Positions 1 to 64,000 of a stretch of 64,000 nt of DNA are shown piece after piece (position 1 is the stretch's first letter; the number at the start of each line of letters is the position of its first letter). This DNA is from Kutzneria kofuensis. GTDB taxonomy: Bacteria > Actinomycetota > Actinomycetes > Mycobacteriales > Pseudonocardiaceae. The notes below the pieces were generated by a model. The model was not told the DNA's origin, did no database searches, and saw only the letters and a program-made list of their open reading frames with translations. The position numbers and the translations under genes are program-made. The stretch lies in the NCBI RefSeq assembly GCF_014203355.1, contig NZ_JACHIR010000001.1, positions 5,458,038 through 5,522,037 on the forward strand, given 5' to 3'.

Positions 1-2
1 TC

Positions 3-221
3 CAGATCCGCGACCTCCCCGACGACACGTACCGAACGATCCGACTGCGGGCCGAGTCGGCCGGCCAGTCGATCCAGGCGTACATGCGTGACCAGGTGAT
101 CGCGATGGCCGCGAAGAAGACCAAGCAGGAAGTGATCGCGATCATCGAGGCGGGCCTGGCCGAATCCGGCGGCGCCGACCCCGACAAGATCCTCGCCTAC
201 CGGGACGAGGAACGCCGGTGA
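3..221 (+). CDS. VapB/FitA-type antitoxin, 5' truncated by window edge
   Basis: Only the last 72 codons are present; the frame is open to the first base of the window. The visible start (QIRDLPDDTY) is the beta-strand and first helix of a ribbon-helix-helix DNA-binding fold, in the FitA style. The C-terminal part (residues about 45-72) would be the toxin-wrapping tail. Its TGA stop overlaps the GTG start of the PIN-domain toxin gene, the usual arrangement for a type II toxin-antitoxin operon. By family knowledge such antitoxins bind the toxin and repress the shared promoter, which lies outside the window. The assignment rests on the fold-like sequence and on the neighbour. Confidence 0.8.
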   Translation, partial: QIRDLPDDTYRTIRLRAESAGQSIQAYMRDQVIAMAAKKTKQEVIAIIEAGLAESGGADPDKILAYRDEERR

Positions 222-625
222 CCGATCTGGTGTTGGATTCCTCCGCGTTCGTGTACGCGACCACTGTGTACACCGACGATGCTCGGGAACTGCGCAAGCG
301 GATCGCCGCGTCGACCTGCCATGTCCCGCACCTGGCCGACGCCGAGGTGGGCAGTGTGCTGCGCCGTCAGGAACTGGCCGGCGACCTGTCGGCCGACGAG
401 TGCCTGACGGCCCTCCACTCGCTCAAGCACCTGGTGGACAACCGGTATCCGGCGATCGGGCCGCTGGCCGACGCCGCTTGGCAGCTACGCGGTGCCATCA
501 CCTTCTACGACGCCCTCTATGTCGCACTTGCGGCGAACCTGGGCGTGCCGTTGGTGACCATGGATGCCCGGTTGAGCCGGGCGCCGGGAGTGACCTGTGC
601 GGTCGAGGTTGTGGGGCAGCCCTAG
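218..625 (+). CDS. vapC: VapC-family PIN-domain ribonuclease toxin
   Basis: 135 residues, the normal size for VapC toxins. The acidic residues that hold the catalytic Mg/Mn ions in PIN domains are present: D7 (VLDSSAFV), E43 (DAEVGS), D98 (FYDALYVALA) and D116 (LVTMDARL). The GTG start overlaps the antitoxin stop by 4 bases, so the two are probably translationally coupled. PIN toxins of this family cleave tRNA or other RNA when free of the antitoxin; the target here is unknown. The 3' end overlaps the convergent FmdB-like gene by 4 bases. Confidence 0.88.
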   Translation: MTDLVLDSSAFVYATTVYTDDARELRKRIAASTCHVPHLADAEVGSVLRRQELAGDLSADECLTALHSLKHLVDNRYPAIGPLADAAWQLRGAITFYDALYVALAANLGVPLVTMDARLSRAPGVTCAVEVVGQP

Positions 626-822
626 CCGCCGCAGCAGCCCCCGCCGCAGCAGCCCCCGCCGGCGGGGGCTGCTGCGGCGGTGTTCACGCCGACGGTGGTG
701 AGCAGCTTGACGGTGTCGTCGTGCCCGGCGGGGCAGTGGGCCGGGTCGGCGGCGCTGCTCATCGGCCGGTTCACCTCGAAGGTGTCGCCGCACTGGCGGC
801 ACCGGAACTCGTAGATCGGCAT
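622..822 (-). CDS. FmdB-family zinc-ribbon protein
   Basis: 66 residues beginning MPIYEFRCRQCG, the signature start of the FmdB/CxxC putative regulatory protein family. Two cysteines of the ribbon lie in CRQC (residues 8-11), and a CPAGH segment at 30-34 supplies the second half. The C-terminus is an Ala/Gly tail containing two GGCC(C)GG-like blocks of paired cysteines. The ATG is chosen because MPIYEF is the family N-terminus; longer open frame upstream is not gene-like. Function is unknown; zinc-dependent regulatory roles have been proposed for the family. Confidence 0.8.
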   Translation of the reverse strand: MPIYEFRCRQCGDTFEVNRPMSSAADPAHCPAGHDDTVKLLTTVGVNTAAAAPAGGGCCGGGCCGG

Positions 823-870
823 GGGACCATTGTCCGGCACGGACGGTCCCGCCGGATAGCCTGGGCACCC

Positions 871-1167
871 GTGCCCCGGAGAAACCGACCCCAGCGCCCG
901 CGGCCGCAGGACGACGAGCCGCGGCCGTCGACGTTCGGCTGGGCGCGGGTGGAGTCGGGGCCGGACGGCGACTGGAACGTGCGGCCGGTCGGCGGCGCGG
1001 AGAAGACGTACCGGTGCCCGGGCTGCGACCACGAGATCCGGCCGGGCACGCCGCACGTGGTGGCGTGGCCGGCGGACGACTACGGCGGCGTCGAGGACCG
1101 AAGACACTGGCACACGGGTTGTTGGAACAGCCGGGGAAGGCGCAGACCGACGTCCCGGCGCTGGTGA
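871..1167 (+). CDS. small conserved actinobacterial protein with CxxC pair
   Basis: 98 residues from a GTG start, basic and proline-rich at the N-terminus (residues 1-20). A core YRCPGCDHEIRPGTPHVV (about 53-70) and a later HWHTGCW segment hold Cys/His residues spaced like a small metal site. It resembles a short family often labelled 'ATP/GTP-binding protein' in actinobacterial genomes, but no nucleotide-binding motif is visible and that label is not supported by the sequence. It is divergent from the FmdB-like gene with a 48-base gap. Confidence 0.65.
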   Translation: MPRRNRPQRPRPQDDEPRPSTFGWARVESGPDGDWNVRPVGGAEKTYRCPGCDHEIRPGTPHVVAWPADDYGGVEDRRHWHTGCWNSRGRRRPTSRRW

Positions 1168-1298
1168 GTCAGCGGAGCTCGGGCACGGATCCCGCCGACG
1201 AGGCGCGCACCGGTTCCAGCTCGGCGGGCCACGGCGTGGTCGAGGTCATGCCGGCATCGTGCCGTCGGCCCGGCGTCGACCTGGCACGATTTTCGGTG

Positions 1299-2039
1299 AT
1301 GAGCACCGAGATCCGCGCCAACACGATGCTGCCGGCCCGACGCGAGCCGGTCACGTTGACCACGGCCGACGGGCTGCGGCTGGTGGGGGAGCTGGCGCTG
1401 CCGGAGAAGGCGCCGAGGGCGACGCTGATCTGCCTGCACCCGCTGCCGACGCACGGCGGCATGATGGACTCGCACCTGTACCGCAAGGCGGCGTTCCGGC
1501 TGCCGGCGCTGGCCGACATCGCGGTGCTGCGTTTCAACACCCGGGGCACGGCGAGCGAGGCGGGCCGCAGCGAGGGCGCGTTCGACAACGGCGACGGCGA
1601 GCGGCTGGACGTGGCGGCGGCGCTGGCGTTCGCCCAGGAACGGAACCTGCCGAACGTGTGGCTGGTGGGCTGGTCGTTCGGCACGGACCTGGCGCTCAGG
1701 CACGGCTGCGCCGAGGAGGTGACCGGCGCGGTGTTGATCTCGCCGCCGCTGCGCTACAGCGCGCCGGAGGACCTGACGACGTGGGCGGGCACGGACAAGC
1801 CGGTGGTCTGCCTGGTGCCGGAGTTCGACGACTACCTCCGCCCGGCGCAGGCCCGCGAGCGGTTCGCGCCGATCCCGCAGGCGCGTGTCGAGGAGTTCGC
1901 CGGCGCGAAGCACCTGTTCGTCGGCTACACCGAGCCGGTGCTGGACGCGATCGTGGCCACGGTCGCGCCGGACGTCGAGGTCCCGCTGCCACGCGTCTGG
2001 GACGGCCCGGCCGAGGAGCGTCGGGTCACGATCGTCTGA
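1299..2039 (+). CDS. alpha/beta hydrolase
   Basis: 246 residues. The nucleophile elbow is GWSFG with S127, the oxyanion region is LHPLPTHGG (about 46-54), the acid is probably an Asp in VPEFDD, and the histidine is in AGAKHLF. The closest general resemblance is to small cytoplasmic hydrolases of the dienelactone/KANL3-Tex30 type (CLHPLP..GG). The ATG at MSTEIRANT is preferred because upstream codons are not gene-like. The 3' end overlaps the convergent acetyltransferase gene by 14 bases. The substrate cannot be read from the sequence. Confidence 0.8.
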   Translation: MSTEIRANTMLPARREPVTLTTADGLRLVGELALPEKAPRATLICLHPLPTHGGMMDSHLYRKAAFRLPALADIAVLRFNTRGTASEAGRSEGAFDNGDGERLDVAAALAFAQERNLPNVWLVGWSFGTDLALRHGCAEEVTGAVLISPPLRYSAPEDLTTWAGTDKPVVCLVPEFDDYLRPAQARERFAPIPQARVEEFAGAKHLFVGYTEPVLDAIVATVAPDVEVPLPRVWDGPAEERRVTIV

Positions 2040-2517
2040 ACTCCAGCCAGAACGGATCGCAGCCGGCCCGCCGGAAACCGAGCCGCTCGGCCAGCCGGAT
2101 GGACGGCAGGTTGTCCCGCGTCGTGATCACGACGACCGGCGCGCCCGGCCCCTCCCGCTCGGCCCACTCGACGGCGGCCCGCGCCATCTCCAGCGCCAGC
2201 CCACGCCCCCAGACGGCCGGCCGGAACCGGTAGAACATGTTCAGCGCCGGCGCGCCGTCGTGCTCGACCGGCCGCAGCCCGCCGATCCCGACGGCCTGCT
2301 CGGTCGCGGCGTCGACCACCAGCCAGTAGCCGATGCCGTGCTCCACCCAGTCGGCCACCCAGCACCGCAGCTGCTGGGCGATCCGCGCCGGGCTGGCGGT
2401 GCCGACGGGGTTGTGCCGGTTCGCCGCCGGGTCGCCCTGGATCTGCACCACAACGGGCAGGTCGTCGGGCCGTAACCGGCGCAGCAGCAGCCGCTCGGTG
2501 CGCAGTTCGGCGAGCAT
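2026..2517 (-). CDS. GNAT-family N-acetyltransferase (RimJ/RimL-like)
   Basis: 163 residues starting MLAELRTERLLLRRLRPDD, the typical opening of RimJ/RimL-like acetyltransferases (TERLxLRxLxxxD). The acetyl-CoA binding region is recognisable as YRFRPAVWGRGLALEM (about 98-113, a variant of Q/RxxGxG/A). A terminal block, NLPSIRLAERLGFRRAG, is the classic NxxSxxxxEKxGF motif. The enzyme would transfer acetyl from acetyl-CoA to an amine, either a protein N-terminus or a small molecule. No neighbour suggests the substrate. Confidence 0.85.
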   Translation of the reverse strand: MLAELRTERLLLRRLRPDDLPVVVQIQGDPAANRHNPVGTASPARIAQQLRCWVADWVEHGIGYWLVVDAATEQAVGIGGLRPVEHDGAPALNMFYRFRPAVWGRGLALEMARAAVEWAEREGPGAPVVVITTRDNLPSIRLAERLGFRRAGCDPFWLEFRRS

Positions 2518-2543
2518 GCGCCGATTCTGCGCCGACTGTGTCG

Positions 2544-3086
2544 TTACAGATGCTCGATGCGGCTCTCGGGGAGCCGCTTCAGTACCTGTTCGACCGTCTC
2601 TTCGGCGGTCTGGGTGGAAGTGTCCAGCCACAGCCCGATCCGCGGCGTGTCCCGATGCACGACGGCGTTGAGCGCGGCCGGCGTCCACACGTCGTCATAG
2701 GCGATCTTGTCCCGCTCGGCCTCGCGGCGACGCACCGTTTCCTCGTCCGGCACGAGCACGACCACGTGCAGCGGCCGGGCCCGCAGCGAGCGTACGAACT
2801 CGACCAGGTGGCGGCCGACGATGATGTCCTCGACCACGGTGGCGAAGCCGGCCTCGTGGAAGGAGTCGGCCAGCAGCGCGGTCTGCCGGTAGCGCAGCGC
2901 GAGCTGGCGCAGCGCCTCGGGCGTCGGCTCCGGCGTCATGTCGGCGCGGCCGCCGCGGACCATTGTGCGCACGGCGTCGCCCTCGACGAACGCGCTCGTG
3001 GGCAGCGCGTCGGCGAGCAGCCGGCCGACGGTGGTCTTGCCGGCGGCGGAGGTTCCGGTCAGCAGGATGAGCGGATGGTCAGCCAC
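2544..3086 (-). CDS. P-loop kinase (AAA_33 / chloramphenicol-phosphotransferase-like)
   Basis: 180 residues from a GTG start (VADHPLILLTG). A Walker A motif GTSAAGKT occupies residues 11-18 and is followed by FVEGDAVRTM, resembling small nucleoside or adenylylsulfate-type kinases and uncharacterised AAA_33 proteins. The lid region contains VPDEETVRRREAERD. It probably phosphorylates a small molecule with ATP, but the substrate is unknown. The gene lies between the co-oriented acetyltransferase, 26 bases downstream, and a divergent hydrolase. Confidence 0.75.
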   Translation of the reverse strand: MADHPLILLTGTSAAGKTTVGRLLADALPTSAFVEGDAVRTMVRGGRADMTPEPTPEALRQLALRYRQTALLADSFHEAGFATVVEDIIVGRHLVEFVRSLRARPLHVVVLVPDEETVRRREAERDKIAYDDVWTPAALNAVVHRDTPRIGLWLDTSTQTAEETVEQVLKRLPESRIEHL

Positions 3087-3112
3087 GAGCGTGCACAGTA
3101 GCGTCGGAGCAC

Positions 3113-3814
3113 ATGATGTTGGTCCTGTTGCACGCGTTCCCACTGGACAGCCGGATGTGGGACGGCGTTCGCGAACCCTTGGCCACACGTTTGCGGCTGG
3201 TCACGCCCGATCTCGGCGAGGGCCCGCCCAGCCTGGACGCCGCCGCCGACACCGTGCTGGCCGGGCTCGGCGACGAACCCTTCGTGCTCGGCGGCTGCTC
3301 CATGGGCGGCTACCTGGCCATGTCCATCCTGCGCAAGGCCCCGGCCCAGGTCCGTGGCCTGCTCTTCGTCGACACGAAGTCAGCCGCCGACGCGGCCGAG
3401 GCGCGGGAGAACCGGCTCGCCGTCGCCGCTCGTGCCGAGTCCGAGGGCGTCGCGGGGTGGCTGGCCGACGCCATGCTGCCCAACCTCGTCGGCCCCACCA
3501 CCCGGGAGCACCGCCCCGAGGTCCTCGCCACGCTGCGCTCGCTCATCGACTCGCAGGCCGGTTCGGTCGTCGCACGGGCCCAGCGGGCCATGGCCGCCCG
3601 CCCCGATTCGACGGAGCTGCTGGCCCAGGTGACGGTGCCGACGCTGGTCGTCCGTGGGGCGGAGGACGCCCTGATGGCCCCGGGCGCCGTCGAGGTTCCC
3701 GGTGCGCGGGTGGTGGAGATGGCCGGGTGCGGGCACCTGCCGCCGGTCGAGGACCCCGACGCGTTCGTGGCCGTGGTCCTCGACTGGCTGGCGGATCAGC
3801 GCTTGGCGCCCTGA
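3113..3814 (+). CDS. alpha/beta hydrolase
   Basis: 233 residues. The fold is clear: LLHAFPLD at the oxyanion hole, nucleophile elbow GGCSMGG with S63, acid in RGAEDALMAP (about residue 185) and histidine in GCGHLPPVEDP (about 206). It belongs with small esterases and lactonases of the 3-oxoadipate enol-lactonase/RutD type by length and pattern. The start is ATG; a second in-frame ATG follows immediately. The end overlaps the convergent DivIVA-like gene by 19 bases. Confidence 0.82.
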   Translation: MMLVLLHAFPLDSRMWDGVREPLATRLRLVTPDLGEGPPSLDAAADTVLAGLGDEPFVLGGCSMGGYLAMSILRKAPAQVRGLLFVDTKSAADAAEARENRLAVAARAESEGVAGWLADAMLPNLVGPTTREHRPEVLATLRSLIDSQAGSVVARAQRAMAARPDSTELLAQVTVPTLVVRGAEDALMAPGAVEVPGARVVEMAGCGHLPPVEDPDAFVAVVLDWLADQRLAP

Positions 3815-5307
3815 CGCGGCGGGGTCGGGCGCTGGATCTTCTTGGTCTGCTCGGCGTCCTTGGCGGCGGCCGGCTGCTGGCCCTGCTGGGGCTGCTGCTT
3901 CGCCGGCTGCTTGCCCTGCTGCGGACGACGCGGCGTGGCGGGCTTGGCGGCCTGCGCCGGCTTGGCCGGCACCTGCTGGACCGGCTGCGTGGCCTGGGCC
4001 TGCGGGGTCGCGGGCCGGCCCTGCTGGGCGGCGGGGTTGGCGGCGGTCAGCGGTGCCTGCCCCTGCGGACCGGCCGGAGCCTGCGACTTGGCGGCCGCGG
4101 CCGGGCCGGCCGGGGCCTGCGGCTGAGCGGCTTGCGGCTGCGCCGGGGCGGACTGGCTCTGCGCCGGCTGAGCCGGAGCGGCCGGGGCCGGCTTGCCCTG
4201 GGCGGTGGCCGGAGCGCCGCTGGCCTGCGCCGACGGCGGCTGGGGCTGGCCGGGGGTCGCCGGAGACTGAGCGCCGGAGATCGGAGCCGCCTTGTCCTGC
4301 GGCGCCGGGATACCGCCCTCGGGCACCTTCACCTGCACGGTCGGCGACTCGTCGGCCACCTTCTCCTCGGGCAGCCGCTCCAGCATCGGCGCCGCGGCGA
4401 GGATCAGGCCGCGAGCCTCGGTGAGCTGGCCGGCGATCCGGTTGCGCAGCTGACGGAGCTGCTCGACCCGGCGGGTGGCGTCGCCGACCCGGCGGGCGGA
4501 CTCGTCGGTGGCCTCCCGCACGCGGCGGTGCGCCTCGTCGGTGGCCTCCTGCAGCCGCGCGGTGGCCTCGGCGATGGAGTCGTGCCGACGGCGGTTGGCC
4601 TCCTCGGTCGCCTCCCGGACCCGCTTCTCGGCCTCGTTCTTGCTGGCGGCCTCCTGCTCGGCCAGGGCCCGCATGGCCTCGGTGCGCCGAGCGGACATCG
4701 CGATCTCGAAGTCCTCCTCGATCTGCGTCCGCTTGGCCAGGGAGTCGGCGTCGGCCTTGGCCCGGGCCTGGGCCGCCGCCTCGTCGAGCTCGTCCCGCTT
4801 GGCGGCGGCCTCGTCGGTGAGGCGCTTGGCCTCGGCGTGCGCGGCCTCCATGACACCCTTGTGCTCGGTCTCCATGGCGGCCCGCCGCGCGTCGAGGTCG
4901 CGCATCATCTGCTCGTACCGGGCCCGCAGCGCGGCGCCTTCCTCCTCGGCGCGGGCGCGGATGTGCCCGGCCTCGGCCTCGGCGCGGGCCTTGGTCTCGT
5001 TGGCCTCCTCCTGCGCGAGCTTCAGCATTCGCTGCAGTCGCTCGCTCAGACCCTCGAGGGTGGTGGGCGGCAGCGACAGCCGGTCCACCTGCCCGCGCAG
5101 GTCGTCGATCTCCGACCGGGCCTTCTCCAGCTGCCGGGCCAGGTCGTTGGCCTGCGACACGGCGGCGTCCCGGTCGGCGGCGAGCAGCTTCAGGTCGGCG
5201 TCCAGCCGTTCCAGGTGGTCTTCCACCTGGGCTTTGTCGTAACCGCGCTTGACGACGTCGAAGCCGGTTCCCAACGGGACGAGATCGCGGTCGCTGCCGA
5301 GGGCCAT
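3796..5307 (-). CDS. DivIVA-domain coiled-coil protein with Pro/Ala/Gln-rich tail
   Basis: 503 residues. The N-terminal 45 residues (LGTGFDVVKRGYDKAQVEDHL) match the membrane-curvature-sensing DivIVA start. Residues about 30-290 are a long Glu/Ala/Arg-rich coiled coil, and from about 300 the chain becomes a low-complexity Pro/Ala/Gln/Lys tail that is probably disordered. DivIVA-type proteins organise polar growth and septation in actinomycetes. This is longer than Wag31/DivIVA itself and is better seen as a cytoskeletal paralogue, similar in style to Scy-type coiled-coil proteins. No division genes are adjacent. Confidence 0.75.
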   Translation of the reverse strand: MALGSDRDLVPLGTGFDVVKRGYDKAQVEDHLERLDADLKLLAADRDAAVSQANDLARQLEKARSEIDDLRGQVDRLSLPPTTLEGLSERLQRMLKLAQEEANETKARAEAEAGHIRARAEEEGAALRARYEQMMRDLDARRAAMETEHKGVMEAAHAEAKRLTDEAAAKRDELDEAAAQARAKADADSLAKRTQIEEDFEIAMSARRTEAMRALAEQEAASKNEAEKRVREATEEANRRRHDSIAEATARLQEATDEAHRRVREATDESARRVGDATRRVEQLRQLRNRIAGQLTEARGLILAAAPMLERLPEEKVADESPTVQVKVPEGGIPAPQDKAAPISGAQSPATPGQPQPPSAQASGAPATAQGKPAPAAPAQPAQSQSAPAQPQAAQPQAPAGPAAAAKSQAPAGPQGQAPLTAANPAAQQGRPATPQAQATQPVQQVPAKPAQAAKPATPRRPQQGKQPAKQQPQQGQQPAAAKDAEQTKKIQRPTPPRQGAKR

Positions 5308-5365
5308 GTCTCCACGCTACCGGTACGAGTGACACCGGTGTGCACGGCGCGGGTGGGAATCCCGG

Positions 5366-6697
5366 TCACACGCCCCGGAACCGGTTGATCTCGGACAGAT
5401 GCCGGGCCCGCAGCTCGGGGTCGCGCACGCCGAGGCCCTCCTCCGGGGCCAGGCACAGCACGCCGACCTTTCCCTGGTGCGCGTTGCTCTGCACGTCCCG
5501 CGCGGCCTGCCCGGTCTCGGCCAGTGTGTACACCTTGGACAGTGTGGGGTGGATCTTCCCCTTGGCGATCAAGCGGTTGGCCTCCCACGCCTCGCGGTAG
5601 TTGGCGAAGTGCGAGCCGATGATCCGCTTGAGGTTCATCCACAGGTAGCGGTTGTCGTAGCTGTGCATGTAGCCGCTCGTGGACGCGCAGGTGACGATGG
5701 TGCCGCCCTTGCGCGCCACGTAGACGCTGGCGCCGAAGGTCTCGCGGCCGGGGTGCTCGAACACGATGTCGGGGTCGTCGCCGCCGGTCAGCTCGCGGAT
5801 CTTGGCCCCGAACCGCTTCCACTCCTTGGGGTCCTGCTCGTGCTCGTCCTTCCAGAACCGGTACCCCTCGGCGTTCCGGTTGATGATCAGCTCCGCGCCC
5901 ATCCGCCGGCAGATCTCGGCCTTCTCCTCGCTGGACACCACGCACACCGGGATCGCGCCGCCGTTGAGGGCGAACTGCGTGGCGTACGAGCCGAGGCCGC
6001 CGGAGGCGCCCCAGATCAGCACCGTGTCGCCCTGCTTCATGTTGGCGCCGTTGGTGGACACCAGCTGCCGGTACGCGGTGGAGTTGACCAGCCCGGGGGA
6101 GGCGGCCTCCTCCCAGGTGAGGTGCCGCGGCTTGGGCATCAGCTGGTTGGTCTTGACCAGCGCCAGCTCGGCCAGGCCGCCGAAGTTGGTCTCGAAGCCC
6201 CAGATCCGCTGCTCGGGGTCGAGCATCGTGTCGTTGTGCCCGTCGGGGCTCTCCAGCTCGACCGACAGGCAGTGCGCGACCACCTCGTCGCCCGGCTTCC
6301 ACGCCTGCACGCCTGGGCCGGTGCGCAGCACGACGCCGGCCAGGTCGGAGCCGACCACGTGGTAGGGCTGGTCGTGCCGGGACGCCAGCGGCGAGGTCCT
6401 GCCGTAGCGCTTGAGGAAGCCGAAGGTGGACATCGGCTCGAAGATCGAGGTCCAGACGGTGTTGTAGTTGATGGCGCTGGCCATCACGGCGACCAGCGCC
6501 TCGCCCGGACCGAGTTCCGGGGTGGGCACCTCGTCCAGGTGCAGCGACCGGCGCGGGTCCTTGTCCGCGGTGGCCAAGCCGTCGAAGAGATCCACCTCGT
6601 CGGCGTGCACGGTCACACCCCGGTAGGTCTCGGGAACGGGTAGGTGCGCGAGCGTGTCGAGCTCGTCGGCTTGGATCGCGTCAAGGATCTTCTGCAC
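5366..6697 (-). CDS. ccr: crotonyl-CoA carboxylase/reductase
   Basis: 443 residues of the zinc-less medium-chain dehydrogenase superfamily. The family-specific segments INYNTVWTSIFEP, RHDQPYHVVGSDLAGVV and the nucleotide-binding WGASGGLGSYATQ are all clear. The enzyme reductively carboxylates crotonyl-CoA with NADPH and CO2 to ethylmalonyl-CoA, feeding the ethylmalonyl-CoA pathway and supplying PKS extender units. The GTG start (VQKILDAIQADELD) has a GGAGG seven bases upstream. An inverted motif at 6747-6762 lies 50-65 bases upstream of the start and may be an operator. No other ethylmalonyl pathway gene is directly adjacent. Confidence 0.93.
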   Translation of the reverse strand: MQKILDAIQADELDTLAHLPVPETYRGVTVHADEVDLFDGLATADKDPRRSLHLDEVPTPELGPGEALVAVMASAINYNTVWTSIFEPMSTFGFLKRYGRTSPLASRHDQPYHVVGSDLAGVVLRTGPGVQAWKPGDEVVAHCLSVELESPDGHNDTMLDPEQRIWGFETNFGGLAELALVKTNQLMPKPRHLTWEEAASPGLVNSTAYRQLVSTNGANMKQGDTVLIWGASGGLGSYATQFALNGGAIPVCVVSSEEKAEICRRMGAELIINRNAEGYRFWKDEHEQDPKEWKRFGAKIRELTGGDDPDIVFEHPGRETFGASVYVARKGGTIVTCASTSGYMHSYDNRYLWMNLKRIIGSHFANYREAWEANRLIAKGKIHPTLSKVYTLAETGQAARDVQSNAHQGKVGVLCLAPEEGLGVRDPELRARHLSEINRFRGV

Positions 6698-6746
6698 GGC
6701 GGTGCCTCCGGGGCCTCGATGGGGTCCGATCGCAGGTTGGAGGCAG

Positions 6747-6762
6747 GTTACCCACGAGTAAC
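6747..6762. promoter_or_regulatory. inverted-repeat operator candidate upstream of ccr
   Basis: GTTACCCACGAGTAAC has perfect 5-base arms (GTTAC/GTAAC) around a 6-base centre. It lies 50-65 bases before the ccr start, within the expected promoter region. The sequence resembles operators of TetR-type acyl-CoA-responsive repressors, an inference from pattern only. A close relative is found at 37995-38010. Confidence 0.5.
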
Positions 6763-6956
6763 GATACAGAACTACGGATGTGGCCCGGTTCACCCGTCAG
6801 CGTCGGAAACGCCGGCCCGGCCCGGTGTCGCGCAGCCTTGCCGCAGGCGGAGAAGCGCTGCTCAGAGGGTAGATGTCTAGCAGATCACAAGTCTTGACCG
6901 GCCGGCCAACCAAAGCGCATGATCTGTGCGTCCCACGAGGATGTGGAGGGGTTCAG

Positions 6957-7316
6957 ATGGCTAGGTCATGGACTAGGTGGCAGGACTGGACCGAGGTTGT
7001 GATCGGGGCGCTGGTGGCGCTGTCACCGATCGTCGTGACGACCTCGACGGCCGCTGCGTGGACGATGATCGTCCTTGGTGTGCTCGTCGTGCTCGACGGC
7101 CTGTGGTCGCTCGCCTCGCCCAGCATGGTCGCCGGCGAGTGGGTGCAGATCGTCCTCGGCGTGCTGCTGTTCGTGGCACCCTGGGTGATGGGATACACGG
7201 AGTTCTCGGGCGCCTCCTGGGTGTCCTGGGTCGGCGGCGTGCTGACCGTGCTGGCCGGCGCGGTGGCCGTGCCGGTGGCGACGTCCGCGCACCGCGGACT
7301 GGCCGGATCACACTGA
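6957..7316 (+). CDS. SPW-repeat small membrane protein
   Basis: 119 residues with a start ATG seven bases after GGAGG. It has four hydrophobic segments (about residues 13-30, 35-52, 60-78 and 90-108). The recurrent pattern (LSPIVV..., SLASPSMVAGEWVQIVLG, FVAPWVMGY) matches SPW-repeat proteins, a family of small integral membrane proteins of unknown function. It is divergent from ccr and followed 26 bases later by a TetR regulator on the same strand. Confidence 0.75.
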   Translation: MARSWTRWQDWTEVVIGALVALSPIVVTTSTAAAWTMIVLGVLVVLDGLWSLASPSMVAGEWVQIVLGVLLFVAPWVMGYTEFSGASWVSWVGGVLTVLAGAVAVPVATSAHRGLAGSH

Positions 7317-7342
7317 CGATTGCCGGTGACGACGATTTTGGG

Positions 7343-7927
7343 GTGAGGGTGGAGGAGATCCCAGCCAGGGAGCGAATCCTGACGGCGGCGGAGGAACTGT
7401 TCGCCGAGACCGGGTTCGAGGCCACCCCCACCTCCAGGATCGCCGAGCGGGCCGGCGTGCCCAAGGGGCTCGTGCACTACTACTTCAAACGCAAGCCCGA
7501 TCTCCTCGTCGCGCTCGTCGAGCGGTTGCCCGACGAGCGCATCGACGTGTCCCGGGTGGTCGTGGACGGCGACGTCGCGGCCAGCCTGCGCGCGCTGCTG
7601 GCGGAACTGGACCGCCGCCGCGAGGAATCGCTGATGCTGAGCAATCTGCTCTACCGCGAGGCCGACACCCACCACACCGTGCGCGACGCGCTGCAGGACC
7701 GGTTCCGCCAGCTGGTCGCCCTGATCCGTAAGGTGATCATGGCCGCCGGCAGCGCGGTGCAGTGCAAGGCGGACGTGGACAGCGCGGCCGAACTGCTCGC
7801 GCTGGCCGTCAGCTACCAGCACTCGGTCGCCCGCCACGCCACCGAGCCGGAACTCGGCCGCGTGACGATGGAACGGGAACTGGCCTTCATCTCCGACGCC
7901 CTGGCCCTCGGCGCGGGCGCCCCGTGA
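7343..7927 (+). CDS. TetR/AcrR-family transcriptional regulator
   Basis: 194 residues. The N-terminal helix-turn-helix is standard for the family: RERILTAAEELFAETGFEATPTSRIAERAGVPKGLVHYYFKRK, here spanning about residues 9-52. The C-terminal part is an all-helical ligand domain without recognisable specificity. GTG at 7343 is chosen; a second in-frame GTG six bases later is possible, and no strong ribosome site separates them. It could regulate the upstream SPW gene or act elsewhere, for example on the ccr palindrome, but nothing in the sequence proves a target. Confidence 0.88.
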   Translation: MRVEEIPARERILTAAEELFAETGFEATPTSRIAERAGVPKGLVHYYFKRKPDLLVALVERLPDERIDVSRVVVDGDVAASLRALLAELDRRREESLMLSNLLYREADTHHTVRDALQDRFRQLVALIRKVIMAAGSAVQCKADVDSAAELLALAVSYQHSVARHATEPELGRVTMERELAFISDALALGAGAP

Positions 7928-8016
7928 TCCGCGGGCAGTGAACGGCGGCTTTTCGGACAGATCGAGTAGTTGCCATGTCAAGATGACGCCACACGTGGCA
8001 CATTCCCGGTGCCGGC

Positions 8017-8030
8017 CAAAACCGGTTTTG
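8017..8030. promoter_or_regulatory. 14-base perfect palindrome, probable LacI-family operator
   Basis: CAAAACCGGTTTTG is perfectly self-complementary with a central CG, the classic form of LacI/GalR operators. It sits 17 bases upstream of the GTG start of a LacI-family regulator. Autoregulation is therefore the likeliest role. Confidence 0.6.
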
Positions 8031-8046
8031 CCGAGGAAGAGGGCTT

Positions 8047-9048
8047 GTGAGGCGGCCGACCATCCACGACATCGCGCGCGAGGCCGGCGTGGCCAAGAGC
8101 ACGGTGTCGTTCGCGCTCAACGGCCAGCCCGGCGTGTCCGAGGCGACCCGGCGGCGCATCGCCGCCGTGGCCCATGAGTTGGGGTGGCAGCCGAGCCGCG
8201 CCGCCCGGGCGCTGTCGGGTGCGAACGCCGAGGTCGTGGGCCTGGTGCTGGCCCGCCCGGCCGGCCTGCTCGAAGTCGAGCCCTTCTTCATGCGGCTGAT
8301 CGCCGGCGTCGAGGCGGCGCTGGGCGCGGACGACATCGGGCTGCTGCTGCAGGTGGTCGGCGAGGACCCGGCGCACGAGATGGAGGTCTATCGCCGCTGG
8401 TGGGGGCAGCGGCGGGTGGACGGCGTGCTGGTCGCCGACATCCGCGTGGACGATCCACGGCTGCCGCTGCTGGCCGAGTTGGGACTGCCGTGCGTGCTGC
8501 TGGGCAACGAGGTGCCGGGCAGCGGGCTGACCACGGTCGGGGTTGATTCGAAGGCGGCCATGGTTGCGGCGGTGGCACATCTGCGCGCCCTGGGGCATAC
8601 CCGGATCGCCCGCGTCGCCGGCATCGCCGAGTTCCAGCAGACCGTGCTGCGCGGCCAGGCGTTCGCCGAGGCCGCCGGGCCGGACGCCGTGGTGGTGTCC
8701 GCCGACTACAGCGGCGAGCGGGGCGCCGAGGCCACCCGTGAGCTGCTCACCTCGGACCGGCCGCCCACGGCGATCGTCTACGACAACGACGTGATGGCCG
8801 TCAGCGCCGTCGGCGTGGCCGCCGAACTGGGCGTGGACGTGCCGGGGCAGCTGTCGATCATCGCCTGGGACGACTCGCCGCTGTGCCGGCTCCCGCACCC
8901 GGCGCTGACCGCGATGAGCCTGGACATCCCGGGCTACGGGGCCGCCGCCGCGGCGGCGCTGCTGCGGGTGATCGCCGGAGAGCGCGTGCCGGACACCGTG
9001 TTCGGGACCGCACAACTGGTCGTGCGTGGCAGTACCGCTCCGGCTTGA
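8047..9048 (+). CDS. LacI-family transcriptional regulator
   Basis: 333 residues. The N-terminal LacI helix-turn-helix and hinge are textbook (TIHDIAREAGVAKSTVSFALNG at 5-26, then GWQPSRAARALSG). A periplasmic-binding-protein-like effector domain follows, including IIAWDDSPLCRLPHPALT near the end. A GAGGAAGAGGG ribosome site precedes the GTG. No sugar gene is adjacent, so the regulated genes are probably elsewhere. A 14-base palindrome just upstream suggests self-regulation. Confidence 0.9.
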   Translation: MRRPTIHDIAREAGVAKSTVSFALNGQPGVSEATRRRIAAVAHELGWQPSRAARALSGANAEVVGLVLARPAGLLEVEPFFMRLIAGVEAALGADDIGLLLQVVGEDPAHEMEVYRRWWGQRRVDGVLVADIRVDDPRLPLLAELGLPCVLLGNEVPGSGLTTVGVDSKAAMVAAVAHLRALGHTRIARVAGIAEFQQTVLRGQAFAEAAGPDAVVVSADYSGERGAEATRELLTSDRPPTAIVYDNDVMAVSAVGVAAELGVDVPGQLSIIAWDDSPLCRLPHPALTAMSLDIPGYGAAAAAALLRVIAGERVPDTVFGTAQLVVRGSTAPA

Positions 9049-9165
9049 TTCCGTTTCCTTTTCGGTCGTTGCCGACGGAATTCCGGGCGCTGGCCGGAAT
9101 GATCTGGTCACGACCGGCGATCGCGGCGATTCGGAGTGGATACGCTCGCCGCCGAGGTGATGGGC

Positions 9166-9789
9166 ATGAACCGACTGGTGGTCGCGGCGTACGCCGAGGA
9201 CCCGATCACCCTGGGCGGGATGATCGGCAGCCTCGACGGCCGGCCCGATGTCTCGATCGCGCCGTACGGCCAGCAGCCGAAGCCGGACGTGCTCGTCGTG
9301 TGCGTGACCAGGGTCGGCGGCGACACGCTGGCGATGCTGCGCCGGATCGCCGCGAAGGAGCCGACCAGGATCGTGGTGGTGACCAGTCACCTGCGCGACA
9401 TCGACGTGCTGCCGCTGGTGGAGTGCGGCGTGGTCGGCGTGGTGCCGATCGCCGCGGCCACCCCCGAGCGGCTCGGCCGGTCCGTGTTCGCCGCCGCTGG
9501 CGGCCACGGCGAGATGCCGCCGACGCTGCTCGGCCAGCTGCTCGGCCAGGTCGCCACGCTGCAGCGGGATGTGTTGCGCCCCATGGGGTTGGTCGCCTCG
9601 GGGCTGGCCGGACGGGAGCTCGACGTGCTCCGGCTGCTGGCCGACGGCCTCGACTCCGGGCAGATCGGCCGCAAGCTCGACATGAGCGAACGCGGCGTGA
9701 AGAACGTGATCGAGGTCCTGTTGCGCAGGCTCCGCCTGCGCAACAGGCCGCATGCCGTGGCCGCCGCGCTGCGCGCGGGGCTCTTCTGA
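9166..9789 (+). CDS. LuxR-type regulator with degenerate receiver-like domain
   Basis: 207 residues. The C-terminal region (about 145-205) is a LuxR/NarL helix-turn-helix (LAGRELDVLRLLADGLDSGQIGRKLDMSERGVKNVIEVLLRRL). The N-terminal half has the beta-alpha rhythm of a response-regulator receiver, but the position expected to hold the phosphorylated Asp reads DVLVVCV, with Cys instead. The conserved Lys near the fifth strand is also not evident. It is thus probably a phosphorylation-independent regulator. The ATG at 9166 has GAGGTG six bases upstream; ATG 9160 and GTG 9136 are in-frame alternatives. No kinase gene is adjacent. Confidence 0.8.
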   Translation: MNRLVVAAYAEDPITLGGMIGSLDGRPDVSIAPYGQQPKPDVLVVCVTRVGGDTLAMLRRIAAKEPTRIVVVTSHLRDIDVLPLVECGVVGVVPIAAATPERLGRSVFAAAGGHGEMPPTLLGQLLGQVATLQRDVLRPMGLVASGLAGRELDVLRLLADGLDSGQIGRKLDMSERGVKNVIEVLLRRLRLRNRPHAVAAALRAGLF

Positions 9790-9790
9790 A

Positions 9791-10240
9791 TCAATGCCCC
9801 TCGGCGGGCTGCACCAGTTCCACCAGCACGCCGCCGGCGTCCTTGGGGTGCACGAAGTTGACCCGGCTGTCGGCGGTGCCGCGCTTGGGCTGCTCGAACA
9901 GCACCCGCAGGCCCTTCGCGCGCAGCGCCTCACAGGCGGCGTCCACATCCGTCACGCGGAACGCCAGCTGCTGCAGGCCCGGGCCGCTGCGGTCGAGGAA
10001 CTTGGCGATGGTGGAGTCCGGCCGCGACGGGGCGAGCAGCTGCACCGCGGCGCCCGTGGTGTCGCCGGGAGCGCGCAGCATGGCCTCCCGGACGCCCTGT
10101 TCCTCGTTCACCTCCTCGTGGCTGACCTCCAGCCCGAAGGTCTCGCGGTGGAAGGCGATCGCGGCATCGAGGTCCGGCACCGCGATGCCGACGTGGTCGA
10201 TGGCGGTGACAAGGCCGGCGAGCTCAGCGCGCAGGTTCAT
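9791..10240 (-). CDS. mce: methylmalonyl-CoA epimerase
   Basis: 149 residues of the vicinal-oxygen-chelate superfamily. The metal-binding pattern is visible: H in [11 protein letters not shown] (residue 16), [11 protein letters not shown] in the middle, and a Glu near the C-terminus ([12 protein letters not shown]). The [18 protein letters not shown] ending is diagnostic of methylmalonyl-CoA epimerases. The enzyme interconverts the 2R and 2S epimers of methylmalonyl-CoA, linking the mutase to propionyl-CoA carboxylase and to PKS extender supply. It is divergent from the thiolase/meaB pair across 134 bases. Confidence 0.92.
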
Positions 10241-10374
10241 GCCACCGCAGGGTAGTAGCCTTGAGCAGCGCAGTCCCTGGAAATCGAAGCTGTGCGGCTA
10301 CTCACAGCCGCAGGCAAAGCTACCGGCCGGTATGGTCCACAAGACCACCGCCCGCACCGTCGCTGGAGGCCGTC

Positions 10375-11562
10375 GTGTCCGGTTCCGTCATCGTCGCAGG
10401 GGCCCGAACCCCGATGGGACGACTGCTCGGCTCGCTCAAGGACTTCTCCGGAGCCCAACTCGGTGGCGTCGCCATCAAGGGCGCACTGGAGCGGGCCGGC
10501 GTGAGCCCGGAGCAGGTCGAATACGTGATCATGGGTCAGGTTCTGACCGCCGGCGCCGGCCAGATCCCCGCGCGGCAGGCCGCCGTCGCCGCCGGCATCC
10601 CGATGGACGTGCCCGCGCTGACCATCAACAAGGTGTGCCTGTCCGGCATCGACGCGATCGCCCTGGCCGACCAGCTGATCCGGGCCGGCGAGTTCGAGAT
10701 CGTGGTGGCCGGCGGCCAGGAGTCCATGACCCAGGCCCCGCACCTGCTGCCCAAGTCCCGCTCCGGCTTCAAGTACGGCGACGTGCAGCTGCAGGACCAC
10801 ATGGCCTACGACGGCCTGTTCTGCGCCTTCGACCAGGTCGCGATGGGCTCGTCCACGGAGAAGTACAACTCCCGCTACGGGCTGACCCGCGAGGAGCAGG
10901 ACGCGTTCGCCGCCCGCTCGCACCAGCGCGCCGCCGAGGCGGCCAAGAACGGCCTCTTCGACGAGGAGATCGTTCCGGTGCCGATCCCGCAGCGCAAGGG
11001 CGACCCGGTGCCGTTCGCCACCGACGAGGGCGTGCGGGCCGACACCACGGTGGAGACGCTGGCCAAGCTGCGTCCCGCCTTCGCCTCCGACGGCACCATC
11101 ACCGCCGGCTCCGCGTCGCAGATCTCCGACGGCGCCGCCGCGGTCGTCGTGATGAGCAAGGCCAAGGCCGAGGAACTGGGCCTGAGCTGGCTCGCCGAGA
11201 TCGGCGCGCACGGCGTGGTCGCCGGCCCGGACGCCAGCCTGCACGAGCAGCCGTCCAACGCCATCCGCAAGGCCTGCGCCAAGGAGGGCATCGACCCGGC
11301 CGACCTGGACCTGGTCGAGATCAACGAGGCGTTCGCCGCGGTCGGTGTGGTGTCCGCCCGCAAGCTGGGCCTGTCCGAGGACAAGGTCAACGTCAACGGC
11401 GGCGCGATCGCGCTCGGCCACCCGATCGGCATGTCCGGCGCCCGCATCGCGCTGCACCTGGCGCTGGAGCTCAAGCGCCGCGGCGGCGGGGTCGGCGCGG
11501 CCGCGCTGTGCGGCGGCGGCGGCCAGGGCGACGCGCTGATCGTGCGGGTCCCCAAGAACTAG
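10375..11562 (+). CDS. acetyl-CoA C-acetyltransferase (thiolase)
   Basis: 395 residues, standard for biosynthetic thiolases. Nucleophile C88 lies in INKVCLSG. The catalytic histidine is in [12 protein letters not shown], and the second cysteine is in [13 protein letters not shown]. It condenses two acetyl-CoA to acetoacetyl-CoA or cleaves it. A GGAGG five bases before the GTG supports the start. The stop TAG shares one base with the GTG of meaB, so the two genes are probably co-transcribed and coupled. Confidence 0.93.
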
Positions 11563-12524
11563 TGACCCGCACCGTCGACGTGCCCGACCTGGTCGCTCGG
11601 GCCAGGTCGGGCGAGCCGCGGGCGGTCGCCCGGCTGATCTCGCTCGTCGAGGACGCCAGCCCGCACCTGCGGGACGTCGCCGCCGCGCTCGCCCCGCACA
11701 CCGGGCGGGCGCAGGTCATCGGCATCACCGGCTCGCCCGGCGTGGGGAAGTCGACGATGACCTCGCAGCTGGTGAGTGCGTTGCGGCGCAAGGAACTCCG
11801 CGTCGGCGTGCTGGCCGTGGACCCCACATCGCCGTTCTCCGGCGGGGCTCTGCTCGGCGACCGGGTCCGCATGCAGGACCATGCGACCGATCCCGGCGTG
11901 TTCATCCGGTCCATGGCCAGCCGCGGGCACCTGGGCGGCTTGTCGTGGGCGACGCCGCAGGCCCTGCGGGTGCTCGACGCCGCCGGCTGCGATGTCGTGC
12001 TGATCGAGACCGTCGGCGTCGGGCAGTCCGAGGTCGAGGTCGCCGGGCTCGCCGACACCACGTTGGTGCTGGTCGCGCCGGGCATGGGCGACGGCATCCA
12101 GGCCGCCAAGGCCGGCATCCTGGAGATCGCCGACGTGTTCGTGGTGAACAAGGCCGACCGGGACGGCGCCGACCAGACCGTGCGGGAGCTGAAGCACGGG
12201 TTGTCGCTGGCCCGCCGGGAACGGCTCGGCCCCAGCTGGCGGGCGCCGGTCGTGCGGGCCGTCGCCGCTCGTGGCGAGGGCATCGACGACCTCGTGGCGG
12301 CCATCGGCGAGCACCGGAGTTGGCTCGTCGACCGGGGCGAGCTGGAACACCGCCGCCAGGCCCGCGCCGCCGCCGAGGTCGAGGCGATCGCGTTGGCGCA
12401 GCTGCGGTCCCGCATCGGCGACCTGCGCGGCGGCACGGCACTGGACCAGCTGGCCAAGCGTGTCGCCGCCGGCGAGGTCGATCCGTACGCGGCCGCCGAC
12501 GACCTGGTCGAGGGCCTGCGGTGA
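11562..12524 (+). CDS. meaB: methylmalonyl-CoA mutase-associated GTPase MeaB
   Basis: 320 residues of the G3E/ArgK family. The P-loop is GSPGVGKS at residues 57-64. Further GTPase motifs are VDPTSPFSGGALLGDR (switch/Mg region), DVVLIETVGVGQSE and the base-recognising NKAD. MeaB protects and reloads adenosylcobalamin-dependent methylmalonyl-CoA mutase. The mutase subunits are not in this window. The start GTG overlaps the thiolase stop by one base. With mce just upstream, the block points to propionate/methylmalonyl-CoA metabolism. Confidence 0.93.
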   Translation: MTRTVDVPDLVARARSGEPRAVARLISLVEDASPHLRDVAAALAPHTGRAQVIGITGSPGVGKSTMTSQLVSALRRKELRVGVLAVDPTSPFSGGALLGDRVRMQDHATDPGVFIRSMASRGHLGGLSWATPQALRVLDAAGCDVVLIETVGVGQSEVEVAGLADTTLVLVAPGMGDGIQAAKAGILEIADVFVVNKADRDGADQTVRELKHGLSLARRERLGPSWRAPVVRAVAARGEGIDDLVAAIGEHRSWLVDRGELEHRRQARAAAEVEAIALAQLRSRIGDLRGGTALDQLAKRVAAGEVDPYAAADDLVEGLR

Positions 12525-12557
12525 GTCGCCGACGGTGATCCAATCGGGGGTGGCAGG

Positions 12558-12911
12558 ATGGCGTGGGTGACCAGCGCTCCGATCCTGCCGGCGACGGTGG
12601 CGGCGGCACACCTCGAGTCGTGTGCGGCCGAGCTCGCCGGGGCCAGGCTTGCCGGCCTGGACGACGTGTCCGCGATCGTGCCCGTGCTGACGCGGGCGCA
12701 GCGACAGCTGGCGGTCGCGCTGGGCAACCTCGCCCGTCACACGGACGGCGGTCGTCCCCGCGGCGCAAGGGATGCCGGTGATTCGGCCGAGTCGGCTGCG
12801 CTGGCCGAGGTACTGCGTGCTGCGTCCGACGCCGCCCACGCTACGGCGAATGCGCTTGGAGAGTCGTTGCCACTGTTGGAAAACCTCGCCGACGGCGATA
12901 CCCGTTCGTAG
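12558..12911 (+). CDS. hypothetical protein
   Basis: 117 residues, Ala/Leu-rich and mainly helical in appearance, with no signal peptide, membrane segment or motif that I recognise. GGTGGCAGG precedes the ATG. The gene follows meaB by 33 bases on the same strand and may be read from the same transcript. The composition and third-position GC are like those of its neighbours, which supports a real gene. Confidence 0.55.
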   Translation: MAWVTSAPILPATVAAAHLESCAAELAGARLAGLDDVSAIVPVLTRAQRQLAVALGNLARHTDGGRPRGARDAGDSAESAALAEVLRAASDAAHATANALGESLPLLENLADGDTRS

Positions 12912-13019
12912 CAGCCGCCGCGCGGTTGCGCCCGTTTACGCTTGAAGGAAAGCGTTTTCGCGCCACCGAGGTGCTTCCCCCGCCGTTGTTGACGTGGCCA
13001 CCGTCGAGGAGGGGTCGAC

Positions 13020-13895
13020 TTGCGCAGCTTCTGGAAGGGCAGCATCGGATTCGGGCTGGTCTCCATTCCCGTCAAGGCGTACAAGGCCACCGAGGAGCGG
13101 GGTCTGGGCCTGCACCAGGTGCACGCCGCCGACGGCGGCCGGATCCGGTTGAGCCGGTACTGCGAGATCGACGGCGCCGAGGTGCCGGCGTCCGAGGTGG
13201 GCCGGGCCGCCGACACCGGCGGCGGGGACGTCGTGCTGATCACCGACGAGGACCTGGCCGGCCTGCCCGTGCCGACGCTGCGCACCATCGCCGTCCACAC
13301 CTTCGCGCCGCCGTCGCAGATCGATCCGCTGTACCTGTCCCGCAGCTACTACCTCGAACCCGACACCGACGGTGTTCGCCCGTACGTGCTGTTCGCCGAG
13401 GCCCTCCGCCGCTCCGGCAAGGTGGCCGTGGTGAAGGTCGCCTTCCGGCAGCGGGAGACCCTGGGCATGCTGCGGGTGCGCGACAACGTGCTCGTGCTGG
13501 AGACCATGGTGTGGCCGGCCGAGATCCGCACCCCCGACTTCCCGTTCCTGGACGAGGATGTCGACGTTCGGTTGCCGGAACTCAAGGCCGCCACCGCGCT
13601 GATCGACTGCCTGTCCGGGGACTTCGACCCCGCCCAGCACAAGGACGCCTACCGCGAGGCCCTCGACGAGTTGATCGAGGCCAAGGCCGCCGGGAACGAG
13701 GTGATCCGGCCGGAGGTCCCGATCCAGCCGAACGGTTCGGGGGATCTGCTCACGGCGTTGGAGGCGAGCCTGAAGGCGTTGGAGCCCAAGGGATCCGGCG
13801 CTGTCCGCCGGGCCAAGGCCGCCGCGAGGAAGGCCGGGGAAGCCGCCGACCGCGCGCACAAGGCGGCTCGGACGGCGGCGAAGTCCCGGCGCTAG
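13020..13895 (+). CDS. ku: Ku protein (bacterial non-homologous end joining)
   Basis: 291 residues with the unmistakable bacterial Ku start (RSFWKGSIGFGLVSIPVKAYKA). The core beta-barrel/bridge domain runs to about residue 250, and the last 45 residues form a Lys/Ala/Arg-rich basic tail. Such tails occur on actinobacterial Ku and assist DNA binding. Ku binds double-strand ends and recruits LigD; no ligase is in the window. The start is TTG, with a strong GAGGAGGGG upstream. A hairpin at 13910-13937 follows the stop. Confidence 0.95.
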   Translation: MRSFWKGSIGFGLVSIPVKAYKATEERGLGLHQVHAADGGRIRLSRYCEIDGAEVPASEVGRAADTGGGDVVLITDEDLAGLPVPTLRTIAVHTFAPPSQIDPLYLSRSYYLEPDTDGVRPYVLFAEALRRSGKVAVVKVAFRQRETLGMLRVRDNVLVLETMVWPAEIRTPDFPFLDEDVDVRLPELKAATALIDCLSGDFDPAQHKDAYREALDELIEAKAAGNEVIRPEVPIQPNGSGDLLTALEASLKALEPKGSGAVRRAKAAARKAGEAADRAHKAARTAAKSRR

Positions 13896-13909
13896 AAGGA
13901 AGAGCGGCT

Positions 13910-13937
13910 CGCCGCCGGCCAGGTGCGGTCGGCGGCG
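13910..13937. terminator. GC hairpin between convergent genes
   Basis: Arms CGCCGCCG and CGGCGGCG flank a 12-base loop, lying between the ku stop and the stop of the convergent glycosidase gene. There is no T-tract. This is a plausible but unproven bidirectional terminator. Confidence 0.4.
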
Positions 13938-13947
13938 GATGCGTCCG

Positions 13948-15432
13948 CTAGCGCGGCAGTACCAACAACGCGTCTCCGACCGCCCGTTCGCCCGTCGCGT
14001 CCGACGGCGAGGTCACCAGCTTCCCGTTTACGGCCATGGCCGTCGAGCCGCCGCCATCCAGGTTCATCGCGGTCACCGCGCCGAGACCGGCGAGCAGGTG
14101 CGCGCCCTCCAGCAGGGAGAATCCCTCGCTGTAGCCGGGTTGGCGGCCGTCGACCGTGACGACGACGAGCCGGCCGGAGCGGTCGATGCCGACCATGGTC
14201 CGGGGGTTGCGCTTGACGGCCCAGCCGTAGAGGTACGACGGGTCGCCGGGGTGGGAAATCCCGTCGGCTACGGCATCCACCGACACTCGGCCGTCACGCA
14301 CCAGCCAGGGGCCGCCGTTGACCACACCTTGCGCATGCACGGTCCGCCCGTGCTGGTCGACGACCCGGGAGTCGATCCGAAGCTTGGTGCCGGGCCGGGC
14401 GTGGGCGGTCAGCCACGCAGCGCCGGTCCCGATCCCCTGCAGCACATGGCCGTTCGCCGGAACGTCCCCGCCTCGTGGCTGCAGTGCCGTCACGGTGTCG
14501 TGTGCGTCGAGGACGGCCTCCACTCCGTCGCCGGTGGGCGTGGCCGCGCCGAGCTGGGGCGTGAACAGCACCAGCTCGTCGGCGTTGGTGCAGGTGGAGT
14601 CGTGCAGCGGCTCGGCGGTCGGCAGGTCGCCGGGCTCGCCGCAGTTGCGGATGACACCGGGCTTGCGGTTGATGCCGTTGACGGTCACGCCGTTCACGGT
14701 GACCGCGGTGCGCAGGCTCGCGATCGACGGCCGCTGCCCGAGAACGAGCTCGACCCGGCCGTTGGTGGCCTCGCTCTGCAACTGCCCGTCGTAGACGCCG
14801 AGCCCTGCCGCCTCACCGGGGAAGCCGTCCTTCGGATCGATGACGAAGAAGCCACCGTTCACGCCGACCAGCGCGCCGGCCGCAGCGGCCAGGGAGGAGG
14901 TGGTCCGCCGGCCGGTCACGGTCGGGCCGTGGGTGGCGATGACCTGGCCCTTGAACTGCCGAGGATCGACGATGACGACCTTGACGTGCTCAGGGCCCTG
15001 CGCCTGCGGGCCGTCCTGCCCCGTCCACTCGGCGCCGGCGGAGAAGCCGGCGGCCTTCATCGCGGCGGCCGTCGAAGCGGCCTCGGTCTGCGAAGCGAAG
15101 GATCCGACCCGAACCCGCCAGCCGAGCGGGCCGTGCGGGGAATCGGCGAACGCCGGCCAGTCGACCTCCTCGGCGCGGGCCGTGAAACCCTTGGCGGCCA
15201 AGGACTTCACCAGCTCGGCGGCGTGGTCGCGAGACCCCAACGCGGCCGCGGGAGCATCCGGATCCTGGCTGTCGCTGGGCACCGCGACGGTGACGGTCCA
15301 GCTGTTGTGCCCGGTGCCCTCGCCCAACGTCACGGACCGGACCGACACGCCCGGGGCCAACACCTCGACGGGAGAAGCCGGCGCGCTCACGCCGAGCACG
15401 AGAGCGCCGGTCAGCAGCAGCTTTGTTATCAC
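13948..15432 (-). CDS. secreted phosphodiester glycosidase (NAGPA) with SPOR-like repeat
   Basis: 494 residues with a short signal peptide (KLLLTGALVLGVSAPASP). A SPOR-like segment (GWRVRVGSFASQTEAASTAAAMK, about residues 103-128) precedes a large C-terminal domain (about 155-494). That domain has the GVNGGFFVID and NLDGGGSTAM motifs of the phosphodiester glycosidase/NAGPA family. Members remove GlcNAc or similar sugars linked through phosphodiesters and are often mislabelled exopolysaccharide proteins. SPOR domains bind denuded peptidoglycan, so a cell-wall polymer is a reasonable but unproven substrate. Confidence 0.82.
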   Translation of the reverse strand: MITKLLLTGALVLGVSAPASPVEVLAPGVSVRSVTLGEGTGHNSWTVTVAVPSDSQDPDAPAAALGSRDHAAELVKSLAAKGFTARAEEVDWPAFADSPHGPLGWRVRVGSFASQTEAASTAAAMKAAGFSAGAEWTGQDGPQAQGPEHVKVVIVDPRQFKGQVIATHGPTVTGRRTTSSLAAAAGALVGVNGGFFVIDPKDGFPGEAAGLGVYDGQLQSEATNGRVELVLGQRPSIASLRTAVTVNGVTVNGINRKPGVIRNCGEPGDLPTAEPLHDSTCTNADELVLFTPQLGAATPTGDGVEAVLDAHDTVTALQPRGGDVPANGHVLQGIGTGAAWLTAHARPGTKLRIDSRVVDQHGRTVHAQGVVNGGPWLVRDGRVSVDAVADGISHPGDPSYLYGWAVKRNPRTMVGIDRSGRLVVVTVDGRQPGYSEGFSLLEGAHLLAGLGAVTAMNLDGGGSTAMAVNGKLVTSPSDATGERAVGDALLVLPR

Positions 15433-15446
15433 ATAAGGAAACTAAC

Positions 15447-15478
15447 CGGTGAGGAGTCGGAAGCCCGACCCCTCACCG
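15447..15478 (-). terminator. hairpin downstream of the sugar ABC operon
   Basis: Arms CGGTGAGG-A-GTCGG and CCGAC-C-CCTCACCG pair with a single A/C mismatch around the loop AAGC. The hairpin begins about 8 bases after the stop of the binding-protein gene, on its transcript side. It separates the sugar operon from the downstream co-oriented glycosidase gene. Confidence 0.65.
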
Positions 15479-15485
15479 TGACTGT

Positions 15486-16478
15486 TCAGCAGCTCGACTT
15501 GTAGAAGTACTTGGACTGCTGGTCCATGTTGTCCTTGGTGATCGACACCAGGTCGGTGGCGATGTTCCGGGTCACCGACCCGCCGGTCAGCGCCGCAACG
15601 GCCTGGTCGACGCCGTCCTTGCCGATGGTGGCCGGGTCCTGCGCGATCAACGCCTGGAAGCTGCCGTCCTTGAGGTCGCTGACCTCCTTGGGGCTGGCGT
15701 CGAAGCCGACCAGGTTGACCTGCCCGGTCTTGCCGGCCGTGCGCAGGCCGGTCGCCGCGCCCTCACCCGTGTTCAGGTTGGTGGCGAAGATGCCGATCAG
15801 GTCCGGGTTGCTGGACAGCGTGGCGGTCACCTTCTGCGCCGACTGGGCGGCGTCGTTGTCGGTGTACTGCTGCCCGATGTAGGTGATGTTCGGGTACTTG
15901 GCGATCTCCTCCTTGAAGCCCTTCTCCCGCGCGTCGGTGGTGGAGGTGCCGGCAACGGTGTTGAGCACCAGCACCGAGCCCTTCTTGTCACCGACCAGCT
16001 TGGCGAGCGTGTCGGCGGCGAGCTTGCCGCCCTGCTCGTTGTTGGAGGAGATGGAGGACTCCGCGATCGAGGTGTCCTGCAGCGAGGTGTCCACCTCGAT
16101 CACCTTGATGCCGGCGTCCTTGAGCTGCTTCATCGGCCCGGCCATCGCCTTGTCGTCGGTCGGCGCGATCAGCACCGCCGCCGGCTTGTTGGCCAGGATG
16201 CCGGTGACGATCGGCGTCTGGTCGCTCGGGTTGAACTTCTGCGGCGCCTGCGTCTTCACGGTGTAGCCCTTGGCCTTCGCCTCGGCCTCCACCCCGCACT
16301 GCATGGAGATGTAGAACGGCTCGGCCGACACACCCGGGATCAGCACCAGGTTCTTGTTGTCCGCGTTGGACGATCCCGAGGAGCCGCCGCTCTGCCCGAC
16401 CTGGCCGCCGCACGCGGTGGCGAGCAGCGACACGGCGGCCAGCGCTGCGAGACCGGCGATCCTTCTAGTGTCCGTCAT
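15486..16478 (-). CDS. CUT2-type sugar ABC transporter substrate-binding lipoprotein
   Basis: 330 residues. A lipoprotein signal peptide (IAGLAALAAVSLLATACGG) is followed by a Ser/Gly linker. The remainder is a ribose/galactose-type periplasmic-binding domain (LVLIPGVSAEPFYISM..., GFDASPKEV). It would be anchored outside the membrane and present a sugar to the permease encoded just upstream. By context the ligand may be mannose or a mannose-containing compound, because the operon encodes mannose-6-phosphate isomerase and lies opposite a mannosidase. A hairpin at 15447-15478 ends the operon. Confidence 0.9.
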   Translation of the reverse strand: MTDTRRIAGLAALAAVSLLATACGGQVGQSGGSSGSSNADNKNLVLIPGVSAEPFYISMQCGVEAEAKAKGYTVKTQAPQKFNPSDQTPIVTGILANKPAAVLIAPTDDKAMAGPMKQLKDAGIKVIEVDTSLQDTSIAESSISSNNEQGGKLAADTLAKLVGDKKGSVLVLNTVAGTSTTDAREKGFKEEIAKYPNITYIGQQYTDNDAAQSAQKVTATLSSNPDLIGIFATNLNTGEGAATGLRTAGKTGQVNLVGFDASPKEVSDLKDGSFQALIAQDPATIGKDGVDQAVAALTGGSVTRNIATDLVSITKDNMDQQSKYFYKSSC

Positions 16479-16507
16479 CGTTGAGAGACCTTTCACCTGA
16501 CGAGAGA

Positions 16508-17536
16508 TCAGCGCTGGTTGCGTGCCCGGCGGCGCACCTGGTCGAACCAGACCGCCGCCACCAGCACGATGGCGACCGCGATGGGTTGCCAGAACACGTT
16601 CACCCCGATGATGGTGAAGCCCTTGTTGAGCACCGCCGGGATGAACACGCCGATCACCGTGCCGATGACCGACCCGACACCGCCGAACAGACTGGTGCCA
16701 CCGAGCACCACGCCGGCGATCGCGTTCAGGTTGTCCGTGCTGTGGCTGGTCAGCGTGGTGGTGGTGAAGTACGCCAACGACATGAAGCCGGCCAGCCCGG
16801 ACAGCACCCCGGACAGCACGTAGACCAGCACCAGGTGCCGGGTGACACCGATACCCGTGCGCTGCGCGGCCACCTCGTTCGAGCCGATCGCGTACGTGTA
16901 GCGGCCGAACCGGGTGGTGCTGAGCAGCCACGCCCCGATCGCCGCCACCACCGCGGCGAACACCACCATCGTCGGGATGCCGCCGAGCAACGTGCCCGAA
17001 CCCAGCGACCGGGCCAGCGCGGTCGGCATGGTCCGCACGTCGGAGCCGCCGGTGAGCAGTTCGCCCGCGCCGAGCGCGGCGCCGAACGAGCCCAGCGTCA
17101 CGATCAGCGCCGGGATCTTCGCGCGGGCGATGAGCAGGCCGTTGAGCACGCCCCACGCCGCGCCGCTGACCAGCGCGACCACCCCGCCGACGATGATGAC
17201 GCCCCAGCCGGCGTCGGTGGAGTCGCCGCCGGACAGCGCGTTCATCGCCAGCGCGGACGTGATGCCGGAGAACACCAGCACCGAACCGACCGACAGGTCG
17301 ATGCCGGACGTGATGATCACGAACGTCATGCCGACCGACAGCACCAGCAGCACCGAGGTCTCGATCAGCAGGTACTGCAGGTTGGTCAGGTTGAGGATGC
17401 CGCCGGGGTCGATGATCCCGAACACCACGACCAGCGCCAGCAGCACCAGCGCGATCCACAGCGTGTTGGCGCCGGCCAGCCGCCGGCCGAACGACTGCTT
17501 CTCCAGCGGGGCAACGGATTCGGAAACGGTGGTCAC
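16508..17536 (-). CDS. CUT2-type sugar ABC transporter permease
   Basis: 342 residues with eight to ten hydrophobic segments and the family motif region GMTFVIITSGIDLSVGSV (about 72-89). The later GVVLGGTSLFGGVGSVIGTVIGVF is characteristic of RbsC/FrcC permeases. It forms the channel of the sugar importer, probably as a homodimer. The GTG start overlaps the ATPase stop by 4 bases, so translation is likely coupled. The binding-protein gene follows after 29 bases. Confidence 0.92.
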   Translation of the reverse strand: MTTVSESVAPLEKQSFGRRLAGANTLWIALVLLALVVVFGIIDPGGILNLTNLQYLLIETSVLLVLSVGMTFVIITSGIDLSVGSVLVFSGITSALAMNALSGGDSTDAGWGVIIVGGVVALVSGAAWGVLNGLLIARAKIPALIVTLGSFGAALGAGELLTGGSDVRTMPTALARSLGSGTLLGGIPTMVVFAAVVAAIGAWLLSTTRFGRYTYAIGSNEVAAQRTGIGVTRHLVLVYVLSGVLSGLAGFMSLAYFTTTTLTSHSTDNLNAIAGVVLGGTSLFGGVGSVIGTVIGVFIPAVLNKGFTIIGVNVFWQPIAVAIVLVAAVWFDQVRRRARNQR

Positions 17537-18297
17537 GACACGTCCTCCTGCACCAGCGCGCCGGTCATCGCGCCGACGAGGTCCTCCAGCGACGCTTCTC
17601 CAGCCTTGAACCGGGCGACCCGCTTGCCCAGCCGCAGCACCTCGACGCGGTCCGACACCGACAGCACCTCGGGCATGTTGTGGCTGATCAGCACGACACC
17701 GATGCCGGCGTCGCGAACCTTGCGGATCACGTCCAGCACCCGCTCCCGCTGCACCACACCCAGCGCCGCGGTCGGCTCGTCCATGAACACGACCTTGCTG
17801 GCCCACACCACGGACCGGGCCACGGCCACGCTCTGCCGCTGGCCGCCGGACAGCGCCCCGATCGGCACCTCCACGCTCTGCAGCGTGACGCCGAGCCGGC
17901 CGAACTCCTCGGTGGCGCGGCGGCGCATCTCGGCCTTGTCCAGCATGCCGAGCGCGCCGAGGATGCCCTTGCGCTTGATCTCCCGGCCCAGGTACAGGTT
18001 GGCCGCCGGGTCCAGGTCCGGCGCGACGGCCAGGTCCTGGTAGACGGTCTCGATGCCCAGCGACCGCGCCGTGGTCGGCGAGTCGAGGTGGATCTGCTTG
18101 CCCTCCAACAGGATCTCGCCCGAGTCGGGCTGCTCCGCGCCGGACAGGCACTTGATGAACGTGGACTTGCCGGCGCCGTTGTCGCCGATCAGCGAGACGA
18201 CCTCGCCGGCGGACACCTCGAACGAGGCACCGCGCAGCGCCTCGACGCTGCCGTAGTGCTTGACGAGCGACCTCGCCTCCAGCAGCGGCGTGCTCAT
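17533..18297 (-). CDS. sugar ABC transporter ATP-binding protein (single-domain, FrcA-like)
   Basis: 254 residues. Walker A is GDNGAGKS (about 37-44), the signature is LSGGQRQ, Walker B is VVFMDEPTAAL and the switch histidine is in LISHNM. It is a single ABC domain, not the double-domain ATPase of RbsA/XylG, which puts it with FrcA-like systems. It powers the CUT2 permease encoded next. GGAGGTG lies upstream of the ATG, and the start overlaps the isomerase stop by 4 bases. Confidence 0.92.
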   Translation of the reverse strand: MSTPLLEARSLVKHYGSVEALRGASFEVSAGEVVSLIGDNGAGKSTFIKCLSGAEQPDSGEILLEGKQIHLDSPTTARSLGIETVYQDLAVAPDLDPAANLYLGREIKRKGILGALGMLDKAEMRRRATEEFGRLGVTLQSVEVPIGALSGGQRQSVAVARSVVWASKVVFMDEPTAALGVVQRERVLDVIRKVRDAGIGVVLISHNMPEVLSVSDRVEVLRLGKRVARFKAGEASLEDLVGAMTGALVQEDVS

Positions 18298-19313
18298 GTG
18301 CGCACCTCCGGGGGTAGACACCTGACGGCCACCAGTCCGCCGTCCAACTTGGACGATCCGGCGGCGTGCGGCAACACGAAGGTGTCGCCGCGGCGCAGCG
18401 CGATCGGGTCGCCGCCCTCGGTGTGCAGCCGGCCCTCGCCGTCCAGCACCACCAGCACCGCGAACGACGGGTCCAGCTCGATCGGCGAGTCGGCGTGCAG
18501 CCGCTGCGCGCGGAAGAAGTCGCTGTTGGGCAGCAGGTCCACACACGGTTCGTGACGGTCGGCGGTGTGCTTGACGATCGTGTCCAGCCGCTTGGCGTCC
18601 CAGCCGGAGAGGTCCAGCGCCTCCAGCGCGACGGTCTGGCCGAGGCCCAGGTGCCAGGAGTCCGGGCCGTCCAGGAAACCCTGCCACTCGATCGTGATGG
18701 AGAAGTCGGTCGGCTGCTGCAGCTCGACGATGAACACGCCCTCGCCGATCGCGTGCGGCAGGCCGGCCGGGATGAACACCGTGTCGCCGGCCTTGACCGG
18801 CACCGCGTTCAACGCGCCCAGCATCGCCTCGCGGTCCTGCACGGTCACCCAGTTGTCCACGACGGCCGCGTCGGCGTCCGCCTTGAATCCGATGTGGACG
18901 GTCGGGTTCGGGCCGGTGGTGCCGACCACGATCCACGCCTCGGTCTTGCCGTGCCGGCAGTTCAGGTGGTCGGCGGCGAACGCGTCCGACGGGTGGTAGT
19001 GCACCGGCAACCGCTGGCCCGCGTCCAGCAGCTTGACCAGCAGCGCGGTGTCCGCCCCGTATCGGGCCGCGTGCTCGGCGCCCAGCCACGCCGTCGGGTC
19101 CGCCGCCACGGCGTCGCGCAGCAGCGTGCCGTCGGGCAGCGGCGACAGGCCGGCGTCCTTGCCGAACTGGGTCGTGATCGACCCCACCCAGTCCTCGGGA
19201 CCGAACTCGGCCGTCGCCGGCATGCCGCGCAGCTCGGCGATCGCCGCGCCACCCCGGTAGAACTGCCGGGGCTGGTTGGCGGCCAACCGGACGGGCCGCA
19301 GGTTCTCGCTCAA
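18294..19313 (-). CDS. manA: class I mannose-6-phosphate isomerase (cupin)
   Basis: 339 residues. Zinc ligands are visible in LPVHYHPSDAFAADH (HxH) and in the following KTEAWIVV Glu. A later AGLPHAIGEGVFIVELQ supplies the remaining His of the type I phosphomannose isomerase cupin. It interconverts mannose-6-phosphate and fructose-6-phosphate, bringing imported mannose into glycolysis. Both ends overlap neighbours by 4 bases (LacI regulator upstream, ABC ATPase downstream), binding it tightly into the transport operon. No mannose kinase gene is seen here. Confidence 0.85.
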   Translation of the reverse strand: MSENLRPVRLAANQPRQFYRGGAAIAELRGMPATAEFGPEDWVGSITTQFGKDAGLSPLPDGTLLRDAVAADPTAWLGAEHAARYGADTALLVKLLDAGQRLPVHYHPSDAFAADHLNCRHGKTEAWIVVGTTGPNPTVHIGFKADADAAVVDNWVTVQDREAMLGALNAVPVKAGDTVFIPAGLPHAIGEGVFIVELQQPTDFSITIEWQGFLDGPDSWHLGLGQTVALEALDLSGWDAKRLDTIVKHTADRHEPCVDLLPNSDFFRAQRLHADSPIELDPSFAVLVVLDGEGRLHTEGGDPIALRRGDTFVLPHAAGSSKLDGGLVAVRCLPPEVRT

Positions 19314-20341
19314 GGTCGCATTTCTCCTGATCCACGGGGTACCAAACGCACCGGAAGCACCACCCGCCGCGGCGGGGAGGTGTCCCCGTCCAGGCGGGAG
19401 AACAGCAGTTCGGCGGCGGCCTTGCCGATCGCGCTGGCGTCGTGCGCGATCACTGTCACGGGCGGGTCGAGCAGGTCGGCCAGCTCGAAGTCGTCGAAGC
19501 CGACCAGGGCCGGGCGGTTGGGCCGGCCGGCGAGCACGCGCAGCAGGTGCACGGTGATCCGGTTGTTGCCGGCGACCACGGCGGTCGCCGGCTGCCGGTG
19601 CTCGCCGATCCGGCGCAGCACCTCGGCGATGCCCCGCTCGTCGTGCGGACCCATCGCGACCAGGTCCTCGTCGTAGCGGATGCCGGCGCGCACGCAGCCC
19701 TCGCGGAAGCCGCGCAGCCGCTCGTTGGCGGTGAAGATGTCCGGGGCGTCACCGAGGAAGGCGATCCGGGTGTGGCCGTGGGCGGCGAGGTGCCGCACGG
19801 CCAGCACGGTGCCGCCGATGTTGTCGACCAGCACGGTGTCGGCGACGACGTCGCCGGCGGGCCGGTCGAGGAACACCACCGGCATGCCGGCGCGCATCTC
19901 CGGCACCAGGTAGCCGTGCTGCATGCCGGCCGGCACCACGAGCATGCCGTCCACGCGGCGGGCGCAGAACTCCAGCGCCAGCTCGCGTTCCCGGCCGGGA
20001 TCCTCGTCGGACGAGCCGGTGAGCACCTGCCGCCCGTACTGCCGGGCGACCTCCTCCACGGCCCGGGTGATGCCCGAGTAGAAGGGGTTGCCGACGTCCT
20101 CCAGGACCATGCCGATGGTGCCGGTGGACGAGCCGCGGCGCAGGTTGCGCGCGCCCAGGTTGCGCCGGAACCCGAGCTGGTCGATGGCCGCCAGCACGCG
20201 CTCGGCGGTGGCGGGGTGCACTCCCGGCTCGTCGTTGACGACCCGGGAGACCGTTTTGATGCTGACCCCGGCCAGTCGCGCCACGTCGCTCATGGTTGCG
20301 CGGCGGACCCGTCGAGGACCGAGGCTCGACAACGTTGTCAT
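19310..20341 (-). CDS. LacI-family regulator heading the sugar operon
   Basis: 343 residues. The LacI helix-turn-helix (MSDVARLAGVSIKTVSRVVND) starts at residue 17, followed by the hinge FRRNLGARNLRRG and a sugar-binding effector domain. The ATG at 20341 leaves a short basic leader (RRVRRAT); ATG at 20293 would start directly at the helix-turn-helix. It is the first gene of a five-gene operon and probably controls both that operon and the divergent GH92 mannosidase, through sites in the 307-base gap. Confidence 0.9.
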   Translation of the reverse strand: MTTLSSLGPRRVRRATMSDVARLAGVSIKTVSRVVNDEPGVHPATAERVLAAIDQLGFRRNLGARNLRRGSSTGTIGMVLEDVGNPFYSGITRAVEEVARQYGRQVLTGSSDEDPGRERELALEFCARRVDGMLVVPAGMQHGYLVPEMRAGMPVVFLDRPAGDVVADTVLVDNIGGTVLAVRHLAAHGHTRIAFLGDAPDIFTANERLRGFREGCVRAGIRYDEDLVAMGPHDERGIAEVLRRIGEHRQPATAVVAGNNRITVHLLRVLAGRPNRPALVGFDDFELADLLDPPVTVIAHDASAIGKAAAELLFSRLDGDTSPPRRVVLPVRLVPRGSGEMRP

Positions 20342-20350
20342 GATGGCGCG

Positions 20351-20380
20351 ATCTCACCGGATCCACACACGCCTTGTCAA
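20351..20380 (-). promoter_or_regulatory. candidate promoter of the sugar operon
   Basis: On the minus strand TTGACA (20375-20380) and TGAGAT (20351-20356) are 18 bases apart. Transcription would begin only a few bases before the ATG at 20341, implying a leaderless or near-leaderless message. No good ribosome site precedes that ATG, which is consistent with this. Confidence 0.35.
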
Positions 20381-20441
20381 TGGGTGTGAACCGGTCAAGT
20401 ACGAAGGGCGGGGTGGAACCGCTGTTCGGCGAGATTTGGCT

Positions 20442-20456
20442 GTTCACAGTGTGAAC
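20442..20456. promoter_or_regulatory. 15-base palindrome, operator candidate
   Basis: GTTCACA-G-TGTGAAC is a perfect inverted repeat with a one-base centre. One more TGTGAAC half-site lies at 20385-20391, next to the candidate promoter. Its position between a LacI-led sugar operon and a divergent mannosidase makes it a candidate shared control site. The odd centre is atypical for LacI proteins, so another regulator is possible. Confidence 0.5.
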
Positions 20457-20648
20457 GCGCGTTGTTGCTGCATACGGACGACTGTCGTTGTCCGGAAGCA
20501 GACAGGGTCATCCGTAGCGTCTTGACGCGGGTCCGACACGCTCCGCAGTGTTGCCGACGGGTCGAGCGGACCCGCCGGGCGTCGCGACAAGGTTGTCACG
20601 TCCGCCGCTCGACGAACTTGTGTTCGAGCCACGGGAGGCGACCGCACG

Positions 20649-23600
20649 ATGTTCCCTGTCCCGAGACCGCGGCGCTGGCGCGCCGCAGCGGTGATCGGCA
20701 CGGCGCTGGCGATGGTGGTGTCGCCGATGGTGGCGACAACCGCGACCGCCGCGCCCGCGCCGAAGGCCCAGGACCTCGCCCAGTGGGTGGATCCGTACAT
20801 CGGCACCCAGCCCGGCGACGCCGACATGGGCACCGGCGGCGGCGCGGCCAACACGTTCCCCGGCGCGGACGTGCCGTTCGGCATGGTGCAGTGGAGCCCG
20901 GACACCGTGACGCTCCAGCACGGCGGGTACTACTACCAGGACAACCGGATCAAGGGCTTCAGCCTGACCCACCTGTCCGGCGCGGGCTGCGACACCTACC
21001 AGGACATCCCGTTCATGCCGGTCGTCGGCGACATCACCGACTCGCCCGCGGCCAACCCGATGAAGTACATCTCCACCTTCTCGCACAGCAACGAGAAGGT
21101 GACCGCCGGCTCGTACGGCGTGAACCTGGACAACGGGGCCAAGGTCGAGCTGAGCGCCACCCAGCGCACCGGCGCCGGCCGCTTCACCTGGCCGGTCGGG
21201 CCCACCTCGACGCTGCTGGTCAACGTGTCCGGCTCGATCATGGGCACCGACGACGCGTCCGTCACCATCGGCAAGAACTACATCAGCGGGTACGCCGCCA
21301 GCGGCCACTTCTGCGGCGCCGACGACCACTACCGGGTCTACTTCTACGCCCAGTTCGACCAGAACTTCGCCAGCACGGGCACCTGGCACAACGGCGCCGT
21401 GACGCCCGGCAAGGACGCCGAGCGCGGCATGTCGCTGCCGAAGGCCCCGGTCACCAGCGCGCCCAACACCGCCAACGCCAAGTCAGCCAAGGCGAAGTCG
21501 GACGTCACCTCGCAGTCGGTGAAGCCGCAGGACACCACCGTGTCCGGGCCCGGCAGCGGCGCCTACGTCACCTTCGACAACACGAAGTCCCCGACCGTCA
21601 ACGTGAAGGTCGGCGTCTCCTTCGTGTCGGTGGACGGCGCGAAGGCGAACATCAAGGCGGAGAACCCGGACAAGACCTTCGACCAGGTCGCGGCGGCGGC
21701 GCGGGCGTCGTGGAACAGCCGGCTCAACCAGATCGCGGTGACCGGCGGGACCAACGACCAGAAGACCATCTTCTACACCGCGCTGTACCACTCCCTGTTG
21801 CAGCCCAACGTGTTCTCCGACTCCGACGGCCAGTACCCCGGCTTCGACGGGCAGCTGCACAAGGCCGCCAAGGGACACGCGATCTACACCAACTTCTCCG
21901 GCTGGGACATCTACCGGTCCGAGGCGCAGCTGCTGGCGCTGCTGGCGCCCAGTGAGACCTCCGACATCGCCAACTCGATGGTGCAGTTCGCCGCGCAGGG
22001 CGGGTCCTGGGACCGGTGGACCGTCGCCAACGACTACACCGGCGTCATGAACGGCGACCCGTACCACATCATCGTGTCCACGGCGTACGCCTTCGGCGCC
22101 AAGGGGTTCGACGCCAACCAGGCGCTGCTGCTGATGGAACGCGGCGCCTCGCAGCCGACCGTCGGCTACGAGGAGCGGCCGGGCCTGGCCAACTACCTCA
22201 AGCTCGGCTACGTGCCCGGCGTCGCCTCCGACACGCTGGAGTACACCAGCGCCGACTTCTCCATCGCGCAGCTGGCCCGGCGCCTCGGCGACTCGGCCAC
22301 GTACAACACGTTCATCAAGCGGGCCCAGAACTGGCAGAACCTGTACAACCCGGCCACCGGCTACCTGCAGCCGCGCGCGGCCAACGGCTCGTTCGGCAGC
22401 CCGTTCAACCCGGCCGACCCCGGCGGCTACACCGAGGGCAACGGCGCGCAGTACGTGTGGATGGTGCCGTACAACTACAGCGGGCTGATCACCGCGCTGG
22501 GCGGCAACGACGCCGTGAACAAGCGGCTGGACGACTTCTTCACCAAGCTCAACGCCGGCCCCAGCGACCCGCACGCGTTCCTGGGCAACGAGCCCACCCT
22601 GCAGACGCCGTGGATCTACGACTACACCGGCGCGCCGTACAAGACCCAGGCGCTGGTCAACCAGATCCGCCAGCAGATCTGGAAGGCCGGCCCGAACGGT
22701 CTGGTCGGCAACGACGACCTCGGTGAGATGTCGTCCTGGTACGTGTGGGCGTCCCTCGGCCTGTACCCGGAGATCCCGGGCCGCGCCGAGCTGACCCTGA
22801 ACACGCCGGAGTTCACCGGCGCCGTCATCACCCGTCCCGGCGGTCAGAAGATCACCATCAACGCCCCGGGCGCCTCGACGTCGACGCCGTACATCGACTC
22901 GCTGAAGCTGAACGGCCAGACCTGGACCAAGCCGTGGCTGCCGGAGTCGTTCGTCAACACCGGTGGAACGCTGGACTTCAGCCTGTCGTCCACGCCCAAC
23001 ACCAGCTGGGGCTCGGCGCACGCCGACGCGCCGCCGTCGTTCACCGACGGGGCGGTCAACCAGAGCACGTTCGTCGACCCGTCCCGGCTCGTCGCCCCCG
23101 CGGGCGGCACCGCCAACGCGAACGTCGGCGTGCAGGACCTGTCCGGCCAGGGCACGACCGTGCACTGGACCGCCACCGCGCCGGCCGGGCTGACCATCAC
23201 CCCGTCCTCCGGTGACCTGACGACTGATCCCGGCGGCAAGGCCAGCACTCCGGTGACGGTCACCGTCGCCGCCGGCACCGCCGAGCAGACGTACAACATC
23301 CCGATCTCGTACACCGCCGGCGGCAAGGCCATCAACGGGTCGACCCTGGCCGTGCTGGTGGCGCAGCCCGGCAGCCTGCGGGCCACGTTCAACAACGTCG
23401 GCACGTCGCCCGACGACAACCAGCAGATCGGCAACTTCGACGGCGGCGGCTGGAGCTACTCGCGCAACGCCTTGGCCGCCAAGGGCGTCAACCCGGGTTC
23501 GACCATCACCGACTCCGACGGCCTGAAGTTCGTGTGGCCCAACGTTCCCGTCGGTGAGCTCGACAACGTCAACGCCGGTGGGCAGACCATCAACATCGAC

Positions 23601-23945
23601 GCCCCTGCCGGCGCCACCCAGCTGTCCCTGCTCGGCAGCGCCGGCAACGGCAACGCCTCCGGGACGTTGACCATCACCTACACCGATGGCACCACCCAGA
23701 ACGCCTCCGTCGGCTTCTCCGACTGGGCGCTCGGCGGTGGCGGCGCTCCCGTCGCGTACAACAACCGGACCGTCGTGACCATGCCGTACCGCAACGCCGG
23801 CGGCGGCACCTCGCAGCAGCTCGTCGTCTACCTGTTCGCCACCGCGCCGATCGCTTTGCAGGCCGGCAAGCAGGTCAAGAGCATCACGCTGCCGGGCACC
23901 ATTCAGGGCGGCACCTTCCACGTGTTCAGCATCGCCGTCGGCTGA
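20649..23945 (+). CDS. secreted GH92 alpha-mannosidase with C-terminal beta-sandwich
   Basis: 1098 residues. The signal peptide is RRWRAAAVIGTALAMVVSP... ending near ATAAPA. The GH92 catalytic region covers about 45-760, with VDPYIGT, NTFPGADVPFGMVQWSPD, SGWDIYRSEAQLLALL and GNDDLGEMSSWYVW as clear family landmarks. A spacer domain (about 800-910, Ig-like NEW3 style) and a terminal domain (about 920-1098) resembling sugar-binding beta-sandwiches follow. GH92 enzymes are calcium-dependent exo-acting alpha-mannosidases. It probably trims mannan or glycoprotein glycans outside the cell for the divergent importer. Confidence 0.92.
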   Translation: MFPVPRPRRWRAAAVIGTALAMVVSPMVATTATAAPAPKAQDLAQWVDPYIGTQPGDADMGTGGGAANTFPGADVPFGMVQWSPDTVTLQHGGYYYQDNRIKGFSLTHLSGAGCDTYQDIPFMPVVGDITDSPAANPMKYISTFSHSNEKVTAGSYGVNLDNGAKVELSATQRTGAGRFTWPVGPTSTLLVNVSGSIMGTDDASVTIGKNYISGYAASGHFCGADDHYRVYFYAQFDQNFASTGTWHNGAVTPGKDAERGMSLPKAPVTSAPNTANAKSAKAKSDVTSQSVKPQDTTVSGPGSGAYVTFDNTKSPTVNVKVGVSFVSVDGAKANIKAENPDKTFDQVAAAARASWNSRLNQIAVTGGTNDQKTIFYTALYHSLLQPNVFSDSDGQYPGFDGQLHKAAKGHAIYTNFSGWDIYRSEAQLLALLAPSETSDIANSMVQFAAQGGSWDRWTVANDYTGVMNGDPYHIIVSTAYAFGAKGFDANQALLLMERGASQPTVGYEERPGLANYLKLGYVPGVASDTLEYTSADFSIAQLARRLGDSATYNTFIKRAQNWQNLYNPATGYLQPRAANGSFGSPFNPADPGGYTEGNGAQYVWMVPYNYSGLITALGGNDAVNKRLDDFFTKLNAGPSDPHAFLGNEPTLQTPWIYDYTGAPYKTQALVNQIRQQIWKAGPNGLVGNDDLGEMSSWYVWASLGLYPEIPGRAELTLNTPEFTGAVITRPGGQKITINAPGASTSTPYIDSLKLNGQTWTKPWLPESFVNTGGTLDFSLSSTPNTSWGSAHADAPPSFTDGAVNQSTFVDPSRLVAPAGGTANANVGVQDLSGQGTTVHWTATAPAGLTITPSSGDLTTDPGGKASTPVTVTVAAGTAEQTYNIPISYTAGGKAINGSTLAVLVAQPGSLRATFNNVGTSPDDNQQIGNFDGGGWSYSRNALAAKGVNPGSTITDSDGLKFVWPNVPVGELDNVNAGGQTINIDAPAGATQLSLLGSAGNGNASGTLTITYTDGTTQNASVGFSDWALGGGGAPVAYNNRTVVTMPYRNAGGGTSQQLVVYLFATAPIALQAGKQVKSITLPGTIQGGTFHVFSIAVG

Positions 23946-23995
23946 GCACTCCCAGACGCTCACGAGGGACGTGGCGGCGGCTTCGTGAGTGACCC

Positions 23996-24038
23996 GAGGC
24001 GGGCTGGTCACCGGCAATCCGGTGGATCAGCCCGCCTC
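23996..24038. terminator. long hairpin between GH92 and caspase-like genes
   Basis: GAGGCGGGCTG...CACCGG pairs with CCGGTG...CAGCCCGCCTC around the loop CAAT, with a small internal bulge, giving about 17 base pairs. The right arm covers the last codons of the convergent caspase-like gene. It is a likely bidirectional terminator. Confidence 0.75.
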
Positions 24039-26201
24039 ACCGTGTTCGTGCCCGGCGGTGCTCAGGGAGGTGATCTCCCACAGCGGCCACAGCTTCACCG
24101 TGCCGTCCTGACCGGTACTGACGACGTATCGCCCGTCTGGACTGAACGCTACCGACGTCACCCAACCTAGGTGGCCCCGCAGGCAGGCGATCACGCGGCC
24201 GTCCGAGACATTCCACAGACGAACGGTGCCATCCCAACTGGAGCTCGCGATCGCCGTCCCGTCCGGATTGAATGCTATGGCAGTGACCACGTTCCGGTGG
24301 CCGGTCAGAACCTTGTGCTCCTTCCAATCGTCAGTACGCCACATCACGATGCTGCGTTCGGCTGTGCATCCGGCGAGCAGCGAACCGTCCGGAGAGAAGG
24401 CGATGAACTTGAACAACCCTGAACGCGGCGCCTTCAGCAGCTGTGATTCGTTCAGCGCTCTGTCCATAATGTGAATAGCGTTACCCCATGTTGCCGCAAG
24501 CAGGTGGCCGCCCGGGGCGAACGCCATGTCGTCGGAATGGTATTCGGGCCGAATTTGCGACGACTGTGCGACAGGTTTCCAGTCGCTGGTTCGCCACAGT
24601 GTGATGGGTGCATCTTGCGCTGAGGTTGCCAGCAATTCTCCATCCGGGCTGAACGCTGTCGTGTCCGCGTTGTAGGGTAGGGCGACGGCTTGCTTGCCAT
24701 TGGCGTGCCATATCTTTACGACGTTGCGACAGACGGTGGCCAGTAGAGTGCCATCGGGGCTAAAACTGAGCTGGTTCAGTGTGCCTCCGATCTTGAATCC
24801 GGCAACCGTCTTCCAGGTTTCTGTCGACCGCAGTGTGACCCCGGAAAAGTTAGCGGTGGCCAGTATTGAGCCGTCCGGGCTGAAGGTGGCCGTGCTAACG
24901 AATCTTTCCTTGGTTAGTGTTATGCTTCGGTCTTCTCGTCTGAGCGCGTACAGTCGCAGCAGCGGTATGCTGAACATGACCGTCACGAGGCCGAATCCGC
25001 CGAGCGTGATCGCGCTCGTCCAGGTCGGCGCAGTGAATTGCCAGATCAAGCAGCCCGCGGTCACGGAAAGGGTGCCGCCCTCATACGTCAACAAACGTCG
25101 AAACTGCGGTGGATACGGAGTGGAGACGCCCGGCGGCGGCGCGATTTGCGCCGGCTCGGTTTTCGATCGCGGAGGCTGTGCGGGCGACATGAGGAACTGC
25201 GCAGGTTGAGGATCGGGCGAGGCGGTGGAGGCACTCAGGGTGGCACGCGCGGCTTCGGCCAGTGGTTGGTTCGTGTCCTCACTCAGTTGGTGCAGCGTTT
25301 TCCGCGCGACTTCGTCGCCAAGGCTGGCCAGCTCGCCGAGTTCTTCGACGGCGGCCATACGGATGCGCGTCACGGTGCTGCGCAGCCCTTGCCTGATCTC
25401 GGCAGGCAGATCGGGATTGAGGCGGAGGCCGCGGTTGCTGTGTGCGATGTAGAGGTCGCCGACCAGTTGGACGCTGCGGGTCGGTGTCTGGTCCGGGGTG
25501 TTCTTCTTCACCTCGTCGTGCACAAAGACGTACAGTTCGTTGGCGTCGATGAAACCGTCGGCGTTGAGGTCGGCGGCTCCGGTACGCAGGCCGCGGACGA
25601 TGGCGTCGGTGAACACGGACGGTTGGGCGCTGCCGCGGACATGCGGGTCCGGGCCGCGTTCGAAGGCGTACTGGATGGCGGTGGACGCAGTCATCACGGC
25701 ACAGCCCCGGCCCGAGTCCGCGGTCAATTGCGCGACGACGTCCACGCTGCCCTCGGCCTTGGGGGCCCGTCCGGAGGGGAAAGCGCCGGAATAGCAGCAG
25801 TCCAGCCACAGCGCGGCCCGGCGGGCCTGGCTGTTGTCGATGAGCTCCCGCAGGAGGCTGGCGGCCACAGCGGTCGTGGGGAGTAGCTGGTGCTCAGTGT
25901 CGGTGGTGACCAGGTGCAGTTGGCCGGAGACATCCTTGACACCGTGACCGGACACGTAGCAGAGGATCATGTCGTCCCGCTCGGCCTCGTTGAACAGCCG
26001 GTTGAGCCGCCGCCGCACCTCGTCGGCGGACCGGTTGACGAGCGTCTCGACGGTGAAGCCGCCGATCTCGGGGTTCCGCAGCACGTCGGCGAGGGCTTGG
26101 GCATCCGCCTGGGGCGCCCGCAGCGCTCGGAAGGTCGGGTCCGCATGGGTGTCGGTCACGATGAGCAGCGCCGTCCGCCTGCCTGCCATGCCACCTGCCA
26201 T
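24027..26201 (-). CDS. caspase-like (C14) peptidase fused to membrane and WD40 domains
   Basis: 724 residues from ATG 26201 (an in-frame TTG at 26240 and ATG 26189 are alternatives). Residues about 5-245 form a caspase/metacaspase-like domain: His in YVSGHGVKD (H86) and Cys in DCCYSG (C136). Inside it DLNADGFIDANEL (about 211-223) matches a canonical EF-hand calcium loop. A helical repeat-like stretch (about 270-325) and a Pro-rich linker follow. Two hydrophobic segments lie at about 378-420, and at least six WD40-type repeats (TFSPDGS..., AFSPDGRYVVSTGQDGTVKLW) run to the C-terminus. The gene stands alone. Rare codons (ATA, AGA, CTA) appear in the WD40 half. A role as a regulated protease in cell death or defence is inference. 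Confidence 0.85.
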   Translation of the reverse strand: MAGGMAGRRTALLIVTDTHADPTFRALRAPQADAQALADVLRNPEIGGFTVETLVNRSADEVRRRLNRLFNEAERDDMILCYVSGHGVKDVSGQLHLVTTDTEHQLLPTTAVAASLLRELIDNSQARRAALWLDCCYSGAFPSGRAPKAEGSVDVVAQLTADSGRGCAVMTASTAIQYAFERGPDPHVRGSAQPSVFTDAIVRGLRTGAADLNADGFIDANELYVFVHDEVKKNTPDQTPTRSVQLVGDLYIAHSNRGLRLNPDLPAEIRQGLRSTVTRIRMAAVEELGELASLGDEVARKTLHQLSEDTNQPLAEAARATLSASTASPDPQPAQFLMSPAQPPRSKTEPAQIAPPPGVSTPYPPQFRRLLTYEGGTLSVTAGCLIWQFTAPTWTSAITLGGFGLVTVMFSIPLLRLYALRREDRSITLTKERFVSTATFSPDGSILATANFSGVTLRSTETWKTVAGFKIGGTLNQLSFSPDGTLLATVCRNVVKIWHANGKQAVALPYNADTTAFSPDGELLATSAQDAPITLWRTSDWKPVAQSSQIRPEYHSDDMAFAPGGHLLAATWGNAIHIMDRALNESQLLKAPRSGLFKFIAFSPDGSLLAGCTAERSIVMWRTDDWKEHKVLTGHRNVVTAIAFNPDGTAIASSSWDGTVRLWNVSDGRVIACLRGHLGWVTSVAFSPDGRYVVSTGQDGTVKLWPLWEITSLSTAGHEHGEAG

Positions 26202-26364
26202 TCGATACGACCGACGCGCCGTATCCAATCGATAGCGCAAGGTGCGCCGACCCTACAGCGAATCCCGTGCGGTGCACCCGATCGGTCTAATGGGGACCCT
26301 GACATATCTCCGGTGTTGCGGCGAAAGCCCGCCGCCGGATCCGGTGAGACCTAGCGTTCCCGCC

Positions 26365-27273
26365 ATGAGCAAGGGGAGCACGATCGTCGCCGAGGGGCTG
26401 CGCAAGCGGTACGGCGACCTGTGGGCGGTCGACGGGGTGTCGTTCTCCGTCGGCGAGGGGGAGTTCTTCGGGATCCTCGGTCCCAACGGCGCGGGCAAGA
26501 CGACGACGCTGGAGATCATCGAGGGGCTGCGCAAGCCCGACGAGGGGAGCGTGCGGCTGTTCGGCGAGCAGCCCTGGCCGCGCAACCCGAAGCTGTTGCC
26601 GCGCATCGGGGTGCAGCTGCAGGCCTCGTCGTTCTTCGAGAAGCTGACGGCCCGCGAGCAGCTGGAGACCTTCGCCTCGCTGTACGGCGTGAGCACGGGC
26701 ACGGCGGCGGACATGCTGGAGCTGGTGGGCCTGGCGGACAAGGCGGACACCCGCGAGAACAAGCTGTCCGGCGGCCAGCGGCAGCGGCTGTCCATCGCCT
26801 GCGCCCTGGCCCACGACCCGGACATCGTGTTCCTCGACGAGCCGACGGCGGCGTTGGACCCGCAGGCCCGCCGCAACCTGTGGGACGTGCTGCGCGCGAT
26901 CAAGGAACGTGGCAAGACCATCGTCTACACCACGCACTACCTGGACGAGGCGGAGATCCTCTGCGACCGCACGGCGATCATGGACAAGGGGAGGATCCTG
27001 GCCATGGACGCGCCGGCGACGCTGGTGCGCGGCCTGGACGCGCCGACGCACGTGATGATCGAACGCGGCATCATCCCGCTGGAGGAGGCGAAGACCCTTG
27101 CCGGCGTTGAGGAAGCCGCCGACGACGGCGTCTCGTTGCGACTGTCCACTCGCAACCCGGCCAAGCTGCTGTCCACTTTGGCCGAACGCGGCGCGCTGGA
27201 GGGCCTGCAGGTCCGTGGCGCCACGCTGGAGGACGTCTTCCTGGAGCTGACCGGACGGGAGTACCGGGCATGA
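26365..27273 (+). CDS. ABC transporter ATP-binding protein (DrrA-like exporter)
   Basis: 302 residues. Walker A is GPNGAGKT, the signature LSGGQRQRLS, Walker B DIVFLDEPTAALDP and the switch region YTTHYLDEAE. The C-terminal extension (about 225-302) ending LEDVFLELTGREYRA is characteristic of DrrA/CcmA-type ATPases for ABC-2 exporters. The membrane partner starts 4 bases inside this gene. It would energise export of a drug, lipid or polysaccharide; the substrate is unknown. Confidence 0.9.
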   Translation: MSKGSTIVAEGLRKRYGDLWAVDGVSFSVGEGEFFGILGPNGAGKTTTLEIIEGLRKPDEGSVRLFGEQPWPRNPKLLPRIGVQLQASSFFEKLTAREQLETFASLYGVSTGTAADMLELVGLADKADTRENKLSGGQRQRLSIACALAHDPDIVFLDEPTAALDPQARRNLWDVLRAIKERGKTIVYTTHYLDEAEILCDRTAIMDKGRILAMDAPATLVRGLDAPTHVMIERGIIPLEEAKTLAGVEEAADDGVSLRLSTRNPAKLLSTLAERGALEGLQVRGATLEDVFLELTGREYRA

Positions 27274-28316
27274 CCGCGTTCAAGAGCCTGTCTGTGGCCA
27301 TGTTCAAGGGGTTCTTCCGCGAACGGGTCGCGCTGTTCTTCACCTTCCTGATGCCGCTGATGTTCCTGGTCATCTTCGGCCTGATCTTCGGCAGCAGTTC
27401 CGCCAACAAAACGAAGATCGACGTGGTCGGCGACGGGCCGGTGATCACGGCGCTTGACGGCACCGGCACCGTCGAGATCCAGCACGTGGACTCGTTCGAC
27501 AAGGCCGTGCAGGCCGTCAGGAACGGCGACGTGCCGGCGGCGATCTCCGTGCAGGGGAACAAGATTCAGCTGCGCTACGCGGCCAGCGACTCGGTCGCCG
27601 CCGGCACCGTGCAGGCCATCGTCGGCTCGGTCGTGGACGGCACCAACCTGCAGGCCAGCGGCAAGCCGCCGGCGATAACCCTGGACTCGCAGCGGGTGGA
27701 GGACTCGTCGCTGACCGCGATCCAGTTCCTCACGCCGGGCATCCTGTCCTGGGGCCTGGCCACCTCGGCGATCTTCGGCTCCGCGCTGACCCTGGTGAAC
27801 TGGCGCAAGAAGCAGGTGCTGCGACGGATCCGGCTGGCCCCGGTCAGCACCGGCACGGTGATCTCGTCCCGGCTGCTGGTGACCATCGGAACCTCGGTGT
27901 TGCAGGCGATCCTGTTCGTCGCGGTCGCGATGACGCCGGTGTTCGGGCTCAAGCTGGCCGGCCAGTGGTGGCTGGCGCTGCCGCTGCTCGTCCTCGGCTC
28001 GCTGTCGTTCTTCTCCATCGGCGTGCTGGTCGGCTCCATCGCCAAGTCCGAGGAGGCGGCGACCGGCATCACCAACGTGATCGTGCTGCCGATGGCGTTC
28101 CTGTCCGGCACGTTCTTCCCGCTGCAGAACGCCCCGCAGTGGCTGCAGACCGTCTCGGAGGTGTTGCCGCTGCGGCATCTCAACGACGCCATGGTCGACG
28201 TCCTGGTGCGCGGCAAGGGGATCGAGGCGCTCGGCGTTCCGGCGGCGGTTCTCATCGGCTTCACCATCGTGGTCGGATTCGCCGCGTCCCGAGTCTTCAG
28301 TTGGGAGGACAGCTGA
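27270..28316 (+). CDS. ABC-2 type transporter permease
   Basis: 348 residues. A first membrane helix at about 20-45 (VALFFTFLMPLMFLVIFGLIFG) is followed by an extracellular segment of about 110 residues. Five more helices lie in the C-terminal half, with the ABC-2 hallmark NVIVLPMAFLSGTFFPLQNAPQWLQ. The start ATG overlaps the ATPase stop by 4 bases. The pair forms an exporter. A MarR regulator gene about 0.4 kb downstream on the other strand could control it, but that is only proximity. Confidence 0.9.
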   Translation: MTAFKSLSVAMFKGFFRERVALFFTFLMPLMFLVIFGLIFGSSSANKTKIDVVGDGPVITALDGTGTVEIQHVDSFDKAVQAVRNGDVPAAISVQGNKIQLRYAASDSVAAGTVQAIVGSVVDGTNLQASGKPPAITLDSQRVEDSSLTAIQFLTPGILSWGLATSAIFGSALTLVNWRKKQVLRRIRLAPVSTGTVISSRLLVTIGTSVLQAILFVAVAMTPVFGLKLAGQWWLALPLLVLGSLSFFSIGVLVGSIAKSEEAATGITNVIVLPMAFLSGTFFPLQNAPQWLQTVSEVLPLRHLNDAMVDVLVRGKGIEALGVPAAVLIGFTIVVGFAASRVFSWEDS

Positions 28317-28320
28317 CGTC

Positions 28321-28337
28321 GCGCGCGTTCCGCGCGC
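28321..28337 (+). terminator. GC hairpin after ABC-2 operon
   Basis: GCGCGCG-TTC-CGCGCGC lies four bases after the permease stop. It is short and lacks a T-tract, so this is only a candidate terminator. Confidence 0.35.
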
Positions 28338-28417
28338 GGCTCGGTCGCTCCAGGCATCGGCGCGACCTCGCCGACCCGGTAGGGGCGTGAGCCCGCTCAC
28401 GCCCCACACTGGGAGCC

Positions 28418-28738
28418 ATGTTCGACACCCCGTCAGGGCGGTTCCGCGCCGTCGCAGTGGCCGAGGCGGTCTCCTGGGCCGGCCTGCTGATCGGCATGTT
28501 CTTCAAGTACGCCATGGGCAACGCCATCGGCGTGCACATCTTCGGCTCGGTGCACGGCGTCGTGTTCATCGCCTACGTGGTGCTGTCGCTGCTGGCCCGC
28601 CGGGCCCTGCGGTGGGACAACCGGACCACCGTGTGGGCGCTGGTCGCGAGCATCCCGCCGTTCGGCTCGGTGGTGTTCGAGCGCTGGGCCACCCGCACCG
28701 GGCGGCTGGCCGAGCGGGCGGTCGCGATCAGCGCCTGA
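28418..28738 (+). CDS. DUF3817-family membrane protein
   Basis: 106 residues with three hydrophobic stretches (about 10-32, 38-62 and 72-92). The pattern FRAVAVAEAVSWAGLLIGMFFKY...GNAIGVHIFGSVHGVVFIAY is typical of DUF3817, a small integral membrane family of unknown function found throughout actinobacteria. The gene converges on marR with two bases between stops. Confidence 0.82.
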   Translation: MFDTPSGRFRAVAVAEAVSWAGLLIGMFFKYAMGNAIGVHIFGSVHGVVFIAYVVLSLLARRALRWDNRTTVWALVASIPPFGSVVFERWATRTGRLAERAVAISA

Positions 28739-28740
28739 GC

Positions 28741-29244
28741 TCAGCCGGCGAAGTCGCCCGCCGCCTTGCGCACCTTGGACAGCAGCTCGGTCAGCTGCTC
28801 GGTCTGCCGGTCGGTCAGCCCGCGCAGCCCGAGGTTGACGTCGGACACCGACTTGGTCGCCGCCTCGCACAGCTCGCGGCCGGCCGCGCTGATCTCCACC
28901 AGGGTGGTGCGCCGGTCCGACGGGTGCGGCGTGCGCTTGACCAGGCCGTCGGCCTCCAGCCGGTCCACGATGTTGGTGACGCTGGTCGGGTGCAGCTGCA
29001 GCCGCTCGCCCATCACCCGCATCGGCAGGCTGCCGCGCCGGGAGAACGTCAGCAGCACCAAGGCCTCGAACCGGGCGAAGGTCAGCCCGTGCGGCTTGAG
29101 CGCCGCGTCCACCGTGGACTGCAGGATCTGCTGCACCCGCATGATGCTGGTGACCGCCGCCATCGCCCCGGACGGGCCGACCCGCTCCTCCCACATGCCC
29201 GCGGCGCGGGCGATCGGGTCGAACGGCAACGGTTGGGTGGCCAT
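28741..29244 (-). CDS. MarR-family transcriptional regulator
   Basis: 167 residues. The winged helix ([49 protein letters not shown], about 54-102) and the wing ([16 protein letters not shown]) are clear MarR features. MarR proteins bind as dimers and release DNA on binding phenolic or other ligands. It is close to an ABC-2 exporter and divergent from the thiamine-binding protein gene, either of which might be a target. Confidence 0.9.
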
Positions 29245-29342
29245 GGTTGTCGACGCTAGCAGTTCAGGGGTCGGTGATCACGGGTTGTTGCCGGAGCGCC
29301 CCGCAGCGGGTTGACTGGCCGGCATCCAGACAGGGAGGGCCG

Positions 29343-29639
29343 ATGCTGGTCGCGTTCAGTGTGTCGCCGCTCGGCGGCGAGTCCGACAGCGTGGCGGAGG
29401 CGGTCGCCGACGCGGTGCGCGTGGTTCGGGAGTCGGGGCTGCCCAACGAGACCACCAGCATGTTCACCACCATCGAGGGTGAGGACTGGGACGAGCTGAT
29501 GGACGTCGTCAAGCGCGCGGTGCAGGCCGTGCAGGCGCACGCGCCGCGGGTGTCGCTGGTGCTCAAGGCGGACATCCGCCCCGGGCACACCGATCAGCTG
29601 CACGCCAAGGTGGAACGGGTGGAGAACTACCTGTCATGA
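29343..29639 (+). CDS. MTH1187/YqgV-family thiamine-binding protein
   Basis: 98 residues, the size of the MTH1187 (DUF77) family. The start [12 protein letters not shown], the central [28 protein letters not shown] and the C-terminal [14 protein letters not shown] match it. GGGAGGGCC precedes the ATG. Members are ferredoxin-fold proteins related to YkoF and are thought to bind thiamine or similar ligands. The stop overlaps the next gene by 4 bases. Confidence 0.85.
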
Positions 29640-30505
29640 GTGCGCGGCGGATGTGGACGCTGTACGAGCCGTACCACGGCGTCACCTACTTCGCGCCGCA
29701 GGCGCGGGCCGCGACCGACGCGCTGGGCTGCCGCGGCGGCTGGATGGGCTACTTCGGGCTGCGTGCGGCCCCGCTCGGCGCCGTGCCGGCCGAGGTCGTC
29801 GCCGCCTCCTTCTACAACTTCAAGCTGAGCCGGGTCGCCCGCGCCATTCCCACCGCGTGGACCATCGCCACCCCGGAGCAGTTCCTCGAGGCCCGGCTCG
29901 CCGGCGTCGACGCCGGCCTGCGCGCGATCTTCGGTGACGACGTCGTCGGCGACGACATGATCGAGGCGGCCCAGCTGGCGCAGCGCGCCGCCCTCGCCGC
30001 CCCGATCGCCGGCCGGCCGCTGGCCGCCGCCAACGTGGCGCTGCCGTGGCCCGATCCGCCGCACCTCGTGCTGTGGCACGCCACGACGATCCTGCGCGAG
30101 TCCCGCGGCGACGGCCACGTGGCCGCGCTGGTCGCGGCCGGCCTCGACCCCGTCGAGACGCTCGTCGCGTTCGCCGCCGACCGGGAGGTCTCCGACCAGC
30201 AGGGCTGGGAGGCATGGCGGGGCTGGACGGCCGAGGACTGGGCCGCCGCGCAGCGCCGGCTGCGGGATCGCGGGCTGATGGACAAGGAAAACCGGATCAC
30301 CGCCGACGGCTCCCGGGCCCGGCACGATGTCGAGACGCGGACCGATGCCGCGGCCGAGCTGCCGTGGGAGGTCCTCGGCGACGCCGGCACCGAGCGGCTG
30401 GCGGAGTTGATGACGGGGTTCCTGCGCCGGATCGTGGCCGCGGGCGTCGGCGTCATCAAGCCGCACCCGATGGGCCTGGACCTGGTCAAGATCGCGGGGG
30501 AGTGA
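29636..30505 (+). CDS. SCO6745-family protein
   Basis: 289 residues, soluble and helical. The start [20 protein letters not shown] and the central [31 protein letters not shown] are conserved landmarks of the uncharacterised SCO6745-like family. The C-terminal half (about 195-250) looks like a winged-helix segment ([26 protein letters not shown]). The biochemical role is unknown. It is translationally coupled to the thiamine-binding protein gene and followed one base later by an NTF2-fold gene. Confidence 0.75.
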
Positions 30506-30506
30506 C

Positions 30507-30857
30507 GTGGAACGGGAATTCGCCGAGAAGTTCGCTCAGGAGTGGGTCGAGGCGTGGAACGCGCACGACCTGGAGCGGCTGCTCGCGCACTTCGCCGACG
30601 ACGTGGTGTGGAGCTCGCCGGTGGTGGTGTCGTTCTGCGGCGACGAGTCCGGGACGCTGTACGGCAAGCAGACGGTGCGGGAGTACTACGCCGCGGGGCT
30701 GCGCCGGATCCCGGACCTGCGCTTCGAGGTGCTGAGCGTGCGGGTCGGCATGGACGTGCTGGTGATCAACTACCGGAACCAGGACGGCCGCGAGGTCAGC
30801 GAGGTCCTCAAGCTGCGTGACGGCCTGGTGGTCGAGGGGCACGGCACGTACGCCTGA
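30507..30857 (+). CDS. SnoaL-like / NTF2-fold protein
   Basis: 116 residues. The pattern FAQEWVEAWNAHDLERLLAHFADDVVWSSP (about 8-37) is the standard start of SnoaL-like NTF2-fold proteins. The later VREYYAAGLRRIPDLRFEVLSV and VINYRNQDGREVSEVLKL fit the same cone-shaped fold. Such proteins are ligand-binding or isomerase/cyclase enzymes; the ligand is unknown. It starts with GTG immediately after the SCO6745-family gene and is probably the last gene of that operon. Confidence 0.82.
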   Translation: MEREFAEKFAQEWVEAWNAHDLERLLAHFADDVVWSSPVVVSFCGDESGTLYGKQTVREYYAAGLRRIPDLRFEVLSVRVGMDVLVINYRNQDGREVSEVLKLRDGLVVEGHGTYA

Positions 30858-30866
30858 CGGAACTCG

Positions 30867-30901
30867 ACATTCGGTGTGTCCGAGAGCGTGACTCGCCGGG
30901 G
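30867..30901 (+). repeat. 35-base dispersed repeat, copy 1
   Basis: This segment matches the reverse complement of 58787-58821 at 34 of 35 positions. It fills the gap between two convergent genes. Internal arms CGAG/CTCG could form a small hairpin. Confidence 0.75.
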
Positions 30902-32224
30902 TCAGGGCGAGATCTCCTCCAGCGTCCGCCCCCGGGTCTCCTCGGCCAGGAACGCCGTCACCGCCGCGGCCAGCATCGCCACGCCCAGCACGGCGAAGGC
31001 GGCCGGCAGCCCGAGGCCGGCCGCGAACGCGCCGACGACGAGCGGGCCGGCGATGACGCCGACGCGGTTCCACACGCCGCCGAGGCTCGCGCCGGCGGCG
31101 CGCATCGGCGTCGGATACAGCTCGGGGGCGTACAGGTAGAGCCCGAGGTTGACGGCGAACACGAACAACGCCCCGAGGGCGGACAGCACCAGCAGCTCCA
31201 GTGGCGAGTTCGCGCCGAGGGCGGCCAGCGCGGCGAAGGTCACCGCCGCCAGCGCGCTACCGCCGGCCAGGCAGGCCCGCCGGCCGATGCGGTCCACCAG
31301 CAGCGCGATCGCCACCGCCCCGAGCAGGCCGGCGACCGAGGTCGCCACGCTGTACGTCAGCGCCGTCGAGACCGGTAACCCGAAGACATCGGTGTAGATC
31401 GTCGGCAGCCAGCTGGCCACGCCGTAGTTGGCGAAGTAGCTGAGCAGCCACAGCAACCCGACGATCACCGTGCGCCGCAGGTAACGGCGGCGCACCGAGG
31501 GCGCCCGGGTGATCGCCACGACCGGCGGCAGCGGCCGACCCGTCGACCGCTGCACGGCCCGTTCGATCCGCTCCATCACGCCCATGGCCCGCTCGCCCCG
31601 CCCGGACGCCGCCAGCCACCGCGGCGACTCCGGCACCCAGCGCAGGATGGGCCCGACCAGCAGCGCCGGCAGCACGCCGATGCCGTACACCCAGCGCCAG
31701 CCCAGCACCGGCACCACCCACGCGGCGACGATCGCCACGGCGGTCAGCCCGGCCGGGAACACCAGCTCGTACAGCAGCACGAACCGGCCGCGCCGGTCGG
31801 ACCGGGCCAGCTCGCCGATGTAGGTCGCCGCCGCCGGCACCTCGCCGCCGATGCCCACACCCTGCACGAAGCGCAGCAGCACGAACGAGACGAAGCCCGG
31901 CGAGATGGCCAGCCCCATGCACGACAGCGAGGTCACCGCGAGCGCGATCACCACCACGTTCACCCGCCCGATCCGGTCCGCCAGCACGCCGGACACCAGC
32001 GCGCCGAGCAGCATGCCGACCGAGCCGCTGGTGATGGCCAGCGCCTGCTGGCCCGTGCCCAGGCCCCACTCCACGGTCAGCGACGGCAGCGTGTAGGCGA
32101 TGGCCAGCTGGTCGAAGCCCTCGAAGAAGGTGACGACCCCGACCAGCCAGCGAACCCGCAGGTGCCAGCCGGAGTCCGGCAGTCTCTCCAGGCGGGCGGG
32201 CACGTCCTCGCCACCGGCCACCAT
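30902..32224 (-). CDS. MFS transporter
   Basis: 440 residues with twelve hydrophobic segments. Motif A between helices 2 and 3 is [14 protein letters not shown], with a second copy [14 protein letters not shown] in the C-terminal half. [12 protein letters not shown] and [13 protein letters not shown] are typical of the sugar-porter/aromatic-acid metabolite:H+ symporter group. It is a proton-coupled importer of an organic acid or sugar; the exact substrate is not readable. ATG 32224 is chosen for the GGGGGTGG site upstream; GTG 32230 is in frame. Confidence 0.87.
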
Positions 32225-32322
32225 GGCCACCCCCAGTGTCCCGACCGGTAACTGTGTGTGGACAGTGTCCTGTCAGCCGGACTCGCGGGCAACCGTCGGC
32301 AGGTTCGTGCCAGGATGGAACC

Positions 32323-33288
32323 GTGACAAGGCCAAACCCCCGCCAGAGCGCAGCTCTGTCCGCGGCGCTGTCCGGCGCCGTCGACCTGTCCGGTCTGAAG
32401 GCGAAGGCCGACGCGGCGAGCCGGCAGCCGGCCCCTCCCGCGGGCGGCGCGCAAGCCGCGGCCACCCCCGCCACCGGCGACTTCGTCGTCGCCGTGAGCG
32501 AGGCCAGCTTCCAGACCGACGTGGTCGAGCGGTCCATGCAGGTCCCGGTCATCGTGGACCTGTGGGCCGAGTGGTGCGGGCCGTGCAAGCAGCTGTCCCC
32601 GGTGCTGGAGCGGCTGGCCCAGGCCGCCGGCGGCGCCTGGATCCTGGCCACCGTGGACGTGGACGCGAACCCGCGCATCGCTCAGCTGTTCGGCGTGCAG
32701 TCCATCCCGACCGTGGTGGCCATCGCCGGCGGCCAGCCGATCGACGCGTTCGCGGGCGCGCTGCCCGAGCCGGAGATCCGCAAGTGGCTGGACTCCCTGC
32801 TGGACGCGCTGCGCGACAAGCTGCCCGGCATCCGCATCGCCGAGCAGGGCGGCGCCGGGCAGCCGTACGAGGAGCCCGAGGACCCGCGGTTCACCGCCGC
32901 CGAGGACGCGTTCGAGCGCGGCGACTACGCCGCCGCCGAGGCCGCCTACCAGGAGATCCTCGCCGCCGAGCCGGCCAACGCCGACGCCAAGGCCGCGCTG
33001 GCCCAGGTCCGCTTCACCGCGCGGGCCGAGGCCGCCGACCCGGCCGCGGTCGCCGCCGCGGACGCCGACCCGGACAACATCGACGCCCAGCTCACCGCCG
33101 CCGACGCGCTGATCGCCGCCAACGAGGTGGAGGCCGCCTTCGCGCGGCTGGTGGACACCGTCCGCCGCACGTTCGGCGACGACCGGGACCGGGTGCGCCA
33201 GCACCTCGTCGGCCTGTTCGAGCTGTTCCCGTCGGACGACACCCGGGTCGCCGCCGCCCGCCGCAACCTGGCCAGCGCCCTCTACTAG
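32323..33288 (+). CDS. thioredoxin-fold/TPR co-chaperone (YbbN-like)
   Basis: 321 residues. After an Ala/Pro-rich linker, a thioredoxin domain (about 45-150) contains the active site WAEWCGPCK and the cis-Pro loop SIPTVVAI. The C-terminal 150 residues are TPR-like helical repeats ([31 protein letters not shown]...). The layout matches YbbN/CnoX-type proteins, which hold unfolded or oxidised proteins for chaperones. Actinobacterial members keep the CxxC, as here. GGATGG precedes the GTG start. Confidence 0.88.
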
Positions 33289-33319
33289 CCCCACCTAGAG
33301 CTGTCAAGCCTGGGATGTT

Positions 33320-33366
33320 CGGAACGGACCATTCCTCAACTCGGAGTTTAGGAATGGTCCGTTCCG
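33320..33366. terminator. 17-bp hairpin between convergent genes
   Basis: GGAACGGACCATTCCT (33321-33336) and AGGAATGGTCCGTTCC (33350-33365) are perfect inverted repeats around a 13-base loop, extended by one C-G pair. It lies between two convergent stops 82 bases apart and probably terminates both transcripts. Confidence 0.75.
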
Positions 33367-33370
33367 GGCT

Positions 33371-34504
33371 TCAGGGGCGGGTGTGGACGGCGACCGCGTT
33401 GGAGTTGGTGGTGCACTTCGAGCGGCCCAGGAGGTGCTTTCGGCACGCCTGGATCTGGAAGCCGTAGGTCACCCCCGGCTCGGGGTGGTCGAAGACGAAG
33501 TGGGTGCGGGCGGCCTCGATGCTGACGATGCCGGGTCGCCCGACCACCCAGTAGCTGACGTTGTAGGCGTCGGCCGCCGGGTACTTCCAGTCGAGCTGGA
33601 GGTCGCCGTCGCCGTCCTGGACGACGCTGGTCAGGTACGGCCGGTCCGGCACGAAGCAGTCGGCGGTGTTGAGCGACGGCCTGTGGTTGCCGGACGCGAC
33701 CACGACCGGCTGGCCGGGCGACTCCAGCAGGTAGCCGCGGGCGAAGTTGATGTAGCGGCTGCAGCCGTCGAACCGGTCGGTGTCGACGGGATCGCCGAGC
33801 AGTTGGCGGTAGTTGATCCACGCGGCCCGCATCGGCGATGTCATGGTGAGGAGCCCGCCGACGGACGGGAACCAGAACCCGTAGTTGCCGTCCGCCCCCT
33901 GGACCCAGGAGATATCGTCCGTGTGCTGGATGGGGCTGACGGGGCACATGTGGTTCGCGGCGTGCCCCTCGAACACCCCCGGGAAATGCGGGTCGTAGGG
34001 CGCGTACCGTTGGCAGACGTTCTCGGCGGACACGGTGTCGGCGGCGGACTGCAGGAACACCGACAGGACGGCGACGGCCAGCAGTAGTGCGCCGGTCAGG
34101 CGCAGCTTGTGGGCGACGACGGACGCCGGACGGGCGTGCTCGCCCGCGGATCCGGCGATCTCCCGCGCCCACTTCGTCTGCCGCCACGTCATGTACGCCG
34201 TCACGCCGAACGACGACAGCACGGTGAGCAGCACCGCCACCGTCGCGTCGCCGATCTCCGACATCAGGCCGACCTCGGCGACAACGACCACGAGCAGCGC
34301 CGCCCCGGCGGCCAGCGCGGTCCGGGCGGCCCGCCACCACCAGGGCGCGTGCAGCACCTGCATCGCCCAGGCGTGACCGACTTCGTCGCCGGGACCGGTA
34401 TCGCCGGTCCTTGCCCGCCGCAACACGTCCCGCCGGCCACGGAATCCGAGTTGCCACCAGGCAACCTGCACGCCGACGATGTCGGCAAGGTCCCCCGTCC
34501 TCAC
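33371..34504 (-). CDS. unknown membrane protein with extracytoplasmic C-terminal domain
   Basis: 377 residues from a GTG start. Two hydrophobic segments (about 58-78 plus 82-100, and 133-152) precede a large extracytoplasmic part. That part has paired cysteines (NVCQRYAPYD, HMCPVSP, DGCSRY, ADCFVP) and ends in a fibronectin-type-III-like module (AADAYNVSYWVVG ... TYGFQIQACRKHLLGRSKC). I do not recognise the family. It is divergent from a histidine kinase gene, with only 57 bases between starts, and shared control or a sensory link is possible but unproven. Confidence 0.6.
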   Translation of the reverse strand: MRTGDLADIVGVQVAWWQLGFRGRRDVLRRARTGDTGPGDEVGHAWAMQVLHAPWWWRAARTALAAGAALLVVVVAEVGLMSEIGDATVAVLLTVLSSFGVTAYMTWRQTKWAREIAGSAGEHARPASVVAHKLRLTGALLLAVAVLSVFLQSAADTVSAENVCQRYAPYDPHFPGVFEGHAANHMCPVSPIQHTDDISWVQGADGNYGFWFPSVGGLLTMTSPMRAAWINYRQLLGDPVDTDRFDGCSRYINFARGYLLESPGQPVVVASGNHRPSLNTADCFVPDRPYLTSVVQDGDGDLQLDWKYPAADAYNVSYWVVGRPGIVSIEAARTHFVFDHPEPGVTYGFQIQACRKHLLGRSKCTTNSNAVAVHTRP

Positions 34505-34561
34505 GGGTATCCACGGTAGGGCCGGATGCTCCAATGTAGTAGGGGAAATGGGGGTCGTCGC

Positions 34562-35737
34562 ATGGCCGACGGTGGCGTGACGCGGGCCCACCCCGCGCCG
34601 ATGCTGCTGGTTCTCAGCTTCCGGTGGCTCACCGTCGGGTGGACCGCCGTCGTCGCCCTGCTCAGCAACCAGGTCCTGGAGCAGCGGGCCGGCCTGGCCG
34701 TGGTGACCCTGGCCGCCATGCTCGGCTGGACCGCCTGGCTGACGGTCGCGGCGGTCCGCCGCCCCGAGCGGGTGCTGTCCGTCGACCTGCTGCTGGCCAT
34801 CCTCGTGCTGCTCGTCTCCGGCTGGGTGGGGCCGCAGGGCCAGCTGCTCACCGACCACCCCACCTTCGCCGGCGCCTACCCCATGGCCGCCGTCGCCGCC
34901 TGGGCCACTGTCTTCGGGGTGCGCGGCGGCGCGTTCGCGGGCGTCGCCGTCGCCGTCTGCCTGCCCATGGGCTACTACCTCAACGGTTCCGCCACCATCG
35001 ACACCGGCTTCCTGGACTGGCTGAGCCTGGTCGGCAGCGCCCTCGCTTACGTGGTGCTCGGCGGGGCCGTCGGCATCGCCACCGCCCAGTTCGAACGGGT
35101 GTCGCTGAGCTTGGCCGAGGGCCGCGCCGTGGTGGCGAGTCTCCGTGAACGGGAGCGGATCGCCGCCCACATCCACGACGACGTGCTGCAGCGCCTCGGT
35201 CAGATCCGCAAGCACGGTGGCGACCTGGCCGACCGCGGCGGCGTCACCGCGACCGAGCTGCGTGCCCTGATGGCCGACGTCGGACGGCAGGAGGCGAGCC
35301 TGCGCCGGCTGGTGCTGGCCGAGAACCCCGGGGCCTCCTCCGGCACCCGATCACTCGTCGAGGCCATCGCGGAGGTCGCCGACGGCTACCAGCAGTGGCC
35401 CATTCGGCTCGTCGACAGCGGCCACATCCCGGTGCCCGCCGACGTCGCCGCCGAGCTGGCGGCCGCCGTCAACGAACTGCTCGGCAACGTCGTCAAGCAC
35501 GCCGACGCCGAGCACGTCTGGATCTCGGTGCTCGACGACGGCTCCCTCATCACAGTCGACGTGCGTGACGACGGCGTCGGCTTCGCCTACGACGAGCCCG
35601 AACTGGCCGCCTCCGGCCGGCTGGGGCTCGCGGTCAGCGTCCGCGCCCGGCTGGAGCGGCTGGGCGGCAGCGTCACCATCCGGAGCCGTCCCGGCCGGGG
35701 AACCGAGGTGCGGCTGGAACTGAGGAGCGGCTCATGA
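34562..35737 (+). CDS. sensor histidine kinase (NarL-partner type)
   Basis: 391 residues. Five to six membrane helices occupy about residues 12-175. The dimerisation box RERERIAAHIHDDVLQRLGQIR (about 196-217) is HisKA_3-like, with the phospho-acceptor His in HIHDD. The HATPase_c region has N (AAVNELLGNVVKHA) and G boxes (VRDDGVGF, GRLGLAVSVRARLERLGGSV). The signal is unknown. The stop overlaps the response regulator start by 4 bases, forming a classical two-component pair. Confidence 0.9.
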   Translation: MADGGVTRAHPAPMLLVLSFRWLTVGWTAVVALLSNQVLEQRAGLAVVTLAAMLGWTAWLTVAAVRRPERVLSVDLLLAILVLLVSGWVGPQGQLLTDHPTFAGAYPMAAVAAWATVFGVRGGAFAGVAVAVCLPMGYYLNGSATIDTGFLDWLSLVGSALAYVVLGGAVGIATAQFERVSLSLAEGRAVVASLRERERIAAHIHDDVLQRLGQIRKHGGDLADRGGVTATELRALMADVGRQEASLRRLVLAENPGASSGTRSLVEAIAEVADGYQQWPIRLVDSGHIPVPADVAAELAAAVNELLGNVVKHADAEHVWISVLDDGSLITVDVRDDGVGFAYDEPELAASGRLGLAVSVRARLERLGGSVTIRSRPGRGTEVRLELRSGS

Positions 35738-36360
35738 CAGCGACCACATCGACCGTGCGGGTGCTCGTCGTCGAGGACCACCCGGTGACCAGGGCCGGCA
35801 TCAGGGCCAGCCTGGACAACCACCCCGGCCTGACCGTCGTCGGCGAGGCCGACAACGCCGCCATGGCCTTCCGCCTGCTCGACGTGGAACTCGTCCATGT
35901 CGTGCTGGTGGATCTACGACTAGGCGACGAACAGGGCATGGACCTCATCGAGCATCTGGCCCGCACCCGGCCGTCGACCAGAGTGCTCGTGCTCTCCCAG
36001 GCGTCGCCGGGCGAGGTGCTGGCGGCGATGAAGGCCGGTGCGCACGGCTACGTGAGCAAAGCGGCCACCACCGCCGAGCTCACCCACGCCGTGCTGGCCG
36101 TGCTGGAGGGGCCCGTGCTGCCGCCGGAGCTGGCGGCCCGACTGGTCGGGGAGTTCCAGCACCGGTCGTCGCTGACCGGCCGTGAACGCGAGGTGCTCGG
36201 CTGTCTCGCCCGCGGCTACGACAACCGGGAGATCGCCGAGGAGCTCGGCGTCGCCGTCCGCACGGTCAACCGGCACCTGGAGAACATCCGGGAGAAGCTG
36301 GGCAGCCGACGGCGCTCCGAGCTGATTCGGCTGGCCCGGGAGTGGGACGCCGCCGGCTAG
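35734..36360 (+). CDS. NarL/FixJ-family response regulator
   Basis: 208 residues. The receiver domain (about 9-125) has the acidic pair VVEDHP, the phospho-acceptor Asp in VLVDLRLG and the Lys in GYVSKAATT. The LuxR helix-turn-helix (about 145-200: LTGREREVLGCLARGYDNREIAEELGVAVRTVNRHLENIREKL) completes it. It pairs with the kinase encoded upstream. The stop shares the CTAG tetranucleotide with the stop of the convergent metallopeptidase gene. Confidence 0.93.
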   Translation: MTATTSTVRVLVVEDHPVTRAGIRASLDNHPGLTVVGEADNAAMAFRLLDVELVHVVLVDLRLGDEQGMDLIEHLARTRPSTRVLVLSQASPGEVLAAMKAGAHGYVSKAATTAELTHAVLAVLEGPVLPPELAARLVGEFQHRSSLTGREREVLGCLARGYDNREIAEELGVAVRTVNRHLENIREKLGSRRRSELIRLAREWDAAG

Positions 36361-37799
36361 TCGAACTTCTGCGTGCAGGTGGAGGCGCCCTGGAGGAAGC
36401 CGATCCGGAACGCCTCCACCCGCGTGAAGCCCGACGCGGCCGCCTTCCCGTTGACGTCGGCCGCGATCAGGCTGTTCGTCGTGAGCAGCTCGGCCACGGC
36501 CTCGTCGAGGTCGCCCGCCGTCAGCGAGAGACTGTCGACACCCTTCTTCATCGCCGCGCCCCAGTAGCCGACCAGGCAGGCCGTGCGGAGGCCGGTGTTG
36601 GTGTCGTCCAGCGGGAGGTTCGCCGCCTTCTGCACCGACAGCACGTAGCGCGAGGCCACCTCGCCGAAGGCCGCGAAGTCGCCGATGCCGGAACCCTTCT
36701 TCGTCGGCGTGCCGATCACCTTGAGCTTGGCCAGGTCCATCGAGACGGTGTCGGTCGCCGGGCAGTAAGCCGTCGGCGACGTCGTCTTCGCGTCGCTGCA
36801 CTGCTGTGGCTTGGCGGTGCTCAGCGTCGGCGGCTTGGCGCCGGACTGGGCGAACACCTGGTTCAGGGCGCGGCCCACGCGCTGGAGGTTGCCCGTGGTG
36901 ATCGGCACGTTGCCGTTCTGGGCGGCGTCCTCGTCGTTGCGGAACGCCGTCTCGGTGATGCGGCCGTTGATCTCGGCCACGTCGATCTTGGCGCAGCGCT
37001 GGGGGCCGTCGGTGAAGCCGGTCTGGAAGGCGAAGACCCGGTCGAAGGCGTTGCCGTGCGCGGACTGTCCCTTGAACGAGTCGCCCGGCTGATCGCGCAC
37101 GAAGAACGTCGTCGCCAGCACCTTGTTCAGACCGTCGCCGGTCGACATCTGGAAATGCTTGGCCTTGTCCTCGGCCACATAGCGCATGAACGCGCCGGCA
37201 TAACAATCCGCTTGTTGCTCAAGGACAATGCTCGGCGTCGCATTGTTCACGCCGGACAACGGGCCCAGCTGCGACTGCACCGCGTGGCCCATCTCGTGCG
37301 CCAGAACCATGGTCACCGCGAGCGGACCGAAACTCTGCACCAGTCCCGGCAGCAGTTCACCGCGGTCCCAGGAGACGCTGTTGTCGAGGTCGCAGTAGAA
37401 GGCGTTGACCACGCCGGCCGTGTTCTCGTGGCCCGCGCAGACCCGCAGGTTGGCGCCGTCCGAGTCGTACGAGGTGAGCTTGGACGCCGGCTTGAACTGC
37501 TTTCCGAACACCTTCGGCAGCTGGTCGCGCCAGTAGTCGTCCACGTCGGACAGGGTGTTGACCGCCAGCCGGTCCATCTCGCCGTGATCGCTGTTGGTCA
37601 CCGGCAGCGTCGCGTCCGGCACTCCCGGCCGGGGGCCGCTGGCGCCCGAGTTCACCGGCATGCCGCCCGCCGAGCCCGGATCCAGCTGGCCGAGCGGGCC
37701 CGCCGATCCCGCGACCTTCGCCGAGCAGTTGGTCAGCAGCGCGATCGCGGCCGCCAGCGCCAAAACCGTCGACCCGAGACGCCGACCTGCCGTGCTCAT
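36357..37799 (-). CDS. secreted neutral zinc metallopeptidase lipoprotein, paralogue 1
   Basis: 480 residues. The signal peptide ends in a lipobox (IALLTNCSAK). A Gly/Pro-rich linker follows, and then a YpfJ-like metallopeptidase domain. The zinc site is AHEMGHAVQ (about residues 165-173), with a downstream EQQADCYAGAF that should supply the third ligand. The C-terminal part is rich in paired cysteines. It is a predicted cell-surface zinc protease of unknown substrate. A paralogue lies at 41070-42431. Confidence 0.85.
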   Translation of the reverse strand: MSTAGRRLGSTVLALAAAIALLTNCSAKVAGSAGPLGQLDPGSAGGMPVNSGASGPRPGVPDATLPVTNSDHGEMDRLAVNTLSDVDDYWRDQLPKVFGKQFKPASKLTSYDSDGANLRVCAGHENTAGVVNAFYCDLDNSVSWDRGELLPGLVQSFGPLAVTMVLAHEMGHAVQSQLGPLSGVNNATPSIVLEQQADCYAGAFMRYVAEDKAKHFQMSTGDGLNKVLATTFFVRDQPGDSFKGQSAHGNAFDRVFAFQTGFTDGPQRCAKIDVAEINGRITETAFRNDEDAAQNGNVPITTGNLQRVGRALNQVFAQSGAKPPTLSTAKPQQCSDAKTTSPTAYCPATDTVSMDLAKLKVIGTPTKKGSGIGDFAAFGEVASRYVLSVQKAANLPLDDTNTGLRTACLVGYWGAAMKKGVDSLSLTAGDLDEAVAELLTTNSLIAADVNGKAAASGFTRVEAFRIGFLQGASTCTQKFD

Positions 37800-37994
37800 T
37801 CTTGTGCTTCCCCTTGCCGCCCTTTGCTACGCCGCGAGCACCCTACTGGCCTAAAGGGCTGCCTGTCCGGCGGTTGGCGACGCGTTTCAGCCGTGATCGG
37901 AACGTGAAAATATCTCACTCCCGGGGGTGAATTCTGCCGTTCAACGCTGCGATCCCTTGTGCTGGCCCCGACGGGGAGTGAGTCTCGTCACGAA

Positions 37995-38010
37995 GTTACC
38001 GACGGGTACT
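37995..38010. promoter_or_regulatory. inverted motif upstream of DUF6230 gene, related to the ccr site
   Basis: GTTACCGACGGGTACT shares GTTACC-ACG-GTA with the site before ccr (6747-6762). The core TACC-GACG-GGTA is an inverted repeat. It ends 24 bases before the DUF6230 start and could be an operator. Confidence 0.45.
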
Positions 38011-38034
38011 TCGCCTGTTGGAAGGGAGAAAGCC

Positions 38035-38688
38035 ATGCGCGAAGCCGACGACGTCGAGTTCGGCGACGACACCGAACCCGAGGTCGCCCCCGTTCGGGGC
38101 CGCACCCGGTGGCTGCGCTTCGCCGGCACGTTCGCCGTGGGTGGCGTGCTGGCCGGTGGGTTGCTCGTCGGCGTGTCCCAGGGCGCGTTCGCCGCGTCGT
38201 TCGCGGTGTCCGGCACCAGCTTCGAGGTCACCTCCTCGCACCTCGTGGGCACCGGATTCGTCCAGTTCGGCGGGATTTCCGCCAGCCCCGACGCGGCGCA
38301 CCCGGTGGCCGTCAACGCGTTCAAGAGCGCCGACCTGGACAACTTCTGCCAGTCGGTGTTCCTGCCGAACAACCCGATCATCGGCGACCTCACGCTGCGG
38401 ATCACGGCCGACGGCGCCAAGGGCATGCACGCCGACAACATGGTCGTCGACATCGCGCAGGTGGACGGCGACTTCACGCTGAACAACCCCGACATCGGCG
38501 TGGACGCCAGCCAGGTCTCCAAGGGCCCCATCGGCGCGCAGGGCCGGCCGGGCGACTTCGGCATGCAGGCCGACTCGATCTCGATCAACAACTTGAAGCA
38601 GGTTGCCTGGGGCACCTCCGCGCAGACCATCGCCTTCAAGGGCATGAGCCTGCGGATCGTCGCCGGCAACAACCAGTGCATCAAGTAG
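38035..38688 (+). CDS. DUF6230-family exported protein
   Basis: 217 residues. After an acidic N-terminus there is a membrane/signal segment (RFAGTFAVGGVLAGGLLVGVSQGAFAA in pieces, about 28-54). A beta-rich extracytoplasmic domain follows, with repeated patterns such as MHADNMVVDIAQVDGDFTL and MQADSISINNLKQ. This matches DUF6230, a streptomycete/actinomycete family sometimes misnamed cholesterol esterase; no catalytic triad is visible. GGAAGGGAG precedes the ATG. It pairs with a DUF6114 gene downstream, the usual family arrangement. Confidence 0.8.
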   Translation: MREADDVEFGDDTEPEVAPVRGRTRWLRFAGTFAVGGVLAGGLLVGVSQGAFAASFAVSGTSFEVTSSHLVGTGFVQFGGISASPDAAHPVAVNAFKSADLDNFCQSVFLPNNPIIGDLTLRITADGAKGMHADNMVVDIAQVDGDFTLNNPDIGVDASQVSKGPIGAQGRPGDFGMQADSISINNLKQVAWGTSAQTIAFKGMSLRIVAGNNQCIK

Positions 38689-38703
38689 TTCGAGCACACA
38701 CGG

Positions 38704-38737
38704 CTGCGGCAGCACATTCCCTCGGGTGCTGCCGCAG
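38704..38737 (+). terminator. hairpin between DUF6230 and DUF6114 genes
   Basis: CTGCGGCAGCAC and GTGCTGCCGCAG form a perfect 12-bp stem around a 10-base loop in the 73-base intercistronic gap. It may reduce read-through into the second gene or stabilise the first message. Confidence 0.55.
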
Positions 38738-38761
38738 TCGTGGTTGGAAGGGAGTTCGCAC

Positions 38762-39859
38762 GTGGCCGGTTCCGTGATCGGCAGGGCGTGGCACGCCTTC
38801 GGCCGATGGCGGCGCAGCCGTCCGTTCTGGGCGGGGCTGTTCCTGCTCCTGTCCGGGCTGGTGATCATCTTCCCGCCGTTCGCCTCGCTGAAGCTCGGCG
38901 CCATGGCGATATCCATCCAGACCATCGGCGGCCTGTCCGGCGCGCTCATCGGCACCCTGCTGGTGGTGTGCGCACTCACCATGTGGATACGACCGCAGTT
39001 CCGGCTGGCCGCCGGCATCGCGTCGCTCATCCTGGCGCTGACCGCGCTGGTGACCACCAACCTCGGCGGCTTCCTCGCCGGCACGCTGCTGGGCATGATC
39101 GGCTCTGCGCTGGCGCTGTCGTGGACGCCCAAGACGCGCAAGCGCAAGGCCGCCAAGGCCGTGCCACCCGCCGCCGTCGCTGTGGTTCTGCTCGCCGGGC
39201 TCGCCGTTCACGGCCTCAGCGACCCCACCGTTGCCGTCGCCGACCCGTCGCCCACCTCCGTGACGGCCACAACCTCCGCGGCGCCCACCAGCACCACCAC
39301 GACCACCGTCGCGCCGACTTCGACGACCTCGCCGCCGTCGTCGGGCAGCGCGACGGCCACCTCCACGTCCACCTCGGCGGCGGCGACGAGCACCACCACC
39401 GCCACCCCGTCCCCGCCCGCCCTGCCGGCGGGGACGCGGGTGTGGACCCTGGAGTCGCCGTCGATCGCCATGAGCGGCCTGAGCTACAAGGGCATCGTCA
39501 ACACCGTCGTCGGCGGCAAGACCATCAAGGTCCTCAAGTTCACCGCCTCGTCGGTGAAAATCAAGAACCTCGTCCAGACCGCCGACCGCGGCGGCGGCCA
39601 CAAGATCATCACCACCGCCGCCCCCGGCAGCACCTCCACCATCACCGGCGGCGCCATCACCATGCTCACCGCCGAGATCAAGGGCACCGCCGTCGTGAAC
39701 ATCCTCGGCATCCCGGTGCGGCTGCCCATCGACTACACCGCCACCAGCCCGCCCCTGATCACGCCGCCCGAGGTGACCTTCGAGAACGTCGTCGTCACCA
39801 ACACCGACCAGTCCGGCGGCACTCTCACCATCCCCGGCGCCAAGATCGTCGCCACCTGA
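38762..39859 (+). CDS. DUF6114-family membrane protein with extended extracytoplasmic domain
   Basis: 365 residues from a GTG with GGAAGGGAG upstream. Four or five membrane helices fill about 18-150 (the DUF6114 part). A Ser/Thr/Pro-rich linker (about 160-220) leads to a beta-rich C-terminal domain (about 225-365). That domain contains FTASSVKIKNLVQTAD, very like the ADSISINNLKQ block in the DUF6230 partner. I infer that the C-terminal domain is related to DUF6230 and that this is a fusion. Function is unknown. Confidence 0.75.
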   Translation: MAGSVIGRAWHAFGRWRRSRPFWAGLFLLLSGLVIIFPPFASLKLGAMAISIQTIGGLSGALIGTLLVVCALTMWIRPQFRLAAGIASLILALTALVTTNLGGFLAGTLLGMIGSALALSWTPKTRKRKAAKAVPPAAVAVVLLAGLAVHGLSDPTVAVADPSPTSVTATTSAAPTSTTTTTVAPTSTTSPPSSGSATATSTSTSAAATSTTTATPSPPALPAGTRVWTLESPSIAMSGLSYKGIVNTVVGGKTIKVLKFTASSVKIKNLVQTADRGGGHKIITTAAPGSTSTITGGAITMLTAEIKGTAVVNILGIPVRLPIDYTATSPPLITPPEVTFENVVVTNTDQSGGTLTIPGAKIVAT

Positions 39860-39906
39860 CGCATGGACCCGATGCCGTGCTCGGACGGGGCTGGCATGCT
39901 GGCGTC

Positions 39907-40578
39907 GTGTACCGGGAGTGGGCGACGGGCCTGGCCGGGGCGATCGCGTGGAGTCGCGTGGTGGACGAGCCGCGGACTCATCGGATCCTGCCCGACGGCT
40001 GCCTCGACCTGATCTGGTCCGACGGGCACCTGCTCGTCGCCGGCCCGGACACCGTGGCCCACGAGATGACCAGCCCGGCCGGCCGGGTCTATGCCGGACT
40101 GCGGTTCATGCCCGGCACCGGGCCATCGGTCTTCGGTGTGCCTGCCCACGAGCTTCGGGACAGCCGGGTCCGGCTGGATCAGATCTGGCCGCAGCGGCTT
40201 GTCGACGGCCTGACGGCCCGGGTCTCTGATGCGTCCGACCGTGCGGCCGCGCTCGTGGACGTCGCCCGTGACCGCATCGAGGTCGACCCCATGATCAGCG
40301 CAGTCGTCGGGGCGCTGCGTGCGGGGCGGTCGGTGGCGAAGGTGGCTGAGGAGACGGGGCTGAGTGAGCGGCAGTTGCTGCGTCGCAGCCTCGCGGCGTT
40401 CGGGTACGGGCCGAAGACGCTGGCGCGGGTGCTGCGGATGGAGCGGGCTCTTGCCCTGGCCGCTCGTGGCGTGCCTGCGGCGGATGTTGCTGCCAGCACC
40501 GGCTATGCCGATCAGGCTCACCTGTCACGGGAAGTGAAGGCACTCGCCGGCGTGCCGCTGAGTCGTTTGGCGGGGTGA
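39907..40578 (+). CDS. AraC-family transcriptional regulator
   Basis: 223 residues. The N-terminal half (about 1-110: YREWATGLAGAIAWSR...HRILPDGCLDLIWSDGHLLVAGPDT) is the DUF6597-like domain found in many short AraC proteins. The C-terminal half carries two helix-turn-helix motifs (VAKVAEETGLSERQLLRRS and AADVAASTGYADQAHLSREVKALAG). The GTG start is chosen because the domain begins there; the ribosome site is weak. It follows the DUF6114 gene by 47 bases. Confidence 0.87.
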   Translation: MYREWATGLAGAIAWSRVVDEPRTHRILPDGCLDLIWSDGHLLVAGPDTVAHEMTSPAGRVYAGLRFMPGTGPSVFGVPAHELRDSRVRLDQIWPQRLVDGLTARVSDASDRAAALVDVARDRIEVDPMISAVVGALRAGRSVAKVAEETGLSERQLLRRSLAAFGYGPKTLARVLRMERALALAARGVPAADVAASTGYADQAHLSREVKALAGVPLSRLAG

Positions 40579-40628
40579 GGTGAGGGCGGTCGGGGGCAAG
40601 CTGCTACCCGCCGGCCGCCTGTCCGCTT

Positions 40629-41024
40629 TCATTCGCCCAACGGGCAGAAGAGGTCCACGCCGTTGCCGTCGGGGTCGTGGACGACGGCGTAGCGCTGGCC
40701 CCAGAAGGCGTCCCAGGGCTCCTTGTGGCCGTGGTGGCCGGCGTCGACGAGGTCCCGGTAGACGTGGTCGACGTCGGAGGGGGAGGAGCAGAGGAAGGCG
40801 AGGCCGATGCGGTGGGAGCCGGTCGGCGGGGTCCAGGTGGGGTCGAAGGAGCGGACGGTGTCGACGGTGTCCCACATGATCTGCAGCCCGCCGGGGAGGG
40901 AGGCGGCGACGTGGGGTTCGGAGTCGGCGGCGACGGGGATGGAGAGGCCGAGCCGGCGGTAGAAGGCGAGGGTCTTGGCCATGTCGTCGACGACGAGGCC
41001 GACCACGGAGAACTGGGGTGTCAT
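40629..41024 (-). CDS. VOC-family (glyoxalase/bleomycin-resistance-like) protein
   Basis: 131 residues forming two beta-alpha-beta-beta-beta halves, typical of the vicinal-oxygen-chelate fold. The first is VVGLVVDDMAKTLAFYRRLGL and the second ends RYAVVHDPDGNGVDLFCPLGE. Probable metal-site residues include H72 (GSHRIGLAF) and the C-terminal acidic positions. The substrate is unknown; members act as dioxygenases, isomerases or drug-binding proteins. Confidence 0.85.
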   Translation of the reverse strand: MTPQFSVVGLVVDDMAKTLAFYRRLGLSIPVAADSEPHVAASLPGGLQIMWDTVDTVRSFDPTWTPPTGSHRIGLAFLCSSPSDVDHVYRDLVDAGHHGHKEPWDAFWGQRYAVVHDPDGNGVDLFCPLGE

Positions 41025-41069
41025 GCGGCAAGACGCTAGGCAGTGAGCACCGGAAGCGTCTTGACGAAA

Positions 41070-42431
41070 TCAGACACCGCAGGCTTTGGCGCCGCCGGTG
41101 AAGCCGGTGCGGAAGGCGAGGACACGGGCGAAGCCGGTGGGGAGGGCCTTGCCGGTGGTGTCGCGGGAGCCGTAGTCGTAGCCGAGCAGGACGCCGACGG
41201 ACTTGTCGAGGTCGCCGGGGGAGAGCTGCACGGTCTTGCTACGGCCAGGCACGGAGCCGGTGTACGCCCCGGCGAGGCAGACGGCGGCCTGGCCGGCGGC
41301 AGGGGAGTCAGTGGGCTTGCCCAGGGAGGCCAAGGCGGCCAGGGCGTAGCGGGTGGCGATGAGAGTGCCGGCGGCGTAGTCCCCGATGCCGGACACGAGG
41401 GTGGGAATGGTGCCCTTGGTCGAGAGCAGGACCGCCTTGGTGTCGGGGCAGAAGGCCACCGGGCCCTGGTCGCCGGCAGAGCAGGAGACGGGGCCGTCGG
41501 TCTGGGTCAACTTGGGCGAGGACCACCGAGAACCGGCGAGCTGGCCGAAGTAGGCGTTCAAATCCGGCACGAGGGCGGCGACGAGATCGGACAGTGGGAT
41601 GTTGCCGCCGCGCTGCTGGTCGCCGAGGCTGGTGAAGGTGCGCTGGGTGAACTGCCGGTTGGCGACGGTCATCCCGGCGCAAAGCTTGGGCCCCTGCTGG
41701 TAACCGTCCTGAAAGGCCGACACGCGGTCGAAGGCGTCGCCGTGGGCCCCGTCCTCCGAGGAACTGGTGCCGACGGGGTCGCGGAAGGTGGCGAGGGCGC
41801 CGATGGCCTTGTCGAGCTGCGAGGCGGTGATCCGCAGGTGCGGGGCCTTGCCGTCGGCGACGGAACGGACGAAAGCGCCGGAATAGCAGTCGGCCATGGT
41901 CTCGATCAGGATCGTCGGATACCGGTCGGGGTCGGCGCGTTCCATGGCGGCGGTGGGCGAGGTCCGGCTCTGCACGGCATGCCCCATCTCGTGCGCCAGC
42001 ACGACAACCACGGCAGCGTCGCCGAACTTGTCCCGCAGCACGGGCAGCAGCGCGGCGCGGTCCCACGCGACGGAATCCTTGGCGGGACAGTAGAAGGCGT
42101 TGCCCTCGACGTCGGACGCGGCGTCGGTGCACGGCGGTGCGGAGCCCTTGTCGGCGGTGGTGTCCACGGAGTACACACCGCCGGTCAGGTCCTGCCACTG
42201 CTTGCCGAACACCGCCGGGAAGTTCTGCTTCCAGAAGGCCTGCACGTCGGCGATGGTGGACGCCGCGATCCGGTCGGTGGTGCCGTTGTCGGTGCCCTGC
42301 ACGAAGCTGGGGGCCACGCCGGCGCCGACGAGCACCGGGTCGGCGGTCACCGGCTCGGCGACGCCGGCCACGCTCGCGCACCCGGCCGTGACCAGCACGG
42401 CCGCGAGAGCGGCGACAACAGTTCCACGCAC
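41070..42431 (-). CDS. secreted neutral zinc metallopeptidase lipoprotein, paralogue 2
   Basis: 453 residues from GTG. The signal peptide ends in a lipobox (AAVLVTAGCAS). The zinc motif is AHEMGHAVQ, with the third ligand in ETMADCYSGAF, exactly as in the paralogue at 36357-37799. The C-terminal cysteine-bearing region is also shared (CAGMTVANRQF..., CLAGAYTGSV...). The two genes probably arose by duplication and now flank the DUF6230/DUF6114 block. A surface protease role is inferred. Confidence 0.85.
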   Translation of the reverse strand: MRGTVVAALAAVLVTAGCASVAGVAEPVTADPVLVGAGVAPSFVQGTDNGTTDRIAASTIADVQAFWKQNFPAVFGKQWQDLTGGVYSVDTTADKGSAPPCTDAASDVEGNAFYCPAKDSVAWDRAALLPVLRDKFGDAAVVVVLAHEMGHAVQSRTSPTAAMERADPDRYPTILIETMADCYSGAFVRSVADGKAPHLRITASQLDKAIGALATFRDPVGTSSSEDGAHGDAFDRVSAFQDGYQQGPKLCAGMTVANRQFTQRTFTSLGDQQRGGNIPLSDLVAALVPDLNAYFGQLAGSRWSSPKLTQTDGPVSCSAGDQGPVAFCPDTKAVLLSTKGTIPTLVSGIGDYAAGTLIATRYALAALASLGKPTDSPAAGQAAVCLAGAYTGSVPGRSKTVQLSPGDLDKSVGVLLGYDYGSRDTTGKALPTGFARVLAFRTGFTGGAKACGV

Positions 42432-42485
42432 TCGACCAGTCTGCCGGACGCCGCCGAGTATCGTTGCCCGGCAAGGGGGTCACTC

Positions 42486-43205
42486 ATGGACACGAAGACG
42501 CGCGGCGACGGGCCCTTGCTGCTTCTGCTGCACGGCGGCGGGGGCGACGTCACCAGCTTCGACGCGGTGCTGGACATCCTCGCCGAGCACTACACGGTCG
42601 TCACGTACACGCAGTGCGACGGCGGCCCGGTCGAGCGGGCCGACGAGGCGGCCCGGCTGCTGGCCGACCTCGGGGCCAGCAAGGCGTCGGTCTTCGCCAG
42701 CAGCGCCGGCGCGATGGTGGCGCTGGATCTCGTGGCGCGGCATCCGGAGCGGGTCGGCCTGCTGGTGGCGCACGAGCCGCCGGTGGTGTCGCTGCTGCCC
42801 GACGCGGACGAGCTTCTCCAGGCATTCCACGACCTTGTCGGCAAACCGGACTCCGGCGTGCGGTTCGTGCGGCTGACCGGCGTGCTCGGCCCGGTGGACG
42901 AGTCGATGGTGCTGGCCGCTGGCGAGCACATGCGGGTGGACGCCAACATGGGCACCTACCTCGGCTGGCAGCCGGATCTGGCCGCGATCCGGGACGGCGA
43001 GGTCAAGGTCGTGCTCGCGGCGGGCAAGCAGGTCGCGGGCTCGATCCCGTTCCGCACGGCCGAGGCCGTGGCCGACGCGGTCGGGGCGCCGATGGTGATC
43101 TTCCCCGGCAACCACTTCGGCTACGCGCCGCTGCCGGGCGTCAACGACCCGGCGGCGTTCGGCCGGACGCTGGTGGATCTGCTGAGGTCTCAGCTCTCCA
43201 GGTAG
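42486..43205 (+). CDS. alpha/beta hydrolase
   Basis: 239 residues. LLLLLHGGGGDVTSFD is the oxyanion region, the nucleophile elbow is FASSAGAM (second Ser, about residue 77) and the histidine is in GNHFGYAPLPG. The histidine context (NHFGY) and the short lid suggest a small esterase or enol-lactonase-like protein. AAGGGGG precedes the ATG. The 3' end overlaps the convergent response regulator by 16 bases. Confidence 0.82.
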   Translation: MDTKTRGDGPLLLLLHGGGGDVTSFDAVLDILAEHYTVVTYTQCDGGPVERADEAARLLADLGASKASVFASSAGAMVALDLVARHPERVGLLVAHEPPVVSLLPDADELLQAFHDLVGKPDSGVRFVRLTGVLGPVDESMVLAAGEHMRVDANMGTYLGWQPDLAAIRDGEVKVVLAAGKQVAGSIPFRTAEAVADAVGAPMVIFPGNHFGYAPLPGVNDPAAFGRTLVDLLRSQLSR

Positions 43206-43834
43206 CGCAGCACCGCCAGCACCCGGCGGTGCTCCGTGCTGGTCTTGGGCAGCCCCAGCTTGTTGAAGATGCTGGCCACGTACTTCTCCACCGCCCCCTC
43301 GGTGATCACCAACCCCTCGGCGATGCCGGTGTTGGACCGCCCCTCGGCCATCAGGCTGAAGGCCTCGCGCTCACGGGGCGTCAGCGTCGCCAGCGGGTCC
43401 CTGCGCCGGCTCCGAGCCACGATCTGCGACACGACCTCCGGGTCGAACACGGTCCCACCGGCGCCGACCCGGTCCAGCGCGGACAGGAACTCCTCCACGT
43501 CGGCGACCCGGTCCTTCAACAGGTAGCCGACGCCGTTCAACGCCCCGGTGATCAGGTCGGAGGCGTAGCGCTCCTCGACGTACTGGGACAGCACGAGCAC
43601 CCCGGTCTCCGGCCACTGCTGCCGGATCACCAGCGCCGCCCGCAGGCCCTCGTCGGTGTGGGTCGGCGGCATCCGCACGTCCACCACGCACACGTCGGGC
43701 CGGTTGTCGGCGACGGACCGCAGCAGCTTCTCGGCGTCGTCCACGGCGTCGACGACCTCGTGGCCGTTCTCGGTCAGCAGCAGCGTCAGGCCGTGCCGCA
43801 GCAGCACGGCGTCCTCGGCGATCACGATTCGCAC
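43190..43834 (-). CDS. NarL-family response regulator
   Basis: 214 residues from GTG. The receiver domain has IAEDAVLL, the phospho-acceptor Asp in VCVVDVRMPP and the Lys in GYLLKDRV. The LuxR helix-turn-helix (LTPREREAFSLMAEGRSNTGIAEGLVITEGAVEKYVASIFNKL) occupies about 148-200. Its start lies 13 bases inside the histidine kinase gene, showing co-expression. The PTHTDEG insertion after the phospho-acceptor loop is typical of this actinobacterial subgroup. Confidence 0.93.
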   Translation of the reverse strand: MRIVIAEDAVLLRHGLTLLLTENGHEVVDAVDDAEKLLRSVADNRPDVCVVDVRMPPTHTDEGLRAALVIRQQWPETGVLVLSQYVEERYASDLITGALNGVGYLLKDRVADVEEFLSALDRVGAGGTVFDPEVVSQIVARSRRRDPLATLTPREREAFSLMAEGRSNTGIAEGLVITEGAVEKYVASIFNKLGLPKTSTEHRRVLAVLRYLES

Positions 43835-45177
43835 GGCAGCTCCAGGCTCACGGTCGTCGGCCCACCGGCCGGGCTGGTCACGGTCAGGGTGCCGTCCACG
43901 CCTGCGGCCCGATCGGCCAGGCCGGCCAGCCCGGAGCCGCCGGCCAGCACGGCGCCGCCGACACCGTCGTCGCCGACCGACACCCGCAGCAGCCCGCCGG
44001 CCCGGCGCACGATCACCCAGGCCCGCGAGGCCCGCGCGTGCTTGGCGATGTTGGTCAACGACTCGGCGATCATGAAATAGGCGATGGACTCGGCGGTGCG
44101 GCCGGGCCGCTCGGCCACGTCGAAGTCGATCGACACGGGCACCTCGGAGCGGGCGGACAGCGCGGACAGCGCGGCGTCCAGGCCCCGGTCGGCCAGCACC
44201 GGCGGACTGAGGCCGCGGGTGAGCTCCCGCAACTCGACGATGGCCTCCTTGGCGCTGTGATGCGCCTCCTCCAGCAGCGCCCGCGTGGCCTCGGGGTCGG
44301 TGTCGTACTTGCGCTTGGCCCGGCCGAGCAGCATCGCCAACGCCACGAGCTGCTGCTGGGCGCCGTCGTGCAGGTCCCGCTCGATGCGCCGCCGCTCGGT
44401 CTCGGCGGCGGCCATCGCGTCCTCGCGGCGCTGCTCCACCTCGAACACCCGGGCGGCGAGCTGCTCGGCCGACAGCTGGCCAAGGTAGCGGCGGGCCAGC
44501 CCGAGATGCCAGCTCAGCATCCAGCGCACGGCGTACGGCACGGCCGGCGTCAGCAGCGCCAGCAGCAGCACCGGCACGCTCTCCCAGGCCTGGTCCGCAT
44601 GCAGGTAAGGCCGGTACATGGAGTCGATCGCGGCGCCGATGAAGTAGAAGGCCCCCGCTATCAGTGCGACCGGCGGACCCAGCCAGCAGAGCACCGTCAG
44701 CGCCCCGGTCAGCAGGGCCACCGGCAGCCGGACCAGCTGGTACGCCATCAGCCGCCACGATGAGCGATCGACCACCAGCTTGCCGAACAGCGGCAGCAGC
44801 GAGCCGCCGCGTGCCCGCGGTCCCAGCGCCAGCGGGATGTCCACGCCGAGCACGGCTCGGTGCCAGCTGACCTCCAGCCGGGCGCAGCCCTCCAGCGCGT
44901 ACGTGGTGCCGATGAAAGCCAGCACTCCCAGCGGCAATGTCAGCAGCAACAGCAGCAGCACGAGCCAGGCGGACGCGGTGCCGTTCGCCTGGATCGGACC
45001 GGCGATCTCGGCCGCCATGAGCAGCGCCGGGACCGGTGTCACCACCAGTGCCAGGCCGACGAGCAGCACGAGCGTGTTGGCCACGCTCCAGAAGATGGCG
45101 CCGAGCAGGTGCAGGGTGGCCCGCCAGGTCCGCGCTTCCCCCAGCGGTCTCAGTAGCAGCGCGTGCAGCCTCCCCAT
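43822..45177 (-). CDS. sensor histidine kinase
   Basis: 451 residues. Four hydrophobic segments (about 22-50, 70-92, 143-180 and 198-215) sit in the N-terminal half. The HisKA_3 box is ERRRIERDLHDGAQQQLVALAMLLGRAK (about 257-284) with the phospho-acceptor His in DLHDG. The ATPase domain includes IAESLTNIAKHARAS and VGDDGVGGAVLAGGSGLAGLADR. ATG 45177 is used; GTG 45180 is in frame. It partners the response regulator gene overlapping its 3' end. The input signal is unknown. Confidence 0.92.
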   Translation of the reverse strand: MGRLHALLLRPLGEARTWRATLHLLGAIFWSVANTLVLLVGLALVVTPVPALLMAAEIAGPIQANGTASAWLVLLLLLLTLPLGVLAFIGTTYALEGCARLEVSWHRAVLGVDIPLALGPRARGGSLLPLFGKLVVDRSSWRLMAYQLVRLPVALLTGALTVLCWLGPPVALIAGAFYFIGAAIDSMYRPYLHADQAWESVPVLLLALLTPAVPYAVRWMLSWHLGLARRYLGQLSAEQLAARVFEVEQRREDAMAAAETERRRIERDLHDGAQQQLVALAMLLGRAKRKYDTDPEATRALLEEAHHSAKEAIVELRELTRGLSPPVLADRGLDAALSALSARSEVPVSIDFDVAERPGRTAESIAYFMIAESLTNIAKHARASRAWVIVRRAGGLLRVSVGDDGVGGAVLAGGSGLAGLADRAAGVDGTLTVTSPAGGPTTVSLELPCES

Positions 45178-45234
45178 CACGTTTCGCAGCCTACGGACGG
45201 GTGGGCGGGCGGTATATCCGGTTAACCCCCGTAA

Positions 45235-46176
45235 CTAGGCGTCGAACAGGGCACTCACCGACTCGCCGTTGTGGATGCGCCGGATCGCCTCGGCCATGGC
45301 CGGCGCGATGGACAGCACGGTCAGCTTCGGGGTGCGCTTCTGCGGCGCGATCGGCACGGTGTCGGTGCAGACGATCTCCTTCACGCCCGGCATGTCGCCG
45401 ATGCGCTTGATCGCCCCATCGGCGAACAGGCCGTGCGTGCAGGCCACCCGGATCGAGCCGACGCCCAGTTCGTGCAGCCGCTGGATCAGCTCCACCACGG
45501 TGCTGCCGCGGGCGATCTCGTCGTCCAGCACGATCACGTCCTTGCCGGCCACGTCGCCGATGATCGAGCTGATGCTGACCTTGTCGTCGGCGAAGCGCTG
45601 TTTGGCGCCGGCCGCGACGCCCACGCCCAGCAGCCGGGCGAACGCGGCCGCCGGCTTGGCGTTGCCCAGGTCGGGGGAGACGACCACGGCGTTGGACAGG
45701 TCGGTGCCGCGGAAGTGGGCCGCCAGCTCGCGCAGCGCGTGCAGGTGGTCCACCGGCACGCTGAAGAAGCCGTGCACCTGCGGCGAGTGCAGCGTCATGG
45801 TCAGCACGCGGTTCGCGCCGGCGGTCAGCAGCAGGTCCGCGACCAGCCGGCCGCCGATGGAGACGCGGGGCATGTCCTTCTTGTCGCTGCGCGCGTACGC
45901 GTAGTGCGGCAGCACCACCGTGGTGCGGGCCGCCGACGCGCCGCGGGCGGCGTCCAGCATGAGCAGCAGCTCGACCAGGTTCTCCTGGGTCGGCGGCACC
46001 AGCGGCTGGATCAGGAACACGTCCCGCTCCCGGCAGTTGGCCTGCAGCTGAACCTCGATGCAGTCGTTGGCGAACCGTTCGACCCGCACCGGGCGTAGTG
46101 GAACACCGAGGTGCGCGCAGATGTCGGCCGCGAGGTCGGGATGGGCGCTGCCGCTGAAGACCGCGATCTCATGCAC
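45235..46176 (-). CDS. ribose-phosphate pyrophosphokinase (PRPP synthetase), divergent paralogue
   Basis: 313 residues from GTG (VHEIAVFSGSAHPDLA). The family opening FSGSAHPDL, the ARSDKKDMPRVSIGGRL loop and TLHSPQVHGFF are clear. The PRPP-binding loop reads IVLDDEIARGST, not the usual VDDMIDTGGT, so this is a divergent class. The enzyme transfers pyrophosphate from ATP to ribose-5-phosphate for nucleotide, His and Trp synthesis. A housekeeping copy may exist elsewhere. It lies 57 bases upstream of the kinase/regulator pair on the same strand. Confidence 0.85.
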   Translation of the reverse strand: MHEIAVFSGSAHPDLAADICAHLGVPLRPVRVERFANDCIEVQLQANCRERDVFLIQPLVPPTQENLVELLLMLDAARGASAARTTVVLPHYAYARSDKKDMPRVSIGGRLVADLLLTAGANRVLTMTLHSPQVHGFFSVPVDHLHALRELAAHFRGTDLSNAVVVSPDLGNAKPAAAFARLLGVGVAAGAKQRFADDKVSISSIIGDVAGKDVIVLDDEIARGSTVVELIQRLHELGVGSIRVACTHGLFADGAIKRIGDMPGVKEIVCTDTVPIAPQKRTPKLTVLSIAPAMAEAIRRIHNGESVSALFDA

Positions 46177-46289
46177 GTGAACGGATGCTACCCAAAGGCG
46201 AATCGATCTGAGGTGAACCGTTCGACGGTTTCGACGGTAGTACCCCTGCGAACGTGGTTCAGACCATAACGACGACAGGAGACGCCGCA

Positions 46290-47432
46290 ATGTCCTGGAT
46301 TGCCGATATGAGTCCCAGTCGCAAACGCGCTGCCGTCCTCGGCACCGCGGCCGCGCTGGGCGTCGCCGTCGTGCTGGGAGGTGGATTCGCGATCATCTCG
46401 GGGACCAGCCACGCGGCCAACGCCCCGACCGAGAACTGCCAGGGCCTCGACCAGGCGCTGCAGAACAACCTGAACTTCATCGCGCAGCAGAAGGCCAACC
46501 CCGACGCGCAGTCCGCCGCTCGGATCGCCAACCGCCAGGCGGTTGTCGACCAGATCCAGCAGCGCCGCCAGGCCGCCGGCTGCACCAACAACGTCACCGC
46601 GGGCGACGCCAAGAAGGGCGGCAGCGGCGAGAACTGCAACGGCCTGCAGAAGGCGTTGCAGAACAACCTGAACTTCATCGCGCAGCAGAAGGCACATCCC
46701 GACGCCCAGTCCGCGGCGCGCATCGCCAACCGCCAGGCCGTGGTGGACCAGATCGAGCAGCGGCTCAAGGCCGCCGGGTGCTCGGACAACGGCAACGGCA
46801 ACAACAACGGCTGCCCGACCGAGACCGCCGCGCCCCCGACGACGACCACCACCACCACCGACAACAACGGTGGCATGGGCATGGGTGGCAACAACGGCAT
46901 GGGCAACGGCATGGGGTCGGACAACAACGGCATGGGGTCCGGCAACGGCATGGGTGACAACAACGGCATGGGCTCCGGCAACGGAGGCATGGGCGCCGAC
47001 AACGGGATGGGCAACGGCAACAACAACGGCATGGGCCACGGCAACAACGGCAACATGGGTAACGGCAACAACAACGGCATGGGCAACGGCAACGCCGGCT
47101 GCGACAACGGCGGCACCGACACCGCCGACCCCACCGCCACCGCCGACCCGACCGACACCAACGGCGCCGACGCCGGCACCGCCGCCAACCAGGTCTGCAA
47201 GGGCTCCACGGTGACGCTGTCCGGCGAGAGCGGCACGGCCGCGGCCTCCAGCAACCAGTTCCCGGTCGGCACCAAGCTGAAGGTCACCAACCTGGACAAC
47301 AACAAGTCCATCACCGTGCCGGTGACGTCCACCTCGGGCAGCTGCGTGCTGCTCAACAACGACGCCTTCAACCAGATCCACGAGCAGGGCAAGCAGCTCA
47401 TCCGCCACGCGCTGATCCAGAAGGTCGGCTGA
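46290..47432 (+). CDS. exported repeat protein: duplicated 51-residue units, Gly/Met/Asn tract, RlpA-like C-terminus
   Basis: 380 residues; AGGAG lies upstream of the ATG. A signal/membrane segment (about 12-44) is followed by two 51-residue units (48-98 and 114-164), identical at 44 positions. Each carries two cysteines and the core LQNNLNFIAQQKA. Residues about 171-270 are low-complexity, first a Thr run and then about 80 residues of Asn, Gly and Met. The C-terminal part (about 303-380), with FPVGTKLKVTNLDNNKSITVPV, resembles the double-psi beta-barrel of RlpA/expansin-like proteins. I do not know a characterised homologue. A cell-wall or surface-matrix role is inference. Confidence 0.8.
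   Translation: MSWIADMSPSRKRAAVLGTAAALGVAVVLGGGFAIISGTSHAANAPTENCQGLDQALQNNLNFIAQQKANPDAQSAARIANRQAVVDQIQQRRQAAGCTNNVTAGDAKKGGSGENCNGLQKALQNNLNFIAQQKAHPDAQSAARIANRQAVVDQIEQRLKAAGCSDNGNGNNNGCPTETAAPPTTTTTTTDNNGGMGMGGNNGMGNGMGSDNNGMGSGNGMGDNNGMGSGNGGMGADNGMGNGNNNGMGHGNNGNMGNGNNNGMGNGNAGCDNGGTDTADPTATADPTDTNGADAGTAANQVCKGSTVTLSGESGTAAASSNQFPVGTKLKVTNLDNNKSITVPVTSTSGSCVLLNNDAFNQIHEQGKQLIRHALIQKVG
46431..46583 (+). repeat. intragenic 153-base repeat unit 1
   Basis: Encodes residues 48-98 of the exported repeat protein; 44 of 51 residues match unit 2 at 46629-46781 without gaps. Confidence 0.9.
46629..46781 (+). repeat. intragenic 153-base repeat unit 2
   Basis: Encodes residues 114-164 of the exported repeat protein, the second copy of the cysteine-bounded unit. 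Confidence 0.9.
46860..47099 (+). repeat. low-complexity AACAACGGCATGGGC-type tract
   Basis: Irregular iterations of codons for Asn, Gly and Met encode residues 191-270. The unit length varies and there are no spacers, so this is coding low complexity, not a CRISPR array. Confidence 0.85.
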
Positions 47433-47455
47433 TCCACAACCCGTTCACGAAACAC

Positions 47456-47502
47456 ACGAACGGCCCGAACCCGGTCCCAGGAGCCAGGTTCGGGCCGTTC
47501 GT
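47456..47502. terminator. 16-bp hairpin between convergent genes
   Basis: ACGAACGGCCCGAACC (47456-47471) and GGTTCGGGCCGTTCGT (47487-47502) are perfect inverted repeats with a 15-base loop. They fill the gap between the repeat-protein stop and the glgB stop and probably terminate both. Confidence 0.8.
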
Positions 47503-47508
47503 CGTGGA

Positions 47509-49677
47509 CTAAGCCTCCGGGGCCAGCCAGATCACGCCGGCCGGCGGCAGCTGCACCACCGCCGAGGCCGGCCGCCCGTGCCAGGGCTTGGCCCCGGCGA
47601 CGATCTCGCCCTGGTTGCCCCAGCCGGAGCCGCCGTAGACCTCGGCGTCGGTGTTGACGACCTCACGCCACACTCCGGTGGACGGCAGGCCGATCCGGTA
47701 GTCCCGGTGCGGCCCGCCGGAGAAGTTGGCCACGCAGGCCAGCATCGAGCCGTCCTCGCCCTGCCGCAGGAACGACAGCACGTTGCCGGCGGAGTCGTTG
47801 GCGTCGATCCAGGAGAAGCCGTCCGGCGAAGTGTCCAAAGTGTACAGAGCGGGGCTCTGCCGGTACGCCGCGTTGAGGTCGCCGACCAGACGCTTGACGC
47901 CGTTGTGCAGCGGCTCGTCCAGCAGCGGCCAGTCCAGCGACCGCTTCTCCGACCACTCGTCGATCTGGCCGAACTCGCCGCCCATGAACAGCAGCTGCTT
48001 GCCGGGATGGGCCCACATGAACGCCAGCAGCGAGCGCAGCCCGGCCGCCTTGTTCCAGGCGTCGCCGGGCATCCGGCCCCACAGCGACCCCTTGCCGTGC
48101 ACCACCTCGTCGTGCGACAGCGGCAGCACGAAGTTCTCGCTCCACGCGTACATCAGCGAGAAGGTCATCTCGTTGTGGTGGTAGGACCGGTGTATCGGGT
48201 CGTGCGACAGGTACCGGAGCGTGTCGTGCATCCAGCCCATGTTCCACTTGAAACCGAAGCCCAGCCCGCCCAAGTGCGTCGGTCGCGTCACGCCCGGCCA
48301 CGCGGTGGACTCCTCGGCGATCATCATGATCCCCGGGTGCCGCCGGTACACGGTGGCGTTGAGCTCCTGCAGGAACTGCACGGCATCCAGGTTCTCCCGG
48401 CCGCCGTGCACGTTGGGCAGCCACTGCCCCTCGGGCCGCGAGTAGTCCAGGTACAGCATCGAGGCCACGGCGTCGACCCGCAGCCCGTCGACGTGGAACT
48501 CCTCGATCCAGTACAGCGCGTTGGCCACGAGGAAGTTGCGCACCTCGTTGCGCCCGAAGTCGAACACGAACGTGCCCCAGTCGGGCTGCTCGCCGCGGCG
48601 GGGGTCGGCGTGCTCGTACAGCGGGCTGCCGTCGAACCGGCCGAGCGCCCACTCGTCCCGAGGGAAGTGCGCCGGCACCCAGTCCACGATCACGCCGATG
48701 CCCCGCTGGTGCAGGTGGTCGACGAAGAACCGGAACTCGTCGGGGGAGCCGAACCGCGGCGTCGGCGCGTAGTACGACGTGACCTGGTAGCCCCACGACC
48801 CGGCGAACGGGTGCCCGGCCACCGGCAGCAGCTCGACGTGGGTGAAGCCGGTCTCCAGCACGTAGTCGGCCAGCTGCTCGGCCAGCTCCCGGTAGTTCAG
48901 GCCCTGCCGCCACGAGCCGAGGTGCACCTCGTAGGCGCTGACCGGCCGCTTCGACCACTCGCTGGCCTCACGCTCGGCCAGCCAGTCGTCGTCGTTCCAC
49001 TGGTACGCCGACTTGTACACGACCGACGCGGTGGCCGGCGGCACCTCGGTGGCGAACGCCAGCGGGTCGGCCTTCTCGTGCCACGCCCCGTCCTTGCCCA
49101 GCAGCCGGAACTTGTACTTGGTGCCGACGGGGACCTCGGGCAGGAACACCTCCCACACGCCGGAGGAACCCAGCGAGCGCATCGGCGTGCCACGGCCGTC
49201 CCAGCCGTCGAAGTCGCCGCACACCCGCACGCCCTGCGCGGTCGGCGCCCACACCGCGAACGACGTGCCCTCCACCGGTCCGCCGGGGGTGTCGTAGCGG
49301 TGATGATGAGCGCCCAGCACCTCCCACAGCCGCTCGTGCCGGCCCTCGCCGATCAGGTGCAGGTCCAGCTCGCCGATCGTGGGCAGCCACCGGTACGGGT
49401 CGTCGGCGATCACGACGTTGCCGTCGCCGTAGTCGACCTCGTACCGGTAGTCGCTCGGCGGCTCCGGCACCAGGCCGGCGAACAGGCCGCCCTCGACCGG
49501 ATCCAGCTCGAAGCGCTTGTCGCCGACGAGCACCGACACCGAGCGGGCGCCGATGCGCAGCGCCCGCACCACGGTGCCGCCCGGGTGCGAATGCGCCCCC
49601 AGCACGGAGTGCGGATCGTGGTGCGCACCCCCGAGCAGCCGGTCCACCTCGTCCTTGGCCGGTGCGATGCTCGTCAC
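47509..49677 (-). CDS. glgB: 1,4-alpha-glucan branching enzyme
   Basis: 722 residues. An N-terminal carbohydrate-binding/beta-sandwich part (about 1-215) is followed by a GH13 barrel with [15 protein letters not shown] (nucleophile Asp) and [14 protein letters not shown] (acid Glu). [15 protein letters not shown] holds the transition-state Asp. It introduces alpha-1,6 branches into the linear maltosyl chains made by GlgE. It follows the maltokinase gene by 6 bases and is the last gene of the leftward GlgE operon. Confidence 0.96.
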
Positions 49678-49683
49678 GGCTTC

Positions 49684-51018
49684 TCAGTCCTCTCCGGCGG
49701 TGATCCTCGCGATGGACGCCAGCGGCACGGTCAGCCAGTCCGGCCGGTTCCCGTGCTCGTACGCCACCTCGTACACGGCTTTGTCCAGTTCCAGCGCGCG
49801 CAGCAGCGGCCCCTGCTCGCGGGGGTCGGCGCCGACCTCCGCGTAGCCGTCGCAGAACGCGTCCCGGTTGCGTGCGGTCCACTCCCGCGCCCGCACCTCC
49901 AGCTGGTGGTCGGCCGGGTTCCCGACCAGCAGCTGCTGCGCGGCGTAGTCGAACGACCGGAGCATGCCGGCCACGTCCCGCAGCGGCGAGCGCAACGCGT
50001 TGCGCTCGGCCAGCGGCGCCGCCGGCTCGCCCTCGAAGTCGATCAGCTTCCACCCGGTCGCGGTGCGCAGCACCTGGCCCAGGTGCAGGTCGCCGTGGAT
50101 GAACTGCACGTCCACCACGGACGGCCCGTTGCGGGCCTCCTCGAACACGGCCCGTAACGCCGGCTCGTACCGCGCCAGCTCCGGCACGTCGGCGAGCACG
50201 GTGTCCAGCCGGCGGTGCATCGCCTGCACCGCCTCGTAGAGCCGCTCCGGCCCCTCCTGCCCGCCGCCCAGCGCCCGCCGCAGGTCGGCGTGCACCTCGG
50301 CCACGGACTGGCCCAGCCGGAACGACTCGCCCGCGAAGTCGCCGCCGACCTCGGCGGCGTGCAGGTCGGCCTCGGCCATCAGGTCCCGCACCGACGCGGT
50401 GGCCATCGCCCAGCCCTCGGCCGCCCCGGACAGGAACTCCTGCAGGATGCCCAGCACCACGAACTCGTCGGTGATCGCGCCCAGCGGCCGGGCGATGTGC
50501 TTGCAGCCCACCGACTGCAGCGCCCGGTGCAGCTGCAGGTCGGGGTTCGGGCCGACGACCACCCGGCGGAACAGCTTGAGGATGTAGTCCTGGCCGTAGA
50601 TCACCGAGGTGTTGGACTGCTCGGCGCCGACCGGCCGGGCCCGCTGGCTGGGCACGATCTGGGCACCGGGCTCGGGGGCGAAGTGGATGCCGCCCACCCA
50701 GGTGTCCTCGGCGATCAGCTCCAGCAACCGGCGCATCAGCTCGGTGTCGTGCACAGCCTCGTAGTAGACGAACCCGTCCACCTCGCCGATCCTCGCGTGC
50801 GCGAGGTGCTCTGGCAACTCCCGGCGCCGGCCCACCAGCAGCTGGTACTCCCCGTCGGGGGTGCGCAGCACCGCGTGCACCAGCTTCGGGTCGCCGTCCA
50901 GCAGCGTCACCGCGTCGCGGGTGGACACCTCGGACAGATCTCGGTTCTTGCCGCCGAACCAGCGCTGCTCGGGCAGCCAGCGCAGCAGGGCGTCGGACAA
51001 TGGGGTCAGTTCGGTCAC
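49684..51018 (-). CDS. mak: maltokinase
   Basis: 444 residues with an eukaryotic-kinase/aminoglycoside-phosphotransferase-like fold. The catalytic loop is [15 protein letters not shown] and the metal-binding motif LIDFEGEP, both diagnostic of Mak/Pep2. The N-terminal [14 protein letters not shown] is the family cap region. It phosphorylates maltose with ATP to maltose-1-phosphate, the GlgE donor. The GTG start overlaps the treS stop by 4 bases; in some species the two are one fused protein. Confidence 0.95.
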
Positions 51019-52802
51019 GGAGCCTCCCCGCCCTCGGTCTCGGGGACCAGTTGAAACCAGTAGAAACCGTGTCCCGGCAGCGTCAGCAGGTACGACAGCT
51101 CGCCGATCCGCGGGAACCGCACGCCGCCGGTCAGCTCCACCGGCACCCTGCCCCGGTACTCGGACAGGTCCAGCTCGACCGGCTGCGGGAACCGGGACAG
51201 GTTGTTCACGCACAGCAGCACGTCGTCGTTCCACCGCCGCAGATAGGCCAGCATGCTCGGGTTGGACGAGCCCAGCTCGGTGAACGTGCCGAAGCCGAAG
51301 GCCTTGTGCGCGGTGCGCACCTCCAGCATGCGGCGCGTCCAGTTCAGCAGCGACGAGGAGTTGTTGATCTGCGCCTCGACGTTGATGCCCTGGTAGCCGT
51401 AGGTGGCGTCGGCGATCACCGGCAGGTAGATCCGGTTCGGGTCGCAGCGGGAGAAGCCGGCGTTGCGGTCCGGCGTCCACTGCATGGGCGTGCGGACGGC
51501 GTCCCGGTCGCCCAGCCAGATGTTGTCGCCCATGCCGATCTCGTCACCGTAGTACAGCACCGGCGAGCCCGGCAGCGACAGCAGCATCGCGGTGAACAGC
51601 TCCTGCTGGTTGCGGTCGTTCTCCAGCAGCGGGGCCAGCCGCCGGCGGATGCCGATGTTGGCCTTCATCCGCGGGTCCTTGGCGTACTCCGCGTACATGT
51701 AGTCGCGTTCCTCGTCGGTGACCATCTCCAACGTCAACTCGTCGTGGTTGCGCAGGAAGATGCCCCACTGGCAGCCGGACGGGATCTCCGGCGTCTGGGC
51801 GAGGATCTCCGAGATCGGGAACCGGGACTCGCGGCGCACCGCCATGAACAGCCGCGGCATCAGCGGGAAGTGGAACGCCATGTGGCACTCGTCGCCGCCG
51901 GCGTCGGCGTCGCCGAAGTACTCCACCACGTCGGCCGGCCACTGGTTGGCCTCGGCCAGCAGCACCCGGCCCGGGTACTCCACGTCCACCACCTTGCGGC
52001 AGCGCTTGAGGAAGTCGTGCGTGCGCGGCAGGTTCTCGCAGTTGGTGCCCTCCTCCTCGAAGAGGTAGGGCACCGCGTCCAGCCGGAAGCCGTCGATGCC
52101 GAGGTCCAGCCAGAACCTCAGCACGTCGATCATCGCCTCCTGGACCTCGGGGTTCTCGTAGTTGAGGTCCGGCTGGTGGCTGAAGAAGCGGTGCCAGTAG
52201 AACTGCCCGCGCACCGGGTCGAAGGTCCAGTTGGACGACTCGGTGTCGACGAAGATGATGCGCGCGTCGGAGTAGCGGGAGTCGTCGTCGCTCCACACGT
52301 AGAAGTCGCCGTACGGGCCCTGCGGGTCGGTGCGCGAGGCCTGGAACCACGCGTGCGCGTCCGAGGTGTGGTTGAGCACCAGGTCGGTGATCACCCGGAT
52401 GCCCCGGCGGTGGGCCTGGTCGAGCAGGTACACGAAGTCGTCGACGGTGCCGAACTCGGGCAGCACCTGCCGGAAGTCGCTGATGTCGTAGCCGCCGTCA
52501 CGCAGCGGGGACGCGTAGAACGGCGGCAGCCACAGGCAGTCGACGCCCAGCCATTCCAGGTAGTCCAGCTTCTCCGCGAGCCCGCGCAGGTCGCCGGTGC
52601 CGTCGCCGTTGGAGTCGGCGAAGGCGCGCACCAGCACCTCGTAGAAGACGGCGCTCTTGTACCACTCGGGCTCCCGCGGAGCCTGTCTTGCCGTGCCGAA
52701 GTCGTCCGCACTCACCTCAACGAGGTGGCCGTCCTCGGTGAACTCGTTCCCCGGGATGTCGGTTCCCCCCGAAAGTCCAACGCTGTGGGGAGCGTCGGGC
52801 AT
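51015..52802 (-). CDS. treS: trehalose synthase
   Basis: 595 residues from ATG 52802 (GTG 52814 is an in-frame alternative). The GH13_16 signature motifs are present: [28 protein letters not shown] (nucleophile Asp), [10 protein letters not shown] (acid Glu) and [13 protein letters not shown]. It isomerises trehalose and maltose, delivering maltose to the maltokinase encoded immediately downstream with a 4-base overlap. There is no C-terminal kinase fusion; the protein ends after the beta-sandwich. Confidence 0.95.
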
Positions 52803-52889
52803 CGTCGCCACCACCCCTCGTCCATGGTCGGCTAGCCCCGCCCCCGGTGACTACCCGGGGCGGAGCCGCGCTATTCGTGCTGATCAGGT

Positions 52890-54860
52890 TTACTTGCGAG
52901 AAATACTGATGACGTGCGCGACGGCACGCCAGGGTTCGAGCCGGACGAAGTTGGCCTGACCCCAGTCCCAGGTGTCGCCCGTGACCTCGTCGTGAGCGGT
53001 GAACCGCTCGTGCCAGTCGAATCCCAGCTCGGGAAGATCCAACCAGAGCGTGCCCTGTTGGGCGTTGTTCGGGTCGAGGGTCACCACCACTACCACCGTG
53101 TCGCCGGTGGTCGGGTCCGTCTTGCTGTACGCGATCAGCGCGTCGTTGTCGACGTGGTGGAAGAACAGGGTGCGCAGCTGCTGCAGCGCCGGGTGCGCCT
53201 TGCGCAGCTGGTTCAGCTTGGTCAGCCACGGCTGCAGCGACCGGCCCTCCAGCAGCGCGGTGTGGTAGTCACGGGGCCGCAGCTGGTACTTCTCGGAGTC
53301 CAGGTACTCCTCGGAGCCCTGGCGCACCGGCTCGTGCTCGTACAGCTCGTAGCCGGAGTAGACGCCCCAGGTCGGGGACAGGGTCGCGGCCAGCGCGGCC
53401 CGGGTGGCGAACATCGCCGGGCCGCCGTGCTGCAGCGACTCGTGCAGGATGTCCGGTGTGTTGACGAACAGGTTGGGCCGGCCCTCGTCGGCGTGGTTGA
53501 GCCAGTCGACCATGAAGTCGATCAGCTCCTGCTTGCCGGTGCGCCAGGTGAAGTAGGTGTAGGACTGGGTGAAGCCGAGCTTGGCCAGGCCGTACTGCCG
53601 GGCCGGGCGGGTGAACGCCTCGGCCAGGAACAGCACGTCCGGATAGCGCCGCTTGACCTCCCAGATCAGCCAGTGCCAGAAGTCCGGCGGCTTGGTGTGC
53701 GGGTTGTCCACTCGGAAGATCCGCACGCCCTGCTCGATCCAGTGCGTGATCACCCGGTTGATCTCGGCGTACAGGCTCCGCGGCTCGTTGTCGAAGTTGA
53801 GCGGGTAGATGTCCTGGTACTTCTTCGGCGGGTTCTCGGCGTACGCGATCGTGCCGTCCGGCAGCGTCGTGAACCACTCGGGGTGCTCCTCGACCCACGG
53901 GTGGTCCGGCGCGCACTGCAACGCGAAGTCCAGCGCGACTTCCAGGCCCAGCTCGTCGGCGCGGTGCAGGAAGCCCTTGAAGTCGGCCAGCGTGCCCAGC
54001 TCCGGGGCGACCGCGTCGTGGCCGCCGTCGCGGGAGCCGATCGCCCACGGCGAGCCGACGTCGTCCGGGCCGGCGTTCAGGGTGTTGTTGGGGCCCTTGC
54101 GGTTGACCCGGCCGATCGGGTGGATCGGCGGCAGGTAGACCACGTCGAAGCCCATCTCCGCGACCCGGTCCAGCTCGCGGGTGGCCGTGACGAACGTGCC
54201 GTGCACCGGCTTGCCCGTTTCGTCCCAGCCGCCGGTGGAGCGGGGGAAGAACTCGTACCAGGAGCCGTAGAGCGCCCGCGTGCGGTCCACCCAGATCTTG
54301 TGGACTTTGCCACGTGTGAGCAGCTCTCGGACCGGGTACTCGCGCATGATCCTGTCGACGTGGTCGGAGAGCGCGGCGCCGACCCGGTCCGGCAGCGGCC
54401 GTTCACCGTCGCGCAACCCGGCGGCCACCGCGAGCAGCAAGTCCTTGTCGTTGCGGCGATCCGGGCGCTTGCCCACCCGCTCCACCAGCCGCGCGCCGAG
54501 TTCCAGGTCGTTGGCCAGCTCCGCGGAACCCTGGCCTGCCGCCAGTTTCTTCTCCACCGCCGAGCGCCAGGTCGCCCACGGGTCGCTCCAGGCGTCGATG
54601 CGGAACGTCCACGCGCCCTCGGCGTCCGGGACGATCGTCGCCACGAAGCGGTCCAGGCCCGTGCCGTGCTCGACCATGCGGGTCTGGCGGGCCACCTTGT
54701 CCTTCGGGCCCTTCCAGGTCACGGTCGCCGCGACCGCGTCGTGGCCCTCGCGCCACACCGTCGCGCCGATCGGGATGTGTTCTCCCACAACGGCTTTCGA
54801 CGCATATCGGCCGCCACTGACCACCGGGGTGATGTCGTCGATGCCCAAACGTCCACTCAT
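52890..54860 (-). CDS. glgE: alpha-1,4-glucan:maltose-1-phosphate maltosyltransferase
   Basis: 656 residues from MSGRLGIDD. The N-terminal beta-sandwich and helical insert (about 1-180) precede the GH13_3 barrel. The nucleophile D385 lies in [13 protein letters not shown], and FLAEAFTRP holds the acid Glu. [13 protein letters not shown] and [13 protein letters not shown] are family landmarks. It extends alpha-1,4-glucan by maltosyl units from maltose-1-phosphate. It is the first gene of the leftward operon glgE-treS-mak-glgB, with 87 bases before treS. Confidence 0.96.
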
Positions 54861-55029
54861 CGCCCACGCCCCTAGGTCGCCGCCGCCCGCGCCCATAGTG
54901 TGCCTTGGCCGGCCTGGTTCCAAACCACCGGGTGATCGTCCGTGACTGTTGATCGTGACTCCGACCGTGACCCGATGTGCGAAGGCTAGCGTCCGGGCGG
55001 ATCATCAGCCACCGCTGGGAGAATTCTTC

Positions 55030-56064
55030 ATGTTCACTGGGGCAGGTCGTTTGCTCGCGGCCACACTTCTCGTCACATCGTTCACGGTGGCCGCCGCGCC
55101 GAGCGCGTCGGCTGCGGTCTGTGTCTGGACGAGAACCGCGTTACCCACCACGGGTGACCGCACCGCCGGTGACGTCACGGGCGGCAACGACGGCGGCGTA
55201 CTCGTTGGTAACACGTACAAGCCGAACCCGATCTTCGCCGGCAGCGGCCCGAAGTACGGCGCCGTGTGGTCCGGCGGCAAGCTCGTCGCGTCCGCCGCCG
55301 ACCCGGGCACCCAGTTCAGCGGCATCAACAACGCCGGCACCGTCGTCGGCTTCACCATCGACGCCGACGGCCACAGCCACGCCGCCACGTTCTCGTCGAC
55401 CACCGGCGCCGCCACCCCGCTGCCCGTCGATTCGAGTTGGATCAACACCACCGCCGACGCGATCAACACCGCCGGCGACATCGCCGGCACCGCCGACTTC
55501 GGCGGCAGCTCCCACGTCGTCGTCTGGCACGCCGGCGGGCACAAGGTGCTGTCCCAGTCCTCGTCCCGGCTGGACCTCGTGCACGGCATCGACGACCAGG
55601 GCCGGGTGCTCGCCGACATCGCCCTGCCGGCCGCCGACAACGAGCTCAGCGGCGTCGTCTGGGACGCCTCCGGCGCCCGCCACGTCCTGGCCGGCGTCGA
55701 CTCCCAGACCTGGCACACCACCTTCGCCATCCGTGGCGGCCTCGTCGCCGGCTCCTACGACGAGGCCCAGGCCGCCCTGTGGAAGGTCGACGGCACCCTG
55801 AGCAGCAAGATCGCCGGCGGTACCAAGGCCGAGGCCATCGGCGCCACCGGCACCGTCGGCGGCCAGGCCTATGACACGGCGGCCCAGAAGTACAGCACCG
55901 TCCTGTGGAAGGCCGGCACGGTCATCGCCACCCTGCCCACCAACTCGATCACCGCCGGCGTCGTCGTCGTCGGCCCCGACGACCACACCGCCGCCGGCTC
56001 GGAGTACGGCCGCACCTGGGGCGGCGGCCCCTCCGACCTCCCCGTCACCTGGCACTGCATGTGA
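55030..56064 (+). CDS. secreted HAF-repeat protein
   Basis: 344 residues. The signal peptide runs LLAATLLVTSFTVAAAPSASAA. The mature part carries successive repeats of the type GINNAGTVVGFTIDADGHSHAATF, AINTAGDIAGTADFGGSSHVVVW and GIDDQGRVLADIALP. These match the HAF extracellular repeat family and suggest a beta-propeller. Two cysteines (near the mature N-terminus and in the last residues, WHCM) could close the propeller. Function is unknown. It is divergent from glgE and separated from glgP by the palindrome block. Confidence 0.72.
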   Translation: MFTGAGRLLAATLLVTSFTVAAAPSASAAVCVWTRTALPTTGDRTAGDVTGGNDGGVLVGNTYKPNPIFAGSGPKYGAVWSGGKLVASAADPGTQFSGINNAGTVVGFTIDADGHSHAATFSSTTGAATPLPVDSSWINTTADAINTAGDIAGTADFGGSSHVVVWHAGGHKVLSQSSSRLDLVHGIDDQGRVLADIALPAADNELSGVVWDASGARHVLAGVDSQTWHTTFAIRGGLVAGSYDEAQAALWKVDGTLSSKIAGGTKAEAIGATGTVGGQAYDTAAQKYSTVLWKAGTVIATLPTNSITAGVVVVGPDDHTAAGSEYGRTWGGGPSDLPVTWHCM

Positions 56065-56083
56065 GCTAGCCGCCGGGGGGACT

Positions 56084-56196
56084 CCACCTGAGTGGCTCAT
56101 TTTCGCTTGGCCGCCACCTGAGCCACTCACGTGCCCCCGCCCGTCGCACGTGAGTGGCTCAGGTGGGGCTGGGGGCGAAATGAGCCACTCACGTGG
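56084..56196. repeat. nested palindromic repeat block with four TGAGTGGCTCA cores
   Basis: Four copies of about 22 bases occur in order A (56084-56106), B (56114-56134), B' (56146-56166) and A' (56175-56196). B and B' are exact 21-base inverted repeats. A and A' are near-exact inverted repeats ending in a GCGAAA/TTTCGC-type extension. Each contains TGAGTGGCTCA or its complement. The whole could fold as one long hairpin or two alternative ones. It resembles a REP/BIME or MITE-like element; no transposase is nearby. Confidence 0.85.
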
Positions 56197-56218
56197 GGGG
56201 CTTCCCGCCACCCCGGGG

Positions 56219-56254
56219 CTGCAAAGTTTTGCAAGATCTCTGTGAAAGTTGCAG
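56219..56254. promoter_or_regulatory. TTGCA-rich operator candidate before glgP
   Basis: CTGCAA (56219-56224) and TTGCAG (56249-56254) are inverted around an inner TTTTGCAA copy; GCAAA-GT-TTTGC is itself an inverted repeat. The block lies 34-69 bases upstream of the glgP GTG. TTGCA-type repeats occur in operators of maltose-type LacI regulators in streptomycetes, an analogy only. Confidence 0.45.
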
Positions 56255-56287
56255 GGGCGGCGGGGGGCGGTTATAAGGTCGCCCCCC

Positions 56288-58786
56288 GTGAGAGCACTCC
56301 GCCGGTTCACCGTCCGCGCCAGTCTGCCCGAGCCGCTCGCCGCGCTCGGCCGGCTGGCGACCAACCTGCGTTGGACGTGGCACCCGCCGACGCAGGAGCT
56401 GTTCGCCGCGGTCGACCCGCAGGCCTGGCAGCGCGCGGGCAACGACCCGCTGGCGCTGCTGCGCGACCTCCCGGCGGCGCACCTGGAGCGGCTGGCGGCG
56501 GACGAGGCCTTCCTGGCCCGGGTCCGGGCCGTGGCCGACGACCTGGACCACTACCTCACCGCTCCGCGCTGGTACCAGACCCGCGGCGAACAGACGGAGC
56601 TGCCGGCGACGATCGGGTACTTCTCGATGGAGTTCGGCGTCACCGAGGCGCTGCCGAACTACTCGGGCGGCCTGGGCGTGCTGGCCGGCGACCACCTGAA
56701 GGCGGCGTCCGATCTGGGCGTGCCGCTGATCGGGGTGGGCCTGCTCTACCGCTCGGGCTACTTCCGCCAGTCGCTGTCGCTGGACGGCTGGCAGGAGGAG
56801 CACTACCCGGTCCTCGACCCCCGCGGCCTCCCGCTCGAACTCCTCACCGACGCGGCGGGCACGCCGGTCCAGGTGCACGTGAGCGTGCCGGGCGACCGCA
56901 CGCTGCACGCCAGGATCTGGCGCGCCCAGGTGGGCCGGGTGCCGCTGCTGCTGCTCGACTCGAACGTCGACGAGAACGACGACGACCTGCGCGGCGTCAC
57001 GGACCGGCTCTACGGCGGCGACCAGGACCACCGGATCCGCCAGGAGATCCTGGCCGGCATCGGCGGCGTCCGGGCGGTCCGCGTCTACTGCGAGCTGACG
57101 GGCACGCCGCAGCCGGAGGTGTTCCACACCAACGAGGGCCACGCGGGCTTCCTGGGCCTGGAGCGCATCCGCGAGCTGGTGACGGACCAGGGCCTGGAGT
57201 TCGACCAGGCGCTGGCCGCCATCCGCGCGGGCACGGTGTTCACCACGCACACCCCGGTCCCGGCCGGTATCGACCGCTTCCCGGTCGACCTGGTCCAGCA
57301 CTACTTCGGCGGTGACCGGCTGCTGCCGGGCGTGCCGATCGAGCGGGTGCTGGCGCTGGGCGCGGAGGAGAACCCGGGCCTGTTCAACATGGCCCACATG
57401 GGCCTGCGGCTGGCCCAGCGCGCCAACGGCGTCTCGAAGCTGCACGGCGAGGTCAGCCGGGGCATGTTCGGCGGCCTCTGGCAGGGCTTCGACGCCGACG
57501 AGGTGCCGATCGGCTCCGTCACCAACGGCGTGCACGGCCACACCTGGGCGGCGCCGGAGATGACCAAGCTGGAGCCGGAGCAGCTGACCGACTCCGTGCT
57601 CTGGGAGCTGCGCTGCGGCCTGCGCGGCAAGCTGGTCGACGAGGTCCGCCGCCGGGTGCGCGCCTCCTGGCTGCAGCGCGGCGCGTCGGCGCTGGAGCTT
57701 GGTTGGACGGACTCGGTGTTCGACCCGGACGTGCTGACGGTCGGCTTCGCCCGTCGCGTGCCCACGTACAAGCGGCTCACGCTGATGCTGCGCGACCCGG
57801 AGCGGCTGCGCGCCCTGCTGCTGCACCCGGAGCGCCCGGTGCAGCTGGTGGTGGCCGGCAAGTCGCACCCGGCCGACGACGGCGGCAAGGCGCTGATCCA
57901 GCAGATCGTCAAGTTCGCCGACGACGCCGGCGTGCGGCACCGCATCGTCTTCCTGCCGGACTACGACATGTCGATGGCCCGCTACCTGTACTGGGGCTGC
58001 GACGTGTGGCTGAACAACCCGATGCGGCCGCTGGAGGCGTGCGGCACCTCGGGCATGAAGGCGGCCCTCAACGGCGGCCTGAACCTGTCCATCCGCGACG
58101 GCTGGTGGGACGAGTTCTACGACGGCAAGAACGGCTGGGCGATCCCGACCGCGGACGGCGTGCCCGACCCGAACCGCCGCGACGACCTGGAGGCGGCGGC
58201 GCTGTACGAGCTGCTCCAGGCCCAGGTCGCGCCGCTGTTCTACGACCGCGGCGAGGCCGGCGTGCCGACCCGCTGGATGTCGCTGGTCCGGCACACGCTC
58301 ACCGAGATGGGCCCGCAGCTGCAGGCGGAGCGCATGGTCCGGGAGTACGTGGAGACGTACTACGCGCCGGCCGGCTCCTCCGCGACGGCGGTGCGCGCCA
58401 ACTCGTTCCAGGGGGCCAAGGAGCTGGCCGTCTACAAGGCACGGATCCGCTCCGCGTGGAACCGCGTGCAGGTGACGTACACGGACCTGTCGGTCAACGG
58501 CGCGCACGCCCCGGTGGTCGGCCAGCCGGTGACGGTCCGGGCCAGGGTCGACCTGAACGGCCTGTCGCCGTCGGACGTCGAGGTGCAGGCGGTCATCGGC
58601 CGTGTCGCCGATTCGGGTGAACTCTCCGAGGTGGTCACGGCGACCATGACGCCCGGCATGGACGGCGCCTACCAGGCGGAGCTGGCCCTGCCGCACGTCG
58701 GCTCCGTCGGCTACACCGTCCGCGTGCTCCCGCACCACGAGCTCCTGGCCACCCCCGCCGAGCTGGGCCGAGTGATCCTCGCTTAA
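56288..58786 (+). CDS. glgP: alpha-glucan phosphorylase
   Basis: 832 residues of the GT35 family, short actinobacterial/archaeal type. The start is LPEPLAALGRLATNLRWTWHP. YFSMEFGVTEALPNYSGGLGVLAGDHLKAASDLG is an unmistakable family block, here spread over about 114-147. The pyridoxal-phosphate lysine lies in EACGTSGMKAALNG. It releases glucose-1-phosphate from alpha-1,4-glucan. It is the catabolic counterpart to the GlgE operon and reads in the opposite direction, behind a palindromic and TTGCA-rich leader. A strong terminator lies at 58825-58875. Confidence 0.95.
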   Translation: MRALRRFTVRASLPEPLAALGRLATNLRWTWHPPTQELFAAVDPQAWQRAGNDPLALLRDLPAAHLERLAADEAFLARVRAVADDLDHYLTAPRWYQTRGEQTELPATIGYFSMEFGVTEALPNYSGGLGVLAGDHLKAASDLGVPLIGVGLLYRSGYFRQSLSLDGWQEEHYPVLDPRGLPLELLTDAAGTPVQVHVSVPGDRTLHARIWRAQVGRVPLLLLDSNVDENDDDLRGVTDRLYGGDQDHRIRQEILAGIGGVRAVRVYCELTGTPQPEVFHTNEGHAGFLGLERIRELVTDQGLEFDQALAAIRAGTVFTTHTPVPAGIDRFPVDLVQHYFGGDRLLPGVPIERVLALGAEENPGLFNMAHMGLRLAQRANGVSKLHGEVSRGMFGGLWQGFDADEVPIGSVTNGVHGHTWAAPEMTKLEPEQLTDSVLWELRCGLRGKLVDEVRRRVRASWLQRGASALELGWTDSVFDPDVLTVGFARRVPTYKRLTLMLRDPERLRALLLHPERPVQLVVAGKSHPADDGGKALIQQIVKFADDAGVRHRIVFLPDYDMSMARYLYWGCDVWLNNPMRPLEACGTSGMKAALNGGLNLSIRDGWWDEFYDGKNGWAIPTADGVPDPNRRDDLEAAALYELLQAQVAPLFYDRGEAGVPTRWMSLVRHTLTEMGPQLQAERMVREYVETYYAPAGSSATAVRANSFQGAKELAVYKARIRSAWNRVQVTYTDLSVNGAHAPVVGQPVTVRARVDLNGLSPSDVEVQAVIGRVADSGELSEVVTATMTPGMDGAYQAELALPHVGSVGYTVRVLPHHELLATPAELGRVILA

Positions 58787-58821
58787 CCCCGGCGAGTCAC
58801 GCTCTCAGACACACCGAATGT
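58787..58821 (-). repeat. 35-base dispersed repeat, copy 2
   Basis: The reverse complement matches 30867-30901 at 34 of 35 positions. It begins directly after the glgP stop, in the gap before a convergent ABC permease gene. Confidence 0.75.
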
Positions 58822-58824
58822 AAG

Positions 58825-58875
58825 AAACGGGCAGGTCCTCCTCGCTTCCCGGGTGCGAGGAGAACCTGCCCGTTT
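58825..58875. terminator. 21-bp hairpin after glgP
   Basis: The arms 58825-58845 (AAACGGGCAGGT...) and 58855-58875 (...ACCTGCCCGTTT) pair with one mismatch around a 9-base loop. The run of A on one side and T on the other suits termination in both directions, for glgP and for the convergent ABC permease gene. Confidence 0.85.
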
Positions 58876-58913
58876 CGGTGCCGGGAGCGCCACCACTCCC
58901 GGCGGTAGCCCGC

Positions 58914-59900
58914 TCAGCCGCGCTTGATGCTGAGCGGGTACACGTTCTGGTCGGCGCGATCCGCCGCCTGCTCGGCCGACAGCGCGGCGAGCACCGCCAA
59001 CCCCTGGTACAGCGGCATGTGGTCGGTGGCCACGCACGTCGGCCCGCACACCCGCACGGTGACGTGCACGGCCTCGCCCGGCGCGGCCGGACGGGGGATC
59101 GGCGTGGCCGCCACCATGGCCGCCGTCACGGGGCGACCCGATCGGGTGTAGACGCGGGTCCGCACGTGGAACGCGATCAGGCCGACGACCGCGCACGCCG
59201 CCCACCACACCGGCACCGCCGCCAGCTGCTCCCACGGCACGGACCGGGTGAAGCCGGCGCCGACGCCGGCCTGCATCGAGCCGTACATCGGCAGGAAGCG
59301 CACGAGGTCGTTGTCCGACCCGGCGTTGACCACCGGCGACTCCAGCCCGACGTCGATCAGGCTGATCATGATGATGGCGAACATGCCCTCCAGCTCGCCG
59401 CGCAGCAGCACGCCGAGCACGATGCCGATGCCGCCGTACGTGACCGCCGCGGTGAACATGCCCAGTGCGAACAGCCACAGCTGCTCGGGATGCCAGAACA
59501 CCCACACCATCGCCGTCGTGTACGCCGCGACCACGACCGAACTGGCCGTCAGCGCGGTCACCTTGGCCGCGAGCAGATGCGGCCGGGGATAGCCGGCCGC
59601 CACCAGCCGCCGGTCGAACGGGCCCGAACGGTAGGTCACGCTGAACATGAGGAAGCCCACGATCAGCGTGACGGCGTTGAGCCCGCCGGAGATGAAGGTC
59701 AGGTGCTGCCCGTTGACGTGCAGTTCCTCGCCCGTGTCCCGGTACCGGAACGGCAGCGGGCTCTCCGACATCATCAGGTCGATCAGCGTGATCCAGACCG
59801 GCACGAACACGGCGACCAGGACGATCGCCAGCCGGTTGCGGGCGTGCTCGATGAGTTCGAACCCGGTCGCCGTGCGGTAGAACCTCCGGCCGATGCTCAT
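58914..59900 (-). CDS. ABC transporter membrane protein (ABC-2-like)
   Basis: 328 residues. One membrane helix near 22-42 is followed by a segment of about 40 residues, then five helices between about 70 and 260. The C-terminal tail contains APGEAVHVTVRVCGPTCVATDHMP and is hydrophilic. The start overlaps the stop of the ATPase gene by 4 bases, so the two form a transporter. The pair is divergent from the polyketide synthase and may export its product; that is inferred from position only. Confidence 0.8.
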   Translation of the reverse strand: MSIGRRFYRTATGFELIEHARNRLAIVLVAVFVPVWITLIDLMMSESPLPFRYRDTGEELHVNGQHLTFISGGLNAVTLIVGFLMFSVTYRSGPFDRRLVAAGYPRPHLLAAKVTALTASSVVVAAYTTAMVWVFWHPEQLWLFALGMFTAAVTYGGIGIVLGVLLRGELEGMFAIIMISLIDVGLESPVVNAGSDNDLVRFLPMYGSMQAGVGAGFTRSVPWEQLAAVPVWWAACAVVGLIAFHVRTRVYTRSGRPVTAAMVAATPIPRPAAPGEAVHVTVRVCGPTCVATDHMPLYQGLAVLAALSAEQAADRADQNVYPLSIKRG

Positions 59901-60529
59901 CCGGCGTGCGCCTCCACGGGCATGGGCGTGACAACCCCGTTGGCCAGCCGGTAGCCGGTGTCCAGGCGGTCGATGTCGTGGCTGAGGTGGGAGATCACCA
60001 GCAGCGAGCGGCCGGTGTCGCGCAGTTCCCCGGCCAGTTCCCAGAAGTGCAGGTAGGTCTCCCAGTCGAAGCCCTGGTACGGCTCGTCCAGCAGCACCAC
60101 CGCCGGGTCGTGCATGAGCGCGATGACCAGGTTCAGCTTCTGCCGGGTGCCGCCGGACAGCGACTTGACCCGGCTGGCCCGGTACTGGGTGAAGTTCAGC
60201 CGTTCCACCAGCTCGTGCGCCCGGTGCAGGTCCTCGAGCTGATAGGCGCGCTGGAAGTAGCGCAGGTGCTGGGCGACGGTCAGCGAGTCGTTCAACACGG
60301 TTCGTTGCGGGCAGTAACCGAGCCTACCTCGTGGTATGACCCATCCGTGGTCCGGTTTCAGTTCTCCGGCCAGAATTCGCAACAGCGTGGTCTTGCCGGC
60401 GCCGTTTTCGCCGACGATTCCGGCCAGCTCGCCACGCTCCAGTGTGAAGTCCACGCGGTCGAGCACCTGCCTGCGGCCGAACGCCTTGCGCACGTCGGCC
60501 ACATAGAGCGTGGAGTTCTGTGAGGACAC
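59897..60529 (-). CDS. ABC transporter ATP-binding protein
   Basis: 210 residues from the GTG at 60529; an in-frame ATG at 60607 would add 26 residues. Walker A is GENGAGKT, the signature LSGGTRQKLN, Walker B AVVLLDEPYQGFD and the switch histidine is in VISHLSHD. The LSGGTRQ signature and small size fit ATPases of ABC-2 exporters. The stop overlaps the permease start by 4 bases. The promoter should lie in the 203-base gap shared with the divergent PKS gene. Confidence 0.88.
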   Translation of the reverse strand: MSSQNSTLYVADVRKAFGRRQVLDRVDFTLERGELAGIVGENGAGKTTLLRILAGELKPDHGWVIPRGRLGYCPQRTVLNDSLTVAQHLRYFQRAYQLEDLHRAHELVERLNFTQYRASRVKSLSGGTRQKLNLVIALMHDPAVVLLDEPYQGFDWETYLHFWELAGELRDTGRSLLVISHLSHDIDRLDTGYRLANGVVTPMPVEAHAG

Positions 60530-60732
60530 CTCATCACTGTCCGTCCGGGACCGGTTTCCCGCAAGTTGACCTGCGCTGACCGGCCCACTGTCGGGTGATC
60601 TTGGCAAGTTGCGGTTGTTGCTCGGTCAACATCGGCTCATGCTGCGATGAACGGACTCGCATGGCCGTCCGAATTGGATTCGCATTTTTCGCCACGGCCG
60701 GTCGTGCCAATTCCTGCGAGGGAGTGACCGGC

Positions 60733-63700
60733 GTGGTGCAGCTCGCGCGTGAACCGATTGCCGTCATCGGTATGTCCTGTAGGTATCCCGGTGGGGTCGA
60801 TTCACCGGAGCGTTTCTGGCAACTGCTCGTGCAGGGCCGCGACGTCATCCGAGAAGGCCCGCACGGTCGCTGGGACGTGGACGCCTTCTACGATCCGGAC
60901 GTCGACGTGCCCGGCCGCTGCACTTCGCGCTGGGCCGGCTACTTCGACGACATCACCGGCTTCGACGCCGCCTTCTTCGGCATCTCGCCGCGCGAGGCCA
61001 CGACCATGGACCCGCAGCACCGGCTGATGATCGAGCTGGCCTGGGAGGCACTGGAGCGGGCGGGGCTGCCGCCGCGCGACCTCGCCGGCACGCGGACCGG
61101 CGTGTTCGCCGGTATGTGCCACTCCGAGTACATCGGCCGGCTGGCCGGCCGGTACGAGGACATCGACGCGTACATGATGACGGGCAACGGCCACTCCACC
61201 GCCGTCGGCCGCATCTCCTACCTGCTCGGGCTGAACGGCCCCAGCGTCGCGGTGGACACCGCCTGCTCCTCGTCGCTGGTGGCGCTGCACCTGGCCTGCC
61301 AGAGCCTGGCCACCGACGAGTCCGACCTGGCGCTGGCCTCCGGCATCAACCTGATGATCAATCCCGAGACGCCGATCAGCTACTCGAAGTGGGGCATGCT
61401 GTCGCCGACCGGCCGCTGCCACCCGTTCGACGCGGGCGCGGACGGCTTCGTGCGCGGCGAGGGCGCCGGCATGGTCGTGCTCAAGCGGCTGGCCGACGCG
61501 GAGGCCGACGGCGACGACGTGCTGGCGGTGATCCGCGCGACCGCCGTCAACCAGGACGGCCGCTCGCAGGGCCTGACCGCGCCGTCCGCCGACGCGCAGC
61601 GGTCCCTGTTCTTCGAGGCGGTCGAGAGGTCCGGTGTGGACCCGGGTCTGCTCGGCCTGATCGAGACGCACGGCGCCGGCACGCCCGTCGGCGACCCGAT
61701 CGAGTTCGACTCGATGCGCACGGTCTACGGCACCGGCCGGGACCGCTGCGCGCTCGGCGGCGTGAAGTCCAACCTCGGCCACACCGAGGCCGCGGCCGGC
61801 GTGTCCGGGCTGATCAAGACCGTGCTCAGCCTGCGGCACGGCATCATCCCACCGACGCTGAACTTCACCGGCTGGAACCCGCAGATCCACCCCGAGGACA
61901 CCAGGTTCTTCGTGCCGACCGAGGTCACGCCGTGGCCGGTGCACGACGCCCCGCGGCTGGCCGCCGTCTCGTCCTTCGGTGTCGGCGGCACGAATTCGCA
62001 CGTCCTGGTGGAGCAGGCGCCACACCGAACATCCCGGCGAACACCCGAGACGGGCCGACCGACCATGATCCCGGTGTCCGCCGCCTCCTTCGAGGTGCTC
62101 GGCACCGCCGCCAGCCGCCTCGCGGAATGGTTGCGCGACAACGATGTCTCACTCACCGACGTCGCGCACACCCTCGCCGCCCGCCGCTCCCACAACCTCG
62201 CCCGGCTCGCCGTGACGGCCCGGTCCGTCGACGAGCTGGCCGCCTGCCTGGAGGGCTTCGCCGACGGCGAGCCGCAGCCGCAGGTCACCTGCACCACCGC
62301 CAAGACCGCCGCCGCCAAGGGCAGCGTCTGGGTGTTCTCCGGCCAGGGCTCGCAGTGGCACGGCATGGGCCGCCGGCTGCTGGCCGAGGAGCCCGAGTTC
62401 GCCGCCGCTATCGCCGAGATCGAGCCGCTGGTCATGGCCGAGGCCGGCTTCTCGGTGACGGAGGTGATGTGCGCGCCGGAGATGTCCGCCGAGATCGACA
62501 AGATCCAGCCGACGCTGTTCGCCATGCAGGTCGGGTTGGCCCGGCTCTGGCGGTCCGCGGGCGTGGAACCGGCGGCCGTGATCGGGCATTCGATGGGGGA
62601 GACCGCCGCCGCGGTCGTGGCCGGCGGATTGTCGCTGGCCGACGGCGTGCTGGTGATCTGCCGCCGCTCCGCGCTGATGAAGCGGGCCTCCGGCCTGGGC
62701 ACGATGGCTTCCGTCGATCTGCCGGCCGAGGAGTTGGACCTCAGCGGCACCACGGTCACCGTCGCCGTGCAGTCCTCGCCACGGTCCACGGTGGTCTCCG
62801 GTGACACCGCCGACGTGGAGCGGCTGGTCGAGACGTGGCAGGAGCAGGGGCAGATGGCCCGGCTCGTCGCCGTGGACATCGCCGCCCACTCCACGCACAT
62901 GGACCCGCTGCTGGACGAGATCGTCAGCGGGCTCGCCGGCCTGAAGCCGTTGCCCACCACCGTTCCCGTCTACTCGACGGTGCTGGAGGACGCCCGGCAG
63001 CCGTTCACCTTCGACGCCCGGTACTGGGCCGCGAACCTGCGTCAGCAGGTGCGCTTCGCCAACGCCGTGCAGGCCGCCGGCGAGGACGGCTACGGCGTGT
63101 TCATCGAGGTGTCGCCGCATCCCGTGACGACCTATCCGATGAGCGAGACGCTGCCGGAAGCCGTTGTGCTGCCGACCATGAAGCGCGACTGCGACCCGTC
63201 GGAGTTCTTCGGCATCCAGCTCGGCGCCCTGTACTGCGCCGGCACGCCGATCGACTGGTCCCGTGCGTACAGCCAGGGCCGGCTGGTGGACGTGCCGACG
63301 TTGACCTGGGACCGCAAGCGGCACTGGATCGACCTGCCGCTGCCGCACCCGGACCTGCAGGTGGCCGGTTCCTCCGACACCCATCCGCTGCTCGGTGTGC
63401 ACGTCAAGCTGCCGGAAGGCGACGGACGCCATGTGTGGCAGGCGGATCTGGGCACGGCGACGCTGCCGTGGCTGGCCGATCACCGCGTGGACGACGCGAT
63501 CGTGTTGCCGGGCGCGGGCTTCAGCGAGATGGTGCTGGCCGCCGGCTCCGAGTTCTTCGGCGTGTCGGCGGAACTCGTCGACGTGACGGACCTGCGGTTC
63601 GACCGGCTGCTGCCGCTGGGTGAGCACGTCGAAGTGTCCACCGTGCTCACGTCGTTGGCCCCGGACCGGGCGTCCGTGGCGGTGCTGACCAGCACCGAGG

Positions 63701-64000
63701 ACGGGCTGAACTGGGTCACGCACGCCACGGGTGAGGTGCGCCGGCTGGAGTCGCGGACGCCGATGGCCCCGGCGGTTCTCTCCGAACTTGTCGCGGCGCA
63801 CACGGTTGTCGAGGAGCTGCCGGAGTTCTACGCCGGACTGCGGGCCGACGGCTACTTCCACGGGCCCGCGTTCGCCGGCCTGACCGAGCTGCGTGTCGAG
63901 GACGTGGACGGCGGAACGGTGCTGGGCAAGGTGAAGGTGCCGGCCGCCGCCCGGGCCAGCGCCCGCGGCTTCCGGTTCCATCCGGTGCTTTTCGATACGT
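60733..64000 (+). CDS. type I polyketide synthase, KS-AT-DH..., 3' truncated by window edge
   Basis: 1089 complete codons are visible and the frame is open to the last base. The ketosynthase (about 5-430) has active Cys C178 (DTACSSS) and His H313 (ETHGAGTP) and H350 (NLGHTEAAAG). The acyltransferase (about 535-835) has GQGSQWHGMG, nucleophile S620 in GHSMGE and the selectivity segment IAAH at 716-719. The dehydratase starts near 880, with catalytic H917 in ADHRVDDAIVLPG, where the usual Gly is Asp. There is no loading module or docking helix: the KS begins at residue 8. GHSMGE and the following RRSALMK resemble mycocerosic-acid-synthase-like iterative enzymes. GTGs at 60724 and 60736 are in-frame alternatives; GAGGGAG eight bases upstream favours 60733. 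Confidence 0.93.
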   Translation, partial: MVQLAREPIAVIGMSCRYPGGVDSPERFWQLLVQGRDVIREGPHGRWDVDAFYDPDVDVPGRCTSRWAGYFDDITGFDAAFFGISPREATTMDPQHRLMIELAWEALERAGLPPRDLAGTRTGVFAGMCHSEYIGRLAGRYEDIDAYMMTGNGHSTAVGRISYLLGLNGPSVAVDTACSSSLVALHLACQSLATDESDLALASGINLMINPETPISYSKWGMLSPTGRCHPFDAGADGFVRGEGAGMVVLKRLADAEADGDDVLAVIRATAVNQDGRSQGLTAPSADAQRSLFFEAVERSGVDPGLLGLIETHGAGTPVGDPIEFDSMRTVYGTGRDRCALGGVKSNLGHTEAAAGVSGLIKTVLSLRHGIIPPTLNFTGWNPQIHPEDTRFFVPTEVTPWPVHDAPRLAAVSSFGVGGTNSHVLVEQAPHRTSRRTPETGRPTMIPVSAASFEVLGTAASRLAEWLRDNDVSLTDVAHTLAARRSHNLARLAVTARSVDELAACLEGFADGEPQPQVTCTTAKTAAAKGSVWVFSGQGSQWHGMGRRLLAEEPEFAAAIAEIEPLVMAEAGFSVTEVMCAPEMSAEIDKIQPTLFAMQVGLARLWRSAGVEPAAVIGHSMGETAAAVVAGGLSLADGVLVICRRSALMKRASGLGTMASVDLPAEELDLSGTTVTVAVQSSPRSTVVSGDTADVERLVETWQEQGQMARLVAVDIAAHSTHMDPLLDEIVSGLAGLKPLPTTVPVYSTVLEDARQPFTFDARYWAANLRQQVRFANAVQAAGEDGYGVFIEVSPHPVTTYPMSETLPEAVVLPTMKRDCDPSEFFGIQLGALYCAGTPIDWSRAYSQGRLVDVPTLTWDRKRHWIDLPLPHPDLQVAGSSDTHPLLGVHVKLPEGDGRHVWQADLGTATLPWLADHRVDDAIVLPGAGFSEMVLAAGSEFFGVSAELVDVTDLRFDRLLPLGEHVEVSTVLTSLAPDRASVAVLTSTEDGLNWVTHATGEVRRLESRTPMAPAVLSELVAAHTVVEELPEFYAGLRADGYFHGPAFAGLTELRVEDVDGGTVLGKVKVPAAARASARGFRFHPVLFDT

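Follow-up and report, generated by a model that had tools for sequence, protein, structure and literature searches.

What does the caspase-like gene of the soil actinobacterium Kutzneria kofuensis analyzed here encode, is the activity of its product set by calcium, and does it act alone? The gene lies in a 64,000-nucleotide stretch (hereafter the window) of a 10.4-Mb genome assembled in five contigs. An initial annotation had read its product as a solitary caspase-like protease anchored in the membrane, gated by calcium through an EF-hand loop, and controlled by a WD40 sensor.

Domain layout and predicted fold

The reading frame on the minus strand begins with an ATG at position 26201, stops at 24027-24029, and encodes a product of 724 amino acids (Table 1). 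Its N-terminal part was matched by the Pfam model PF00656 (55.3 bits, cutoff 21.4) and by the NCBIfam model NF047832 (caspase, EACC1-associated type; 164.9 bits against a cutoff of 140, and 168.5 bits in the genome search), and it adopted a caspase fold in the AlphaFold2 model, which bears out the earlier call of a caspase-type protease. The His (SGHG, H86) and Cys (DCCYSG, C136) of the dyad were present in the translation as described there. With this dyad and the modeled fold the protein has the features of a C14-type peptidase, and its activity is predicted. The Asp preceding Cys136 presumably directs cleavage after Arg or Lys, as in meta- and paracaspases.

Table 1. Features of the caspase gene and its locus (positions in the window).
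Feature	Position	Strand	Basis
Whole gene, 724 aa: caspase, HEAT-like linker, membrane segment, WD40 propeller	24027..26201	-	ORF, Pfam, NCBIfam
Caspase domain, ~residues 9-254 (NF047832 10-233; PF00656 9-250)	25440..26177	-	profile matches, AlphaFold2 fold
His86 codon, catalytic, SGHG	25944..25946	-	translation; family column
Cys136 codon, catalytic, DCCYSG	25794..25796	-	translation; family column
EF-hand loop, residues 211-222, DLNADGFIDANE; ligands D211, N213, D215, E222	25536..25571	-	translation, alignment, AlphaFold2
HEAT-like repeats, two, residues 267-326	25224..25403	-	four model helices; PF13646 sub-threshold
Probable membrane hairpin, ~residues 377-415	24957..25073	-	hydropathy; WD40 relatives of L207
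Seven-bladed WD40 propeller, ~residues 426-710	24072..24926	-	blade motifs; Pfam WD40
Variable cassette between GH92 and ABC transporter genes; flanks common to five sister genomes	24042..26270		genome comparison

A structure prediction was run on residues 1-335 with 71 alignment rows (pLDDT 86.7, pTM 0.82) and gave a caspase fold with the loop in an EF-hand layout between helices; a single-sequence run of the whole protein was unusable (pLDDT 34.3), and the model thus excludes the tail. Confidence near Cys136 was middling (72 for the block 131-140, 44 for 141-150), with the segments 138-145, 147-150, and 177-182 below a pLDDT of 50. The best Foldseek match of the model in the PDB was the paracaspase MALT1 (E-value 4.1e-11, 16% identity), which also made up the first 26 of the 50 rows listed, followed by metacaspases, caspases, and a Geobacter protein amid more MALT1; 287 matches had an E-value of at most 0.001. 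A PDB sequence search with the caspase part returned one chance match only (E-value 0.19). MALT1 is not known to have an EF-hand, and its partners are different ones.

Between the caspase domain and the membrane segment lies a HEAT-like stretch that is absent from the initial annotation; its blocks reached pLDDT values of 85-96, and PF13646 scored 17.2-21.7 bits on it, under the cutoff of 27.7. Two hydrophobic segments had been reported. The second is strong (residues 397-415, Kyte-Doolittle 1.94) and provides a clear membrane segment, but the first is weak (residues 380-398, 0.88); two hydrophobic segments each were seen by eye in the two WD40 relatives of locus L207 (2.39 and 1.24 in the one measured whole). 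The reported WD40 repeats were recovered as seven blade motifs beginning at residues 439, 479, 516, 560, 601, 643, and 685 and as a Pfam WD40 match of 122.7 bits (cutoff 27). The third-position GC of linker and WD40 together was 0.71 vs. 0.88 in the caspase part, which hints, suggestively only, at a different origin. The family assignment and this anatomy are nearly certain.

The EF-hand loop and its distribution in the family

The motif DLNADGFIDANEL occupies residues 211-223, and the protein has a single match to the EF pattern; when residues 1-260 were shuffled 20,000 times, 27 of the shuffled sequences contained one. The loop has the EF-hand layout, with ligands at positions 1, 3, 5, and 12, Gly at position 6, a hydrophobic residue at position 8, and flanking helices. 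In the AlphaFold2 model, helix 196-207 is followed by the loop, strand 217-219, and helix 220-234 (blocks 201-230 at 91-97), which places the EF-hand layout between two helices in the second half of the caspase fold. The EF-hand loop that had been proposed inside the protease domain is thus upheld as a helix-loop-helix whose ligand positions are kept in most loop-bearing rows of the family. No Pfam EF-hand model exceeded its own cutoff for the window protein; PF13202 scored 17.3-19.5 bits on the loop (cutoff 25.9) and matched 42 of the 71 rows of set A2 at an E-value of at most 0.1.

For the distribution of the loop, 207 loci were reduced to 183 distinct caspase domains and, after rows shorter than 190 residues or without the dyad column were dropped, to 179 full rows including that of the window. 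Of these, 79 rows came from a pattern-based locus search that required the Cys and kept the best 80 of 563 by closeness to a seed in which EF-bearing sequences predominate, and the remaining 100 came from genome searches. The canonical loop was present in 115 of the 179 rows, a set that leans toward EF-bearing members (74 of the 79 pattern-search rows vs. 41 of the 100 genome-search rows). The dyad was intact in 178 rows, the odd one (L196) showing R and L in place of the dyad. The initial annotation had asked whether loop and dyad are conserved together: the dyad is kept almost throughout, but the loop is not tied to it. Among the 178 dyad-intact rows, 115 had all four ligands, 8 had three, 13 had two, 22 had one, and 20 had none; at least one ligand was hence missing in 63 rows, and 42 rows kept none or one. 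In an earlier 115-row set, loop positions 1, 3, 5, 6, 8, 12, and 13 were conserved, 4 and 7 variable, and 9-11 intermediate, a pattern like that of EF-hands.

Under a relaxed rule, by which three ligands and the Gly suffice, 123 of the 179 rows carried the loop. On a FastTree phylogeny with local supports, built without the loop columns and to be read with a long-branch warning for outlying rows, the relaxed EF state required 10 changes. The window protein fell within a 13-row branch (local support 100) nested in a 15-row branch (support 95), every member of which carries the loop under this rule (in two of them Gly occupies position 3). A search of 72,556 plasmid records turned up caspase relatives on 76, and one of 50,697 phage records on none. 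In the plasmid copies inspected (4 of the 15 listed) the loop was present in Nonomuraea, Nostoc, and Rhizobium and not in Caballeronia, and it was present in one of five viral-contig copies (L239) and in an archaeal copy (L094).

Three of these loci deserve separate mention. The archaeal EF-bearing caspase (L094, Candidatus Methanocrinis natronophilus) has an EACC1 match upstream. The 48-kb plasmid p1 of Nonomuraea gerenzanensis (NZ_CP084059.1, L244) carries an EF-bearing caspase gene with an overlapping WD40 gene and an adjoining integrase gene, and also encodes an EACC1-like gene (61.6 bits by the EACC1 profile). The EF-bearing caspase of L239, an IMG/VR contig classed as viral, lies in a 1453-aa frame preceded by an EACC1 match that is weak (28 bits) and of biased composition.

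With one or more ligands missing in 63 of the 178 dyad-intact rows, calcium cannot be needed for catalysis throughout the family, and because ligands are mostly lost all-or-nothing while the dyad is kept, the loop appears to be an all-or-nothing option that the dyad does not need. The conservation pattern and this mode of loss are the strongest point for calcium; the EF-hand of the window protein is predicted with fair confidence to bind calcium, and regulation of the protease by calcium is put forward tentatively.

Since the dyad is kept in loop-less relatives, calcium may be structural only: the EF-hand would be always filled or would brace a turn in a non-regulatory manner, and activation would proceed solely via EACC1 or the tail. 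This would suit the single, unpaired EF-hand of the window protein, as regulatory EF-hands are usually paired, and also the shorter or unrelated turn found at the loop site of loop-less relatives with an intact dyad. A review, in the passages used here, describes prokaryotic orthocaspases as calcium-independent and active without calcium (PMC5756287), from which a working in-fold EF-hand would differ. The mostly all-or-nothing ligand loss and the retention of the pattern in distant taxa fit either role, however, and we consider a purely structural ion somewhat doubtful. If calcium gating is instead correct and the EF-hand works in a large share of this family, one of the principal groups of predicted conflict caspases in bacteria, calcium entry would be a directly testable trigger of bacterial regulated death, with relatives that have an intact dyad and no loop as natural controls.

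Tail exchange at a variable locus

The gene is flanked by GH92 and ABC transporter genes, which delimit the same spot in six of seven Kutzneria genomes including that of the window; the seventh, G003, had no ABC match. It holds a caspase-membrane-WD40 gene in the window's genome, a caspase-WD40 gene in G002 (744), and a caspase gene with a TNT NADase domain (PF14021, 104 bits) in G006 (CA-103260). An unrelated DUF2786/DUF7168 gene occupies it in G005 (L228), which marks the site as a variable insertion spot, and in G001 and G004 only ~310 bp separate the GH92 and ABC query matches, too short a gap for a caspase gene. The caspase is therefore absent or replaced in three of the five examinable sister genomes. 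Flank similarity ends at ~24041-24053 and restarts at ~26269-26278 (G001 and G005), or at 23989 and 26350 in the most distant genome, G004.

The caspase part shared 72% identity with the window's in G002 and 69% in G006 (76% between those two). The WD40 part of the window protein shared 35% identity with that of the syntenic G002 and 36% with that of another genus. An import of the WD40 part while the caspase stayed in place is thus unsupported, since fast divergence explains these values equally well, and the WD40/TNT difference is the only clear exchange at this locus. Clade members end in WD40, in TNT, or, following a membrane helix, in a PBP-like domain or a short tail.

Across 136 rows with complete tails (similarity taken as an E-value of 1e-3), tails were similar in 91 of 91 pairs with at least 90% caspase identity, 25 of 29 at 80-90%, 85 of 126 at 70-80%, 76 of 164 at 60-70%, 83 of 1054 at 50-60%, and 60 of 7716 below. 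As the caspases diverge, their tails diverge faster still, and the segment after the HEAT-like linker is exchangeable. The protein therefore has the constant N-terminal caspase and exchangeable C-terminal domain of the systems described by Kaur et al. (2020).

These observations bear on the WD40 sensor that had been proposed: the propeller is there, but the sensor role is doubtful because sister proteins carry other modules in its place, including the TNT NADase at the same locus. The caspase may instead be a constant trigger and the C-terminal part a payload freed by self-cleavage, the WD40 propeller then being an effector scaffold. The tails at one locus, WD40 in G002 and the window's genome but TNT NADase in G006, would agree with this, as would the steep fall in tail similarity between the pairs at or above 90% caspase identity and those at 50-60%. 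On the other side, some clade tails are receptor-like, such as the PBP-like domain after a membrane helix in L046, which suits sensing, and a propeller is not known to kill by itself; we rate this explanation below even odds.

The neighboring genes encode a LacI regulator, GH92, an ABC ATPase and permease, a DUF3817 protein, a MarR regulator, a thiamine-binding protein, an HTH_67 protein, and SnoaL-like proteins, with no mobile gene among the neighbors tested. PADLOC, run on the window caspase and nine window neighbors, reported no system and single-component matches only. The window protein itself matched a caspase model (27.8 bits) and, through its WD40 part, a HEAT-ARM model. Among the nine neighbors the strongest match was that of the ABC ATPase to mad3 (E-value 1.6e-32), with further matches to AriA and other ATPase models and weak ones of the LacI and MarR proteins; these read as generic, and the mad3 match as one to the shared ATPase part. 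The statement that no defence gene accompanies the caspase agrees with the lack of a clear one among the neighbors tested by Pfam and PADLOC. A housekeeping or developmental protease, e.g., in mycelial differentiation, would sit well with ordinary flanking genes and with the lack of mobile genes and PADLOC systems among the neighbors tested, but is quite unlikely given the absence or replacement in three of five sister genomes, the exchangeable tails, and the plasmid-borne relatives, which fit conflict genes better. For a role of the window protein in defence or cell death the odds are about even.

Candidate EACC1 partner, proposed mechanism, and precedents

The cited passages of Kaur et al. 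(2020; PMC7159879) describe a two-gene system in which an EACC1 membrane gene lies 5′ of a caspase gene, the latter combining a constant caspase with up to 50 alternative C-terminal domains; in their proposal EACC1 is the sensor, and the caspase cleaves itself to release the effector. No EACC1 gene adjoins the window gene: the genome has three PF19953 matches, all of them outside the window. An EACC1 profile, seeded on six of seven ORFs called PF19953 by Pfam, had no match in L001, L038, and L039. With EACC1 genes classed as same-strand (at most 700 nt upstream) or divergent (within 1000 nt), the 115 canonical-loop rows comprised 82 with a same-strand gene, 5 with a divergent one, 3 with one elsewhere in the stretch, 24 with none, and 1 with too little sequence for a call; the corresponding counts for the other 64 rows were 32, 2, 1, and 29. 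The idea that EF-bearing caspases form a branch apart from EACC1-linked ones is refuted.

None of the 15 rows of the window clade had a same-strand upstream EACC1. Five of its loci (L006, L041, L042, L045, and L011) carry a distinct, divergent type 105-232 nt from the caspase domain, with PF19953 scores of 28.6, 29.5, 24.8, 20.3, and 25.5 bits (four of five over the cutoff of 23.6). A profile of these five gave one strong match each in six of the seven Kutzneria genomes (133-149 bits) and none in G003 (4.7-Mb genome). In the window's genome the match is a stand-alone gene at G000:C1:4900883-4901230 (L237, L250), ~581 kb from the caspase. Its 3′ side shares 85-90% DNA similarity with the copies L248, L251, L252, and L253, and L249 is 71% similar over 346 bp. 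No family caspase was found near the stand-alone copies in six 3.3-kb stretches or in 9 kb around that of the window's genome. The latter is followed by a universal-stress-protein-like reading frame (by eye). In another genus of the family, L207:3252-8395 holds tandem caspase-membrane-WD40 genes with a divergent EACC1 before the first.

Loss of EACC1 in the window clade is ruled out by the divergent genes of five loci and the stand-alone copy. The description of the gene as solitary is therefore right in that no EACC1 adjoins it, but the protein belongs to the named family NF047832, and a clade-type EACC1 exists elsewhere in the genome. The initial annotation had left a one-gene system or a distant partner as options, and the latter gains support because the head-to-head EACC1 type of five clade loci has a stand-alone copy here, ~581 kb away, a candidate partner in trans. 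Stand-alone copies also occur in G001, G004, and G005, genomes without a caspase at the site, so that the copy need not be the partner of the window caspase. The partner is probably unlinked; that EACC1 works in trans with the window caspase we put at slightly under an even chance.

The reading we prefer, with a probability of about 0.4, is a calcium-responsive, membrane-tethered death or defence protease. A latent protease would be held at the inner membrane face with caspase and propeller both in the cytosol, as the hairpin has basic residues on both outer sides. The triggers would be EACC1 from a distant gene, ligand binding or clustering via the WD40 propeller, and a cytosolic calcium rise at envelope breach or phage entry that fills the EF-hand. 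These inputs would bring the second half of the caspase into order and turn the protease on; it would then cut after Arg or Lys, both in cellular proteins and within its own linker, and the cell would be stopped or killed. A wider version is unlikely in full: many EACC1-type caspases of Actinomycetota, together with cyanobacterial, Rhizobium, and archaeal relatives, would carry an EF-hand calcium switch, and the Kutzneria gene would be a calcium-gated, membrane-tethered death-protease cassette with unlinked EACC1. The EF-hand would have arisen between two helices in the second half of the caspase fold, at a place apart from the calcium sites reported in eukaryotic metacaspases, EACC1 would have turned head-to-head in the window clade before becoming unlinked in Kutzneria, and a single-gene cassette of caspase and exchangeable tail would move into a variable chromosomal spot.

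The EACC1-associated caspase family, with its predicted self-defence proteases, is already known. The window protein resembles its members in the NF047832 match over cutoff, the variable C-terminus, the membrane segment, the actinobacterial host, and the presence of EACC1 in the genome, but differs from the arrangement in the cited passages (PMC7159879) in that its EACC1 is not adjacent and those of its clade mates are divergent rather than same-strand and 5′. It is set apart by the EF-hand inside the fold, the unlinked EACC1, and the tail replaced at one locus in a sister species; the unlinking and the single-locus exchange show how such a system may come apart and change its output. The term EF-hand does not occur in the consulted text of Kaur et al. 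(2020; PMC7159879) or of the 2021 follow-up, and no report of an EF-hand inside EACC1-type caspases was found in a search confined to the open PMC literature.

Fusions of bacterial caspases to WD40, like the window protein, are on record, WD40 being the commonest partner domain (73 of 671 sequences) in the cited part of Asplund-Samuelsson et al. (2012; PMC3501461), where neither EF-hand nor calcium is mentioned. An EF-hand motif is described for seven archaeal orthocaspases in the cited part of Klemencic et al. (2019; PMC6426788); these proteins share with the window protein such a motif in a prokaryotic caspase homolog, but theirs is among extra N- or C-terminal domains, whereas the window loop lies inside the caspase fold. 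The same part states that prokaryotic metacaspases mostly retain an Asp that matters for calcium in the type III metacaspases of eukaryotes. Eukaryotic calcium-dependent metacaspases share the His/Cys dyad, the caspase fold, and a link to calcium with the window protein, but are set apart by description, with calcium sites in p20 and the p10 280-loop and no EF-hand (PMC5756287, in the passages used).

Two further caspase loci of the NF047832-type family are present in the window's genome. An EACC1 domain opens a 569-aa frame at G000:C1:8638837 (L236), with no family caspase in the 9 kb examined. The third family caspase (G000:C1:7296349-7297205, L235) is split over two frames and is therefore probably interrupted.
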